From the NCBI GenBank assembly GCA_017459425.1, contig JAFUCZ010000006.1:1-53125 (forward strand): a DNA stretch of 53,125 bases, written 5' to 3'. The notes beneath the pieces are model-generated. The model was not told the origin of the DNA and ran no database searches. It worked only from the letters and a program-made list of their open reading frames with translations. This DNA comes from Bacilli bacterium. GTDB taxonomy: Bacteria; Bacillota_I; Bacilli_A; RF39; UBA660. This document shows positions 1 through 53,125 of this stretch, piece by piece. Numbering within the stretch: the first letter of the stretch is position 1; each line of letters opens with the position of its first letter. Both the position numbers and the translations under genes were made by a program.

Positions 1-1962
1 AAAAGTTTTAATTTTATAAAATGAAAACAAATTATTAAGTATTTGTCTTTCTAAATATATATCTAACTGATTTAATCCCTCATCAATTAAAACAATTTTT
101 GTGTTTTTTAGTAAAGTTCTAGCAAGTATTACTATTTGCCTTTCTCCACCAGATAAATTATTACCATTATCTTCTAGAAACGAAAACAAATTCATATGCT
201 TATTAATTAATAATTCATTTAAACAGCATACATTCATTACCTCTTGTAACTTATCATCAGGCACTGTTTGTCCAAGAGTAATATTATCGTATATACTTTT
301 TGTAAATAAAATTTCATTTTGTGAAATATAACTTATATTTGAATTAAAATCTTTCATATTACATTCATTAATATCAACACTTCCAATATAAATTTGTTTA
401 TCATTTGCAGGATATTTTTTTGCAAGCAGTTTAAGTAATGTTGATTTACCACTTCCACTACTACCTAGTATTACAACTTTTTCTCCTTCCCTAATACTAA
501 AATTTACATTTTCAAGAATTTTATATTTATCCATATGAATATAATTTACATTAAAGAAATAAATTGATTTTGATACTAAACTTTTATCACCATTTTTTAC
601 TACCTCTTCTTCTTCAAGTTCCATTATTCTTTTCATAGAAGCATATGCTTCTTTTATTGAATAATCTAGATTAAAAAAATCATTTATTGGATTTAAAAAA
701 AAAGTAAGAAGCGTATTATATGTTAAAAATTCTCCAATGGGCATTACATTTATAATTACACTTTTAAATCCTAAAAAAATTATTAAAACGTAGAAAATAT
801 TATAAATTGCTTCTTTTATGAACTGCTCTTTATTTATCAATTTCTGATATTTAACACTATCATCTATAAGTTCCAAATAATTACTTTTAAAATCTTTTTT
901 TATATATTTTTCTATATTTATACCTTTAATAGTTTCATATCCGCTTATTGATTCCACCATTATAGTTGAAACTATATCATTTTTTATTTTAAGAGAATTA
1001 ATTATGTTACATATTTTATCATGAAATATATATAAAATAACAAACAAAATTAAAAGTAAAAATAAAGCAACAAACGTTAAAAGCTGATTTAAATAAAAAA
1101 GGATAAATAAAGAAATTATAGATACAACAATATCTACAATTAAATTAATAAAAACATTAGTAATAATATTTCTAACATTACTTAAATCACTCATGCGTGA
1201 AATATATTCTCCTCTTTTTTTATTACAAAAAGATAAATAAGGGAGGTCTATAATTTTTGAAAAAATATCATTTGTTATATTGCAATCTATATTTGTAGTT
1301 ATATTTATAAAAATATTATTACGAAAATAAGTAATTAATGTTTTCAATAAATAATTACATAAAAATATTAAACAAACACGATTTATATGATTACTATATT
1401 TGAGTAATTTTTCTAAAAAGAAAGATGCACATATAGAAAAAGTTACTATTGAAAATGATAAGATTAATGTATAAATGATTGGTTTTTTATAAGGCATTAC
1501 CCATTTCTTAAAATAGTTTAAAATAGAGTGATTTTTATATATAGGGGGTTTATTAATTAATTTAAAAGATAATATTACATTATTCCAAATAGCTTTGAAT
1601 GATTCAAAGTTCAATGTTGTAATGCCTTTAGATGGATCAGCTATAGTAATCTCTTTTTTAAATAAATCTATTTTATATATAACTACATAATGATTAAAAA
1701 TTTTATCTATAGTAACAAAAGCAATACATGGACAAAGATTTTCTATATCCTCAATCTCACATTTAATACCACTTGTTGTAAATCCTAAGTTGTTTGCTGC
1801 TTCAAGTAGATGAAATGCCGTTGTCCCTTCATTAGTAGTTTTTGACATACTTCTAAGTTTTGATATTGGGACATTACCTTTGTAGTACTTTATAATCATA
1901 GATAAACAACTTACACCACAATCCTTTTGATAAGGTTGCTTAACAAATGGATATTTTTTCAT
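1..1962 (-). CDS. Peptidase C39 domain bacteriocin/peptide ABC exporter (3' end beyond the window)
   Basis: No stop codon occurs between the ATG at 1962 and the left edge, so 654 codons are visible. The ATG follows a strong GGGAGGTGAG ribosome site. The N-terminal C39 peptidase has all three expected catalytic positions: C15 in KDCGVSC, H91 in NHYVVIY and D109 in IADPSKG. A six-helix-type membrane domain follows (about 150-440), then an ABC domain with Walker A GSSGSGKST (500-508), signature LSGGERQ (603-609) and Walker B VLIDE (catalytic E628). Only the switch histidine and the very C-terminus are missing. Such exporters (LagD/NukT/ComA type) cut double-glycine leaders from bacteriocins or pheromones and export the peptide across the membrane. 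No precursor peptide was recognised within the window, so a partner gene, if any, should lie to the left. The family is certain; the substrate is unknown. Confidence 0.93.
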   Translation of the reverse strand, partial: MKKYPFVKQPYQKDCGVSCLSMIIKYYKGNVPISKLRSMSKTTNEGTTAFHLLEAANNLGFTTSGIKCEIEDIENLCPCIAFVTIDKIFNHYVVIYKIDLFKKEITIADPSKGITTLNFESFKAIWNNVILSFKLINKPPIYKNHSILNYFKKWVMPYKKPIIYTLILSFSIVTFSICASFFLEKLLKYSNHINRVCLIFLCNYLLKTLITYFRNNIFINITTNIDCNITNDIFSKIIDLPYLSFCNKKRGEYISRMSDLSNVRNIITNVFINLIVDIVVSIISLFILFYLNQLLTFVALFLLLILFVILYIFHDKICNIINSLKIKNDIVSTIMVESISGYETIKGINIEKYIKKDFKSNYLELIDDSVKYQKLINKEQFIKEAIYNIFYVLIIFLGFKSVIINVMPIGEFLTYNTLLTFFLNPINDFFNLDYSIKEAYASMKRIMELEEEEVVKNGDKSLVSKSIYFFNVNYIHMDKYKILENVNFSIREGEKVVILGSSGSGKSTLLKLLAKKYPANDKQIYIGSVDINECNMKDFNSNISYISQNEILFTKSIYDNITLGQTVPDDKLQEVMNVCCLNELLINKHMNLFSFLEDNGNNLSGGERQIVILARTLLKNTKIVLIDEGLNQLDIYLERQILNNLFSFYKIKTF

Positions 1963-2014
1963 TTCTCACCTCCCTACTTATATAATTCGGTGAAAAAATA
2001 AAAATACCTGCATA

Positions 2015-2046
2015 AAAATAAAAAAAGTAAATTTTTTTTACTTTTT
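2015..2046 (-). terminator. Rho-independent terminator after the YbjQ-like gene
   Basis: On the minus strand AAAAAGTAAA (2046-2037) and TTTACTTTTT (2031-2022) form a stem with a short A-loop followed by a T-rich tract. It begins right at the stop codon of the YbjQ-like gene and separates it from the ABC exporter. Confidence 0.65.
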
Positions 2047-2373
2047 CTAATTTAATTCTCTACATTTTACTGCAGTTCCATAAACAATTATTTCAGCAGT
2101 TCCTTGCATTATTGCAGAAGTACCAAATCTAACTGAAACAACTGCATCAGCGCCTAAACTTTTTGCTTCTTCAATCATTCTATTAGTTGCGATTTCTCTA
2201 GCTTCACTTAACATTTCTGTATAGTTCTTTACTTCGCCACCTACAATATTCTTAACCCCAGCTAAAAAGTCTTTACCAAAGTTTTTAGATTGAACTATTT
2301 GTCCTTTTACCATTCCAATAGTTTCAACAATCTCATACCCTTTAATGTTATCTGTAGTTACTATCTTCATCAT
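2047..2373 (-). CDS. YbjQ/UPF0145 (DUF74) family protein
   Basis: This 108-residue protein has the family hallmarks: an N-terminal TTDNIKGYEIVETIGMVKGQ, a central REIATNRMIEEAKSLGADAVVSVRF helix-strand unit and a C-terminal EIIVYGTAV strand. The length is typical. The family folds as a small homopentameric alpha/beta barrel, sometimes annotated as putative heavy-metal binding; its cellular role is not settled. The start is preceded by AAAGGAGG about six bases upstream. It stands as a single gene with its own terminator. Confidence 0.9.
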   Translation of the reverse strand: MMKIVTTDNIKGYEIVETIGMVKGQIVQSKNFGKDFLAGVKNIVGGEVKNYTEMLSEAREIATNRMIEEAKSLGADAVVSVRFGTSAIMQGTAEIIVYGTAVKCRELN

Positions 2374-2415
2374 AATACCTCCTTTTAATTAAGTATACAT
2401 TAAATTTGAAAATAA

Positions 2416-2946
2416 TCAATTATAAATTATTATATTTTTATTACCATATCTTTTTTTCTTAATTATTTTATAATTTTCATTATTAATATTTTCATTTTCA
2501 TACTCACATATAATCAAACCATCATCACTTAGTAAATCATACTCATAAATTTTATTAAGCGCATCATTTATTAAAAAATCATTATATGGTGGATCTATAA
2601 AAATAATATCAAATTTGATTTTTCCCTTTAAACTTAATAATGCTTTTTTATAATCCATATTTAATACAGTATTATTATTATCATTGATTTTTTTTAAATT
2701 TTCTTTTATAGTTTTAACACAAATTTCTGATTTATCAACAAAGTAAGAATAAGACGCCCCATTACTTAATGCTTCAATTCCAAGTTGGCCAGAACCCGCA
2801 AACAAATCAAGTACTACACTACCTTTAAGTTTATTTTGAATACTACCAAAGACAGATTCCTTTACCCTAGCCATTGTAGGTCTTGTACCATCTATATTAA
2901 AACCATTTAAAACTATACCTTTATATTTACCACTTATAACTCTCAT
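2416..2946 (-). CDS. rsmD: 16S rRNA (guanine(966)-N2)-methyltransferase RsmD
   Basis: RsmD methylates G966 of 16S rRNA during 30S assembly using S-adenosylmethionine. Visible motifs are RVISGKYKG at the N-terminus, RPTMARVKESVF (22-33), the SAM-binding loop DLFAGSGQLGIE (47-58) and the catalytic DPPY (118-121) in a Rossmann methyltransferase of normal length. It follows ylbD and ylbE as in Bacillus subtilis, where the order is ylbD-ylbE-ylbF-ylbG-rsmD-coaD; ylbF, ylbG and coaD are missing here. Confidence 0.96.
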   Translation of the reverse strand: MRVISGKYKGIVLNGFNIDGTRPTMARVKESVFGSIQNKLKGSVVLDLFAGSGQLGIEALSNGASYSYFVDKSEICVKTIKENLKKINDNNNTVLNMDYKKALLSLKGKIKFDIIFIDPPYNDFLINDALNKIYEYDLLSDDGLIICEYENENINNENYKIIKKKRYGNKNIIIYN

Positions 2947-2971
2947 TTTTTACACCCACACAATTATAACA

Positions 2972-3193
2972 TTATTTTAACGTAGACACAATTGATTCAA
3001 ATATTTCAATTCCATTTAATATTCTTTCTAATTTATCTGTCGGTCTTAATTTAAAAAACTCTTTTGCCTCCATTTCAAATTTATTAAATGAAGATGGATC
3101 CCTATTTAAATATTTATACCAATATGAATGTTCTCTTAAATATTTTTCATAGTTTGGATTATTTTTAATTCTAAATTGTAAATCTAATGTCAT
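2972..3193 (-). CDS. ylbE: YlbE-like protein
   Basis: This 73-residue protein matches the YlbE-like family by its pattern: an N-terminal helix, then YLREHSYWYKYLNRDP (compare the family's R-x-x-P-x-WYR-x-L-x-R-x-P), followed by FEMEAKEFF and a C-terminal helix. The function is unknown. Its ATG overlaps the ylbD stop as TAATG, a translational coupling arrangement. Position between ylbD and rsmD supports the assignment. Confidence 0.85.
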   Translation of the reverse strand: MTLDLQFRIKNNPNYEKYLREHSYWYKYLNRDPSSFNKFEMEAKEFFKLRPTDKLERILNGIEIFESIVSTLK

Positions 3194-3525
3194 TAATCCT
3201 CAAAATGTTTATAAAGCGGTCTTGGTTTATATTCTTCTTGAGTATTAGTATCTTTTTTTGTAAAATCTTGCAACAATCCAACTACACGCTGCATACTGTT
3301 TATACTACTTTGAATCATATCCATATCAATATTTTTTATCCAAGAAAGAGCATCAATTGTAGTATTAGTTGAAACATTTAAATATTTATCCCACACACTA
3401 TTATCTGATCCATATAAATCATACATTTCATAAAATTTTTGCCATGTCATTTCACCATTATTAACATATTTTATTAATTTAGGGTTATCTTTAACAAATG
3501 CTTTAAATTCATTTTTATTTGCCAT
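3193..3525 (-). CDS. ylbD: YlbD-like putative coat protein
   Basis: The N-terminal part reads FKAFVKDNPKLIKYV, then TWQKFYEMYDLYG and VWDKYL, the signature of the YlbD 'putative coat protein' family. The 110-residue protein ends in a basic, low-complexity tail. In spore formers YlbD is catalogued as coat-associated; here that role is doubtful because nothing else in the window proves sporulation. It is the first gene of ylbD-ylbE-rsmD and overlaps ylbE by one base. Confidence 0.85.
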   Translation of the reverse strand: MANKNEFKAFVKDNPKLIKYVNNGEMTWQKFYEMYDLYGSDNSVWDKYLNVSTNTTIDALSWIKNIDMDMIQSSINSMQRVVGLLQDFTKKDTNTQEEYKPRPLYKHFED

Positions 3526-3551
3526 ATAATCACCTATTACATTATATGTGA

Positions 3552-4679
3552 TTATTTTAATTTTATATATTTTATTTTTGATTTATCAAAATCAAGTTTC
3601 TTTTCATTTATTTTAAATGTAAAGTTATTCATATGTGGTGTTATATTTTTTTTAGTGGATCTATCATAATCCAAAATATTTAATTCTAGAAGTGGAAGAA
3701 TTAGTTTTTTATATGCATCGAGTGTTTTTATTTTTGTATTATAATGATTATAAAAAGTCGTAAAATCAATTAATGATAATATTCCATTCATGGATAAAAT
3801 TTGATGAATAGTTTGTCTATTTATTATATCTAACTCACTTCCATAATTTTGTTCTACCATATCAATTATATATTCTTTTTCTAATTCCTTTTTTATTGTT
3901 TCCATCATATAGTTTATAAAATATGTCAAATTATGATGATATTTTGTTTCTTTAATAATTTTATAGTAATCATTTATTTTATATGGTATACCTCTATTAA
4001 ATATAATATATGGTTCTGAATTATTGTTTAATAAATACCACATGCTAAGTGTTCTACTAGTTCTTCCATTTATATCAAAATAAGGATGTATATATACAAA
4101 GTAAAAGTGAATTATTTGAGAAATTATAAAATTATCAGTTTGATTATCACCTTTATTTTTATTAATATATTCAAATAAATTATTCATATACTCATCAATT
4201 TTATTAAACTCAATACCTTCATCCGGTATTATATCAATATTTGATGAAAAATAAATAAATACTCTGTCTTCACGATAATATTTTCCCATATGTTTTAAAT
4301 CACTTTCATCTAATAGACCTTTAGATAATATATTATATAAATTTTTTAAAGTTTCTTTATTTATATCCTTATTTTTAAGTATATATTGATACCCTCTAAA
4401 TAAATTAATAATTCTTTTTCTTTTTTTATATGAAATACTTCTATTATTATCTTTTATAACAGAACTAATCAATTCTACATCATCTTTATAACCTTCTATT
4501 GTATTATTGAATTTTATTTCATTTGAAAACCATAAATGTTCAGTAAAATCTTTGTTTTTTATATATTTTTCATCACTCAAAAAATTATTTAAATCGTCAT
4601 ATAATAATTTAAATTTTTCATTTTTCTTTAAATACAAATTCCTGTTATCAATACTAAGTGGTATTTTATTATCAATCAT
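3552..4679 (-). CDS. Fic family protein (probable AMP-transferase)
   Basis: A 375-residue Fic-domain protein. The catalytic loop HPYFDINGRTSR (198-209) keeps the motif His, the anion-binding Asn and the arginines, with Ile replacing the first Gly of the usual HPFxxGNGRxxR. An inhibitory-helix motif of the N-terminal type lies at 58-63 (NNTIEG), with the key Glu62 that blocks ATP gamma-phosphate binding, although Asn replaces the usual Ser/Thr. This predicts an autoinhibited class II Fic enzyme that AMPylates a protein hydroxyl. The C-terminal 100 residues look like a winged-helix. It sits alone between ylbD and parC, with no obvious antitoxin gene. Confidence 0.92.
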   Translation of the reverse strand: MIDNKIPLSIDNRNLYLKKNEKFKLLYDDLNNFLSDEKYIKNKDFTEHLWFSNEIKFNNTIEGYKDDVELISSVIKDNNRSISYKKRKRIINLFRGYQYILKNKDINKETLKNLYNILSKGLLDESDLKHMGKYYREDRVFIYFSSNIDIIPDEGIEFNKIDEYMNNLFEYINKNKGDNQTDNFIISQIIHFYFVYIHPYFDINGRTSRTLSMWYLLNNNSEPYIIFNRGIPYKINDYYKIIKETKYHHNLTYFINYMMETIKKELEKEYIIDMVEQNYGSELDIINRQTIHQILSMNGILSLIDFTTFYNHYNTKIKTLDAYKKLILPLLELNILDYDRSTKKNITPHMNNFTFKINEKKLDFDKSKIKYIKLK

Positions 4680-4720
4680 AGCCTCACCTGGTTTTATATT
4701 ATATAACTTATATTTTTTTA

Positions 4721-4750
4721 TGTAAAGAAAAAAGAGTATAAACTCTTTTT
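4721..4750 (-). terminator. Terminator of parE-parC (bidirectional stem)
   Basis: AAAAAGAGT (4729-4737), loop ATAA, ACTCTTTTT (4742-4750). On the minus strand it overlaps the parC stop codon and runs into TTTTTTCTTT. Confidence 0.7.
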
Positions 4751-7289
4751 AAACATCAAAATCATCTAAAAAATCATCTATAGTCATTATTTTTTCATCA
4801 ATTTTATCTAAATCAAGTATTTCAATCTCTTCTTCAGTTGATACTTCAGTTTTCTTTTCTTTTTCTTCGTTTTCAACTAGTTCTACTTCATTAAAAATAT
4901 CAACTATTTTTTCTTTTGAAATCATACTTCCAGTTGAAAGTCTATCCATAATTGGAAGTTCACTTGATTTAATAGATAATAAATCACTATTTGTCTTTAC
5001 TTTTATATCAGATTTTGAATTTACAATTAATGTTTTTAAAATATAATATGGATTTGTTTTAACATCTCTAATAATTTGAACACCACGTCTAGCACGAGTT
5101 GTTAGTTCTATATCAGAAAGTTTTACTCTTTTAGCTGTATTTTTAAGTGTAACGACACATAAATAATTTGCTACATCTCTATCATATACATGAGCACTTA
5201 CTACATAATCATTTTTTAAACTTATTGATTTAACTCCACTTGCTTTAAGTCCAACAACAGGAATTTCAGACATATCATAACTTACTATATATCCTCTATA
5301 AGTTATAACTGAAACTGTGTTATCAATATTTGTACAAACACTTACTACTTCATCATCATTTTTTAATTTAATACAAGTTATAGGTTTAGAATACCTACTA
5401 GCCATAAATTCACTTAGATGACTTCGTTTTACCATTCCATTTTTAGTAAATATAGTAATGTCTGTCAACTCATTAAAATCATGTACTTTCATAGATGCAA
5501 CAATATTTTCATCTTGTGAAATTTTTATAATATTACTTACATGTTTTCCTAAATCTTTCCATTTTAAATCAGGTATTTCATGTACTGGAATATATAAATA
5601 ATTACCTTTATCAGTAAACATTAATAAAGTATCTAATGTATTTATTAAATATTTACCAATTACATAATCTCCTTCTTTCAATGTCGTTTCATCTGTTGTT
5701 GATTGGAAACTTCTTAATGATACTCTTTTTACATAGCCTTCATGTGTTACAACTACTACTACATCTTCTTTTGGAATCATTTCTTTTAAATCAATTTTAA
5801 TTTCTGTAATTTCATCTTTAATTAAAGTTCTTCTTTCATTTCCATATGCTTTTTTTATTTCGTTTAATTCTTTTTTCATTTGTTTTTTTAATACTTTTTC
5901 TTCATTTAAAATAGAATTTAAGAATTCAATCATTTTATTTAAATTGTTTTTTTCATCTAACAATTGATTAACATCAGTATTAGATAATCTATATAATTGC
6001 ATTGTAACAATCGCTGTAGCTTGTTCAACAGTAAAATCAAAAGTTTTAACTAAATTATCAATTGAATCAGATTTGTTTTTTGATTTTCTAATAACTTTTA
6101 TTATTTCATCAAGTATATCCATAGCTTTAAGCAAACCTTCAACGATATGTAATCTTGCCTTAGCATGTTCTAAGTCAAATTTAGTTCGTCTTAGTATTAC
6201 TTCTTTTTGATGAAGAATAAATGCATCAAGAATTTCTATAATTCCTAATTGTTTTGGTCTTTTATTTACAATTGCAACCATATTAAAATTATAATTTACT
6301 TGTAAATCAGTATTTTTAAATAAATAATTAAGAATTAATTCTGCATTAGCGTCTTTTTTTAATTCTATAATAAGTTTTGCCATGTGCTCTTTATCAGATA
6401 CATCAATCACATCAGCTATACCTTCAATTTTTTTATCTATTTTAATATCTTCTATTTTTTTTCTTAAATTTTCTTTAACAACATCATATGGAATTTCATG
6501 TATTACTATTTGTTTTTTACCTTTTACTTCAGTAATTTCAGTTTTTGCTTTTACTACTACTTTACCACGTCCTGTAGTATAAGCATTTATTAAACCAGAT
6601 TTACCCTCAATAACTCCACCAGTTGGGAAATCAGGTCCTTGTACTATATTTAAAATAGAATCTAAATCACATTTTGGATTATCTATTCTATGTATTGTAG
6701 CATCTATTACTTCACTTAAATTATGTGGTGGTATATTTGTTGCATATCCTGCAGATATACCAGTTGAACCATTTACAAGCAAGTTTGGAAAATTTGCAGG
6801 CAAAACTGTCGGTTCTAGATCCTCATCTGAATAGTTAAGTGTCATTTCAACAGAATTTCTATTAATATCTTTAAGCATTACTTCAGCTAACTTTGTAAGA
6901 CGAGTTTCTGTATAACGATATGCAGCAGGGCCATCTCCATCAATTGACCCATTATTACCATGTATATCTATAAATACTTCTCTCATTTTCCAAGGCTGAG
7001 ACATATAAATCATAGCCCCATATATAGAAGAATCACCATGTGGGTGATACTTACCCATTACATCACCTACAGCTTTAGCGCATTTCCTGTAAGGTTTATC
7101 AAATGTATTTTTATCTTCCCACATTGTATATAGTATTCTTCTTTGAACTGGTTTTAATCCATCTCTTACATCAGGTAAAGCTCTATCTTGTATTATACTT
7201 TTAGAATATCGTCCAAAACGTTCACCCATTATATCTTCTAGTGTATAATCATATATTTTTTCAACTATTGTTTTTTCTTGCTTTTTCAT
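4749..7289 (-). CDS. parC: DNA topoisomerase IV subunit A
   Basis: Topoisomerase IV subunit A cuts and rejoins DNA to decatenate daughter chromosomes. The winged-helix domain has RALPDVRDGLKPVQRRIL (36-53), the HPHGDSS helix (82-88) and catalytic Tyr126 in AYRYTETR. The 846-residue length, the C-terminal beta-propeller region ending in an acidic tail, and the absence of a GyrA box mark it as ParC, not GyrA. It lies two bases after the parE stop; its Shine-Dalgarno AGGAGG is made by the last two parE Arg codons. The residue equivalent to S. aureus GrlA Glu84 is Gly91, a position linked to quinolone response elsewhere. Confidence 0.96.
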   Translation of the reverse strand: MKKQEKTIVEKIYDYTLEDIMGERFGRYSKSIIQDRALPDVRDGLKPVQRRILYTMWEDKNTFDKPYRKCAKAVGDVMGKYHPHGDSSIYGAMIYMSQPWKMREVFIDIHGNNGSIDGDGPAAYRYTETRLTKLAEVMLKDINRNSVEMTLNYSDEDLEPTVLPANFPNLLVNGSTGISAGYATNIPPHNLSEVIDATIHRIDNPKCDLDSILNIVQGPDFPTGGVIEGKSGLINAYTTGRGKVVVKAKTEITEVKGKKQIVIHEIPYDVVKENLRKKIEDIKIDKKIEGIADVIDVSDKEHMAKLIIELKKDANAELILNYLFKNTDLQVNYNFNMVAIVNKRPKQLGIIEILDAFILHQKEVILRRTKFDLEHAKARLHIVEGLLKAMDILDEIIKVIRKSKNKSDSIDNLVKTFDFTVEQATAIVTMQLYRLSNTDVNQLLDEKNNLNKMIEFLNSILNEEKVLKKQMKKELNEIKKAYGNERRTLIKDEITEIKIDLKEMIPKEDVVVVVTHEGYVKRVSLRSFQSTTDETTLKEGDYVIGKYLINTLDTLLMFTDKGNYLYIPVHEIPDLKWKDLGKHVSNIIKISQDENIVASMKVHDFNELTDITIFTKNGMVKRSHLSEFMASRYSKPITCIKLKNDDEVVSVCTNIDNTVSVITYRGYIVSYDMSEIPVVGLKASGVKSISLKNDYVVSAHVYDRDVANYLCVVTLKNTAKRVKLSDIELTTRARRGVQIIRDVKTNPYYILKTLIVNSKSDIKVKTNSDLLSIKSSELPIMDRLSTGSMISKEKIVDIFNEVELVENEEKEKKTEVSTEEEIEILDLDKIDEKIMTIDDFLDDFDV

Positions 7290-7291
7290 GA

Positions 7292-9196
7292 TTACCTCCT
7301 AAAATTATCCTCTAATGTGAAGTCAACGTTTTCTTCAATCCATTCCTTACGAGGTTCTACTTTATCTCCCATAAGCACAGATACTCTTTTTTCAGCAAGC
7401 GCAGCATCAGTAATACTTACTTTAATTAAACTACGTGTTTCAGGATTCATTGTTGTATCATATAACTCATCTGCATCCATTTCACCTAATCCTTTAAATC
7501 TTTGAACTTTGTAAGAGCCTTTTACTTCTTTTTTTCTAATTTCTAATTCTTCATCTGTTGCTACATACTCCTTATATTTACCAAAATCAAGTGCATATAA
7601 AGGAGGATTTGCAATAAAAAGCATTCCAGCTTCTATTAAAGGACGCATGAATCTATAGAAAAATGTTAGTAAAAGAATTTGAATATGTGCACCATCATCA
7701 TCAGCATCGGTCATAATTATTACTTTCCCATAATTACTTTCACTAGGATTAAAATCATTACCAATCCCAGCCCCTATTGCATAAGTTAAAGTATTTAATT
7801 CTTCATTGCTTTGTATATCATTACTTGATGCTTTTTCACAATTTAATACTTTTCCTCTAAGTGGAAGTATTGCTTGTGTTTCACGATTACGACCTGTTTT
7901 TGCTGAACCACCGGCTGAATCACCCTCTACTAAGAATAATTCATTTAAATTTACATTTTTACCTGTTGCTTTTGCTAACTTACCACTTAATATTTTTTCC
8001 TTTTTTTCTTTACCTTTACCACTACGTGCTGCATCTCTTGCTTTACGCGCTGCTTCACGAGCAATTTTACTCTTTACCATTTTATCAAGTAAGATTGTTG
8101 CTACTTCTTTATTTTCCTCCAAGAAAAACTGTAATTTTTCACTTACAATTGATTCAACTACTGTACGAGCTACAGGTGTACCAAGTTTTCCTTTTGTTTG
8201 ACCTTCAAATTGCAAAATGTTTTCTGGTATTTGAAGACTAATTATTGCAGTTAATCCTTCACGTGTATCATTTCCTTCTAAGTTCTTATCTTTTGCTTTT
8301 AAATATCCATTATTTTTCGCATAATCATTAAATACACGAGTAAGAGCAGTTTTAAATCCAACTTCATGGGATCCACCATCATTAGTTTTAACATTATTTA
8401 CAAATGAAACAATATTTTCATTATATGTATCTGTATACTGAAAAGCTACTTCTACATTAATTCCTTCTTTAATACCACTCATATCAACTACTTTATGTAA
8501 TTGCTTTTTATCTTCATTTAAATATTCTACGAATGCATTAAGTCCATTTTCATAATGAAAGATTTCTCGTTTGTCATCTTCTTCATCTACTACTTCAACA
8601 GTCAATCCTTTTAATAAAAATGCACATTCTTGCATTCTTTCACAAACTGTAGTAAAAGAGAAATGAGTTGTTGAAAAAATAGTATCATCTGGCATAAATC
8701 TTACTTCAGTTCCAGTACTTCCAGTTTTATCAAGTTTCTTTAATGGAACAACTGTTTTTCCACCATCTTCAAATCTTATATAATGATTAAATCCATCTCT
8801 TTTTATATGAACTTCCATCCATTTAGATAAAGCATTAACTACACTAGCTCCTACTCCATGAAGTCCGCCAGATACTTTGTATCCACCACTTTCAAATTTA
8901 CCTCCAGCATGCAATACTGTATAAATTACTTCTGGTGTTGACATTCCGCTAGCATGCATTCCAACAGGAACTCCACGGCCTTCATCTTTAACGCTTACAC
9001 TATTATCACTATGAAGTGTTATTTTAATTTTTTTACCGTATCCATTAATTACTTCATCTATAGCATTATCCACTATTTCCCATATTAAATGATGAAGTCC
9101 TCTTTTATCTGTTGAGCCAATATACATACCAGGTCTTTTTCTTACAGCTTCTAAGCCCTCTAATATTTTTATTGAACTCTCATCATATTTTGCCAT
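7292..9196 (-). CDS. parE: DNA topoisomerase IV subunit B
   Basis: ATPase subunit of topoisomerase IV. The GHKL ATPase domain shows IWEIVDNAIDE and the loop DEGRGVPVGMH; the TOPRIM domain shows EGDSAGGSAKTGR and the metal-binding TDADDDGAHIQ, with ILPLRGKVLN between them. The phrasing and the 634-residue length are those of ParE, not GyrB. I place the start at 9196 (MAKYDESS): it has a GAGGTGAATAT ribosome site and matches the conserved N-terminus, whereas the 22 codons upstream look untranslated. The gene is co-transcribed with parC. Confidence 0.96.
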   Translation of the reverse strand: MAKYDESSIKILEGLEAVRKRPGMYIGSTDKRGLHHLIWEIVDNAIDEVINGYGKKIKITLHSDNSVSVKDEGRGVPVGMHASGMSTPEVIYTVLHAGGKFESGGYKVSGGLHGVGASVVNALSKWMEVHIKRDGFNHYIRFEDGGKTVVPLKKLDKTGSTGTEVRFMPDDTIFSTTHFSFTTVCERMQECAFLLKGLTVEVVDEEDDKREIFHYENGLNAFVEYLNEDKKQLHKVVDMSGIKEGINVEVAFQYTDTYNENIVSFVNNVKTNDGGSHEVGFKTALTRVFNDYAKNNGYLKAKDKNLEGNDTREGLTAIISLQIPENILQFEGQTKGKLGTPVARTVVESIVSEKLQFFLEENKEVATILLDKMVKSKIAREAARKARDAARSGKGKEKKEKILSGKLAKATGKNVNLNELFLVEGDSAGGSAKTGRNRETQAILPLRGKVLNCEKASSNDIQSNEELNTLTYAIGAGIGNDFNPSESNYGKVIIMTDADDDGAHIQILLLTFFYRFMRPLIEAGMLFIANPPLYALDFGKYKEYVATDEELEIRKKEVKGSYKVQRFKGLGEMDADELYDTTMNPETRSLIKVSITDAALAEKRVSVLMGDKVEPRKEWIEENVDFTLEDNFRR

Positions 9197-9241
9197 ATAT
9201 TCACCTCGAATTACCGTTATACACATGATATTATACCAAAA

Positions 9242-9270
9242 AAAAGATAAAAAACCAAACAAAGTTTGAT
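9242..9270 (-). terminator. Terminator after the LRR-like gene
   Basis: On the minus strand CAAAC-TTT-GTTTG (9268-9256) is followed by GTTTTTTATC. It lies between the 449-residue gene and parE. Confidence 0.55.
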
Positions 9271-9289
9271 TTTTTACTTATTTTTACAA

Positions 9290-10639
9290 CTATAATACCT
9301 TAATTAATCTCTTTGAATTAACATTACTATTTTTTTCAAAAAAGTATTCACCATGTTCTTCTAAAGAAGATAAATCAACAATTTCTATTTTTGTGTTATT
9401 TTTAAGGAAAGAATGTCCTACTTTTTTAGTATTACTTAAATCTATGCTTTCCAATGAATCATTATAATATAAGACATTATTACCTGCATATTCTAAATTT
9501 GGACAGTAAAATTCTGTTAAAGAAGTATTATGTAAACAAAAACAATCTCCAATACTATGTACATTAGGTGCATAAAATTTTTCTAAACAATTATTTCTCG
9601 ATAAAAAATTATCACCAATTTCATCTACTTTTTCATTATAATAGCTAACTATTCTAGATTTCGAATCAATTTTTACAATTATAATGTTATTTTCTTTATA
9701 AATGTAGATATTTTTACCATCTATTTCTTTTTTTACTTCAATTTTTAGAATATCATTAAATTCATCAATAAAAGAATCTTTAATATTGTTATCTTTTAAA
9801 GTGATTTTTTTGTTTACTAAATCTAATATAAAATAATCCATTATTACATATTTTTCACTAGGATATTTTATAACATTAAATTCAGTTACAATTATATTAT
9901 TATTGCAATAATAATTGTTATTTATTTTATAATTATACTTATAATAAATACCATCTGGTCCTAAAACATAATTATCTAGTTCTAATTTTGATTTAGTAAT
10001 TTCATTTATTCTTAAATTATAATGTTTTTCAAAACTTGATGTTAATCCCTCTATTATATTTTCTAAATTATTACTAAATGTAGCATCAGGATTTTTAACT
10101 TTATGATTATATCTATTTTTTATTGATAATGTATTATTAATACCTCTAGTAAACTGAATACTAATTACACTAGTACCATATTTATCTTGTCTATCAGGTT
10201 TTATAAAATCTTCTCTTTTTATTTGATCAACATTTTTCAAAACTGCAAAAAAAACATAATAGCTGTTTATTTTATTTTGATCAAATGTACATAATTCTTC
10301 ACCTTTTGCATAATATCTTTTAAAACTTTGTATATCTTCCTCTGTTTTACATTCAAACAATTCATATCCAGCTTCATCCATTAATTCAAATGGTGTTTTG
10401 TCACTTTTAATTTTGTTTGTATGTAAATCAATTTTACTATATATATAATCCTTAAATTCTATTATTTTATTTTGTTCAACTAAATCCTTAAATAAATATA
10501 TACATGGATTAAAATTATCCATAAGTATTTTACTTAATAATCCATCAGTTTCAAGTAATGTTGGGAACAGTTTTTTACACATATGCATAAAAGGTTCACC
10601 ATATAATTTTTTTATTACTCTTAAATCTGACTGCATCAT
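9290..10639 (-). CDS. Hypothetical protein with C-terminal leucine-rich-repeat-like units
   Basis: The 449-residue product has no signal peptide. Its first 120 residues are helical and rich in charged and aromatic residues; its last 110 residues contain about four irregular repeats of roughly 22-24 residues with the pattern LExFYAPNVxxIGDxF..NxSLxxFxxPNLEYAGNN, reminiscent of BspA-type leucine-rich repeats. The middle is Asn/Lys/Ile-rich. A recognition or scaffold role is possible, but I cannot assign a function. Two adjacent ATG codons follow GGGGGAGGAAGT; the second (10636) has the better spacing. Confidence 0.7.
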   Translation of the reverse strand: MMQSDLRVIKKLYGEPFMHMCKKLFPTLLETDGLLSKILMDNFNPCIYLFKDLVEQNKIIEFKDYIYSKIDLHTNKIKSDKTPFELMDEAGYELFECKTEEDIQSFKRYYAKGEELCTFDQNKINSYYVFFAVLKNVDQIKREDFIKPDRQDKYGTSVISIQFTRGINNTLSIKNRYNHKVKNPDATFSNNLENIIEGLTSSFEKHYNLRINEITKSKLELDNYVLGPDGIYYKYNYKINNNYYCNNNIIVTEFNVIKYPSEKYVIMDYFILDLVNKKITLKDNNIKDSFIDEFNDILKIEVKKEIDGKNIYIYKENNIIIVKIDSKSRIVSYYNEKVDEIGDNFLSRNNCLEKFYAPNVHSIGDCFCLHNTSLTEFYCPNLEYAGNNVLYYNDSLESIDLSNTKKVGHSFLKNNTKIEIVDLSSLEEHGEYFFEKNSNVNSKRLIKVL

Positions 10640-10693
10640 ACTTCCTCCCCCATTGGTTACACTATTATAACTATTTTTATTAAAAAGTCAAAT

Positions 10694-10723
10694 TTAAAAA
10701 AAAAACATTCGTAAAGAATGTTT
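10694..10723 (-). terminator. Strong terminator of the desulfurase-thioredoxin operon
   Basis: AAACATTC (10703-10710), loop GTAAA, GAATGTTT (10716-10723); the minus strand continues with a run of T. Confidence 0.8.
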
Positions 10724-11918
10724 ATCCAAACATAAGTATTTTTGGAGCTACAAGTAAAAGTATTCCAATTAAAGACATTATTATTCCACCTATTAAATGG
10801 GAATATTTACTATATTTATTTGAAATACCTGTTAATTTCATAGTAAACATCGCTATAAAAAATACTATTAAATCGTCTAGCATAAAGAATAATATGTAAA
10901 GTAAAATATATCCAATATATTCTACATTATTTAAGTTATTCATTGAAAGTACTTGTGTATATAAAAGTGGAAGTCCTGCAGAGCAAGCAAGTTCTACTAA
11001 ATTTATAGAAAATGCCAACGCCATTATACCAAGTATCGCTAAAATAAAGCTTTTTTCACTAGTAAATTTTTTTATTTTTTCCATTGTTTTTTTCTTTTGA
11101 TCTTTATCTGTTACAGTACACCCTACATCTTTTTCTTTTATGGTTTTATAAAAACTTCTTAAGTTTACTACTCCACCAATTAAAGCTACTATTGCAATTA
11201 ATGATCTAACCCAAATTATTTGGTTAATTGATAAAGCTACTTTTAACCATGCTACCATAAAAAGTAAATAAACTAATGCTGATGATATTATAAATGTTAG
11301 ACCTAATATCCACATTTTTTTTCTATCTTTCATTACAATTAAAATACTAATTAAAAATAATAACACCCACATAGCACATGGGTTAAAACCATCAACAAGT
11401 CCTATTACAACTGATAAAAGTGGAAGTGATACTTTTTTAGCATCTACTTTCCCTAATATTGGAACATTTATATTAGAATCTTTTTTTTCTTTTTTCTTCA
11501 AATTCTTTAAAATATCAGTTTTACCGTCTATAACTTGACTTACTAAATTGACGCTTGTATCTTTTTCTTTAACTGCATTTTCAATTTGATAGCCAATATT
11601 ATCATTATATCCAGTAAAATATTTTGTACCAATAACGGTAAAAGGCACATAACTATTATCAACACTTAATTCTTTTTTTACTTTACCTAATAATTCTTGA
11701 TTAGTTTTATCATACCATACTTCATATTCATGGATGTCTACGTAATCATATTTTTCTTTTATATCTTCTAAAAATTCTTCTTCTTTAGCACAATGTGGAC
11801 ATCCATCACCTCTAAAGAAATATATATTTAATTTCTCACTAGCACTAGCACTACCAGGTAATAATAATACTGCGCTTAAAATTAATAACCCTATATATTT
11901 TCTCATCAAACCACTCAT
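10722..11918 (-). CDS. Thioredoxin-fold/DsbD-like membrane fusion, probable transmembrane thiol-disulfide carrier
   Basis: A signal peptide (about 6-27) precedes an extracytoplasmic thioredoxin/glutaredoxin-like domain with CPHC (40-43) and a cis-Pro loop near SYVPFTVIG. After a lysine-rich linker come about six membrane segments with the paired cysteines of the CcdA/DsbD transmembrane family, in GFNPCAMW (C181) and ELACSAGLP (C312). Proteins of this build pass reducing equivalents from a cytosolic thioredoxin across the membrane to an outer thiol domain. The gene overlaps the mini-thioredoxin gene by ATGA, which supplies the likely cytosolic partner. The target outside the cell is unknown. 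Confidence 0.87.
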   Translation of the reverse strand: MSGLMRKYIGLLILSAVLLLPGSASASEKLNIYFFRGDGCPHCAKEEEFLEDIKEKYDYVDIHEYEVWYDKTNQELLGKVKKELSVDNSYVPFTVIGTKYFTGYNDNIGYQIENAVKEKDTSVNLVSQVIDGKTDILKNLKKKEKKDSNINVPILGKVDAKKVSLPLLSVVIGLVDGFNPCAMWVLLFLISILIVMKDRKKMWILGLTFIISSALVYLLFMVAWLKVALSINQIIWVRSLIAIVALIGGVVNLRSFYKTIKEKDVGCTVTDKDQKKKTMEKIKKFTSEKSFILAILGIMALAFSINLVELACSAGLPLLYTQVLSMNNLNNVEYIGYILLYILFFMLDDLIVFFIAMFTMKLTGISNKYSKYSHLIGGIIMSLIGILLLVAPKILMFG

Positions 11919-12166
11919 TTCAAAAATTTTTCTACTTCATCAAAACTTTTTTCACCAATTAATCTTCCAATTTCTTTATCGTCTTCCATAAATATTAATA
12001 CTGGTAATATTTCACCAACATTATATTTACTAACCATTTCCTCATCAAAATCATAATCATATGTTATTACTTCTAAATCAGGATATTTTTTATTTATTTT
12101 ATTAAAAACATTATTCATAATTATACAACTTGGACACCAAGTAGATGTTATTTTTACTATTTTCAT
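11915..12166 (-). CDS. Small thioredoxin-like protein (WCPSC)
   Basis: At 83 residues this is a minimal thioredoxin fold with the redox motif STWCPSC (C11, C14) near the N-terminus and the cis-proline in GEILPVLIF. It is cytoplasmic, with no signal peptide. It lies three bases after the cysteine desulfurase and overlaps the membrane fusion gene by four bases, so all three are surely one transcript. I infer that it carries electrons or persulfide sulfur between the two neighbours. Confidence 0.88.
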   Translation of the reverse strand: MKIVKITSTWCPSCIIMNNVFNKINKKYPDLEVITYDYDFDEEMVSKYNVGEILPVLIFMEDDKEIGRLIGEKSFDEVEKFLK

Positions 12167-12169
12167 ATT

Positions 12170-13282
12170 TTACCCCAATCTTTTTATACATTCATCAAAT
12201 TTTTGCTTAAAAAACTCTATTTCGTCATCTGTTGTTAAATAAGATAAACTTATTCTAATACTAGATTTTGCCTTTTCTACATCGTTTGTAAATGCTTGTA
12301 CTGCACGTGAAGAACTACTAGTTGAACATGCACTTTGTGTTGAAATATAAATTTCACTTTCTTCTAATGCATGTAAAAATGTTTCAGGTTTAATTCCTTT
12401 TAAACTAATATTTAACATATGTGGAATACAGTATTCATTATGATTTATTGAAATATCGTATTCACTTAAAAATTTAACTAATTCTTTATTTAGTTTATCT
12501 ACTCTTTTATATTTTTTATCTAGTTCATTTAAACTTAATCTTAAAGCTTTAGATAAAGATACAATTAAAGGAAGGGCTGGTGTACCACTTCTATAAATGC
12601 TTGTACTTTTTCCACCATGAATAATTGGTTCTAGTTTTATGTTATTACTTTTTAATAAAACTCCAATACCTTTTAAGCCATAAAATTTATGCGAAGAAAA
12701 ACTAACTAAATCTACATTTTCAAGTGAAATACTTGTTTTACCCATACTTTGTGTGAAATCACTATGAAAAAAGCATTTAGGATAGTTTTTTAAAAATTTA
12801 CCTATTTCATCAATTGGCTGCATTATACCTATTTCACTATTAACCGAAGCAATACTAACTAATATTGTATCATCACGCATTAATTCTTTTAAATTATTTA
12901 AATCTACTTGTCCATTTTCATCTAATTTAACAAAGTCAACTTCAAATCCTAAATTTTGTAAAAATGAAATTGGTCCATAAATAGAAGAATGCTCTAAAGG
13001 TGTTGTAATAATATGTTTCCCTCTATTTTGATATTTAAGCGCTATACCTTTAATAGCTAAATTATTAGATTCAGAAGATCCACTAGTATAAATAATTTCT
13101 TTATCTTTTAAGTTTAATAAATTTTCTATTTGACTAGTTGCAGCATCAATTATTTTTTTGCTTTCAACTCCTAATTTATGTAATGAATTTGGATTACCAA
13201 TAAATTCCTTACTGCATTTTACAAATGTATCTAACACCTCATCATTGACTGGCGTTGTTGCACTATAATCTAAATATGTCAT
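12170..13282 (-). CDS. Cysteine desulfurase (NifS/IscS family)
   Basis: A PLP enzyme that takes sulfur from cysteine as an enzyme persulfide. PLP-binding features include TSGSSESNN (66-74), H98, HSDFTQ with D175, and SSHKFYG with Lys199. The catalytic Cys319 lies in TQSACSTSSSS, a long-loop group I (IscS/NifS-like) arrangement. Length 370 is slightly short. Unlike the usual iron-sulfur clusters, no scaffold (iscU/sufU) or thiI gene follows; instead a thioredoxin and a membrane thiol carrier do. A TATAAT box lies just upstream (about 13300). Confidence 0.94.
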   Translation of the reverse strand: MTYLDYSATTPVNDEVLDTFVKCSKEFIGNPNSLHKLGVESKKIIDAATSQIENLLNLKDKEIIYTSGSSESNNLAIKGIALKYQNRGKHIITTPLEHSSIYGPISFLQNLGFEVDFVKLDENGQVDLNNLKELMRDDTILVSIASVNSEIGIMQPIDEIGKFLKNYPKCFFHSDFTQSMGKTSISLENVDLVSFSSHKFYGLKGIGVLLKSNNIKLEPIIHGGKSTSIYRSGTPALPLIVSLSKALRLSLNELDKKYKRVDKLNKELVKFLSEYDISINHNEYCIPHMLNISLKGIKPETFLHALEESEIYISTQSACSTSSSSRAVQAFTNDVEKAKSSIRISLSYLTTDDEIEFFKQKFDECIKRLG

Positions 13283-13320
13283 AAAATCACCTACTATAAT
13301 TATAGCATATATATTTTAAA

Positions 13321-13351
13321 TTAAAAATAAAAACTTGATAAACAAGTTTTT
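13321..13351 (-). terminator. Terminator of the lipoprotein/RNase J-like unit
   Basis: AAAAACTTG (13329-13337), ATAAA, CAAGTTTTT (13343-13351); on the minus strand followed by ATTTTTAATTT. Confidence 0.75.
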
Positions 13352-13805
13352 ATTTGCATTCATAATCTAATGCTTCGAATGAATTTTTTATTGTATTATA
13401 ATCAGATGATAAATCAAGTAGTTCATTAACTTTTTCTAAATCCTTTTCTTCAACTTTGTTTGAATCAACAGTTAAAGCAACATATATAGAATCTTTATCT
13501 GATTTAGAATCTATTGTAATTCCACTTAAATTTTCATACTCTAAAAATGGTTCTTTTGCCTGATTTAATAGAGTATCCATTAAATTAGTATATTCATCCG
13601 GTACCTCTATATTAGTAGAAGTTGTGTAATTATCTATTACATTATTACTAAAATTAACTTTCACTTCAGATATACTTGTAAAACCATTATCGATTTGTTT
13701 TAACGAGCAAGTGATTTTTTTTGTTTCAGTGCTTTTTTTATTCTTAGTTGAACCACAACCTGTTAATAAAACAAATACACACAAAAGTAATACTGTTTTT
13801 TTCAT
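13350..13805 (-). CDS. Small lipoprotein of unknown function
   Basis: The product begins with a lipoprotein signal peptide ending in the lipobox LLTGC (cleavage before the Cys near residue 17), so it should be anchored to the outer face of the membrane. The 130-residue mature part alternates beta strands and a C-terminal helical segment, a layout resembling the YehR/DUF1307 lipoproteins, but the match is only suggestive. It starts one base after the RNase J-like gene ends and so shares its transcript. Confidence 0.8.
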   Translation of the reverse strand: MKKTVLLLCVFVLLTGCGSTKNKKSTETKKITCSLKQIDNGFTSISEVKVNFSNNVIDNYTTSTNIEVPDEYTNLMDTLLNQAKEPFLEYENLSGITIDSKSDKDSIYVALTVDSNKVEEKDLEKVNELLDLSSDYNTIKNSFEALDYECK

Positions 13806-13806
13806 G

Positions 13807-15450
13807 TTACACCTCCTGCATAACTATTAAAATCATTGGCTTACATTCAGTTTGTGAATATAAGTATTTTCCAAGTTTATCACGTATACCTAATTTTATT
13901 TTATTAAAATCTACATAATTTGGCTTAATGTTTTCTTTTATGACTTCTAGTGATAAATTTTCAGATTCTTTTATTAAATCAATATTATCTTTAACATAAA
14001 TAAATCCTCTTGTTAAAACATCTGGACCTGATAAAATTTTATGATTTGTTTTATCTAAAGTAACACTAACGATTACTATACCGTTATCACCTAGTAATTC
14101 TCTATCTTTAAGCACTAGTTCTCCTATATCTCCAACTGTTTTACCGTCTACTAAAATGTCATCGATTTTAATTTTTTCACCAGTTTCAACTAGTTTTCCA
14201 CCAACAAATTCAGCCACTTCTCCATTTAATTTTAATAATATATTATCGTTATCCATTCCAATGTTTTGTGCACATGTTGCATTTTCTACTTGATGTCTAT
14301 ATTCTCCAATTACTGGGAAATAATATTTTGGATTCATCAAGTTTATCATTAGCATCAAATCTTCACTTGAAGCATGACATGATAAGTATTTTTTAGATGA
14401 TAAAATAATTAAATTAGAATCTATTTTTGAAATATCATCAAATAATTTTGTAGAACTTTTTTCCATTCCATCATATATAGGACTTGCAAATACGACTGTA
14501 TCTTTGTTTGTTATTTTTATAAATTTATCGTATCCTTTTACTATTCTTGAAATATTTGAAAAAGGTTTTTCTCTTTCATCAGAAATAATAACAATAACTC
14601 CTTCATCATTAACATGATGAATATTAGAAATTTGTTTTTTATCAAAATCAATATATTTCATATCAATAGATTTTAATATAATTGATTCTAATTTTTTACC
14701 CATTATAATTACTTTACGGTTTGTATCTTTAACAACACTTAATAGTTCTTGAATTCTATAAAACTGTGCCTGGGATAAATTTAGTAATATTCTACCTTCA
14801 TTTTTTGTTATAACCTCTCCAAGAGCACTAGCCATTCTATGATTTGGTGAAGTAAATCCTCTTTTTTCAGCATACATTGATTCACTCATTAAACATAAAA
14901 CACCTTGTTTACCAACATATGCTAGTTTACCAATATCTGTTTTATAATGTCCCATCATTGTTGAGTCAAATACAAAATTACCTGTATATACTATTGCCCC
15001 ATCTTGAGTATTTAAAACATATCCTACAGTATCAGGTACAGAATGTGTTAAACTAATTGGAAAAATGCTATTTTTACCAAAATCAATTTTTCTATGAGGT
15101 GTTAAAATATGTAAGTTATCTGTTTTTATATTTTCCTCTATTAATTGACCTTTAATAACTTCTATTGTAAAAGTTGTACCGTAAACAGGTAAATCTACTT
15201 CATTTAAAATATCTGGTAACGCTCCCATTTGCTGATCATGACCATGAGTTACAAAAATACCTTTAATTCTATCTTTATTTTGTTTTAAATATTCAAAGTC
15301 AGGTATTATATAATCTACTCCAAGCATTTTATCATCAGCATATTTTAAACCTGCATCAAATACAAATATATCCTTATCCACTTCAACGACATACATGTTT
15401 TTTCCAACTTCATTAAGTCCGCCTAAAGCGAATATTTTAATTTTACTCAT
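13807..15450 (-). CDS. RNase J-like beta-CASP protein, probably catalytically inactive (RNase J2-like)
   Basis: Overall layout is RNase J: N-terminal beta-lactamase fold, inserted beta-CASP domain, and a C-terminal domain (547 residues). The metal site is badly altered. The HxHxDHxG loop reads THGHDQQMG, keeping H69 and H71 but with Gln73 and Gln74 for Asp and His. The TGDF aspartate is Asn158 (TGNF), and the PVHGEYR histidine is Ile381 (PVIGEYR). The H136 and H359 positions remain. Some Firmicutes have an inactive RNase J2 that partners an active RNase J1; this looks like such a partner. Start chosen at the ATG at 15450 (MSKIKIF), eight bases after AGGAG; an upstream GTG is too close to that site. 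Confidence 0.92.
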   Translation of the reverse strand: MSKIKIFALGGLNEVGKNMYVVEVDKDIFVFDAGLKYADDKMLGVDYIIPDFEYLKQNKDRIKGIFVTHGHDQQMGALPDILNEVDLPVYGTTFTIEVIKGQLIEENIKTDNLHILTPHRKIDFGKNSIFPISLTHSVPDTVGYVLNTQDGAIVYTGNFVFDSTMMGHYKTDIGKLAYVGKQGVLCLMSESMYAEKRGFTSPNHRMASALGEVITKNEGRILLNLSQAQFYRIQELLSVVKDTNRKVIIMGKKLESIILKSIDMKYIDFDKKQISNIHHVNDEGVIVIISDEREKPFSNISRIVKGYDKFIKITNKDTVVFASPIYDGMEKSSTKLFDDISKIDSNLIILSSKKYLSCHASSEDLMLMINLMNPKYYFPVIGEYRHQVENATCAQNIGMDNDNILLKLNGEVAEFVGGKLVETGEKIKIDDILVDGKTVGDIGELVLKDRELLGDNGIVIVSVTLDKTNHKILSGPDVLTRGFIYVKDNIDLIKESENLSLEVIKENIKPNYVDFNKIKLGIRDKLGKYLYSQTECKPMILIVMQEV

Positions 15451-15469
15451 CTCTCCCACTCCTTTCTGT

Positions 15470-15513
15470 TTAAAAATAAAAAATACTAATCTATTATATC
15501 ATAAATTAGTATT
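15470..15513 (-). terminator. Terminator of tRNA-Ser, containing a TATAAT for the RNase J-like gene
   Basis: AATACTAAT (15482-15490) pairs with ATTAGTATT (15505-15513) and the minus strand runs into TTTTTTATTTTT. The loop contains GATATAAT, a plausible -10 box for the following gene. Confidence 0.65.
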
Positions 15514-15528
15514 AATAACAAATTTAAA

Positions 15529-15619
15529 TGGCGGAGTGGGAGGGATTTGAACCCTCGCGCCAGTTGCCCGACCTACACCCTTAGCAGGGGCGCCTCTTCA
15601 GCCTCTTGAGTACCACTCC
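15529..15619 (-). tRNA. tRNA-Ser(GCU)
   Basis: A 91-base class II tRNA with encoded CCA. The acceptor GGAGTGG (15619-15613) pairs with CCACTCC (15539-15533) and the discriminator is G. The anticodon stem CGCCC/GGGTG encloses loop CTGCTAA, giving anticodon GCT. The extra arm is long, as in serine tRNAs, and the T-loop is GTTCAAATC. It reads AGC/AGU codons. Confidence 0.96.
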
Positions 15620-15641
15620 AAATCTATTGGCTACACGTTAC

Positions 15642-15670
15642 ATTTTACATTAATATTTAAGTGTTGTCAA
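15642..15670 (-). promoter_or_regulatory. Promoter of tRNA-Ser
   Basis: Minus strand TTGACA (15670-15665), 17-base spacer, TAAAAT (15647-15642), about 22 bases upstream of the tRNA. Confidence 0.75.
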
Positions 15671-15685
15671 TAGAATTTTATATAT

Positions 15686-17089
15686 CTACTTTATTTCATA
15701 TATTGTTCCATCTTTAGTATCTTTTAATACTATTTTTTTATTTAATAATTCATTTCTGATCTCATCTGCTCTATTATAATCTTTATTTTTTTTAGCTTCA
15801 TTTCTTAAATTTATCATAGTTTCTATGTATTCTTTTAATTCTAAATCTAATACATCACAACTATCATTAAGTAGGTCTAGCGATAAAACTTTATCAAAGT
15901 CACCTACTAAAAATAATTTTGTTTTATTAGAGATTTCATTATCTTTTAATACATTATAAAGAACTGTTAATGCACTAGATGTATTTAAATCATTTTCTAA
16001 AGCTTTTATAAAATCGGATTTATAATTATTTATTTTATCTTGGTCTAACTTGCCACAATTATTATCTTTTATAGATTTTATTTTATTAATAAGTTTATTA
16101 TATGCATTTGTTGTTATATCCATTGCTTCATAGCTAAATACTAATTGATTTCTATAATGCGATTGTAAGCAAAACATACGATATACTAAAGGATCATATC
16201 CTTTTTCTTTTAATAATGAAAGTGTTAAAAAGTCCCCTTTTGACTTACTCATTTTACCTGTTTTATCATTTAAATGTTCACCATGCATCCAATATTTACA
16301 CCAAGTATGTCCTATAAAACTTTCTGATTGCGCTATTTCATTTGTATGATGTGGGAATATATTATCTACTCCACCACAATGAATATCTAGTTTATCACCT
16401 AAATATTTAAGTGCTATACCGGAACATTCTATATGCCATCCTGGATATCCAATACCCCATGGGCTATCCCATTTCATAACTTGATTTGAAAACTTAGAAA
16501 CTGTAAACCATAGTCCAAAATCAGCTGGATTTCTTTTAAATTCATCTTCTTCAACATCTTCTCTTACAGCAACTAATAAATCTTCTTTATTTTTTCCAGA
16601 TAAGTCATAATAATTACTTACTTTACTAACATCAAAATATACATTATTGTTTGCTAAATATGCATATCCTTTTTTTAATAATTGCTCAACTATTTTTATA
16701 TATTCATCTATATTATCTGATGCTTTTGAAATTATATCAGGCTTCTTTATATTTAAATCTTTTAAATCGCTAAAAAATGCATCAGTATAAAATTGAGCTA
16801 TTTCATATACTGTTTTGTTTTCTCTTTGTGCACCTTTTAGCATCTTATCTTCACCAGTATCAGCATCACTAGTCATGTGTCCTACATCCGTTATGTTCAT
16901 ACAACGTTTTACATCATACCCTATATAATTTAATGTTTTTTCTAAAATATCTTCAAAAACATAAGTTCTTAAATTTCCAATATGCGCATAATTATACACG
17001 GTAGGTCCACATGTATACATTTTTACCTGTTTTTTATCATTTGGAATAAATTCCTCTACTTTTTTTGTTAAAGTATTATAAATTTTCAT
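15686..17089 (-). CDS. cysS: Cysteinyl-tRNA synthetase
   Basis: Charges tRNA-Cys with cysteine. The class I signature is HIGN (36-39) in YNYAHIGNLRTY. The zinc ligand Cys is in MYTCGPTVYN; further zinc-site residues occur in HIECSGIA and FPHHTNEIAQSE. KMSKS appears in TGKMSKSKGDF. The length of 467 is normal. It is the next gene upstream of tRNA-Ser on the same strand. No T-box leader is visible in the roughly 80-base upstream gap. Confidence 0.97.
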   Translation of the reverse strand: MKIYNTLTKKVEEFIPNDKKQVKMYTCGPTVYNYAHIGNLRTYVFEDILEKTLNYIGYDVKRCMNITDVGHMTSDADTGEDKMLKGAQRENKTVYEIAQFYTDAFFSDLKDLNIKKPDIISKASDNIDEYIKIVEQLLKKGYAYLANNNVYFDVSKVSNYYDLSGKNKEDLLVAVREDVEEDEFKRNPADFGLWFTVSKFSNQVMKWDSPWGIGYPGWHIECSGIALKYLGDKLDIHCGGVDNIFPHHTNEIAQSESFIGHTWCKYWMHGEHLNDKTGKMSKSKGDFLTLSLLKEKGYDPLVYRMFCLQSHYRNQLVFSYEAMDITTNAYNKLINKIKSIKDNNCGKLDQDKINNYKSDFIKALENDLNTSSALTVLYNVLKDNEISNKTKLFLVGDFDKVLSLDLLNDSCDVLDLELKEYIETMINLRNEAKKNKDYNRADEIRNELLNKKIVLKDTKDGTIYEIK

Positions 17090-17174
17090 TTAATCACTGC
17101 CTTTATTTATTATATTATTTGCAAGATAATGTATTCAATATAATAATATCATTTTAAGATGTTTTTTTCAAATT

Positions 17175-17939
17175 TTAAAGATTGATAATTTGAAAATTAG
17201 ATGTGTTTTGTATGTCATGATTATATGTATATATTTCTTTAAATAATTTATTTATATCTTTTTTCTGCAATTCAAAAACTAAATTTTTATTTTTGTATTT
17301 ACCAGCGTATTTACCACTTTTGCCAATTCGACATGATAATGATATATTTATTGTTCCATTTTTTAATAATTCTATAAATTTATGAAAACCAATTAATTCA
17401 TATATGGTAATTTTGTAATATCTAAATTGATCTTCTGCACTACACTTCTTTGTGCTTGCATAAACTAAAGCCATACTACTTAGTTTTAATTTCAAATGGT
17501 TATAAATTGTATCTAGATATACAAAAGATTTTCGTTCAATTAATTCTCCATTTAAATTGTATATGCACAGAAATAGTTTTTCTTCTTTTTCATCTATATC
17601 AAATTTGAATATGTAATTATTTACTTTTTTTTGATTTTTACAACTAAGTATTTCTTGTAAAGCTTTTTTGTCTTTGAAATCTTTATCAAAGTATCCATAT
17701 TTTTCTATTAATCTATTAATTTCAGGAAATGTTGGCCCATCAAATGCACATGAAAAAAGTGAAATTGGATATCTGCTAAATCTACTGCTACACTTTATTT
17801 CGATGCCATAATAATCAGGAAAATACATACTATCATTTTCTTTACCAAGAAGATGTTCAAATGTTAATCCTATTGCTCCTAAACCATTTGCTGAGCTTTT
17901 TACATATCCTTTTCTTGCAATTTTTTTTAAAGTTATCAA
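17175..17939 (-). CDS. MvaI/BcnI-family restriction endonuclease-like protein, 5' end frameshifted
   Basis: Matches the MvaI/BcnI endonuclease family: the start KGYVKSSANGLGAIGLTFEHLLG, then a PD-(D/E)XK site with D42, E47 and K49 in FPDYYGIEIK, then SRYPISLFS. Relatives cut short sequences such as CCWGG. In the given frame the only start is a TTG at 17939 without a ribosome site. A good start (GGAGGAACAACATG, ATG at 17964) lies upstream in another frame; it reads MNENYKLLIDNFKK and would join this frame if the A8 tract at 17921-17928 were A7. No DNA methyltransferase is nearby. It may be a slippage-controlled gene, a recent pseudogene, or a sequencing error. Confidence 0.8.
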   Translation of the reverse strand: MITLKKIARKGYVKSSANGLGAIGLTFEHLLGKENDSMYFPDYYGIEIKCSSRFSRYPISLFSCAFDGPTFPEINRLIEKYGYFDKDFKDKKALQEILSCKNQKKVNNYIFKFDIDEKEEKLFLCIYNLNGELIERKSFVYLDTIYNHLKLKLSSMALVYASTKKCSAEDQFRYYKITIYELIGFHKFIELLKNGTINISLSCRIGKSGKYAGKYKNKNLVFELQKKDINKLFKEIYTYNHDIQNTSNFQIINL

Positions 17940-17964
17940 TTAATAATTTGTAATTTTCGTTCAT
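17921..17964 (-). other. Displaced 5' end of the endonuclease gene with A8 slippery tract
   Basis: GGAGG lies six bases before the ATG at 17964. That ATG opens a 36-codon frame that shifts out at A8 (17928-17921) and ends at a TGA. Deleting one A fuses it with the endonuclease frame as DNFKKIARKGYVKS, a smooth extension of the conserved N-terminus. Confidence 0.7.
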
Positions 17965-18098
17965 GTTGTTCCTCCAGGTGTTTTTTTCTAGCATCCGACT
18001 CTACTGTATGATTTTAAAATAATTGTTTAAAACTTTATTAAAATTTTAAAATTATTAATTATGTAAAATAATCGGGCGGTCTGGGTCGGTATTTGAGT
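17965..18098. other. Intergenic region with an inverted tRNA-like fragment
   Basis: No gene seen. It is AT-rich except for a GC-rich patch at about 18071-18092 (CGGGCGGTC then GGGTCGG). The 9-mer CGGGCGGTC also occurs, on the opposite strand, in the variable/T-arm side of the CAU tRNA at 18229-18305. This might be a relic of an insertion next to the tRNA genes. Confidence 0.35.
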
Positions 18099-18124
18099 TA
18101 AAAAAATAGTTCACAAGTGAACTA
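18099..18124 (-). terminator. Terminator of the tRNA-Leu/tRNA(CAU) transcript
   Basis: TAGTTCAC (18107-18114), loop AA, GTGAACTA (18117-18124); the minus strand continues as TTTTTTTAA. Confidence 0.8.
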
Positions 18125-18138
18125 CTTAATTATTAAAA

Positions 18139-18223
18139 TGGTGCGAGTGAAGGGACTTGAACCCCCATGCCTTACGGCGCTAGATCCTAAGTCTAGTGCG
18201 TCTGCCAATTTCGCCACACTCGC
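18139..18223 (-). tRNA. tRNA-Leu(UAG)
   Basis: An 85-base class II tRNA with encoded CCA. Acceptor GCGAGTG pairs with CACTCGC, discriminator A. The anticodon stem CTAGA/TCTAG encloses CTTAGGA, giving anticodon TAG. The T-loop is GTTCAAGTC. It is transcribed together with the CAU tRNA just upstream. Confidence 0.96.
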
Positions 18224-18228
18224 ACAAG

Positions 18229-18305
18229 TGGTGGACCTTATAGGACTCGAACCTATGACCGCCCGGTTATGAGCCGGATGCTCTAACCAACTGAGCTAAA
18301 GGTCC
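18229..18305 (-). tRNA. tRNA with CAU anticodon, probably tRNA-Ile2 (lysidine type)
   Basis: A 77-base tRNA with encoded CCA; acceptor GGACCTT pairs with AAGGTCC. The anticodon loop CTCATAA gives CAT. The acceptor and D-arm (GGACCTTTAGCTCAGTTGG) resemble, as I recall them, the Firmicutes tRNA-Ile2 that TilS converts to read AUA, more than the elongator or initiator Met tRNAs. The tRNA call is certain; the Ile2 versus Met identity is likely but not proven by sequence alone. Confidence 0.9.
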
Positions 18306-18326
18306 ATCATTGCTTAACGCTCTTAT

Positions 18327-18355
18327 ATAATAACATATTAATAAATTTTATGCAA
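18327..18355 (-). promoter_or_regulatory. Promoter of the two-tRNA operon
   Basis: Minus strand TTGCAT (18355-18350), 17-base spacer, TATTAT (18332-18327), about 21 bases before the tRNA. Confidence 0.7.
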
Positions 18356-18413
18356 TAAATTTTTAAATAATTCTTATAAATTTTCTTCTGTTTTGTAAAG
18401 TAATAATTATATC

Positions 18414-18443
18414 TAAAAAAATATGATTACTTTTGAATCATAT
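18414..18443 (-). terminator. Terminator of the 139-residue gene
   Basis: ATATGATT (18421-18428) and AATCATAT (18436-18443) form the stem; the minus strand continues with T7. The stem overlaps the end of the coding region. Confidence 0.7.
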
Positions 18444-18846
18444 TTAATAGATTTATTTTGAATATATCTTTATCAGAATGTTCTTTTGAAACCATAACTC
18501 CTTTATAAACCTCGAGTTCTGATTGATGGCCTTCAGTTAAAATTTCTTTTGGAGAAATGGTATCTAGCATTACAATATTTTGTTCTAAATAAACAATATA
18601 GTGTAAACAAACATCTCCATGCACTTTTGAAAAAAGTGTATCTGTTGGGAGCTTTAATTTATATGTTTGTGTATTTTGTTCTTGATTTGTTGAAACAAGT
18701 TCTCCCAAAAACTTACCTTCTTTTAATTGAGGATAATACTCAAAATATAATTTTTTGAAAGCAAGCATATTATATTTTTTTAATGAACGCTCTAATTTTT
18801 TAAATTCATTTTCGTTAACATATTCAAAAACGTATAAATCTTTCAT
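18427..18846 (-). CDS. Hypothetical cytoplasmic protein
   Basis: 139 residues, no signal peptide or membrane segment. It starts MKDLYVFEYVNENEFKKLERSL and contains a central beta-rich region (GKFLGELVSTN, TYKLKLPTD, CLHYIVYLEQNIVMLDTISP). I do not recognise the family. It is a single gene with a near-consensus promoter, a TAGGAGGG ribosome site and its own terminator, so it is likely well expressed. A Ser/Thr-poor, acid/base-balanced composition suggests a small folded domain. Confidence 0.75.
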   Translation of the reverse strand: MKDLYVFEYVNENEFKKLERSLKKYNMLAFKKLYFEYYPQLKEGKFLGELVSTNQEQNTQTYKLKLPTDTLFSKVHGDVCLHYIVYLEQNIVMLDTISPKEILTEGHQSELEVYKGVMVSKEHSDKDIFKINLLNMIQK

Positions 18847-18872
18847 ATTACCCTCCTATCTATAGTAATTAC

Positions 18873-18901
18873 AATATATCATAAAAATAAATCTTTGTCA
18901 A
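18873..18901 (-). promoter_or_regulatory. Near-consensus promoter of the 139-residue gene
   Basis: TTGACA (18901-18896), 17-base spacer, TATATT (18878-18873). The -35 box abuts the terminator of the upstream surface-protein gene. Confidence 0.8.
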
Positions 18902-18932
18902 AACAAAATAGGAAGTTTACTCCCTATTTTGT
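18901..18932 (-). terminator. Terminator of the surface-protein operon
   Basis: ACAAAATAGG (18903-18912) and CCTATTTTGT (18923-18932) form a ten-base stem. The U-tract is short (TTTTGTTTT). Confidence 0.65.
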
Positions 18933-20921
18933 ATAAGTTTTGACCTTGTTTTCGCTAGAATTTGATTGAGTCATTGAAGCAATCCATTCTGCATCTTCAT
19001 CACTTAATGTAATAGTAGATCCATTGTAACTAATGTTACCATTAGAATCCATTGTAACTCCCTCACTAAATTCAAATGAAGTTGTTTCATTTGTAGAAAC
19101 ACTTGATGAACTAGTATTTGTTTGAGTTGAATTAGTAGACGACTGTGTACTTGAAGTTTTACTTTCAGTTTTACTAGCTTCGGTTTTAACATTCGAACTA
19201 CTGTCAGTAGTTGTTTGTTGCTTTGTGTTTGAATTATCTACTTTTTCATAAGTTACTTTTGGATTTTTATTTTGTTCAACAGCCTTATCATAAACTGCTT
19301 TTGCGTCATCGTAAGAAGAATTATAACCAAGTTTATAACCTTCTACATATTCAGCCTTACCTGAAGTTGAATTATTTCTAGATTTTCCACTAGCTCCATC
19401 TATAGCACCTTGAGCACTACCAGCATTGTATCCATTTTGATAAGCAGTAGTATCATAAGTATTTGCACTAGAACCAGTTGCTAATGTCTTACCAGTATTA
19501 TCTTTAACTACAGTTGCAGATGAAGTTTTACTTTCAGTTTGTTTTCTGATTTGAGCTTTTTCGCTTTCAGATAAACTAATAACTGTTTCTCCACCACTTG
19601 GTACTGTACTAAATACAGGATTAGATGGGTCTACTTTTTTCAATTTTTCTAAATATTCATCTTTTAATTCTTCAGCTGTTTTTATAGAATTTGATTTTAC
19701 ATATTCAATTCTTTTTGAATTAATCATTTCAATTAATTCTTCTACAGAAACTTTTGATGAAGTTTGATTAAATAATGTGTTATGAAATTCTTTTACACCT
19801 TCAATAAAATCAATTGAATCATCTGATAAAGTTGTTTTTACTGCTTTACTAGATTCAACATATCCATTACAAGATATTTCTTTTGAATCTAAGAATTTTG
19901 TTACTAAATAATCAGTTGTTGTTTTATATTTATCATCTACTTTATCTAAGTCTTTAACATTATCTAAAGCAGCAATATTTTCAACAGCATTTGTTAATCT
20001 AGCATTTTGAATAAGTCTATAACTTACTATTACAGCAGCTTTACTTACATTACCATAATCTTGACTAACAACATTTTGATCTACCCATTTTGAAATTTCT
20101 TCACGGGCATTTGTTTTATCTTTAGCGTTATTATAATTCATTAATAATCTTTCTAGATTTTCTAGATATTTTCTATCAGTTGTTGATATAAAATATTTTG
20201 AAAAATGAATATCATTTTTTTCAGTAGCAAATACTGCTTTTACTTGTAAATCATCAATTACTTGAAAGAAAGATGTATACAAATCTGTTGCAGTATATTT
20301 TTGAATAATACTTGCGTACACTGAATTTGGTTCATATAATACGTTATGATTTGCTGCGATATAAAATTTTAACATTAATTCTGAATCTTCGCTCATATTT
20401 TTAGAACCTGCTAGCCAAGAATTAAATGCTAAAACATTTATATCTCCAAGATTAGCCAGTTCACTAGAAACTTTATCAAAATCATGATAGTCATATACAT
20501 ATTTTGATAAATCCACAGTTGATTTTTTGCTTGTTGTAATTTCTTCATTTTGTTGTTCAATTGGCTTAGCTATTTCAATTTTTTTATCTTCGTTTGTTAT
20601 TGTAGTAGTTGTATTTGGCACAGTTTGTGTTGACTTTGGTTTTTTTGAATTACTATCAGCACATGCCGAAGAACCAACCAAAACCCCAAGTGTTGTTCCA
20701 AGTACTGCTAATTTAGATTTTAAATATGATGGCTTATAAGCTTTTTTAACAGTTTTATCTAATTTAGCAATCCAATAATCTTTTGTTTTTTCATCTAAAT
20801 AAGAATCAAATAATATTATATTTTCATCAAATTTATTTCTTAATAAATCAATATCTTTTTTATATGTTGAAAATATTTTTTTAAAATTTTTATTTGCAAT
20901 TTTAGCTATCTTTTTTTTCAT
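18924..20921 (-). CDS. Large secreted or membrane-anchored surface protein
   Basis: 665 residues. A basic N-terminal stretch of about 65 residues precedes a hydrophobic segment with a lipobox-like end (LGVLVGSSACADS, Cys near 86), then an exported body. Residues about 130-430 are helical; near 500-560 two copies of a GYxxGxxxGxxDG-like glycine-spaced motif (YQNGYNAGSAQGAIDGASGK) occur, followed by a Ser/Thr/Asn/Gln-rich spacer and a short C-terminal domain. No LPXTG sorting motif. It is the second gene of an operon, 16 bases after the 570-residue surface protein, with an unusual AGGGGGT ribosome site. Function unknown; adhesin or matrix protein is a guess. Confidence 0.75.
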   Translation of the reverse strand: MKKKIAKIANKNFKKIFSTYKKDIDLLRNKFDENIILFDSYLDEKTKDYWIAKLDKTVKKAYKPSYLKSKLAVLGTTLGVLVGSSACADSNSKKPKSTQTVPNTTTTITNEDKKIEIAKPIEQQNEEITTSKKSTVDLSKYVYDYHDFDKVSSELANLGDINVLAFNSWLAGSKNMSEDSELMLKFYIAANHNVLYEPNSVYASIIQKYTATDLYTSFFQVIDDLQVKAVFATEKNDIHFSKYFISTTDRKYLENLERLLMNYNNAKDKTNAREEISKWVDQNVVSQDYGNVSKAAVIVSYRLIQNARLTNAVENIAALDNVKDLDKVDDKYKTTTDYLVTKFLDSKEISCNGYVESSKAVKTTLSDDSIDFIEGVKEFHNTLFNQTSSKVSVEELIEMINSKRIEYVKSNSIKTAEELKDEYLEKLKKVDPSNPVFSTVPSGGETVISLSESEKAQIRKQTESKTSSATVVKDNTGKTLATGSSANTYDTTAYQNGYNAGSAQGAIDGASGKSRNNSTSGKAEYVEGYKLGYNSSYDDAKAVYDKAVEQNKNPKVTYEKVDNSNTKQQTTTDSSSNVKTEASKTESKTSSTQSSTNSTQTNTSSSSVSTNETTSFEFSEGVTMDSNGNISYNGSTITLSDEDAEWIASMTQSNSSENKVKTYTK

Positions 20922-20937
20922 ATAAATTACCCCCTAA

Positions 20938-22650
20938 TTAAACTTCCTTTTTATTTCCAGTAGCAACATATCCTTCTTTAATTAAATTTTGGTCTTTTGA
21001 ACTACTTGACCATTTTATATCTTTTTCGTTAGTATATCCATAACCATCATTAATTAAAGATTTATCATTTGTACTAGTTGACCATTTAGTACTTGATACG
21101 TTCATATATGAATATCCTGCACTAATAAGCGATTTATCACTAATTGAAGCACTCCATTTATAAGCTGTACTACCTGCTATTACACTACGTGTTCTATAAC
21201 GATATAATGTAATGTTTGTAGTTGTAGTAACTGGAGTTTTTTTAGTACCATAAACTGGTGTTTTAGTTGTTTTTTGTTCATATCCAGTTAATACTTTTTT
21301 AGTACCATAGATATTTACAGTTTTAGTACCATATGAAGTACATCCATATTGTTCTTTTTTAACTTCAGTTTTTGTTCTTGTATAAACATTATATACACCA
21401 TAATTAGATACAGTACAATTTTGTACACATACGCTTGTTTGACCTGATACTGGAACATATAATGTTGTTTCAGTATTTGCAGGTGTACTATAGAATACTT
21501 TACCTTTTTCTTTTAAAGTCCAGCTTCCATATGTATATTTACCAGTTCCAACGTATGTTGTTCCATAACTCTTACAATATTGTTCTTGTTTTGTACCAAT
21601 TACAACTTGTTGATTTTCATAAATTGGCTTACTTAAATCATTAGTTGTTGTAACTTTGTACCCAACTAATACTTTTTCTTCTTTATATGTAGTAGTTGAT
21701 TTCTTTTCTGTTTTAGTTTCAACTTGTGTCAATTCGTTAGCAACTTTTTTAGTTCCAGACCAACTAGACCAATTTGACCACGCAGAATATGATGCATTAG
21801 TTGTTTTGATATATTTATATTTAGCATATTTATATTTAGCGTATTCATATAAATAATTTTTAGGTGTATCAGGTTTAGATGGAGTATCTGGAGTTGGTTC
21901 ATTATTTTCTATTTTATTTACAATAACTGTTACATTAGTTATGTTAGTTATATTTGTTATGTTAGTTATATTTGTAACATTATTTGTAACATTTGATACG
22001 TTGTTTGTAACAGATTCATTTTTGTTAGTTGTGTCACTTGTATTATTTGTAGTATTATTTGTATTTACCTTAGTAGTGTTTGTTTTAGTTGAATTTGAAT
22101 AACTTCCTTTACTTGTTGTAGCTGTAGATGGAATTATCACTGGTGTTTTAACATCTCTAGTATTTTTTTCACAAACATCAGTTGTACAATATTGGTAACA
22201 TCCCATATAAACAAGTAAATAGTTTTCTTGTTTTGAACATTTTAAATTTACTTTTAAAACGTATTCATCATCTAATTTTGTAATTTGAACATATGATGCT
22301 TCTTTATCACATGATTTGCCATTACTATCAGTAAAAGGTAAAACAATTTTCATATCTAACATTTTACCTAAAGTAAGTGATACTTTATCACCAACATTTT
22401 TTGGTAAGCGTGATGTAGTATAATAACTTTTTGCTGCATCTTTCATCATCAAAATGTTATTATTAAATGAGTTATCATAAGTTGATACCGTCTTAACTGT
22501 AGTTGTATTTTTACTCATTTTTGAAACAGCTTTATCTAAATCACTCTTCATTGGAAATAACCAAATTAAAATAAAAATAAATAAAGCAATAAATAAAATT
22601 TGTAATACTATATCCTTTATAGTAAAACCGTCTTTTCTTTCGTTATACAT
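20938..22650 (-). CDS. Membrane-anchored extracellular repeat protein
   Basis: 570 residues. One N-terminal membrane anchor (about 10-31, IVLQILFIALFIFILIWLF) leads to an outside-facing body. Next come a small Cys-containing domain (CYQYCTTDVC), an Asn/Thr-rich stalk with NIT/NVT triplets, a Tyr/Lys repeat (YAKYKYAKYKYIK), a Trp/Ser patch (YSAWSNWSSWSG) and Thr-rich strands carrying further Cys residues. Three C-terminal repeats of about 22 residues share the core KWS..S.DKSLI..GY.Y. The layout suits a surface adhesin or fibre. It is first in a two-gene operon behind tandem promoters; its ribosome site is AAGGGGGAAT. No family recognised. Confidence 0.78.
   Translation of the reverse strand: MYNERKDGFTIKDIVLQILFIALFIFILIWLFPMKSDLDKAVSKMSKNTTTVKTVSTYDNSFNNNILMMKDAAKSYYTTSRLPKNVGDKVSLTLGKMLDMKIVLPFTDSNGKSCDKEASYVQITKLDDEYVLKVNLKCSKQENYLLVYMGCYQYCTTDVCEKNTRDVKTPVIIPSTATTSKGSYSNSTKTNTTKVNTNNTTNNTSDTTNKNESVTNNVSNVTNNVTNITNITNITNITNVTVIVNKIENNEPTPDTPSKPDTPKNYLYEYAKYKYAKYKYIKTTNASYSAWSNWSSWSGTKKVANELTQVETKTEKKSTTTYKEEKVLVGYKVTTTNDLSKPIYENQQVVIGTKQEQYCKSYGTTYVGTGKYTYGSWTLKEKGKVFYSTPANTETTLYVPVSGQTSVCVQNCTVSNYGVYNVYTRTKTEVKKEQYGCTSYGTKTVNIYGTKKVLTGYEQKTTKTPVYGTKKTPVTTTTNITLYRYRTRSVIAGSTAYKWSASISDKSLISAGYSYMNVSSTKWSTSTNDKSLINDGYGYTNEKDIKWSSSSKDQNLIKEGYVATGNKKEV
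21807..22010 (-). repeat. Short in-frame tandem repeats in the surface protein gene
   Basis: At about 21807-21846 a 15-base unit (TATTTATATTTAGCR on the plus strand) is repeated, encoding KYKYA units. At about 21925-22010 a 9-18 base unit gives the NIT/NVT series. Both keep the reading frame, so copy-number change would lengthen or shorten the stalk without frameshift. Confidence 0.7.
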
Positions 22651-22682
22651 AAATGTATTCCCCCTTCAAAAATATGTTTGAT

Positions 22683-22711
22683 ATATTAACATAAAAACTT
22701 TATTTTGTCAA
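22683..22711 (-). promoter_or_regulatory. Proximal promoter of the surface-protein operon
   Basis: TTGACA (22711-22706), 17-base spacer, TAATAT (22688-22683), about 33 bases upstream of the start codon. Confidence 0.8.
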
Positions 22712-22740
22712 CAATAAGTGACTTTTTTTACACGATGATG

Positions 22741-22770
22741 ATTATACATCAAAAAAGTAGTTCTTGTCAA
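22741..22770 (-). promoter_or_regulatory. Distal promoter of the surface-protein operon
   Basis: TTGACA (22770-22765), 18-base spacer, perfect TATAAT (22746-22741), about 60 bases upstream of the proximal promoter and in the same direction. Confidence 0.8.
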
Positions 22771-22803
22771 CACAAAAAAACTATTACATTATGTAATAGT
22801 TTT
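22771..22803 (-). terminator. Terminator after the beta-helix protein gene
   Basis: AAAACTATTACAT (22777-22789) and ATGTAATAGTTTT (22791-22803) form a long stem followed on the minus strand by TTTGTG. Confidence 0.75.
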
Positions 22804-24595
22804 ACCTTCTTTGCATTTTTTGATTTTCATCTCTAGCTGGAGCCATTTGTCCATTTTGCATTTGTCCTCGGTCCATTGAAGAAGTATTTCCAATATTTGT
22901 TATTATAGAATTTATTGTAAATGATTGGTATTGTGTTCCTCCACTAAATCCACCATTTTCGTATAATCCATTAGTGTTTTCTTTTGAAGAAGTTCCATTT
23001 GTATAAATTGTATAAGTTTGACCCGTTTTTAAATCAGACGTTGAAATAACTAAGTTTTGATAATTTTTACTTGATGAATAAGTAATTATTTCATTATCAT
23101 TACTATCTTTAATTGTGATTACATCACCACTATTTATACTTGAATTAAAATTAATCATTATGCCATTTTGGCTAGAATTAGATGAAATACTTTGTGACAT
23201 TCCTGCGCTACCACTAGCAATCAATGTTCCATCAGTTATTATAAATTCAGCGTTATAATCAAGTGCACCATTACCATTATCTGTAGGACCATTTACAATT
23301 ACAGTTCCACCATTCATATAAATACTTCCATTTGAATCAATGCCATCTCCTTTTGAGTCTACATAAATGCTTCCACCATTAATATTGATAGTAGAGTCTC
23401 CTCCTTCAGAAAAATTATTTTCACCTGGTCTTCCACCTATTGATGATGAATCATTACCTCCTGCTCCATTAAAGCCATCATCACTTGCGACAACATTAAT
23501 TGTACCATTATTTATAGTAATTTCTTTTGCTTCTATTCCTTCATAGCTTTTTTGGATATTTATATTACCATTATCAATAATAATAGTACTATCTGCATGT
23601 ATACCATCATCACCACTATTTATAGTAATATTTCCATTAGTTATTTTTACTGAATTATTTGAGTGAATACTATCATCACTTGAATCTATATTAAATGTTC
23701 CGCCATTAATTACTATGTTATTTTGTGCTTTGATACCTTTTGCACTTGATTCATTACTATTTTTATCTGTAAAATTACCCCAATTAGAATTAGTACTTAC
23801 ATTACTACTACCATTACTTGTTTTAATATTAAACTTTCCATTATTTATTGTGATATCAGTAACTGCTTGAATAGCATCAGTAGTAGATGTAATGTTAAAT
23901 TCTCCATCGTTTATTAAAATATATCCTAATTTCTCATCTGCATCATTAGTTGCTTTAATTGCATCACCTTTTGTTTCAATTGTAAATTTACCATTATCTA
24001 TTACAAGTGAATCCTTTGCAATTATTCCATCATCTATGGATGTTATTTCATAACTGCCTGATTTAATTTTTAAATCGTCTTTACTTTTAATAGCATTATT
24101 ATAATTTGAATTTATTATAAGTGTGCCACTACCACAAAGCACTAAATCATCTTTTGAATAAATTGTAGCATCATATTCTTCGTTACTAAATGATGAACCA
24201 TCAGTTAAAGTATTTGTTGTACCATCTTTAGTTTCAATATAAACAACATTAGAATTTTCTACTAATATTGCTGGACCACTTTCATTTGTAATTGAAACGT
24301 TATCTAATATAATTTTTATATTATCTGTAGTATCGACTGTAATTGATCCATTATTTAATGTTCCAGTAAATGTATATACACCTGCATTTTCAATAGTATA
24401 TGAATCTGTTAAATTAATACTATATTTTTTATAATTAGAAAAATCAATATCATCAATATTATCACTTTGATTTGTTTTAAGTGATACAGTATTATCTTTT
24501 CTTATAAATTTAAAATAAATAGTACATCCTATTATTAAGGTTAAAAATATACTTATCACTGTAATAATAATTTTTTTCTCTTTCATTATTTTCAC
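22802..24595 (-). CDS. Cthe_2159-like carbohydrate-binding beta-helix protein
   Basis: 597 residues with an N-terminal membrane anchor (about 9-28) and an extracellular right-handed beta-helix built from repeats of the type G(D/N)DGIxAxxxIxIxxGxxxIxS (for example KGDAIKATND, SSDDSIHSNN, SGDDGIHADS, SDDGFNGAGG). A glycine-rich segment follows near 390 and again at the C-terminus, which ends in a Met/Gln/Arg-rich tail. This is the family founded by Clostridium thermocellum Cthe_2159, reported to bind acidic polysaccharides and calcium. It is the last gene of a three-gene unit with DUF4956 and VTC proteins, one base after the DUF4956 gene. Confidence 0.88.
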   Translation of the reverse strand: MKIMKEKKIIITVISIFLTLIIGCTIYFKFIRKDNTVSLKTNQSDNIDDIDFSNYKKYSINLTDSYTIENAGVYTFTGTLNNGSITVDTTDNIKIILDNVSITNESGPAILVENSNVVYIETKDGTTNTLTDGSSFSNEEYDATIYSKDDLVLCGSGTLIINSNYNNAIKSKDDLKIKSGSYEITSIDDGIIAKDSLVIDNGKFTIETKGDAIKATNDADEKLGYILINDGEFNITSTTDAIQAVTDITINNGKFNIKTSNGSSNVSTNSNWGNFTDKNSNESSAKGIKAQNNIVINGGTFNIDSSDDSIHSNNSVKITNGNITINSGDDGIHADSTIIIDNGNINIQKSYEGIEAKEITINNGTINVVASDDGFNGAGGNDSSSIGGRPGENNFSEGGDSTININGGSIYVDSKGDGIDSNGSIYMNGGTVIVNGPTDNGNGALDYNAEFIITDGTLIASGSAGMSQSISSNSSQNGIMINFNSSINSGDVITIKDSNDNEIITYSSSKNYQNLVISTSDLKTGQTYTIYTNGTSSKENTNGLYENGGFSGGTQYQSFTINSIITNIGNTSSMDRGQMQNGQMAPARDENQKMQRR

Positions 24596-25264
24596 CTACA
24601 ATTCTTGCATTATAACTCTTTCTGATAAAGATATGCTTAAATTACCATTTTTTACTCTTAAATTATCTATAAATTCTTTTTCGTTTGCTTGTGGTAATAA
24701 TTTTATTTTATATGTTAATTCAAACATACTTCCCAAATTAGTTGTTTTTGATTTTTCTAAAACAGCTTCACTTGTAAAAGTCTTAAATACATCTATAAAT
24801 ACATCTGTATAATCTAAGTTTTCAGGTATTGTAATTTTTAAGTATTTATAATTACTTTTTGTTTTGCCAAAATTACTAACTGATAATACCACTAATAATA
24901 TACATATTATTATAGTAGTAATTATTGCAAATAAAATTTGACCCATACCAACAGAAAGTCCTATTGCCATAGATAAAAATATAAACATTATTTCTTTTGA
25001 TGTACCAGGAATACTTCTAAATCTAACAAGTCCAAATGCACCTAGTACTGCAACTGAAGTACCTAAATTCCCATTTACCATAATCATAACTACTTGCACT
25101 AAAGCTGGTAATACTACTAGTGTGGTTGCGAAGTTTTTAGACCCCTCACTTGTTTTTATGTGAGTAATTGCTATAACCATTCCTAAAATAATTGATGTTA
25201 AGAAACATAACATTATAGATCCTAGTGATAAAGAAGTACTAGAATCAAATATACTTGTAAACAT
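24596..25264 (-). CDS. DUF4956 family membrane protein
   Basis: 222 residues. About four membrane segments occupy residues 10-130, with the conserved loop AFGLVRFRSIPGTSKEIMFIF between two of them; the C-terminal 80 residues form a cytoplasmic alpha/beta domain (YLKITIPENLDYTDVF). Length and the RFRSIPGT motif fit DUF4956. The family's biochemical role is not known; it co-occurs with VTC-type proteins, which suggests a membrane partner of the polyphosphate polymerase domain. It is packed one base from both neighbours. Confidence 0.85.
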   Translation of the reverse strand: MFTSIFDSSTSLSLGSIMLCFLTSIILGMVIAITHIKTSEGSKNFATTLVVLPALVQVVMIMVNGNLGTSVAVLGAFGLVRFRSIPGTSKEIMFIFLSMAIGLSVGMGQILFAIITTIIICILLVVLSVSNFGKTKSNYKYLKITIPENLDYTDVFIDVFKTFTSEAVLEKSKTTNLGSMFELTYKIKLLPQANEKEFIDNLRVKNGNLSISLSERVIMQEL

Positions 25265-25265
25265 A

Positions 25266-25964
25266 TTAACACTCTCCTTTTATAAATATTTGTTTTTTAT
25301 ATACATTTCCATATTTTGAAAATGAAGTTGGATAAATTTCTAATTCAGATAAAACATTTGTAAACCACATGGGATAAGCATCTAATGTTTTAACTTCCAT
25401 TAAATATTCTCCTTTTTTTAATAAAACATTACCACTATCTCCATTTTCTAAATTTATAAAATTATTTCTACTTCTAATATTTTTATCAAAAGTAATTCTA
25501 AATTCTTTTTCGTTTTTTCCTTTATATGAATATCTATCATATGCAATAAAAATTTTAGGTTTTAAATTGTATAATTTTATCATATAATCTATTTCATTCA
25601 TTACTTGAATATCTACATTTGGTACAATTCCTTTAGTTAAATAATCGTAAAATTCTTTTAATGTTAATGAAATTCTCCTTTTAAAAACTATCCCTTTATA
25701 CTTTTTCTTAATTTCAAAAAATACTTTATCAGTTTTACTTGGAATACCATAACTTCTAATTCTTAATTTTTCTTTATATAACGGTTTTTCAATTGATTTA
25801 GTTATTAAATCATAATTATCATTATCGAAATAAACATTACAAATTGTTGAATAATCATATTTATCAGCAGTTATATGATTCCTAATTTTTGAAATTAATA
25901 ATTCATATTTTTCTTTTGTTAGCAGATATTTTTTTTCTACTCTTCTAAATTTATTTATATCCAT
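25266..25964 (-). CDS. VTC-domain polyphosphate polymerase-like protein
   Basis: 232 residues matching the VTC domain, the catalytic tunnel of yeast polyphosphate polymerase Vtc4. Basic and acidic tunnel motifs are visible in order: FRRVEKKYLLT (6-16), CNVYFDNDNYDL, EKLRIRSYG, FFEIKKKYKGIVFKRR, and LMEVKTLDAYPMW near the C-terminus with the final SKYGNVYKK. These supply the ExEKK-type metal and phosphate ligands. Predicted role: building polyphosphate from ATP at the membrane with the DUF4956 protein. It is first in the three-gene operon, with a GGAGGT ribosome site. Confidence 0.88.
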   Translation of the reverse strand: MDINKFRRVEKKYLLTKEKYELLISKIRNHITADKYDYSTICNVYFDNDNYDLITKSIEKPLYKEKLRIRSYGIPSKTDKVFFEIKKKYKGIVFKRRISLTLKEFYDYLTKGIVPNVDIQVMNEIDYMIKLYNLKPKIFIAYDRYSYKGKNEKEFRITFDKNIRSRNNFINLENGDSGNVLLKKGEYLMEVKTLDAYPMWFTNVLSELEIYPTSFSKYGNVYKKQIFIKGEC

Positions 25965-26031
25965 ACTACCTCCAAACCAATAAAATCATAATATATTATA
26001 ATGAATAAAAGGTGTTGATATTGTGTAAATT

Positions 26032-26060
26032 TAGTGAAAAAAAAAGAAAGAATTATCTTT
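26032..26060 (-). terminator. Terminator of the rplU-prp-rpmA unit
   Basis: AGAAAGA/TCTTTCT stem on the minus strand (about 26060-26044) followed by a run of T, starting at the rpmA stop codon. Confidence 0.75.
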
Positions 26061-26343
26061 CTTCATAAATACTAACTTGTTTTTTACATTTTCCTACACG
26101 TTCATATTTTACATATCCACTGATTTTAGCATAAACTGTATCATCACTTCCGATACCAACATTTTTACCTGGATAAATTTTAGTTCCACGTTGACGATAT
26201 AAAATTGAGCCACCTGTAACATATTCTCCATCAGCAGCTTTAGCTCCTAAACGTTTAGAAATTGAATCTCTACCATTCTTTGTAGATCCTTGACCTTTTT
26301 TATGTGCAAATAATTGTATATTTAATTCTATTAATCTAGGCAT
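26053..26343 (-). CDS. rpmA: 50S ribosomal protein L27 with cleavable N-terminal extension
   Basis: 96 residues. After the extension [13 protein letters not shown], the mature protein starts [14 protein letters not shown], the universal L27 N-terminus that reaches the peptidyl transferase centre. The sequence around LQLFA-HKKG fits the Firmicutes Prp cleavage site; the prp gene is directly upstream. Downstream core [20 protein letters not shown] is canonical. Confidence 0.97.
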
Positions 26344-26346
26344 TAG

Positions 26347-26670
26347 TTACACCTCCTCATTTATTTTTATATTTTTAGGATATTGTTTTGATAAACTATT
26401 TAATAAGTCTAACATATTATCTATTAATATATCTATAACTTCATCATGATTTAAAATATTTATTTCTACATTACCTGATGATTCTTTATGTGTTATAGAT
26501 TTATCATTTAATCTTATAATAGCATTTAATGTAGTAGTTACAATACTACTTATACTTGAGCAAACAATATCATGTCCAATTACATCGTAACCTGTATGTC
26601 CTTTGATTACTATTTTATTAATTTGATTATTTTTTCTTTTTATATTAACATTAGTCATATTATTTAACAT
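26347..26670 (-). CDS. prp: Ribosomal-processing cysteine protease Prp
   Basis: Prp removes the N-terminal extension of L27, required for ribosome function in Firmicutes. The dyad lies in [18 protein letters not shown], with the conserved His in GHTGY and the Cys in DIVCSSIS. It overlaps the end of rplU by 11 bases; an internal ATG (MTNVNIKRK) is another possible start and neither has a clear ribosome site, pointing to translational coupling. Gene order rplU-prp-rpmA is that of Bacillus. Confidence 0.94.
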
Positions 26671-26959
26671 TAATAGAAGTAATTTCTATTTTAGTGTAAG
26701 GTTGACGATGACCTTGTGTTCTACGATATTTCTTCTTAGCATTGTATTTAAAAACTTTAATTTTTTTGCTTTTACCATGCTTAATTACTTTACCAGAAAC
26801 ACTTGCATTTAAATAAGGGTGTCCAACTGTACCATTTGCCATAATTACGTTATCAAATTTAACTTCACTACCAGCTTCAGCATCTATTTTTTCAACATAA
26901 ATAACGCTTCCAACTTCTACATAGTATTGTTTTCCACCAGTTTCAATTACTGCTTTCAT
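26660..26959 (-). CDS. rplU: 50S ribosomal protein L21
   Basis: 99 residues with the signature [12 protein letters not shown] at the start and [22 protein letters not shown] near the end. It has a strong AAGGAGGTAAATT ribosome site and heads rplU-prp-rpmA. An L21 leader structure precedes it. Confidence 0.97.
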
Positions 26960-27056
26960 AATTTACCTCCTTCAAATCTAAGACTCGCCATTAAGGTACT
27001 TACGTTTAAAACCTTTTTTGTGCGGTTGTAGAGTGAGGCTCTACACAATTTAGAAT
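26960..27056 (-). promoter_or_regulatory. Ribosomal protein L21 leader RNA (putative)
   Basis: The roughly 95-base leader upstream of rplU contains the hairpin GTAGAG-CCTCA-CTCTAC (27044-27028), then CCGCACAAAAAAGG, GTACCTTAATGGCGAGTC and the ribosome site. Firmicutes rplU genes carry a conserved L21 leader believed to mediate feedback by the protein. Position and structure fit; I could not run a covariance model. Confidence 0.65.
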
Positions 27057-27060
27057 TTTA

Positions 27061-27789
27061 TCACAAATAATAAGATAAGTCAAACTTTAACTTAAGAAAA
27101 TCGCTTTCTTTTAAATAAGTATGATTATAAAAAAATAAATGATAGTAATCTCTTTTCATTTTTTTAACATTTTTGTTTTTTATAAGTTTTATTTTTTTAT
27201 ATTCAAAATTATACATTGTTCTTTCAAGTAAAAATTTGTTAAAAATAGTTTTTTTATTTTTTATAGTCTTTATATTTTCTTTAAATAAAAATATACTCAT
27301 TAAAATAATACTTAGATTTGATATATATATCCCATAAAAAAATAATATATTTAAAAATATAAATGATATTATTATATTAATATTTAAATTTAGGTTAAAT
27401 GATAAAACATAATCACCAATTAATTTTATTATTTTAGATCCATCTAATGGAATAATTGGAATTAAATTAATAAATAAAATTATCTTATTTATCATCATAT
27501 ATTCAAAACTATTTATATCTAGTAAAACTAATATTAAATAAAAAACAATTTGAAAAATCGGACCCATTATAGCTATCATAAATTCTTCTTTTATAGGTTT
27601 ATTTATTATTTCATTAAAAATGGTTATACCACCAAAAGGTAGTATAATTATTTTTACTATGTTCCATTTATAATAAAGTGCGGCAAAAATGTGTCCCATT
27701 TCATGAACAATAATACAAATACTAAATAAAAAAAAGATTTTAAAATGACCTGTAAGTGCACAAATGAATGCTACTATAAAATAAAACAA
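27061..27789 (-). CDS. spoIVFB: SpoIVFB-like M50 intramembrane metalloprotease
   Basis: A site-2-type protease with zinc motif HEMGH (IIVHEMGHIFAALYY) and second motif NLIPIIPLDGSK, plus LPFGGITI and about six membrane segments. SpoIVFB cuts pro-sigma-K in sporulating Bacillus. The listed start is a TTG, but the conserved N-terminus (compare KIHVHPFLWI of B. subtilis) continues upstream as KVIHIHLFYFI. The true start may thus be an ATT or ATA codon near 27825-27820, inside the end of the SpoIVFA-like gene. It keeps the Bacillus order spoIVFA-spoIVFB-rplU. Confidence 0.85.
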   Translation of the reverse strand: MFYFIVAFICALTGHFKIFFLFSICIIVHEMGHIFAALYYKWNIVKIIILPFGGITIFNEIINKPIKEEFMIAIMGPIFQIVFYLILVLLDINSFEYMMINKIILFINLIPIIPLDGSKIIKLIGDYVLSFNLNLNINIIISFIFLNILFFYGIYISNLSIILMSIFLFKENIKTIKNKKTIFNKFLLERTMYNFEYKKIKLIKNKNVKKMKRDYYHLFFYNHTYLKESDFLKLKFDLSYYL

Positions 27790-27805
27790 ATGAATATGTA
27801 TTACT

Positions 27806-28360
27806 TTAAATATACTTTTTATAATCTAATACATTCCCATCTTTTTTAAAAACTAAGTATAATTTATCATCAATAGTACTTCCTAAATAATTTTTTGATT
27901 CAACATAATCATACATTTTTACACTTACATTTTCTATATTTGAATACCATATATCTACTCCATCTTCGCCCTCTATTATAACTGTTTGCCCATATCCTTC
28001 TTTTTCTCCTATAAATGTAACTACACCATTTTTTAAAATAGGCACCATATAATTTTTTGTTACGTTAAGTACAACCCCATCTTTAAAAATGTTAGATTGA
28101 CTATATTCTAATTTTTCATTAAATACGGTTTGGGTTTTACTTTCAAAAAAATTTTTAAATGGGATTTGGCTACCAAATAATTTAGTATAATATTTGTTAA
28201 TTGTTGCAAATGAAATGTTTTGCTCATATACATATTTATGAAATATGTTTTTAAATTTATTATCTTTTTTACACATAATTAGTATGGATAATGATATTAT
28301 TATTACTAATAATAATTTACTAAAAAATAAAAACAATGGATTTATTTTATGTGTTTTCAT
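27806..28360 (-). CDS. spoIVFA: SpoIVFA-like protein (degenerate M23 peptidase fold)
   Basis: One membrane segment (about 10-30) is followed by a domain that keeps M23/LytM fold phrases (MVPILKNGVVTFIGEKEGYGQTVIIEG, VDIWYSNIENV, YLGSTIDDKLYLVFKKDG) but lacks the zinc-binding histidines, as in SpoIVFA. SpoIVFA holds and regulates SpoIVFB. Position directly before spoIVFB supports the call. Start chosen at 28360 (MKTHK), five bases after AGGTGA. Confidence 0.8.
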   Translation of the reverse strand: MKTHKINPLFLFFSKLLLVIIISLSILIMCKKDNKFKNIFHKYVYEQNISFATINKYYTKLFGSQIPFKNFFESKTQTVFNEKLEYSQSNIFKDGVVLNVTKNYMVPILKNGVVTFIGEKEGYGQTVIIEGEDGVDIWYSNIENVSVKMYDYVESKNYLGSTIDDKLYLVFKKDGNVLDYKKYI

Positions 28361-28409
28361 AGTTATCACCTACAACAGTTTATGTGGTATTAAAAAAAAT
28401 ATGAATAAA

Positions 28410-28904
28410 TCATATTTTCTTTTGAATCTTCAATTTTTTACTGATATAATCAGTAATTAAATATATTATTATCGCATATATTACATTTAATATGATTGAT
28501 GAATATATACTTTTTAATAAATAATTAAAATCATATTTAAAATAATTTATAACCACTAAAACAAAATAAACAAATACTCTATATAATAAAATTACTATAA
28601 TTGATAATATACTAATACTTATTGTATTAATTGATAATCTATTACAAATATATTTTATAACTACGCCTATAACTAAAAATATAATTGCATAAAAGAATAA
28701 AGTACTTGTAAAAATTAAATCATAGCATAATCCTGTAATAAAACAAGTTACTAAGTATTTATTATTAAATTTGTTAAAATATGGATATATTATTATTAGT
28801 GAAATAGGCACAAAACAAACATTAAATAAAGTAGTATTAACTGGGATTATATTTGAAACTATATTCTCTAAAATAAATGAAATTATTATAATACTTGGAA
28901 TCAC
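28410..28904 (-). CDS. mreD: Rod shape-determining protein MreD
   Basis: 164 residues, five or six membrane segments and almost no soluble part, typical of MreD, a membrane partner in the elongasome that builds the side wall. It overlaps the end of mreC by four bases (ATGA). Sequence conservation in this family is low, so the call leans on position after mreC. Confidence 0.88.
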   Translation of the reverse strand: MIPSIIIISFILENIVSNIIPVNTTLFNVCFVPISLIIIYPYFNKFNNKYLVTCFITGLCYDLIFTSTLFFYAIIFLVIGVVIKYICNRLSINTISISILSIIVILLYRVFVYFVLVVINYFKYDFNYLLKSIYSSIILNVIYAIIIYLITDYISKKLKIQKKI

Positions 28905-29752
28905 TTCTGATAATCCTTTCTTTTTAAAACAGTGACATAACTAATATTATTAAAATCAACTGCCGATTCAATTTCAATAGTACGAGCCAAATCAAAATGG
29001 TCTTTTGATATTGTTTTAACCTTTCCAACTAATATTCCACTTGGAAATATATTACCCATACCAGTAGTTGTTACAAAAGAACCGCTAGGGATTTCTGAAT
29101 TATCAGATATTCCTTCTATTGTAAATGTATTTGTATCTTTGTTATATCCAGTCAATAATCCATATATATATTTATCATTTACTTCTATTCTAATAGAAGT
29201 TTTATTATTAGCATCTTCACTAGTTAATAGTTTTACAGTACTTGTAAAATTAGAAGCTTTAACAATCTTACCTATCAATCCTTCACTTGTAATTACAGCC
29301 ATATCTTCTTTAATACCTGAGTTAGTTCCTTTATCTATTGTAATAGTATTATACCAATAACCTAAATTTCTGTTTATAACTGTTGCATTTAAATAAGAAT
29401 CTTCAGATAAAGCGCTTGTTAAATCCAGCAAATTTTTCATTTCCTCTAATTCTCTTTCAAGTTCTTTTTTTTCTGCATTAATTAAATCAGTTTCTTTTAC
29501 TTTTTTTTCTAATTCTTTATATTTTTTGTATAAATCCTTTTTTTCTTTTGTTTCATTTATTTTATCTTTTATAAAATCTATTGGTGTGTTAACTATTTTA
29601 ATAACTACTAATGATGTGTCTTTTATTATTTGTTCTACCGGATTTAGTTTTCTATCTGTTTTTATAAGGGTTGCTGAAAATCCTAAAAAAAGTGTCGCAC
29701 TTATTAGGATAATTATTAAAATATATTTTTTTTCTAGTTTTTTCTTTTTCAT
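28901..29752 (-). CDS. mreC: Rod shape-determining protein MreC
   Basis: Membrane anchor (about 10-30), coiled coil (about 65-115, KKYKELEKKVKETDL and ELERELEEMKNLL), then the two-barrel MreC domain with NATVINRNLGYWYNTITIDKG, GLIGKIV, TTGMGNIFPSGILVGKV. MreC links the cytoskeleton to cell-wall enzymes outside. Start at 29752 because GGTGG precedes that ATG at good spacing. mreB, usually next to mreC, is not here: radC is the direct upstream gene. Confidence 0.94.
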   Translation of the reverse strand: MKKKKLEKKYILIIILISATLFLGFSATLIKTDRKLNPVEQIIKDTSLVVIKIVNTPIDFIKDKINETKEKKDLYKKYKELEKKVKETDLINAEKKELERELEEMKNLLDLTSALSEDSYLNATVINRNLGYWYNTITIDKGTNSGIKEDMAVITSEGLIGKIVKASNFTSTVKLLTSEDANNKTSIRIEVNDKYIYGLLTGYNKDTNTFTIEGISDNSEIPSGSFVTTTGMGNIFPSGILVGKVKTISKDHFDLARTIEIESAVDFNNISYVTVLKRKDYQK

Positions 29753-29782
29753 AAAACCACCCATTTGATTATAGTATAAATT

Positions 29783-30481
29783 TTAGTTTTTTAAAAGTGA
29801 AATTTCATCATTTTCATAAAAACTATAATATTTTTCGTTTCCGATAATAATATGATCATCTACTGGTATTCCGAGCATATGTCCAACCTCTTTTAAACGC
29901 ATAGTTAATTCTTTATCTAAAATTGATGGTGTTACATCTCCACTTGGATGATTATGAACGCATATTATACTTGAAGCACTAAGGGTAATTGCATTTTTAA
30001 ATACTTCTCTAGGATGTACTAAGCTTTGATTTAATGTACCTATAAAAAGATTTAAATCTTTTATCAAATGTTTTTTGTTATCTAAATATAAACAATTAAA
30101 ATATTCTTGTTTCTTATCTTTTAATTCTTCTTTATAAAATTCATAAACGATTTCTGGGTTATTAAATTTAATTTTTTCTAAATTGAGCTTTTTTTCATTC
30201 ATTCTCTTAGAGATTTCTACAAGAGCTGATAATTCACATGCTTTTACACTACCTATACCTTGAATTTTTAAAAATTGATGATAATTCATATCTTTCAAAT
30301 TTGAAATACCTTTTGATAAAGATAATATATTAAGTGATAAATCTTTAACAGAAATACCTTTTGTACCAGTTTTTAATATAATTGATAATAATTCATCATC
30401 ACTTAAATATTTAGCGCCTAATTTGATTAATCTTTCCCTTGGTCGTAATTCTTTAGGAATTTGTTTTATCATTGTTTTCAC
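29783..30481 (-). CDS. radC: RadC/JAB domain protein
   Basis: Has the UPF0758 layout: helix-hairpin-helix (FLKIQGIGSVKACELSALVE) and C-terminal JAB1/MPN metalloprotease-like domain with HNHPSGDVTPS and the preceding LVHPREVFK. Once linked to DNA repair, its function is now considered unproven. Start at the GTG at 30481, nine bases after GGAGG; a downstream ATG is possible. It overlaps the end of the spoIIB-like gene. Confidence 0.93.
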   Translation of the reverse strand: MKTMIKQIPKELRPRERLIKLGAKYLSDDELLSIILKTGTKGISVKDLSLNILSLSKGISNLKDMNYHQFLKIQGIGSVKACELSALVEISKRMNEKKLNLEKIKFNNPEIVYEFYKEELKDKKQEYFNCLYLDNKKHLIKDLNLFIGTLNQSLVHPREVFKNAITLSASSIICVHNHPSGDVTPSILDKELTMRLKEVGHMLGIPVDDHIIIGNEKYYSFYENDEISLLKN

Positions 30482-30932
30482 TTCTACTTTCCTCCTCATA
30501 TTTAGAAAGTACTTGGCCACATATTGCTTTTATTGTTTTTTCATCATCTGTTTTACTTAATAATTCATCGTATTGACTTAATATAGTTATAAAAGATTCA
30601 CTTGTAACATCAAATTCTTCCTCATTTATAATATATCCTTTTTCTTTGAAAAACCCTTTTAGTTTTTCTAAATTATCTTTTGATTGTGTGATAGCAACAT
30701 ATACATGAAACTTGTTATTATCTTCTTTATATATATAATAATTAAAATCTACTGTGTTTTTTTCCATTGCCTCTTTGTTATCATATACACCAAGTTTTAA
30801 AAAATATGTGGGAGTTTTTTCACTAAATGTTGACGTTGTAATAGGAATATTACTATATTGTTTAATTAAAAATGTGCCCATAAATATTCCTAAAATTGTA
30901 CATAAAGTAAGAGGAAAAAAATATTTTTTCAT
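30453..30932 (-). CDS. SPOR-domain-like membrane protein, possible SpoIIB counterpart
   Basis: One N-terminal membrane segment (about 5-24) and an extracytoplasmic SPOR-like region: YFLKLGVYDNKEAMEK, FHVYVAITQSKDNLEKLKGFFKEKGY, then helices. In Bacillus, spoIIB (a SPOR protein of the engulfment septum) lies upstream of maf-radC-mreBCD. Position directly before radC and the fold suggest a reduced SpoIIB-like protein; sequence identity is too low to be sure. Confidence 0.6.
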   Translation of the reverse strand: MKKYFFPLTLCTILGIFMGTFLIKQYSNIPITTSTFSEKTPTYFLKLGVYDNKEAMEKNTVDFNYYIYKEDNNKFHVYVAITQSKDNLEKLKGFFKEKGYIINEEEFDVTSESFITILSQYDELLSKTDDEKTIKAICGQVLSKYEEESRSENNDKTNS

Positions 30933-30971
30933 ATAATCACCACATTTATTATTACATGATGTTTTATATTT

Positions 30972-30999
30972 TTTTGTCGAAAAAAAGGCATTAAGCCTT
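30972..30999 (-). terminator. Terminator of the flavoprotein pair
   Basis: AAGGC (30985-30989) and GCCTT (30995-30999) with the T7 run on the minus strand, overlapping the stop codon. Confidence 0.7.
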
Positions 31000-32547
31000 A
31001 TAAATAATTTTTTCTGCTATTTTTATTCCGTCAACACCTGCACTCATTATTCCACCGGCATATCCTGCACCTTCTCCGCATGGATATATTCCTTCTACAT
31101 TAGATTGTAATGAATCATCTCTATTTATTCTAACTGGAGATGAAGTTCTACTTTCAATTGCAGATAAAACTACATCATCATCATCAAAATGATTTATTTT
31201 TTTACCAAAATTATCAAATGCTTCTTTTATTGAATTTGATATTTCTAAATCAAATAACTCATTTAAATTTGAGAATTGATAATTTCCTTTAAATTTAGGT
31301 TTAATATTTCCAAATTCTTTGCTTGTTGTATTTTTTTTAAAATCTTTTAATAATTGTATTGGTATATTTCCTTTTCCTAATTTATAAGCTTTTTCTTCTA
31401 GTATTTGTTGATATTTGACTCCATCTAAAGGGTGAAATCCAAAATCATCTGGTGTTATCGTTACAACTATAGCACTATTAGAATAACCAGAATCCCTTTT
31501 ACTATAGCTCATACCGTTAATTGCAAGTTTGTTTTTTTCACTTGATGCATTTACTACATATCCACCTGGACACATACAAAATGAATATACTCCTCTATTT
31601 GTACTTGCTTTATATGTTAATTTATATGTTGCAGGAGGTAAAACATCAGCGTATTTACCATATTGTGATTTATCAATAACACTTTGATTATGTATTGTTC
31701 TTACACCAACCGCAAAAGGTTTTGCTTCCATATCCAATTTTTTTTGATATAACATATTAAATGTATCTCTAGCGCTATGACCAATAGCTAAAACAAGTTC
31801 ATTTACTTCTATCCATTCTTGATTATTTATTTGTATTTGTTGTACTTTATTGTTTTTTATTTCTATATCAGTTAGTTGAGTATTGAATAAAAATGTCGCT
31901 CCCATTTTAATCATTTCTTCACGCATATTTTTAATAACATCAATTAATATATCAGTTCCAATATGTGGAGCATAACTATATGTTATTTCATTTTGTGCCC
32001 CAAATTTAACAAATGTATCTAGTATAAAATTAATTCTATTAAATTTATCTTTTATTCTTGTATTTAATTTGCCATCTGAAAATGTTCCAGCACCACCTTC
32101 GCCAAATTGAATATTTGAATTAGTATTTAAATTGCCTGTTTTAAAGAATTCTTCTACTGAATTTACTCTATCTTCTACTTTTTCTCCTCTTTCAATTATT
32201 ATAGGTTTAAAACCTGCTAGACAAAGAATGTATGCACAAAATAATCCGGATGGCCCTGCTCCAACTATAATTATTTTTTTATTGGTATTTTTAGTAGATG
32301 GTACATTATAATTTTTACTGACTGATTTAGTTAATGTGTTATTACTTTTTAAAATCAAATCTTCATTTATAACATCCACTTCTACTTCATATACATAAAA
32401 TATTTGTGATTTATTTCTTGCATCCAGTGATTGTTTAGTGATTTTGATTTTTTTTATATCTGATTCTTTTACATTTAGTTTTTTTATTATTTTCTCTTTT
32501 AAATTATTTTTTGTTACTTCTACTTTTACATCTTTAATTTGAATCAT
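30991..32547 (-). CDS. NAD(P)/FAD-dependent oxidoreductase (COG2509 type)
   Basis: 518 residues. An N-terminal small domain (1-85) precedes the FAD-binding motif IIVGAGPSGLFCAYIL and IIERGEKVEDR. Later phrases FGEGGAGTFSDGKLNTRI, LAIGHSARDTF, MCPGGYVVNAS, and the C-terminal GIYPCGEGAGYAGGIMSAGVDGIKIAE are typical of uncharacterised FAD-dependent dehydrogenases of COG2509. Substrate unknown. It overlaps the end of the preceding flavoprotein gene by 14 bases and has its own GGGAGGAAT ribosome site. Confidence 0.9.
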   Translation of the reverse strand: MIQIKDVKVEVTKNNLKEKIIKKLNVKESDIKKIKITKQSLDARNKSQIFYVYEVEVDVINEDLILKSNNTLTKSVSKNYNVPSTKNTNKKIIIVGAGPSGLFCAYILCLAGFKPIIIERGEKVEDRVNSVEEFFKTGNLNTNSNIQFGEGGAGTFSDGKLNTRIKDKFNRINFILDTFVKFGAQNEITYSYAPHIGTDILIDVIKNMREEMIKMGATFLFNTQLTDIEIKNNKVQQIQINNQEWIEVNELVLAIGHSARDTFNMLYQKKLDMEAKPFAVGVRTIHNQSVIDKSQYGKYADVLPPATYKLTYKASTNRGVYSFCMCPGGYVVNASSEKNKLAINGMSYSKRDSGYSNSAIVVTITPDDFGFHPLDGVKYQQILEEKAYKLGKGNIPIQLLKDFKKNTTSKEFGNIKPKFKGNYQFSNLNELFDLEISNSIKEAFDNFGKKINHFDDDDVVLSAIESRTSSPVRINRDDSLQSNVEGIYPCGEGAGYAGGIMSAGVDGIKIAEKIIYKA

Positions 32548-33715
32548 TTAGATTCCTCCCACAAATGTAACCAGTAATAAAAGAAAAAGCCAAATTATAA
32601 CCACCACAATCACCATTTACATCAATTATTTCACCAGTAAAGTACAAATTTTTGTTATATTTAGATTGCATAGTTTCATTAATTTCATTTAAAGGTATTC
32701 CACCACTACATGTTTGAGCTCTATCGAAATCGAGTGTTCCTATAATATTTGCACTAAAGTTTTTTATTGTTTCGCATAATTTGTGTTTTTCTGTTTCTTT
32801 TAATTCGTTCCATTTTGTATTGGTTTTAATTCCTGATTTTTTTAGTAATACAAACATTAATTTATAATTAAAAATTGATTCTAATATATCTTCTACAGTA
32901 CCGCCTATTTCTTTATCTCTATCAGTTAAAAAGTTATACAGGTTATTTATATTAGGTAAAAAATCAATTTCTAAACTAGATTTGTTTTTTAATTTACCAC
33001 TTAAATTAAATATACATATTCCACTTACACCATAATTTGTTAATTGAATTTCACCTGTTTCTTCTTTTATTATTTTGTTATCATTAATTAATTTAACATG
33101 CGCTAATGTTCTAATTCCATCCCAATCTTTTAAATAATTTCCTTCTAATTTTAATGGTACTAAAGAAGGTTTAATTTCATTTATAGTATGATTAAAAGAA
33201 GTAGCTAAATTATATCCACTACCATCACTCCCTGTTTTTGGATATGATTTAGACCCTGTAGCAATAATTAATTTATCGCACTTTATAATTTTTTCTTTTG
33301 ATTTTATTATAAATTCATTAGTATATTTAATATCGTCAACTTTAAAATCAGTAATTATTTTTACTTTTGATTTTTTTAATTGTTTTATTAATATTTCTCT
33401 TACACTATTAGAACTTTCGGAATATGGATAATAATATCCATTTTTTATTTTTGGATATAATCCAAGTTTATATAAAAAATTTAGTGTTTCATCTTTATAT
33501 TTTAATATTTGGTTTAATTTTGTTTTATCATCTGTACAATATTTTGTTTCATCAATTGATTCATTCCAATAGTTACATTTCCCATTACCTGTTAAAAGTA
33601 GTTTTTTTAATAATTTATCATTTCCTTCTAATATAGTCACATCATTGTTGTTTGAAGCTTTTATTGCAGCTATTACTCCTGATGCTCCTCCACCTATTAC
33701 TACAACTTTACTCAT
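32534..33715 (-). CDS. HI0933/BaiN-type flavoprotein
   Basis: FAD-binding VVIGGGASGVIAAIKA at the N-terminus, NGKCNYWN (the family's NGRCNxTN motif), ATGSKSYPKTGSDGSGY, RAQTCSGGIPLNEI and the C-terminal YFTGEIIDVNGDCGGYNLAFSFITG. About 393 residues, as expected. The family includes YhiN/YtfP proteins and the BaiN bile-acid reductase, so a substrate cannot be given from sequence. Start at 33715 (MSKVVVIGG), following GGGTGAT. Confidence 0.92.
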   Translation of the reverse strand: MSKVVVIGGGASGVIAAIKASNNNDVTILEGNDKLLKKLLLTGNGKCNYWNESIDETKYCTDDKTKLNQILKYKDETLNFLYKLGLYPKIKNGYYYPYSESSNSVREILIKQLKKSKVKIITDFKVDDIKYTNEFIIKSKEKIIKCDKLIIATGSKSYPKTGSDGSGYNLATSFNHTINEIKPSLVPLKLEGNYLKDWDGIRTLAHVKLINDNKIIKEETGEIQLTNYGVSGICIFNLSGKLKNKSSLEIDFLPNINNLYNFLTDRDKEIGGTVEDILESIFNYKLMFVLLKKSGIKTNTKWNELKETEKHKLCETIKNFSANIIGTLDFDRAQTCSGGIPLNEINETMQSKYNKNLYFTGEIIDVNGDCGGYNLAFSFITGYICGRNLNDSN

Positions 33716-33744
33716 ATTATCACCCACATTCAAATTATAAATCA

Positions 33745-33778
33745 TATATAAAATAAAAGCAATTAAATAGTTAATTGC
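33745..33778 (-). terminator. Terminator of the NERD-domain gene
   Basis: GCAATTAA (33759-33766), ATAG, TTAATTGC (33771-33778); the minus strand continues TTTTATTTT. Confidence 0.65.
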
Positions 33779-33793
33779 TCTTTACACTATTGA

Positions 33794-34519
33794 TTATTTT
33801 AATTTTTTAGAATACTTACAATTTGGATAATTAGAACATCCTAAAAATTTACCATATACTCCATTCTTTATTATTAAATCCCCATTACATAGTGGACATT
33901 TATTTGAATTTTTTAAAATTTTTTTTACATTATTTACATGTTTTTTTCGTTCACGTATACTAACAATATTATTTGAAAGTATTTGATTATAAATAACATC
34001 TGGGTCATTTATAATTTCCTTATTATATGATTTTATTTTATTTAATAATTTATTAATATCAACTGTGCAATTAGATCTAACATTTACTATTGCATTACTT
34101 GTTATACATATAATAGATGTAAATTTACTATCTTCTAAATTTAATACTTCACATAATGCCATAATATGACTATAATTTTGATGTACAGGATTATTAATAT
34201 TACTTTTTTTACCAAATTGTTTTTTAATCCATGTTTTATCATTATCATTTCCTGTTATATGACCACTTAAATGTTTTGTTTCAATGACAAATATTCCAAA
34301 TTTAGAAACTACTATGTGATCTATCTGATGAGTTGATTGATCATTTGTTTTGATCATTATATTATTTAATATTTTATACTCGGGTGGTAATTTTTTTAAT
34401 TCTTTTTTTACATATAATTCTCCAAAAAAACCAAAAATTTTATACATATTTTTTTCTAAAAAATATATAAAAACAATTGTTATACTAATGTTTATATAAA
34501 ATACCAAAGTCCAATTCAT
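33794..34519 (-). CDS. NERD nuclease-related domain protein with C4 zinc finger
   Basis: An N-terminal membrane segment (about 5-24) is followed by a NERD domain with the nuclease-like core QIDHIVVSKFGIFVIETKHLSG (Asp and ExK present) and a C-terminal topoisomerase-type zinc finger CPLC...CSNYPNCKYS. NERD proteins probably act on DNA, but most are uncharacterised. Start at 34519 (MNWTL), seven bases after AAGGAG. It is the last chromosomal gene before the integrated element. Confidence 0.88.
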   Translation of the reverse strand: MNWTLVFYINISITIVFIYFLEKNMYKIFGFFGELYVKKELKKLPPEYKILNNIMIKTNDQSTHQIDHIVVSKFGIFVIETKHLSGHITGNDNDKTWIKKQFGKKSNINNPVHQNYSHIMALCEVLNLEDSKFTSIICITSNAIVNVRSNCTVDINKLLNKIKSYNKEIINDPDVIYNQILSNNIVSIRERKKHVNNVKKILKNSNKCPLCNGDLIIKNGVYGKFLGCSNYPNCKYSKKLK

Positions 34520-34590
34520 ATCAAAGCTCCTTACTATAAACATTATATCATTAAGAGTAAAAAATTAAAAATAGTATTTTAAAATGCTCT

Positions 34591-34600
34591 CTTCAGGGGG
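34591..34600. repeat. attL candidate core CTTCAGGGGG
   Basis: Ten-base G-rich direct repeat in an AT-rich sequence, identical to 43227-43236. It lies between the NERD gene and the element cargo. Confidence 0.5.
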
Positions 34601-34608
34601 AAATCTAA

Positions 34609-34626
34609 ATACCAGTTCGTAACAAT
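34609..34626. repeat. 18-base inverted repeat, left copy
   Basis: ATACCAGTTCGTAACAAT is the perfect reverse complement of 41931-41948, just upstream of the integrase gene. It may be an integrase or excisionase binding site, or a second recombination site. Confidence 0.7.
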
Positions 34627-34716
34627 TTAATAATTAGTTAAAGTCTTATAAAATAAGGCTTTTTCAGTTTCTTAAATTTACTAAAGTTTATTAAAATAAC
34701 TTAATTTTTGACATTT

Positions 34717-34740
34717 AGTATCTGGTTTTGGTATCTAGAA
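34717..34740. repeat. GTATCTGG/GGTATCTAGAA direct repeats, left end
   Basis: AGTATCTGGTTTTGGTATCTAGAA resembles 43146-43168 in the same orientation. Such short repeats at both ends of integrase elements are commonly arm-type binding sites. Confidence 0.6.
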
Positions 34741-35721
34741 TTCTAAATTCTTATCTTTTTCCATTTGTTCATATAACTTATTAATAAAATTTCCATTGTA
34801 AAACATTTTACAAATACCCTTTTTATTTGGATTTAAATATCTTGCTTTACAACATATTTCATTTTGTTCCAAAACTTTTTTTGCTCTATTAAAAAAATTA
34901 TTAATTTTCAATCCATATTTTTTCTTAAATTTTGCACACATTTCCGAATATGTAAGTGGATACATTTTTTTAAAAATCTCATCTGATAGTTCTACATTTA
35001 CTTTTTTACCCTCTTGTGCATATTTCAATAATAGTGCCTCATCAGTTTCAACTTTTGTAAATCTTAGTTCTGTCTTAATACAAACATCAAAATCATCCTT
35101 AATAGCACCAGATGCAGCCATTTCTAAATAATTAATGAAATTTTTTTGTGCTATATCTAAATTTGCTGTTTCTACATTTTCATCTATTCCTGAAAAGTTA
35201 ATAGGTGTAATATAAAAATTATATTTTGATAACTCAAAATTTGAAAACCACTTTTCTATTAAATGATAATAATTTTTTATTGTTGCAACACAAACAGTAT
35301 ATAATTTATATTTCATTAAATCATTATTACTATTTATGAAATGAATAGAATTATCTCTTATCTCAATCAACATTAAAATATTTTCAATAACATTAGATGA
35401 TATCTTTTTTTGATTTTTTAATGAATTCATCAAAGAAATTATTCCTTTTGTCATTGGCTCACCAATTCTGTTTTTCTTAATATAATCTCTTTTACTAGAA
35501 GTATTATCAATGAGTTTCTTTTTTTCATATTCATAAATTGAATTAATTTTTCCTGTATCTTCAACCACTTTTGCTTTAAATAATAGTTCATAAGCATTTA
35601 TTATCAAAATTGCAAAACTTTCTTCTCTATATTCAATATTAGGTTTATTATATAATTCAATTGCAAGTAACGCTGCAGACAAAGATTTTTCTAATAATCT
35701 ATTTGATATTTTTTTAGACAT
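34735..35721 (-). CDS. DUF3644 family protein with HEPN-type RX4H motif
   Basis: 328 residues. The N-terminal helical domain fits DUF3644: LLEKSLSAALLAIELYNKPNIEYREESFAILIINAYELLFKA. A candidate HEPN ribonuclease motif RDNSIH (R122 to H127) follows at the expected place in the second helical hairpin. The C-terminal third looks like a winged-helix/SAM-like nucleic-acid-binding region. DUF3644 proteins are widespread on mobile elements and are suspected of defence or toxin roles, but this is not demonstrated. It is element cargo and has a separate 190-base leader with a 15-base inverted repeat. Confidence 0.82.
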   Translation of the reverse strand: MSKKISNRLLEKSLSAALLAIELYNKPNIEYREESFAILIINAYELLFKAKVVEDTGKINSIYEYEKKKLIDNTSSKRDYIKKNRIGEPMTKGIISLMNSLKNQKKISSNVIENILMLIEIRDNSIHFINSNNDLMKYKLYTVCVATIKNYYHLIEKWFSNFELSKYNFYITPINFSGIDENVETANLDIAQKNFINYLEMAASGAIKDDFDVCIKTELRFTKVETDEALLLKYAQEGKKVNVELSDEIFKKMYPLTYSEMCAKFKKKYGLKINNFFNRAKKVLEQNEICCKARYLNPNKKGICKMFYNGNFINKLYEQMEKDKNLEF

Positions 35722-35911
35722 ACTTTCACTTCCTTACTACTAAAAAACGCCAATACAAAAACTTATAAATTATAAGCCTGTACTAGCGCTTCCCTTTTAT
35801 ATAACCATTATATCATAAATCTTTTAATTATGTTATTACATGACACTGTGACACATCGTTTGTTAGTACCTCTCAAGCATTTATAGTGTCATAGTGTCAT
35901 AAATATTGTTT
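35722..35911 (-). promoter_or_regulatory. Leader between kinase and DUF3644 genes with two hairpins
   Basis: A near-perfect 15-base inverted repeat (ATGACACTGTGACAC at 35840-35854, GTGTCATAGTGTCAT at 35886-35900, one mismatch) lies just after the kinase gene. Each arm holds two copies of (A/C)TGTCA. A second stem, CTTATA-AAT-TATAAG (35762-35776), is followed by T5 on the minus strand and is enclosed by weaker GCGC/GGCG pairing. These may be a terminator, an operator or a leader attenuator. Confidence 0.5.
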
Positions 35912-36400
35912 TTATCTTTCTACTTTATAAATAACATCATATTCATCTTCAGTAGGTTCTTCCCATTTAGATTCTAGTTTTTTCATTAATCCTTCGTCCA
36001 AATAGAAATCAGAACCACCAAAACCATCTAAAACTCTTTGGTTTCTTTCTTCAATATTTTGTTTCCAAGTATCATCATCAACACATACATAATGTATTTC
36101 ACAACCTACTTCATTATTTTTATAATATTCTTTTATTTCGTTTCTATCTTTACTTGACCAAAGTCCTCTTTCAAAAATTACATTAGCACCTGCTTTAGCA
36201 ATTTCACCAACTTTTCTAGTCAAATACTTATTCAATCTTTCAGAAAAGACATTATAAAATTCTCCTTGCTCATTATTTATTAATTCATAAGTAGCTTCAT
36301 CTGGTGAGATTATTACCGCATTTAATGAATCTTTTAATTGTTTTGAATAATAACTTTTACCACTACATATTTTTCCACATACTAATATTACTTTTCCCAT
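35912..36400 (-). CDS. P-loop kinase-like protein
   Basis: 162 residues with Walker A GKICSGKS (9-16), an adenylate-kinase-like ISPDEATYEL, and the lid-type segment IEERNQR. It belongs to the small AAA_33/zeta-toxin-like kinase group, which includes antibiotic phosphotransferases, polynucleotide kinases and nucleotide kinases; I cannot choose between them. It lies ten bases after the ABC-F gene with an AAGGAGG ribosome site, so it should be co-expressed with a ribosome protection-type protein; a drug-modifying role is a reasonable but unproven idea. Confidence 0.8.
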   Translation of the reverse strand: MGKVILVCGKICSGKSYYSKQLKDSLNAVIISPDEATYELINNEQGEFYNVFSERLNKYLTRKVGEIAKAGANVIFERGLWSSKDRNEIKEYYKNNEVGCEIHYVCVDDDTWKQNIEERNQRVLDGFGGSDFYLDEGLMKKLESKWEEPTEDEYDVIYKVER

Positions 36401-36410
36401 AGATACCTCC

Positions 36411-37913
36411 TTATCTTTCTTTCAATAATCCATCTGGTGTTAGAATATAAAGGGCATTTGCTACTTCATTAATATATTTTCTATCATGAGATACACTAAT
36501 TATAGTACCTTTATATTCTTTTAAAACTTTTCTAATAACAGGATTTGATAATGGGCTAACATTTCTTGTAGGCTCATCAAGTATTAAAACATCACATTTA
36601 TCTAATACTAATTTAATAAGAAATAGTTTTGCCTTGGTCCCATTACTTAAATCTTTAATATTACTAATCATTTCATCTCGAGTAAATTTCATATTTCCTA
36701 AAAACATTCTTGCTTTTGTAATTTCATCTTTACTGCCCTTAGGACAAACAAAATCTAATACATATTTATAATTATTTAAGATGTCATCATAAGTTTGTGG
36801 CATATAACCAACCTTGATATCATTTCTATCTTTTAATTCTTTATAAATTAACTTAATTAGTGTAGATTTACCAACACCATTTTTACCTATAATACATAAA
36901 TGTACATTACCAATTACATCTAACTTTATATTTCTAGATAATACCTTATCAGATACTTTTAATTCATCTATATTTAAATTGATTATATTTTTTGTTCTTG
37001 GCATTTCAACTTCTTCGAATGAAAAACCTATACTTTCTTCAACATCTGGTACTTCAGTTAATTCAGTTTCATCTAGTTTTCTCTCTTGTGATTTTAATGA
37101 ATGCATTTTCTTTTTTAAAACTTGAGCTCCATGTGGATCAGCTCTTGAAATTGTATTTTGTTTATATTCAACCTTTTGCATTATTCTTTGTAGTTTTTCT
37201 TGTTGCTTGTTAAATTCTCTTTTTTCAGATTTTGCTACTTGTGTTTGTTTTTCAATTTTTTTAAGTCTTTGTTCAACATAAGTATCATAATCAATTCTTA
37301 ATAATGTATGTCTACATTCAGTCTTCTTTTTTATTTGTTCTAAATGTAAAATCATATTTGCTGTATTAGCTAGTAATGTTTCATCATGTGAAACATACAT
37401 AATTGGCTTATTAGTATTATTAATAAATTTTTCTAACCATTCTAATGTTTCAATATCTAAATCATTAGTAGGCTCATCTAAAAATAAGATATCATATTCG
37501 TTTAATAGTAATTTTAAAATACTAATTTTAACTTTTTCGCCACCTGATAATGTTTTTATTTTTTGTTTTAAAATATCATCAGTTAAATTAATCAAGTCTA
37601 AGTATTTATATAAATTATTAATCTTATCATAATAATCACTTTCATCAATAAACAAAAATTCATATACACTTTTATCTAATTTATCAGTACTAATAGATTG
37701 TTCTAAATAACCAATTCTATTGCCTTTTAGATTAATATTTCCACTAATTTCAGCATATTCACAAATACCTAAAATTGATTTTAATAAAGTGGATTTACCG
37801 TTTCCTTCTTCACCAATAATAGCAAGTTTATCACCATTATTTAGTATTAAATTTAAATTTTTAATTAAATATCTATCACTAATAGATATAGTTAAATCTT
37901 TTATTTCTAACAT
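36411..37913 (-). CDS. ABC-F family ATPase, probable ribosomal protection protein
   Basis: Two ABC domains and no membrane domain (500 residues). ABC1: GEEGNGKST, LSGGEKVK, LFLDEPTNDLD. ABC2: GKNGVGKST, DLSNGTKAK (degenerate signature) and LILDEPTRNVSPLS, in which the usual NHLD is replaced by RNVSP. The linker (about 205-290) is long and charged, as in antibiotic-resistance ABC-F proteins that eject lincosamides, pleuromutilins or macrolides from ribosomes. Its leader carries a six-codon ORF and competing hairpins, the classic signal of antibiotic-induced expression. Substrate class unknown. Confidence 0.9.
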   Translation of the reverse strand: MLEIKDLTISISDRYLIKNLNLILNNGDKLAIIGEEGNGKSTLLKSILGICEYAEISGNINLKGNRIGYLEQSISTDKLDKSVYEFLFIDESDYYDKINNLYKYLDLINLTDDILKQKIKTLSGGEKVKISILKLLLNEYDILFLDEPTNDLDIETLEWLEKFINNTNKPIMYVSHDETLLANTANMILHLEQIKKKTECRHTLLRIDYDTYVEQRLKKIEKQTQVAKSEKREFNKQQEKLQRIMQKVEYKQNTISRADPHGAQVLKKKMHSLKSQERKLDETELTEVPDVEESIGFSFEEVEMPRTKNIINLNIDELKVSDKVLSRNIKLDVIGNVHLCIIGKNGVGKSTLIKLIYKELKDRNDIKVGYMPQTYDDILNNYKYVLDFVCPKGSKDEITKARMFLGNMKFTRDEMISNIKDLSNGTKAKLFLIKLVLDKCDVLILDEPTRNVSPLSNPVIRKVLKEYKGTIISVSHDRKYINEVANALYILTPDGLLKER

Positions 37914-37977
37914 ATTATGCCTCCTTTTTTCGGCATAATCAAAGTTTATGCCATACTTATTTAGTCATTGTTCTCAT
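37914..37977 (-). promoter_or_regulatory. Leader peptide and alternative hairpins upstream of ABC-F gene
   Basis: A tiny ORF (37977-37957, MRTMTK then stop) has its own GAGGTGAG ribosome site. Downstream, TTATGCC (37938-37932) can pair with GGCATAA (37952-37946) or, as ATTATGCC, with GGCATAAT (37921-37914), the second option locking part of the AGGAGG ribosome site. The two pairings exclude each other. A ribosome stalled on the leader peptide could switch them, as in erm and ABC-F attenuation. Confidence 0.75.
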
Positions 37978-38082
37978 TTTCTCACCTCTTAATTTTTAAA
38001 ATTTTTCTTAAAACAAATTTTTTTGATTTTTCGTTTTATATTTTTTTATAGAACGAATTTTTTGTTTTTTTCGTTCTATAAC

Positions 38083-38604
38083 TTAGTTTTTCTTTGGTAA
38101 TTTACTATAATCATATTTATGTTCTGCAAATTCTAATTCATCAAATGCGTATTGAATATCCTCAACCGCTTTATCAATAGTATATAAACTATCTTTATTA
38201 TCTTTCATTATTTGTAGATGTTCTATTATATAAAATAGTTTTTGTCTTGCATCACTTACTTTTTTTCTTTTTTCAGTATCAAATTCTAGTAATTCTCTTT
38301 GAGATTCTTCATAAGTTTTAATCATTTCTTTTAAATCCTTGCTAGATTTATTTGCATATTTATCTTTAGAAAAATAGAAAAGCATTTCATCATAACCTGC
38401 AACTTTTAATAATTTTTGCAATGACATATCTAACGTTTCAGCAATCTTTCGTAGATCATCAATATCTACTTTTTTTATTTTACCATTAATTAAATCGTTT
38501 AAAGTACTTCTACTTATACCAGTTAATTTAGCAAGTTCTCTTTGAGAAATTCCTTTTTCAACTCTTGCAGATTCAATTAGATTCTTAAGTTCTTCTGAGT
38601 TCAT
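38083..38604 (-). CDS. XRE-family transcriptional regulator of the element
   Basis: N-terminal helix-turn-helix (about 19-41, SQRELAKLTGISRSTLNDLI) in a Cro/C1-type domain; the C-terminal 100 residues are helical and charged, perhaps for dimerisation. Divergent from the plus-strand mobility genes with TCGGACA-type operators between, so probably the repressor of the element. Its own promoter would lie in the same region. The stop is followed by an inverted repeat TATAGAACGAA/TTCGTTCTATA (about 38042-38082). Confidence 0.9.
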   Translation of the reverse strand: MNSEELKNLIESARVEKGISQRELAKLTGISRSTLNDLINGKIKKVDIDDLRKIAETLDMSLQKLLKVAGYDEMLFYFSKDKYANKSSKDLKEMIKTYEESQRELLEFDTEKRKKVSDARQKLFYIIEHLQIMKDNKDSLYTIDKAVEDIQYAFDELEFAEHKYDYSKLPKKN

Positions 38605-38665
38605 TTAATCACTTCTTTCTTCCCTTTTCTTCCTTCACAATTTAATTTTAACACTTTTTTATTAA

Positions 38666-38745
38666 TTTGTCTATATTTTCGGACAAAAAGTATTGACATC
38701 TTTTTCGGACAATGTTATATTTAAATTGTCCTTAATATCGGACAT
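38666..38745 (+). promoter_or_regulatory. Promoter and operators of the element's mobility genes
   Basis: Plus-strand TTGACA (38693-38698), 17-base spacer, TATATT (38716-38721). TCGGACA half-sites occur at 38679, 38705 (inside the spacer) and 38738, with inverted TTGTC/TTGTCC at 38667 and 38726. Half-sites inside the spacer and around the -10 are well placed for repression by the divergent XRE protein. Confidence 0.7.
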
Positions 38746-38767
38746 AATTATAGAAAGGAGGATTTGT

Positions 38768-39025
38768 ATGAGATTACTAAAAAAACAAACTACTAATGAT
38801 TATGTAATACCTAAAACTTTATCAGTTGGTGCTATAGGTATGCTTAACTCTCTATTAGTTAGATCTAATAATGAACTTGCTAATATCGACCTCTACTCTC
38901 TTAGTAATGATAGTAGAAAAGATGTTGCTCTAGCATTTAGAGAATTAAGAAAAAAGAAATATATTATTTATAGTTCTTTAGATGATACATATTACATTTA
39001 TGTATCACCACAAAAAAATAATTAG
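38768..39025 (+). CDS. Small winged-helix-like protein of the element
   Basis: 85 residues starting at the ATG at 38768, which follows AAAGGAGG at good spacing (a longer in-frame reading has no ribosome site and would begin within the promoter). The sequence IGMLNSLLVRSNNELANIDLYSLSNDSRKDVALAFRELRKKKYI with a closing beta hairpin looks like a winged helix, as in small replication or excision accessory proteins. First gene of the plus-strand operon. No firm family. Confidence 0.75.
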   Translation: MRLLKKQTTNDYVIPKTLSVGAIGMLNSLLVRSNNELANIDLYSLSNDSRKDVALAFRELRKKKYIIYSSLDDTYYIYVSPQKNN

Positions 39026-39040
39026 GAAGGAGGAAAAAAT

Positions 39041-39292
39041 ATGTCTGCAGAAGAAACATTAAATTTAATAGCTAAGCAATGGTGCACCCTAGAAGATATT
39101 ATGAAGTTAGGACATCTAGGAAGAAATTCTGCACTAAAGGCTAAAAAGAAGATAAAAGAAAGGCTTGAAAAACAAGGTTATCTTATTCCAAAGTCTGTCG
39201 TTCCGACTAAGGAAGTTGTAGCATTCTTTGATATAGATATACCTTATTTAGAATCTAGAGTTTCTAGTAAAGAATTAATTAAAAAATTGTAA
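39041..39292 (+). CDS. Small helix-turn-helix protein, possible excisionase-type
   Basis: 83 residues; AKQWCTLEDIMKLGHLGRNSALKAKKKIKERL suggests a MerR/Xis-like helix-turn-helix recognition unit followed by basic helices. GGAGGAAAAA ribosome site. In Firmicutes integrative elements such proteins sit near the RepA-like ATPase and may act as excision or replication factors; the role here is inferred. Confidence 0.72.
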   Translation: MSAEETLNLIAKQWCTLEDIMKLGHLGRNSALKAKKKIKERLEKQGYLIPKSVVPTKEVVAFFDIDIPYLESRVSSKELIKKL

Positions 39293-39306
39293 GAAAGGAG
39301 ATACAA

Positions 39307-40257
39307 ATGAAACAATTAACTGAAATAAAAGAAAGCACAAAAAAAGATATCATCGTCGAAAACCTAATGATATCAAATGGAGTTTATCTACTTGTATCTC
39401 ATCCTAAGGTTGGCAAGTCAATGTTCGCTCAGCAACTTGCCTTCTCTCTTACTACTGGAGAAGATTTTTTAGGATTTAAAGTAAATCCCTCTCATGTCTT
39501 ATATATTACCACAGAGGGAGATATAAATCAATTAGAAACAAGATTTAAATTAATGAATTTAAAGCCTAAATTAGATAAACTTCACATAATAGATTCAGAT
39601 GATATATCAGATTTTTATATTAGAGATATTGAATATGATATTCATCAGTTAGCATCCAATAATCAAAAACTATTTGTCATTATAGATATGTTAAAAGATA
39701 TAAAATTTGATACTAGTTATGATTTAAATAACTATCAAGAAATAAATGATGTTGTATTTAGAAAATTAAGAGAGTTATGTAAAAAGTATAATATCACTCT
39801 ACTTGTTACTCATCATTTAAATAAAAGAGATGACACTATGGGTAGTGTTGGATTAAATGCTGATGTATCAGGAATAATTAAGTTAAAGGAATCAAGGAAT
39901 GATTATAATAAACTAACTTTGGATTATAAGGGTAGAGATTTAGGTAGATTAGAATTAAATTTAAAACGAAATGATAATCAAACATTTAGTGTTGTTGATG
40001 AAAATAACAATGATGAAACTGATTATAATCTACTCTTATTTATAAAATATGCAGTTTCTAAAAAAGATTTTGATTATACAATATCAGATATTTTATCTAA
40101 AACAAATATTTTATTAACTCCAACACAACTTGGAGGTTTAATTCAAAGAAACCTTAGTTTGTTGGAGCATGAAGGTCTTCATATAACAAATAAAAGAAAT
40201 GGTAATCAAAGATTATGGCATTGTACTTATGAAGAACCTTCAGAAAATAATGAATGA
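39307..40257 (+). CDS. RepA-like AAA (RecA-fold) ATPase
   Basis: 316 residues. Walker A-like SHPKVGKS (31-38), Walker B-like LFVIIDML, then LLVTHHLNK with a sensor histidine, and GRDLGRLELNL. This matches AAA_25/RepA-type hexameric helicase-like ATPases that accompany relaxases on plasmids and mobilizable elements. The C-terminal 80 residues look like a winged-helix. Probably acts in element replication or maintenance after excision. GGAG ribosome site. Confidence 0.85.
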   Translation: MKQLTEIKESTKKDIIVENLMISNGVYLLVSHPKVGKSMFAQQLAFSLTTGEDFLGFKVNPSHVLYITTEGDINQLETRFKLMNLKPKLDKLHIIDSDDISDFYIRDIEYDIHQLASNNQKLFVIIDMLKDIKFDTSYDLNNYQEINDVVFRKLRELCKKYNITLLVTHHLNKRDDTMGSVGLNADVSGIIKLKESRNDYNKLTLDYKGRDLGRLELNLKRNDNQTFSVVDENNNDETDYNLLLFIKYAVSKKDFDYTISDILSKTNILLTPTQLGGLIQRNLSLLEHEGLHITNKRNGNQRLWHCTYEEPSENNE

Positions 40258-40513
40258 AAGTGGCACGTTCTGACCTGTAAGGTTGGAAGTGGCGATAGTG
40301 AATTTATTATAAATTAATTAAAGGATATAGTATATCGTTTAATTAATCTTGTAATAGCGGATAACTTTATTTGACAAGTTCAAATATTGGCTCTAGCTAT
40401 TACAAGCATAAAGGATTCTAAGGAATATTCCTTAGCTCACGGTTGGGCATATAATTATGCCCTAGTGAGATAGAGTATTATTTTTAAAAAAATTTGAAAG
40501 GAGGCAAAAATAA
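40258..40513 (+). other. Structured intergenic region, candidate oriT
   Basis: Four strong inverted repeats lie directly upstream of the relaxase gene: ATTAATTAAA/TTTAATTAAT (40313-40347), CTTGTAATAGC/GCTATTACAAG (40348-40406), perfect palindrome CTAAGGAATATTCCTTAG (40418-40435), and CTCAC-GGGCATA/TATGCCC-GTGAG (40436-40469). MobV relaxases nick at inverted-repeat oriT sites next to their own gene, so this is the best oriT candidate. A regulatory RNA is the alternative. Confidence 0.55.
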
Positions 40514-41896
40514 ATGTACTCAGGTAAACAAGCACTACGATTAGAGAAATTTAAAGCATCAGATATTGGTGGATTAGATAAAGAATTAAAAGAAAGAAAA
40601 GGATCAGGTAAATATGATAGCACTAGAACTCCTTATAATATAGAATTAATAAATTATGATGGTCCTACTCTAGCTAGTTCAACTTATGATTATCTTTATT
40701 CTAACAATATAAACTATAATCCAAATAAGAAAAGTACTAAGGTATTAAATGGATTAATAATATCAAGTGGTCAAGAATTCTTTGAACAATATGGAATGAA
40801 ATTTAGAGATACTGGAGAAGTTTATAAAACTGGAGATAATGCTGGTAAATCAATTAGACATGTAATTATAGATGAAGAACACAGATTACCTACTGAAATA
40901 AGAAGATTCTTTGATGAAAGTCTTAACTTTATTTCTGATTATGTTGGTAAAGAAAATATTAGATATGCAGCAATACATCTTGATGAATCTACTCCACACA
41001 TGCATATTTACTTTACACCAGTTGTGAATGAAGTAAAAAGAAAAGTATTTGAACTTGATGAAAATGGTCATCAATTAAAGCATGAAATAACTAATAAAAA
41101 AGGAGAAAAAAAGTTAGTACCTATTCAAAAGAAAGATGAGAATGGAAAAAATATTTATGAAACAGTTAAAGGTAAATTTCTAAACTCAGATCAATTTTGG
41201 AAACAAAAAGGTGGCAATGCTTCTTATACCCTACTTCAAGATGATTATAATGAATTTATCAAATCTAAAGGTTATAACTTATTTAGAGGAGAAATTGGTG
41301 GAGATAAAACTCATTTAACTAATGCTATGAAACAACAAAAAGAATTAAATGCTTTAAACAAAGAAATAAGAAAAGAAAATGAACTATTAAAAGAGGCAAA
41401 TAAAAGCGAAAATGAGTTTATTGATAAAGTTGATAAAGAAACTTCTAAAGATATTTTAAATCCTGTTAAAAAAGGTCTTATTAAGCAATATAAAGATGAA
41501 GATATAGATAATCTATCTACTTATTCAAAAGAACTTGCTGAAGATAATATAAGAAAAGATTTAGAGATTAAATCACTTACTGAAGAAGTTAATAGTTTTA
41601 GATCTGGTAAGGCATATAAAGAACAAAATAAAATTATAGCTAATCAAAAAATTATTATTAACCAAAAAGATGATGAAATAAATACTTGGAAGAATAAATT
41701 TGAAGAATTAGCAGATGAATTTAAGAATTTTAAGAAAAAAATTCAAGATAAGATATACTCTCTTACTTCTAAAATATTTGATATTCTTCATATACCTTAT
41801 TCTTGGTATGAAGCAAATGATATTGATTACGCTATTGATACTACAAGAGATTATTTAAAAAAGCATTCAAAATCTAAAGATGATTTAGAGAGATAA
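40514..41896 (+). CDS. MobV (Pre/Mob) family relaxase
   Basis: 460 residues. The MobV motif HLDESTPHMH (155-164) gives the metal-binding histidines and acidic residue; the N-terminal part and a long coiled-coil tail (about 270-420, EIRKENELLKEANKSENEF) are typical of plasmid Pre/Mob proteins. It would nick the element at oriT and lead the strand into a recipient through a helper system. AAAGGAGG precedes the ATG. Confidence 0.92.
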   Translation: MYSGKQALRLEKFKASDIGGLDKELKERKGSGKYDSTRTPYNIELINYDGPTLASSTYDYLYSNNINYNPNKKSTKVLNGLIISSGQEFFEQYGMKFRDTGEVYKTGDNAGKSIRHVIIDEEHRLPTEIRRFFDESLNFISDYVGKENIRYAAIHLDESTPHMHIYFTPVVNEVKRKVFELDENGHQLKHEITNKKGEKKLVPIQKKDENGKNIYETVKGKFLNSDQFWKQKGGNASYTLLQDDYNEFIKSKGYNLFRGEIGGDKTHLTNAMKQQKELNALNKEIRKENELLKEANKSENEFIDKVDKETSKDILNPVKKGLIKQYKDEDIDNLSTYSKELAEDNIRKDLEIKSLTEEVNSFRSGKAYKEQNKIIANQKIIINQKDDEINTWKNKFEELADEFKNFKKKIQDKIYSLTSKIFDILHIPYSWYEANDIDYAIDTTRDYLKKHSKSKDDLER

Positions 41897-41930
41897 TTTA
41901 TAATATTATCAGTTTATATGATAAAATAAG

Positions 41931-41948
41931 ATTGTTACGAACTGGTAT
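41931..41948. repeat. 18-base inverted repeat, right copy
   Basis: ATTGTTACGAACTGGTAT, perfect reverse complement of 34609-34626, 32 bases before the integrase start. Confidence 0.7.
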
Positions 41949-41980
41949 ATTTATAAATTCCAACAAAGGAGGAACGATAT

Positions 41981-43099
41981 ATGGGAATATATAAATTACC
42001 TAAAAATCAATGGACTAAAGATGGTCGTAAATATAAATATTATTGGAACGAAAAAGATAAGAGTGGAAAATGGAAAAAGAAATTTTCACAAGCATATAAA
42101 ACTAAACTTGATGCAATGAATGCTGAAAGAGAGTTTCTAAATAATAAGGTTGAGTTTGGTGGAGATATGGATATGACATTTGGTACTCTTACTGACCAAT
42201 ATATTGAATCACAAAAAAATAAAGTTCGTAGAAGAACTATGGAAACATATTTAAAGAGAAGAAAATATTTTACTAGTTTTGAAAATGTTAAGTTAAAAGA
42301 TATGGATGGTAATCTATATCATAAATTTCAACAAGAACTATGGGATAAGCCTATTAAATGTTCTAGTAGAAATGATATTCAAAAATTTCTAAAAATTATT
42401 CTTAACTGGGGTATGAAAATGTATGATATTAATTTAATGCGTTTTTATAAAAAAATTGAATTTTTCAAAGATCCAAATGAGATGAAAGAAGAAAAAGATG
42501 TTTATACTTTTGAAGAATTTCAAAAATATATTACTGGTGCTACTAATTTAAATGATAAGACAATGTTTGAAATGTTATATTATTGTGGATTACGTCGTGG
42601 TGAATGTCGTGGACTACAATGGTCTGATATAGACTGGAATAATAAATTAGTATCTATTACAAAACAAGCTAATAGTGTTAAAGATAGTCAAAAATACTAT
42701 GAATTAACACCACCTAAAACTCAAAAGAGTATTAGAACATTACCTCTTACTGATGTTTTATACAATGATTTAGTAAATCTTTATAATGAAAAAAAGAAAT
42801 ACTATGGATTTAATGAAAAATGGTTTATCTTTGGAGAATTAGATCCATTAACATTTGGTATGATGCATAGAATAAATAAACGAATTGCTGAAAGTGCTGA
42901 TATCAGAAGAATACCACTACACTCTTTTAGACATAGTTGTGCATCTCTATTAATAAATACAGGTCAACCAGTAACAACTGTATCTAAGTATTTAGGACAT
43001 GCTAGTACTAAAGAAACATTAGATACTTATGCTCATATGTTTCCAAATAATCTTACTAATGTAAAAAATACCATAGATAATTTAAATCTAGGTATTTAA
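41981..43099 (+). CDS. Tyrosine recombinase (integrase) of the element
   Basis: 372 residues: N-terminal arm-binding domain (YYWNEKDKSGKWKKKFSQAYKT), core-binding helices (about 68-165) and catalytic domain with R206 (GLRRGE), H314-x-x-R317 (HSFRH), H340 (LGHAS) and nucleophile Y350 (DTYAHMF). Tn916/phage-type integrase. GGAGGAACGATAT ribosome site. It lies at the right end, adjacent to arm-like repeats and the att candidate, as usual. Confidence 0.95.
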   Translation: MGIYKLPKNQWTKDGRKYKYYWNEKDKSGKWKKKFSQAYKTKLDAMNAEREFLNNKVEFGGDMDMTFGTLTDQYIESQKNKVRRRTMETYLKRRKYFTSFENVKLKDMDGNLYHKFQQELWDKPIKCSSRNDIQKFLKIILNWGMKMYDINLMRFYKKIEFFKDPNEMKEEKDVYTFEEFQKYITGATNLNDKTMFEMLYYCGLRRGECRGLQWSDIDWNNKLVSITKQANSVKDSQKYYELTPPKTQKSIRTLPLTDVLYNDLVNLYNEKKKYYGFNEKWFIFGELDPLTFGMMHRINKRIAESADIRRIPLHSFRHSCASLLINTGQPVTTVSKYLGHASTKETLDTYAHMFPNNLTNVKNTIDNLNLGI

Positions 43100-43123
43100 A
43101 TAAACTTAAATAAAAAATAAATA

Positions 43124-43168
43124 TGGTATCTGAAAATTGATTTTTGGTATCTGGCTTGGTATCTAGAA
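43124..43168. repeat. GGTATCT repeats, right end
   Basis: Three copies in the same orientation (about 43125, 43146 and 43157), the last two forming GGTATCTGGCTTGGTATCTAGAA, matching 34717-34740. Probable integrase arm sites. Confidence 0.6.
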
Positions 43169-43199
43169 AAATCAATAATCACTGAAAACCCTTATAAAA

Positions 43200-43296
43200 C
43201 AAAAAGTGTTCCCTCTTTCGAGGGAACTTCAGGGGGTTTTGGTTGAGCAAATTCACAATAAATACCGTAAATTTACTCGCGTGAACTATTCACGCT
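43200..43296 (-). ncRNA. Predicted small RNA carrying the element's attachment site (C-rich, 'sRNA-2')
   Basis: From its promoter the RNA should begin with hairpin GCGTGAA-TAG-TTCACGC (43295-43279), continue through a mostly unpaired stretch containing AAAACCCCCTGAAG (about 43240-43227) and end with terminator GTTCCCTC-GAAA-GAGGGAAC (43227-43208) then ACTTTTTG. The attR core (CCCCCTGAAG in RNA sense) is inside it, so the 3' end is donated by the element. No ORF, no family recognised. Confidence 0.65.
43227..43236. repeat. attR candidate core CTTCAGGGGG
   Basis: Identical to 34591-34600; overlaps the predicted small RNA. Confidence 0.5.
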
Positions 43297-43302
43297 AGTA
43301 TA

Positions 43303-43331
43303 ATTATAAAATCATATTTAAAAAAAGTCAA
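43303..43331 (-). promoter_or_regulatory. Promoter of sRNA-2
   Basis: TTGACT (43331-43326), 17-base spacer, perfect TATAAT (43308-43303) on the minus strand, just beyond the recG stop codon and a small stem (TGTAAA/TTTACA). Confidence 0.75.
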
Positions 43332-43355
43332 TCACTTAATGTAAACAAATTTACA

Positions 43356-45332
43356 CTAATCCAAATGTTCTTTAATTACCATATTTAATACATTTGGATA
43401 GTTATTTTTTAATGATGAATTTAAGAAATATGTGCTGTCATCACGAGCTTTTACTAATATAGAAAAATCCTTTTTAATATCTGCTATTTTAAATGACATT
43501 TCACCACTTTGCCTTACGCCAAATAAATCTCCACTACCTCTTAATTTAAAATCTTCTTCACTTATTTTAAACCCATCATTAGTTTTTTCTAATATTTCAA
43601 GGCGCTTAGTTTTATTTTTAGAAACCAATATACAATATGATTGATACTCTCCTCTACCAACTCTTCCTCTTAATTGATGTAGCGCTGATAAACCAAATAA
43701 TTCTGCATCAAAAATAACCATCATTGTAGCATTTGGTACATTAACACCAACTTCTATAACTGTAGTAGAAACAAGTATATCAATTTTTTTATCTTTAAAA
43801 CTCTCCATTATTTCATCTTTTTTATCTTGTTTCATTTTGCCATGTAATGAACCAATCTTATACTTACTTCCAAATGCTTTTTCCATATTATTTGTAATTA
43901 ATTCTATATCTTTTAAATTACTGTTTTCACTTTCTTCTATAAGTGGCGCTATAACATATACCTGATGATTTAGTTTTAATTCTCTATAAATATTTTGTAA
44001 AACTTCTTTAATATTATTTTCTTCCATAACAGTAGTAATTATTTCTTTTCTACCACTTGGAAGCACTTTAATATTACTTACATCCATATCACCATATATA
44101 GTAAGTGCATACGTTCTTGGAATTGGAGTTGCGCTCATATATAAAATATCTGGTGTAATACCTTTGTTTTTTAAAGTTGAACGTTGTTTCACACCAAATC
44201 TATGTTGTTCATCAGTTATTACTAGACCTAAATTGTTGTATTCTACATCATTTGAAAATAATGCATGTGTTCCAACTATTATGTCATATTCTTTATTTTT
44301 AATTTTGCTTAATATTTCTTTTCTTTCTTTTTGTTTTAAACTACTTGTTACAATACAAACATTAATATCAGGAAACAAATTAGTTAATTCATTATAATGT
44401 TGTTTTGCTAGTATTTCAGTTGGTGCCATTAAACAACCTTGATAACCACTTAAATAATTCATATAAAGCGATATAAATGATACTATTGATTTACCACTTC
44501 CTACATCACCTTGTAATAATCTATTCATTTGACTCGGAGAAATAAAGTCATTATATATATCTTTTACCGCATTAACTTGATCAAGCGTTAATTTAAATTT
44601 TAATGAATTAATAAATTCTTTTACTAAATTAAAATCAAAATTTTTCTTTAATCCTAAAGTATTTTTACTATCATTTTGTAAATATTTCATTTTAACCATA
44701 AATAAGAAAAATTCCTCATATTTAAATCTATTTAATGATTTTTTTAACGTTGATAAATTACTTGGATTATGTAATTCAACTAAGCTTTTTTTCTTATCTA
44801 AAAAATTATATTTTGTACTAAACTCACTAGGTATATAATCTATTAATTCAAAATCAGTAGTTATAACTTTATTTATTAAATCCCTTATTTTTTTACTTGT
44901 TATACCATTTACCGTGTGATAAATAGGTTCTATTATTGGTTTATCAGGTAATACTCCAAAACGAATATCAGAAGCTACAATTAAATTATGCTTTTCATCA
45001 TATTTTCCAATAATAATAACATTTGTATTTGGAATAAGTCTATTCTTTAAATAACCTCTATTAAATATACACACATTTATTAATTTATTATTTGTATGTA
45101 ATACAAATTTCATCCTATCTTTTCTATTTCTTAAAAATACAACTGTAGCATAATTTTCTATAACTCCATCTATTATTACTTTATCGTCATGATTTAAAGC
45201 TTTACTTTTTTCTAATATTTCATATCTAAATGGATAAAAATTAATCAAATCCAAAGTAGTATTAATTCCAAGTTTAGATAGATTACTTAATAATTTTGGG
45301 CCTACACCTTTTATTTGTTTTATATCAATCAT
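43356..45332 (-). CDS. recG: ATP-dependent DNA helicase RecG
   Basis: RecG reverses stalled replication forks and branch-migrates Holliday junctions. The N-terminal wedge domain has IKGVGPKLLSNLSKLGI; helicase motifs are LLQGDVGSGKS (I), MAPTEILAKQHY (Ia), ITDEQHRFG (II), MSATPIPRT (III), VIEVGVNVPNAT (V) and QLRGRVGRG (VI). About 658 residues from the start at 45332, chosen because AAAGGAGTAAT precedes this ATG; 19 upstream codons overlap the promoter. Confidence 0.97.
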   Translation of the reverse strand: MIDIKQIKGVGPKLLSNLSKLGINTTLDLINFYPFRYEILEKSKALNHDDKVIIDGVIENYATVVFLRNRKDRMKFVLHTNNKLINVCIFNRGYLKNRLIPNTNVIIIGKYDEKHNLIVASDIRFGVLPDKPIIEPIYHTVNGITSKKIRDLINKVITTDFELIDYIPSEFSTKYNFLDKKKSLVELHNPSNLSTLKKSLNRFKYEEFFLFMVKMKYLQNDSKNTLGLKKNFDFNLVKEFINSLKFKLTLDQVNAVKDIYNDFISPSQMNRLLQGDVGSGKSIVSFISLYMNYLSGYQGCLMAPTEILAKQHYNELTNLFPDINVCIVTSSLKQKERKEILSKIKNKEYDIIVGTHALFSNDVEYNNLGLVITDEQHRFGVKQRSTLKNKGITPDILYMSATPIPRTYALTIYGDMDVSNIKVLPSGRKEIITTVMEENNIKEVLQNIYRELKLNHQVYVIAPLIEESENSNLKDIELITNNMEKAFGSKYKIGSLHGKMKQDKKDEIMESFKDKKIDILVSTTVIEVGVNVPNATMMVIFDAELFGLSALHQLRGRVGRGEYQSYCILVSKNKTKRLEILEKTNDGFKISEEDFKLRGSGDLFGVRQSGEMSFKIADIKKDFSILVKARDDSTYFLNSSLKNNYPNVLNMVIKEHLD

Positions 45333-45360
45333 ATTACTCCTTTCATACCATAACAAATAC

Positions 45361-45389
45361 AATATAACAAACTTATGTTTGCATGTCAA
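45361..45389 (-). promoter_or_regulatory. Promoter of recG
   Basis: TTGACA (45389-45384), 17-base spacer, TATATT (45366-45361), about 29 bases upstream of the start codon. Confidence 0.8.
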
Positions 45390-45404
45390 TTATTTTTTTA
45401 CAAA

Positions 45405-45434
45405 TAATTAAAAAATGCTTGACAAATCAAGCAT
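45405..45434 (-). terminator. Terminator overlapping the sRNA-1 promoter
   Basis: TGCTTGA-TTTG-TCAAGCA on the minus strand (about 45433-45416) followed by T6. It would stop the transcript of the 386-residue gene. The same palindrome holds the plus-strand -35 box TTGACA. Confidence 0.7.
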
Positions 45435-45447
45435 AATCGATTATTAT
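45419..45447 (+). promoter_or_regulatory. Consensus promoter of sRNA-1
   Basis: Plus strand TTGACA (45419-45424), 17-base spacer, TATTAT (45442-45447). No plus-strand ORF follows, only a structured RNA with a terminator. Confidence 0.8.
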
Positions 45448-45453
45448 AGAAAG

Positions 45454-45551
45454 CACCAATTCGAAATTAGGCGAATTGGAAGCTAGTATCACACTAGCCA
45501 ACCCCTTTTTATTCTTTTATGAACTGTTCTCAGGGGGACAGTTCTTTTTTT
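45454..45551 (+). ncRNA. Predicted small RNA (C-rich, 'sRNA-1')
   Basis: About 98 bases: hairpin CCAATTCG/CGAATTGG (45456-45479), hairpin GCTAGT/ACTAGC (45482-45498), single-stranded CAACCCCTTTTT (45499-45510), then terminator GAACTGT/ACAGTTC (45521-45544) with T7. The terminator loop CTCAGGGGG could pair with the CCCC as a pseudoknot. No ORF or known RNA family recognised; the unpaired CCCC recalls RsaE-type Gram-positive sRNAs that bind ribosome sites. Confidence 0.72.
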
Positions 45552-46710
45552 ATTTAAAAATTTGTATTATATCAAGTGCTTTATAAGAATCAAAGTTTCT
45601 TTTTTCAATACCAAAATATGCATATATAAAAGGTATCAATTTATTTATTTCTTTATCTTTTATATGATGAACTAACTTAATTGAATCAGAAGAATCATTT
45701 TCTTTATCAATTATATATGATATATAAGCAGCAATATCTTCATTTAAAATAAATCCCTTTACTTCACCATGTTTATATTTATAAAGTAAACTTAACAATC
45801 TATTCACTTGCAACTTTATATACATTCTTAAATTATTATTCATAGTTATAAATAAACCATCATATGTATAGCTTTTATTTATTTCATCATATTCATAATC
45901 TAATACTTCATATTTAATATTATACGAATCAATAAATGTATCTAAAACATTAGTATTATTTAAAACACAATTAATTCCAGTTATAACAGCATTATTCATG
46001 AAATGCTCTTTATCAGTTAAATTATCAGTTATCTTACTATCTAAATATTTTTTTAAATGTTTTACTGTAAATATTTCACTATTAATATTATTCATACAAA
46101 AATTTGAATATTCAGATAGTATTTTGCACAAATGATATTGATAACTCATACCATATGTATCTCTAGCTATTCCAATTTTATTTATTGTTGGAATAAATGG
46201 ATTTAAATCAATTAAACTATCTATATTTTTACAAAAATCAATTAATTTAATTGCATCCTTTTTATAAAATAATCTAATTATAAATCCATCTAGTCTTTTA
46301 GTTTTTGATATTTTAGCAATAAAAGGTATTTTTTCATTAAATAAAAATTCAAATATTTTTTTAGAACCTGAAACAATACCTTTACTTTCAAGTGGTATAT
46401 AAAGTTTTATATTATCTCGTGCACCCGTTTTTACAGTGTTCGTATACCCTACTTCAATTCGCTTATAATTTGAATTATTACTAAAGTAATAATATAAATC
46501 ATTATCAAGATCTTTTAATTGTCTATTATCTTCATAACTTCTTAAATAAATTTCAGGGTAGTCACATATATCATAGAATAATGTTTCATCATACGTATTA
46601 AAACCTTTAACTTTATTTATATAACTATATAATTCATCTTGTGTAATTATTCGATTATTTCTTGCACAAAAATCATATAGCTTAGTTAAAAACAATTCTA
46701 TTTCATTCAT
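45550..46710 (-). CDS. Hypothetical protein, 386 residues (weak HopA1-like hint)
   Basis: Cytoplasmic, no membrane segments. Tyr/Asn/Ile-rich. Segments IKLYIPLESKGIVSGSKKIFEFL, IPFIAKISKTKRLDGFIIRLF and NKIGIARDTYGMSYQYHLCKIL resemble in order the K-x-Y-I, lKv...R.D.ivlY and GigvA..P...S..~R motifs that I associate with HopA1-type proteins, some of which act in peptide phosphorylation or elimination. The resemblance is by eye and weak. The gene overlaps the upstream 43-residue ORF by eight bases, so the two are co-translated. Confidence 0.65.
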   Translation of the reverse strand: MNEIELFLTKLYDFCARNNRIITQDELYSYINKVKGFNTYDETLFYDICDYPEIYLRSYEDNRQLKDLDNDLYYYFSNNSNYKRIEVGYTNTVKTGARDNIKLYIPLESKGIVSGSKKIFEFLFNEKIPFIAKISKTKRLDGFIIRLFYKKDAIKLIDFCKNIDSLIDLNPFIPTINKIGIARDTYGMSYQYHLCKILSEYSNFCMNNINSEIFTVKHLKKYLDSKITDNLTDKEHFMNNAVITGINCVLNNTNVLDTFIDSYNIKYEVLDYEYDEINKSYTYDGLFITMNNNLRMYIKLQVNRLLSLLYKYKHGEVKGFILNEDIAAYISYIIDKENDSSDSIKLVHHIKDKEINKLIPFIYAYFGIEKRNFDSYKALDIIQIFK

Positions 46711-46834
46711 CTTTTTTTTCTATATCGTATGATTCAAACGGATCAATTTCATTTTTCAAAGTAAGAGAATCTTTATTAGTAGTTTCAAGCTCAACTTCGA
46801 TAATTTCTCTTATATCTTCATATTCTATATTCAT
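46703..46834 (-). CDS. Small acidic ORF, 43 residues
   Basis: Begins at the ATG at 46834 after AGGTGGTAGT and ends in a TGA that overlaps the next gene's start (ATGAATGA). The product MNIEYEDIREIIEVELET... is strongly acidic, with no signal peptide or double-glycine leader. The tight overlap argues that it is real. It could be a partner or inhibitor of the 386-residue protein, or a translational coupling element. Confidence 0.6.
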   Translation of the reverse strand: MNIEYEDIREIIEVELETTNKDSLTLKNEIDPFESYDIEKKDE

Positions 46835-46860
46835 ACTACCACCTATTTTAAGTATACAAC

Positions 46861-46888
46861 AAAATAATGGTTTTTTAAACCATTATTT
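46861..46888 (-). terminator. Terminator of nifJ
   Basis: AATAATGGTTT/AAACCATTATT stem (46863-46887) overlapping the stop codon; the minus strand ends in TTATTTTGTT. Confidence 0.7.
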
Positions 46889-49800
46889 TTCTAAACTTTC
46901 ATAATATTTATATCTTCTAATAGCATTTTCTTTATTTTCTTTAAGCAAATCACTTGATTCTTCTTTATTTATTTTTTCTAACATTGAATATCTTGTTTGA
47001 CTATTTAAAAACTCCTCATATAAATCAAAATCAACATTTTTACTATCTAAAGTAAATGTATCAGCATCAGGATTATATCTAAATATAGGATAATATCCAC
47101 ATTTTGTAGCAACTTTTTGTAAGTCTAAACTACAATTCATTCCACCTTTTATACCATGTGAAATACATGGTGAATAAGCTATTATAATTGATGGACCATT
47201 ATGATTATCAGCTTCTTTAAATGCTTTTAAAACTTGATTCATATTAGCGCCTAAATTAACTTGGGCTACATAAGCATTTGGATAAGAAAGCGCTATACGA
47301 GCTAAATCCTTTTTAGGAGTTTTTTTACCGTGAGAAGCAAATAATGCAATCGCTCCTTCTCCAGTTGATTTAGAAGCCTGACCACCAGTATTAGAATAAA
47401 CTTGCGTATCAAGTACTAATATATTTATATTGTCATTACTTGATAATACGTGATCTATACCACTAAATCCAATATCATATGCCCATCCATCTCCACCAAT
47501 TAACCAAATAGATTCTTTAACTAAATAATCTTTGTATTTTTCTAAATCTTTATATTTATTGAAATCTATTTTTTCTTTTATTTCTTTTGTAATTTCATAA
47601 TTATCATAATTTTTTATCCATTCATCAAACATTTCATCATCATATGTAAGCATTATATTTTTAATTCTATTTTTGATACTTTTATGAGCTTGTAATATAC
47701 CATAACCAAATTCTGCATTATCTTCAAATAATGATGATGCCCATGGCAAATTATAAGGTAAGCTTGGTAAACTTCCACCGTATATAGAAGAACAACCTGT
47801 AGCGTTAGCAATTATTATTCTATCTTTAAATATTTGTGAAAGAAGTTTTATATACGCTACTTCACCACATCCAGCACATGCACCTGGAAATTCAAAATTT
47901 GGTTTTATAAATTGTGTATCTTTAATAGTATTAGTATTACCTTTATCTGAAATAGAATTATTTAAATAATCAAATATTTCTTGCTCTTTATTTTTTAATG
48001 ACGTATTAATATCTTCTTCAATCAAAGCTTTCATATCTTTTTTACCTGGACAAGTTTTAATGCATAAACCACAGCCTGTACAATCTTTAATAGATATTCC
48101 TACAGCAAAATACATATCTTTTTTACCTATTGCTTCAACACATCTATTTTTTATTATATCAGGTGCTTTATCATATTCTTCTTTATTAAGTAAAAATGTT
48201 CTAATTACTCCATGAGGACAAACAAAAGCACATTGATTACAATTAATACAATTACTATTAATCCAGTTTGGAACTACATCAGTACTTGATCGTTTTTCTA
48301 ATTTTGATGTACCTCCATTATATGTTCCATCTTTTGAATTTAAAAATGCAGATACTGGTAATTCATTACCACGTCTTTCAAACATTTCTTCAATTATTGA
48401 TTTAGAATTATTTTCTTTATTAACTGTACTTACTTCTTTTAATTTTACTTCTTTTAAAAATTGGTCAACTGCATGAATTGCTGTAATATTAGCTTTTACT
48501 ACTAATTCACCTTTTTTAAAGAATTTTTTACTAATATATTTTTCTAATTCAGAATAAATTTGTTCTTCAGTAAGAGTATTCATAGAAAGTAATATTGCCA
48601 CTTCCATAATCATACTTATTTTATTTCCAAGATTATTTTTTTTAGCCAAGTTATATGCATCGATTGTATAAAACTTTATATTCTTTTTATTTATTATATC
48701 AATTACATTATTAGGAAGTGTTTTATTTAATTCATCTTCATTTAATGATGTATTTAAAATAAATGTTCCATTTTTTTCAATATTAGAAATGCAATCAAAT
48801 GAATTTAAATATGATTCTTTTGACACAACTACTAAACTTGGATTTTCCACATAATAAGTTGATCTAATTGGTTCATTTGAAACTCTTAAATGACTTATTG
48901 TAACCCCACCAGATTTTTTAGAATCATATTGAAAATATCCTTGTACGTTTGATGGTGTGTTATCACCAATCAATTTAATAATTGATTTAGAAGCACTAAC
49001 CATTCCATCACTTCCATATCCGTAAAATAGCATTTCTTTTGAAGAATTTATTTTACCAATATGTATTTTTGGTAAACTTAAATTAGTTACATCATCTATT
49101 ATTCCAATCGTAAAATTATTTTTTAAATTGTTTTCTAACATATCATATACTGAACATATATCTTCTGGAGTAGTATCTTTACTAGATAAACCATATCTTC
49201 CACCAACAACATTTATATTACCTAATATAGATTTAACATCTAAATAAAGTGGTTCTCCACTACTACCAAATTCCTTAGTACGATCTAAAACTGCTACATT
49301 TTTAACAGTATCAGGTATAACACTTTTTAAATAACTACTAGAAAATGGTCTATATAAATGAACTTCTACAAGTCCAACTTTTTTATTTTGTTTAATTAAA
49401 TAATCTATTGTTTCTTTTATAGTTTCACAAACTGATCCCATAGCAATAATTATCGACTCTGCATCAGGTGATCCATAATAATTAAACGGATGATAATCAG
49501 TACCATATTCTTTGTTTAATTTTTCCATATATTCATTTACTACATCAGGCACTTCTTCATAATATTTATTTCTTACCTCTGTTGCTTGAAAATATATGTC
49601 ATCATTTTGAGCAGTTCCACGAGTTACTTTTTTATCAATAGTAAGTGCTCTCTTTCTAAACTTATCTACCGCATCAAAATCAACTAGCTTTTTCCAGTCA
49701 TCTAACTCTAATACATCTATTTTATCAATTTCATGACTTGTTCTAAATCCATCAAAAAAATGCATAAAAGGAATACTAGATTTTATACTAGATAAATGTG

Positions 49801-50263
49801 CCACACCAGATAAATAAGCACAATCTTGAACATTAGAAGATGCTAGCATGCAAAAACCTGTACTACGTGTAGCATATATATCTTGATGATCACCAAAAAT
49901 ACTAAGTGCATGAGTAGATAAACTACGTGCAGCAACATGCATAACACACGGTAACATTTCACCTGCCATCTTATACATATTAGGAATCATTAAAAGTAAG
50001 CCTTGACTTGCAGTAAAAGTAGATGCTAAAACACCCCCTTGTAAAGAACCATGAATAAGACCTGCTGCTCCTGCTTCACTTTGCATTTCAACTACCTTTA
50101 CTGTATCATTAAATATATTTAATCTTCCACTATTACCCCATTCATCCATATGTTCTGCCATTGGACTAGATGGTGTTATCGGATAAATTCCTGCTAATTC
50201 TGTAAAAAAGTATGAAGTATAACTACATGCTTCATTCCCATCAATTGTCATTTGTTTTTTCAT
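46883..50263 (-). CDS. nifJ: Pyruvate:ferredoxin (flavodoxin) oxidoreductase
   Basis: Single-chain PFOR, 1126 residues: converts pyruvate and CoA to acetyl-CoA, CO2 and reduced ferredoxin. The N-terminal part has YPITPSSPMAEHMDEW; two 4Fe-4S motifs lie near 676 (CINCNQCAFVCPHG) and 728 (CTGCGLCIKTCPG). The C-terminal part has ACAGCGE (near 795) and the TPP-binding GGDGWAYDIGFSG (near 925), then NTGGQASKST. It is oxygen sensitive, implying anaerobic fermentation. Monocistronic, between terminators. Confidence 0.97.
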   Translation of the reverse strand: MKKQMTIDGNEACSYTSYFFTELAGIYPITPSSPMAEHMDEWGNSGRLNIFNDTVKVVEMQSEAGAAGLIHGSLQGGVLASTFTASQGLLLMIPNMYKMAGEMLPCVMHVAARSLSTHALSIFGDHQDIYATRSTGFCMLASSNVQDCAYLSGVAHLSSIKSSIPFMHFFDGFRTSHEIDKIDVLELDDWKKLVDFDAVDKFRKRALTIDKKVTRGTAQNDDIYFQATEVRNKYYEEVPDVVNEYMEKLNKEYGTDYHPFNYYGSPDAESIIIAMGSVCETIKETIDYLIKQNKKVGLVEVHLYRPFSSSYLKSVIPDTVKNVAVLDRTKEFGSSGEPLYLDVKSILGNINVVGGRYGLSSKDTTPEDICSVYDMLENNLKNNFTIGIIDDVTNLSLPKIHIGKINSSKEMLFYGYGSDGMVSASKSIIKLIGDNTPSNVQGYFQYDSKKSGGVTISHLRVSNEPIRSTYYVENPSLVVVSKESYLNSFDCISNIEKNGTFILNTSLNEDELNKTLPNNVIDIINKKNIKFYTIDAYNLAKKNNLGNKISMIMEVAILLSMNTLTEEQIYSELEKYISKKFFKKGELVVKANITAIHAVDQFLKEVKLKEVSTVNKENNSKSIIEEMFERRGNELPVSAFLNSKDGTYNGGTSKLEKRSSTDVVPNWINSNCINCNQCAFVCPHGVIRTFLLNKEEYDKAPDIIKNRCVEAIGKKDMYFAVGISIKDCTGCGLCIKTCPGKKDMKALIEEDINTSLKNKEQEIFDYLNNSISDKGNTNTIKDTQFIKPNFEFPGACAGCGEVAYIKLLSQIFKDRIIIANATGCSSIYGGSLPSLPYNLPWASSLFEDNAEFGYGILQAHKSIKNRIKNIMLTYDDEMFDEWIKNYDNYEITKEIKEKIDFNKYKDLEKYKDYLVKESIWLIGGDGWAYDIGFSGIDHVLSSNDNINILVLDTQVYSNTGGQASKSTGEGAIALFASHGKKTPKKDLARIALSYPNAYVAQVNLGANMNQVLKAFKEADNHNGPSIIIAYSPCISHGIKGGMNCSLDLQKVATKCGYYPIFRYNPDADTFTLDSKNVDFDLYEEFLNSQTRYSMLEKINKEESSDLLKENKENAIRRYKYYESLEK

Positions 50264-50291
50264 AAGTCACCTCAATCTACATATATTATAT

Positions 50292-50328
50292 CAAAAATAA
50301 ATAAAGATAGTAGCGTAAAACTACTATT
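50292..50328 (-). terminator. Terminator of the uppS unit
   Basis: GATAGTAG (50306-50313) and CTACTATT (50321-50328) form a stem; the minus strand continues TTTATTTATTTTTG. Confidence 0.6.
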
Positions 50329-50770
50329 TATTATTACTTTCGTAAATTAATGCTTCATATAATAAATCAACTATATAATTACTAGGCTCTAAATTATATT
50401 TTTTCATAATTACATCTATTACATCATCACTATATGTTAAATTTAAATGTTTTAGAATTGATTCTTTATTCACTATTTCTTCTAAATAACTTAATGTATA
50501 TGGATTATCAATAATAAGTAATTTATAATCTTCAATCCATTTTTTAAAATCAGATAAAATAATATCACTAGAATCAACATATTTAAAAGATTCTTTATCA
50601 TATGAAATGATTTTTAACAAATCAGGAATAGTTATTTTATCTTCATTTAACCGATAATCAAATCTATCAATTAAATTTAAATCATTTATTTTTAAAGCAG
50701 AAAGCTGTACTATATCACCAGTAGATTTTTTCGATGATGTTGGTATAATTTCAACAATTATATACTTCAT
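50324..50770 (-). CDS. Degenerate DnaQ/DEDD exonuclease-like protein
   Basis: 148 residues. The secondary-structure order and phrases VEIIPTSSKKSTGDIVQLSALKI, SDFKKWIEDYKLLIIDNPYTLSYL track the DnaQ-like 3'-5' exonuclease fold (compare DxETTG...IIQIgAv and lvaHNa.FD..FL). The catalytic residues are missing: the DxE strand reads VEI without the Asp-Glu pair and the HNxxFD motif reads DNPYTL. It is therefore likely an inactive fold used for binding, or not related. It overlaps uppS by ATGA. Confidence 0.6.
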   Translation of the reverse strand: MKYIIVEIIPTSSKKSTGDIVQLSALKINDLNLIDRFDYRLNEDKITIPDLLKIISYDKESFKYVDSSDIILSDFKKWIEDYKLLIIDNPYTLSYLEEIVNKESILKHLNLTYSDDVIDVIMKKYNLEPSNYIVDLLYEALIYESNNK

Positions 50771-51471
50771 TTTTTTATACCACCAAATCTTCTATCACGG
50801 CCATTATATACAATAATTGCTTCATCAAAATCAGATTCACTAAAATCAGGAAATTTTACTTTAGGAAAATATAATTCAGCATACGATAATTCCCATAATA
50901 AAAAGTTACTTAATCTACATTCACCACTAGTTCTAATCATTAAATCAACATCAGGAAGTTCATTATATAGATATTTTTTAAATAAATCTTCTGTTATATC
51001 TTCTTCTTTTAAATTATCGTGAATTATTTTTTTAGTAGCATCTACTATTTCTCTTCTTCCACCATAGTTAAGACAAATGTTAAGTATTCCTCCAGTATTA
51101 TTTTTAGTCATCTCTACCAATTTATCTCTAGCTGAAATTACTTTTTTAGGAAGTGGTTCGTCTCCACCAGAAAAAACTACTTTAATATTATTTTCATTAA
51201 AAAAATTAGCCTCTTTTTTAAACATAATCAGAAATAAATCCATTAAATGATCTACTTCTTTTTTTTCTCTTTTGAAATTTTCTGTTGAAAAACAATATAA
51301 ACTTAACACTTTAATTCCTTTATTTAAAATATATTTAGAAATTTTTTTTAAATTATCGAATCCAGCATCATGGCCCTTAATTCTAGGAAGTCCTCTGTCA
51401 CGAGCCCATCTTCCATTACCATCTACTATTATTGCTACATGAGTAGGTATTTTTAAATCATTATAATCCAT
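50767..51471 (-). CDS. uppS: Isoprenyl transferase, undecaprenyl diphosphate synthase
   Basis: Makes the C55 lipid carrier for cell-wall precursors by cis-prenyl addition. The active-site motif HVAIIVDGNGRWARDR (Asp17) and binding of the allylic substrate GHDAG are present; later SGGDEPLP, LNYGGRREI, DLMIRTSGECRLSNFLLW and ELYFPKVKFPDF match the family. 234 residues, normal. AAGGAGGTTAAT ribosome site. Confidence 0.97.
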   Translation of the reverse strand: MDYNDLKIPTHVAIIVDGNGRWARDRGLPRIKGHDAGFDNLKKISKYILNKGIKVLSLYCFSTENFKREKKEVDHLMDLFLIMFKKEANFFNENNIKVVFSGGDEPLPKKVISARDKLVEMTKNNTGGILNICLNYGGRREIVDATKKIIHDNLKEEDITEDLFKKYLYNELPDVDLMIRTSGECRLSNFLLWELSYAELYFPKVKFPDFSESDFDEAIIVYNGRDRRFGGIKK

Positions 51472-51485
51472 ATTAACCTCCTTTT

Positions 51486-51512
51486 TAAAAATAACAGGAT
51501 GCCCTGTTATTT
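51486..51512 (-). terminator. Terminator of the HPt-receiver gene
   Basis: AAATAACAGG (51489-51498), ATGC, CCTGTTATTT (51503-51512); the minus strand goes into TTTAAAA. Confidence 0.75.
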
Positions 51513-52274
51513 AAAATTTATCATTAACGATACTACTCTTTTAACATCTCTTTCGTTAAATGGTTTTACAAGTACATCAACAATTGGATAATTAAATGCT
51601 TTTTGTACAGTATCTTTAGAATCATCACCTGTAATTATTGAAACAGGTATTTTATTAAATAAATTGTTATTTTTAAAATATTCTAAAACTTCAAATCCAT
51701 TTACATTTGGCATATTTAAATCAAGTAACATTCCTATTAAATTATCAGGTGATGTTGCAATTATATCAAGTGCTTGCTTACCATCATCTGCTGTAAGCAC
51801 ACCATATTCATCATTAAATATTTTACTAATTAAATTACGAATTATATTTGAATCATCTACAACAAGTATTGCCTTATCACTAATACTAACCTTTTTAGGT
51901 TGTTCAATTGTTACCTCTTGTCCCATATATGACTTTACCAAATTAATAATTCTATTTGCCTCTTCCATTAATTCTTCATAGTGATCATATACATAATTAA
52001 CATTATTCTTTTTACTTTCCATTTCATGATTATAAGACAATTCAGCTAATTTTGTAAAACCTAAATATCTTGCATCACTTTTAAGTGAATGTACAAGTAT
52101 TGCATAATTAGGCATATCAGATAATTCCTTATACTTTTTTATATCATTAATTTTTTCATCTACTGAATTTAAAAAATCCTCTAATGTTTCATTATATGTT
52201 TCCATATCACCAAATAATTCTAAACTTGAATTAATATCTACTCCGTTACTAGTTAATAAATTTACATCTTTCAT
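51507..52274 (-). CDS. HPt-receiver (REC) fusion signalling protein
   Basis: 255 residues. The N-terminal HPt domain (about 10-115) has the phospho-acceptor His62 in LVHSLKSDARYLG. A linker leads to a receiver domain (about 134-255) with acidic pocket VVDDS (D140, D141), phospho-acceptor D185 in LLDLNMPNVNG, T215 (ITGDD) and K237 (VKPF). There is no output domain and no kinase gene nearby. Such a protein would shuttle phosphate within a multistep relay. CCTCC-type ribosome site upstream; monocistronic. Confidence 0.92.
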   Translation of the reverse strand: MKDVNLLTSNGVDINSSLELFGDMETYNETLEDFLNSVDEKINDIKKYKELSDMPNYAILVHSLKSDARYLGFTKLAELSYNHEMESKKNNVNYVYDHYEELMEEANRIINLVKSYMGQEVTIEQPKKVSISDKAILVVDDSNIIRNLISKIFNDEYGVLTADDGKQALDIIATSPDNLIGMLLDLNMPNVNGFEVLEYFKNNNLFNKIPVSIITGDDSKDTVQKAFNYPIVDVLVKPFNERDVKRVVSLMINFK

Positions 52275-52373
52275 ATGTAACCCTCCTAGGCTAATTATAA
52301 CATAAAATATTATTTTTTATATAAAAATAAATTAAATAGGCATAAATAATGACAAGTAATTGTAAAAATATAA

Positions 52374-52805
52374 TTATTTTAACCTACTTATTTTATTAAT
52401 TAAAGTATTATACACATCACTATTTCCTATATAATTTCGCATATTTATAAATGCATCCATTATTCTAATGCTTACATCTTCTGCCACATCTGTTCTAATT
52501 ACAGAAGATAACATTGCGACACCTTGCTCTGTAAAAACATATGGTTTATTATATTTTCCTCCTCTAGTTTCTGTATTACCATTTTTGGTTTCAACTTGAA
52601 ACCAAATATTTTTACTTTCTTCCTCATTTAATTGAAACATAAATCTTTCTGGAAATCTGTTAATATGTCTTTTAACAGCCAAGTTAATTGTTTTTGCACC
52701 ATTTTTACAATGATATAATTTTGCTAGATCACTATCAAGCATAACTTGCTTCCCTCTTATTTCATATATCATATTTTCTATTTTTACATCTATTACTTCA
52801 TTCAT
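52374..52805 (-). CDS. ORF6N domain protein, C-terminally short
   Basis: 143 residues. Residues 10-100 match ORF6N: IYEIRGKQVMLDSDLAKLYHCKNGAKTINLAVKRHINRFPERFMFQL, then YVFTEQGVAMLSSVI. ORF6N is a DNA-binding domain from phages and mobile elements. Many chromosomal versions are about 280 residues long with a C-terminal segment ending FHDRFLIID...YHIGASL; here the protein stops at about half that length. GAGGTAAGTTA ribosome site. Confidence 0.88.
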   Translation of the reverse strand: MNEVIDVKIENMIYEIRGKQVMLDSDLAKLYHCKNGAKTINLAVKRHINRFPERFMFQLNEEESKNIWFQVETKNGNTETRGGKYNKPYVFTEQGVAMLSSVIRTDVAEDVSIRIMDAFINMRNYIGNSDVYNTLINKISRLK

Positions 52806-52809
52806 TAAC

Positions 52810-53125
52810 TTACCTCTTTCTTAGTTTATCTACTTTATCTACTAATACCTTACATACTTCTTCATCACTAACTTGTGTTATAGAAAAAGTCTTATATCCA
52901 ATTCTATTTATACTTGCTCCGCAATGATATACAATTCTTTTATCTATTATAAAATATCTATCATGAAAACTATTATCATATATTACTTTTAAATTATTAT
53001 ACTGTTTATTATATTTTAAAATATCCTGTTCTGTTAAAAGATTATCCTTCTTAGTTATAATTGTTACATTAATATATAATCTTTTAACAATATCAAGTAC
53101 TGTATTATCTGCATATGCATCTATA
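52810..53125 (-). CDS. C-terminal part of an ORF6N-associated PLD-like protein (5' end beyond window)
   Basis: 105 codons are open from the right edge to a TAA at 52810. The reading is IDAYADNTVLDIVKRL, then VTIITKKDNLL, DILKYNKQYNNLKVIYDNSFHDRYFIID, YHCGASINRIGYKTFSI, ending KLRKR. This is the C-terminal module often fused behind ORF6N, with an HD-type phospholipase D-like core. Only four bases separate it from the ORF6N gene. The start is not visible. Confidence 0.75.
   Translation of the reverse strand, partial: IDAYADNTVLDIVKRLYINVTIITKKDNLLTEQDILKYNKQYNNLKVIYDNSFHDRYFIIDKRIVYHCGASINRIGYKTFSITQVSDEEVCKVLVDKVDKLRKR

Follow-up and report, generated by a model that had tools for sequence, protein, structure and literature searches.

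Two small RNA families predicted on either side of recG in uncultured gut Bacilli

Two putative RNA genes flanking recG

The window analysed here, a stretch of 53,125 nucleotides, is a contig of a 1.09-Mb MAG (85.6% complete) whose named relatives are MAGs of uncultured gut 'Bacilli', 'Tenericutes' and 'Erysipelotrichaceae'. In it, recG is flanked by the genes of two putative small RNAs, which we call sRNA1 and sRNA2, and the features of this region are the following.

43208 to 43227, minus strand: terminator of sRNA1, apparently supplied by an integrated element
43205 to 43296, minus strand: sRNA1 (covariance model R2), starting at about 43296, downstream of recG and on the same strand
43227 to 43244, minus strand: single-stranded core of sRNA1, AACCAAAACCCCCTGAAG, which includes the attR core CCCCCTGAAG (43227-43236)
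43246 to 43295, minus strand: hairpins 1 (43295-43279) and 2 (43278-43246) of sRNA1, with compensatory changes
43303 to 43331, minus strand: promoter of sRNA1, TTGACT-17-TATAAT, with TTGAC invariant in 46 of 46 relatives
43356 to 45332, minus strand: recG, between the sRNA1 and sRNA2 genes
45419 to 45447, plus strand: promoter of sRNA2, TTGACA-17-TATTAT, with TTGAC and TA..ATA invariant in 83 of 83 relatives
45455 to 45551, plus strand: sRNA2 (model R1), about 97 nt, divergent from recG, its start placed from the promoter
45456 to 45479, plus strand: hairpin 1 of sRNA2, CCAATTCG...CGAATTGG, paired in 52 of 52 sequences with compensatory change at 3 pairs
45482 to 45518, plus strand: near-invariant 37-nt stretch of sRNA2, made of hairpin 2 (45482-45498) and the seed CAACCCCTTTTTATTCTTTT (45499-45518)
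45521 to 45544, plus strand: terminator of sRNA2, with a covarying stem and a conserved loop, TCAGGGGG (45530-45537), complementary to CCCCCTGA of sRNA1

Both promoters rank in the top three among the 29 promoter-like sites of the region, and the terminator-like hairpins (4 observed, 0.5 expected) include those at 45521-45544(+) and 43227-43208(-). sRNA2 folds into two hairpins, a free CAACCCCUUUUUAUUCUUUU and the terminator (-29.3 kcal/mol, z -4.3), and sRNA1 into two hairpins, a free AACCAAAACCCCCUGAAG and the terminator (-39.5 kcal/mol, z -7.7). The original prediction had placed promoters, hairpins, free C-runs and terminators at both loci, and the promoter and terminator scans and the folding recovered them at the same positions; its claim that neither locus has coding potential agrees with the absence of ORFs of at least 60 aa over either transcript. 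For the minus-strand RNA it had named one hairpin, followed by an unpaired C-rich segment and a terminator. This layout was retained, except that folding gives two hairpins.

Conservation and status of the two families

A DNA search found both RNA loci across the family. The sRNA2 covariance model, built from 52 sequences, matched 174 of 193 family genomes and 79 of 84 genera, with 0 matches among 345 genomes of the class outside the family. The sRNA1 model matched about 40 of 53 family genomes and, outside the family, gave one strong match (G355, E 1e-13) and one further weak one. The strong homologue (G355:C5:1301-1405; L274/L302) lies in another family, and horizontal transfer is possible. 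In all 51 testable loci sRNA2 and recG are oriented divergently, a median of 82 nt apart, and in all 44 sRNA1 loci the RNA gene comes after recG in the same orientation, at a median of about 35 nt; an exception is G071, where the two RNA genes are convergent and 40 nt apart. In G195 (C1:117048-117308, L290) sRNA2 occurs as a tandem duplication, with the GGGGG loop lost from one of the copies.

Within sRNA2, the stretch GCTAGTATCACACTAGCCAACCCCTTTTTATTCTTTT stays near-invariant across 84 genera, with almost all of its columns identical in the 84-sequence alignment; among bacterial sRNAs such near-complete invariance over 37 nt is unusual. Each pair of the terminator stem has undergone compensatory change, while its loop CAGGGGG is retained in 73 of 84 despite the changing stem. 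In the sRNA1 model 14 of 15 pairs covary, with compensatory changes at 6/7 pairs of hairpin 1 and 5/5 of hairpin 2, and the core ACCCCCTGAA is near-invariant among relatives. For both structures the covariation exceeds that of shuffled and slid controls. The original prediction had staked itself on the conservation of stems and C-run in relatives; the stems are indeed kept through compensatory changes, both C-runs are near-invariant, and the synteny with recG is maintained.

The Rfam covariance search that had been proposed along with it returned no family at either locus, at gathering or permissive thresholds. Membership of RsaE/RoxS (RF01820) was rejected, since the score was 14.3 bits against a gathering threshold of 79, with no homology. 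The Listeria sRNA sbrA (RF01489) gave a weak local match to the part comprising seed and terminator (21.8 bits, E 0.025), and was likewise rejected against a gathering threshold of 45 bits, the score in a relative being 15.0 bits. The idea of a 'paired sRNA family' has to be split: two RNA families do occur together, but they are not one family, because sRNA1 and sRNA2 are not homologous. We hold with high confidence that sRNA1 and sRNA2 are two genuine, new and co-conserved RNA families. Neither is in Rfam, and the family that carries them is a large one of uncultured gut Bacilli, whose genomes measure about 1 Mb; our literature search found no work on regulatory RNA in this family.

Candidate partners of sRNA1 and sRNA2

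A protein-similarity search retrieved the gene pilB, which encodes the type IV pilus/competence assembly ATPase (PF00437), from 133 of 141 genera, and a complement of the sRNA2 seed recurs near its start in independent genera, as AAAAGGGGTTGA immediately 5' of the start codon; in L328 the complement comes with GGAG. The predicted pairing of the seed with pilB start regions averaged -16.5 kcal/mol over 30 genera, compared with -8.6 for 347 other starts (p=6e-17), and 0 of 200 shuffled seeds matched this difference. The 20 most divergent pilB genes, picked without regard to the motif, gave -16.3 kcal/mol, two of their starts being apparently misplaced. Pairing at pilin and PilD start sites was weaker than at pilB, and the 11-mer seed complement had no genome-wide enrichment over its reversed control. 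The complementarity is also kept at pilB in some genomes without a detected sRNA2 (e.g. G016 and G085). Judged by complementarity, pilB is a well supported and testable target of sRNA2. In the window's own MAG, at 85.6% completeness, pilB was not found, so, unless the assembly lacks the gene, sRNA2 would need a different target there. Upstream of pilB (L457-L486) lies a conserved hairpin-like motif immediately 3' of the pilB -10 box, reading TAGGATAAATGCTAGTCCTA in one clade and TAGTAAAATACCATA in another.

Longer exact complements of sRNA2 (18-23 nt) are restricted to single lineages. Exact 18-nt complements in trans, a prophage copy among them, were found in only 6 of 49 genomes and were set aside as a family-wide target. 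A 23-nt exact complement of the seed lies within the rsmH/mraW coding sequence (PF01795) of G005:C48 and G059:C23 (L326, L295), where it encodes KRIKRGW, and G119 has a long one at the parB start. Four genomes (G008, G002, G039 and G058) carry a complement upstream of an HTH gene adjoining ppdK. In L289, L292, L293 and L296 the seed complement stands with a hairpin 5' of an HTH-like gene that follows ppdK, and in L289 it falls within a possible leader ORF whose peptide, KRIKRGWL, is as in rsmH.

Firmicutes sRNAs characteristically aim C-rich regions at Shine-Dalgarno sites (PMC9410917), and for Staphylococcus it is established that C-rich sRNAs block them (PMC9217828, PMC9410917). Both features of such RNAs are found here: a conserved unpaired C-run between conserved stems, with its own promoter and terminator, and, for sRNA2, complementarity to the ribosome-binding site of a conserved target, pilB. 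The original prediction had likened the RNAs to C-rich Gram-positive sRNAs such as RsaE, a comparison that holds as a mode of action. What is shared with RsaE/RoxS, RNAIII and IsrR is the free C-run between hairpins set against G-rich ribosome-binding sites; unlike RsaE/RoxS, the RNA described here has a single copy of the C-run, a 20-nt invariant seed and pilB as predicted target.

The most widespread predicted partner of sRNA1 is sRNA2 itself, through its G-rich terminator loop. CCCCCTGA of sRNA1 and the sRNA2 loop TCAGGGGG can pair over 8 bp (-17.3 kcal/mol); co-folding of the two RNAs predicts exactly this contact between loop and core. In the window's genome CAGGGGG occurs at four sites only, namely the sRNA2 loop, the complement of sRNA1, the att copy and one position inside a coding sequence. 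Against the genes of the window, the sRNA1 seed scored best (-16.5) at one small-protein start. In G063 and G071 the sRNA1 core is degenerate and the sRNA2 loop is lost too. Such joint loss is limited to these two cases, while at least 8 genomes with an intact sRNA1 core have lost or changed the loop, and the motifs are too invariant for covariation to be read from them. Since the loop is altered or lost in these genomes, it is not the sole partner of sRNA1, which we read as pointing to additional targets. In S. aureus, G-rich regions of RsaI bind the UCCCC seeds of RsaE (PMC9217828), an established case of a GGGG-loop sRNA pairing with a UCCCC sRNA. The conserved mutual complementarity of C-run and G-run that marks such sponge pairs is present here, and sRNA1 and sRNA2 are a candidate natural sRNA-sRNA pair resembling RsaI-RsaE in that a G-rich region of one would pair with the C-rich seed of the other; unlike in that pair, the G-run lies in the terminator loop of an RNA with a C-rich seed of its own, and the two genes flank recG. 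We regard the contact as plausible.

A further set of possible partners is found in some genomes. Outside sRNA1, TCAGGGGGTT adjoins hydrophobic ORFs of 22-35 aa at 16 of 30 sites by strict counting, against a background of 5%. The flanks of these peptide genes, on the 5' or 3' side, carry TCAGGGGGTT, extending to TCAGGGGGTTTTGG, with up to 14 nt complementary to sRNA1. The peptide genes (L428-L456) are multicopy in G011, G012, G021 and G034 and single in G054, often at contig ends. The peptides possibly resemble type I toxins. As in type I toxin-antitoxin systems with a trans-acting RNA (SprA2AS, PMC6393315), mRNAs of hydrophobic peptides are perfectly complementary to a small RNA; unlike in those, this is seen in few genomes, and the site varies in position, lying either on the 5' side or immediately past the stop.

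On balance we lean towards two independent, family-wide trans-acting sRNAs, each made from its own promoter to its own terminator. The free CCAACCCCUUUUUAUUCUUUU of sRNA2 would bind the ribosome-binding sites of pilB and probably of further mRNAs, most likely blocking translation, while sRNA1 would act through its free AACCAAAACCCCCUGAAG, binding and modulating sRNA2 via the G-rich terminator loop and, in some genomes, also fitting the mRNAs of the tiny hydrophobic peptides. The sequences themselves show conservation, structure, synteny and complementarity; from these we infer the transcription of both RNAs, their pairing in the cell and the direction of its effect. The invariance of hairpin 2 in sRNA2 is left over by the proposed pairings and counts against this explanation.

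The same loop could instead pair in cis, GGGGG with the CCCCU of sRNA2 itself, as a pseudoknot hiding the seed, with sRNA1 unrelated. AGGGG and CCCCU are both conserved in one molecule and their duplex reaches -9.7 kcal/mol, but the pairing in trans with sRNA1 is stronger (-17.3 kcal/mol), the pseudoknot uses AGGGG only, so that the extra C and the fifth G of the conserved (T)CAGGGGG fit sRNA1 alone, and the seed stays invariant in genomes without the loop; we consider the pseudoknot a rather unlikely account. We are just as doubtful that the chief role of sRNA1 is that of a type I antitoxin RNA, directed in trans at mRNAs of small hydrophobic toxins, with the pairing to sRNA2 secondary. The clustering of TCAGGGGGTT beside the small hydrophobic ORFs speaks for it; against it, most genomes, the window's included, have the sRNA1 10-mer in sRNA1 alone, a search of the peptides against Pfam gave no match, and an mRNA that encodes a small hydrophobic peptide and is complementary to sRNA1 occurs only in the five genomes named above and is absent from the window's.

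It seems to us very improbable that the invariant stretches act as DNA, in the form of recombination or protein-binding sites, and not as RNA. The 37-nt sequence is unusually invariant, and the sRNA1 core does in fact serve as an integration core, but that use spans only 10 bp of sRNA1, and both loci have consensus promoters, covarying RNA stems and terminators. It is harder still to believe that sRNA2 is a cis-regulatory leader or an antisense RNA of recG or of a downstream gene: it adjoins recG in all testable loci, yet it is divergent from recG, has its own terminator, is in tandem in G195 and occurs at second sites in G221.

Mobile elements at sRNA1 and phage copies of the sRNA2 core

The original prediction made no mention of integration. 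The 3' end of sRNA1 in the window is occupied by a mobile element with these features.

34591 to 43236: integrative mobilizable element of about 8.6 kb, inserted in the 3' end of sRNA1, with the 10-bp core CCCCCTGAAG at both ends
34600-34591, minus strand: second copy of the core CCCCCTGAAG, followed by an apparent decayed terminator
38083-38604, minus strand: XRE regulator of the element
40514-41896, plus strand: Mob_Pre relaxase of the element
41981-43099, plus strand: tyrosine integrase (PF00589) of the element, near the 3' end of sRNA1

The 10-bp att core was not picked up by a direct-repeat search. A related integrase lies directly 3' in 11 of the 50 motif-bearing flanks searched, and two of these 11, from other genera, are 95-99% identical to the integrase of the window and have the same terminator. 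Two copies of the core bound elements of about 3 and 13 kb in other genomes. By this sequence evidence the sRNA1 terminator doubles as an integration site for mobile elements, a regulatory RNA gene being used as an integration hotspot. Across genera, identical terminators stand behind sRNA1 bodies that have diverged, suggesting that the elements swap the sRNA1 terminator upon integration. As at tRNA and tmRNA genes, the incoming element makes good the 3' end of the RNA gene, and a displaced copy stays behind; unlike there, the target is the terminator of a regulatory sRNA.

Copies of the host sRNA core are carried by phages. The 37-nt core of sRNA2, without its first hairpin, is present in two IMG/VR contigs, L531 (IMGVR_UViG_3300027542_000279) and L532 (7960-8150), which are identical in sequence around it, and there it lies directly 3' of a tRNA-like gene ending in CCA (35.3 bits). 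A phage reference collection yielded no sRNA2-core sequence. One might imagine a two-sRNA circuit that controls type IV pili family-wide, sRNA2 repressing the pili and sRNA1 reading the terminator loop of sRNA2, with phages carrying the core, processable from the tRNA-like gene, to switch off the pili of the host; we think this quite unlikely. A prophage-like locus in G004 (C1 about 75200; L288/L317) carries the sRNA2 core, again without the first hairpin.
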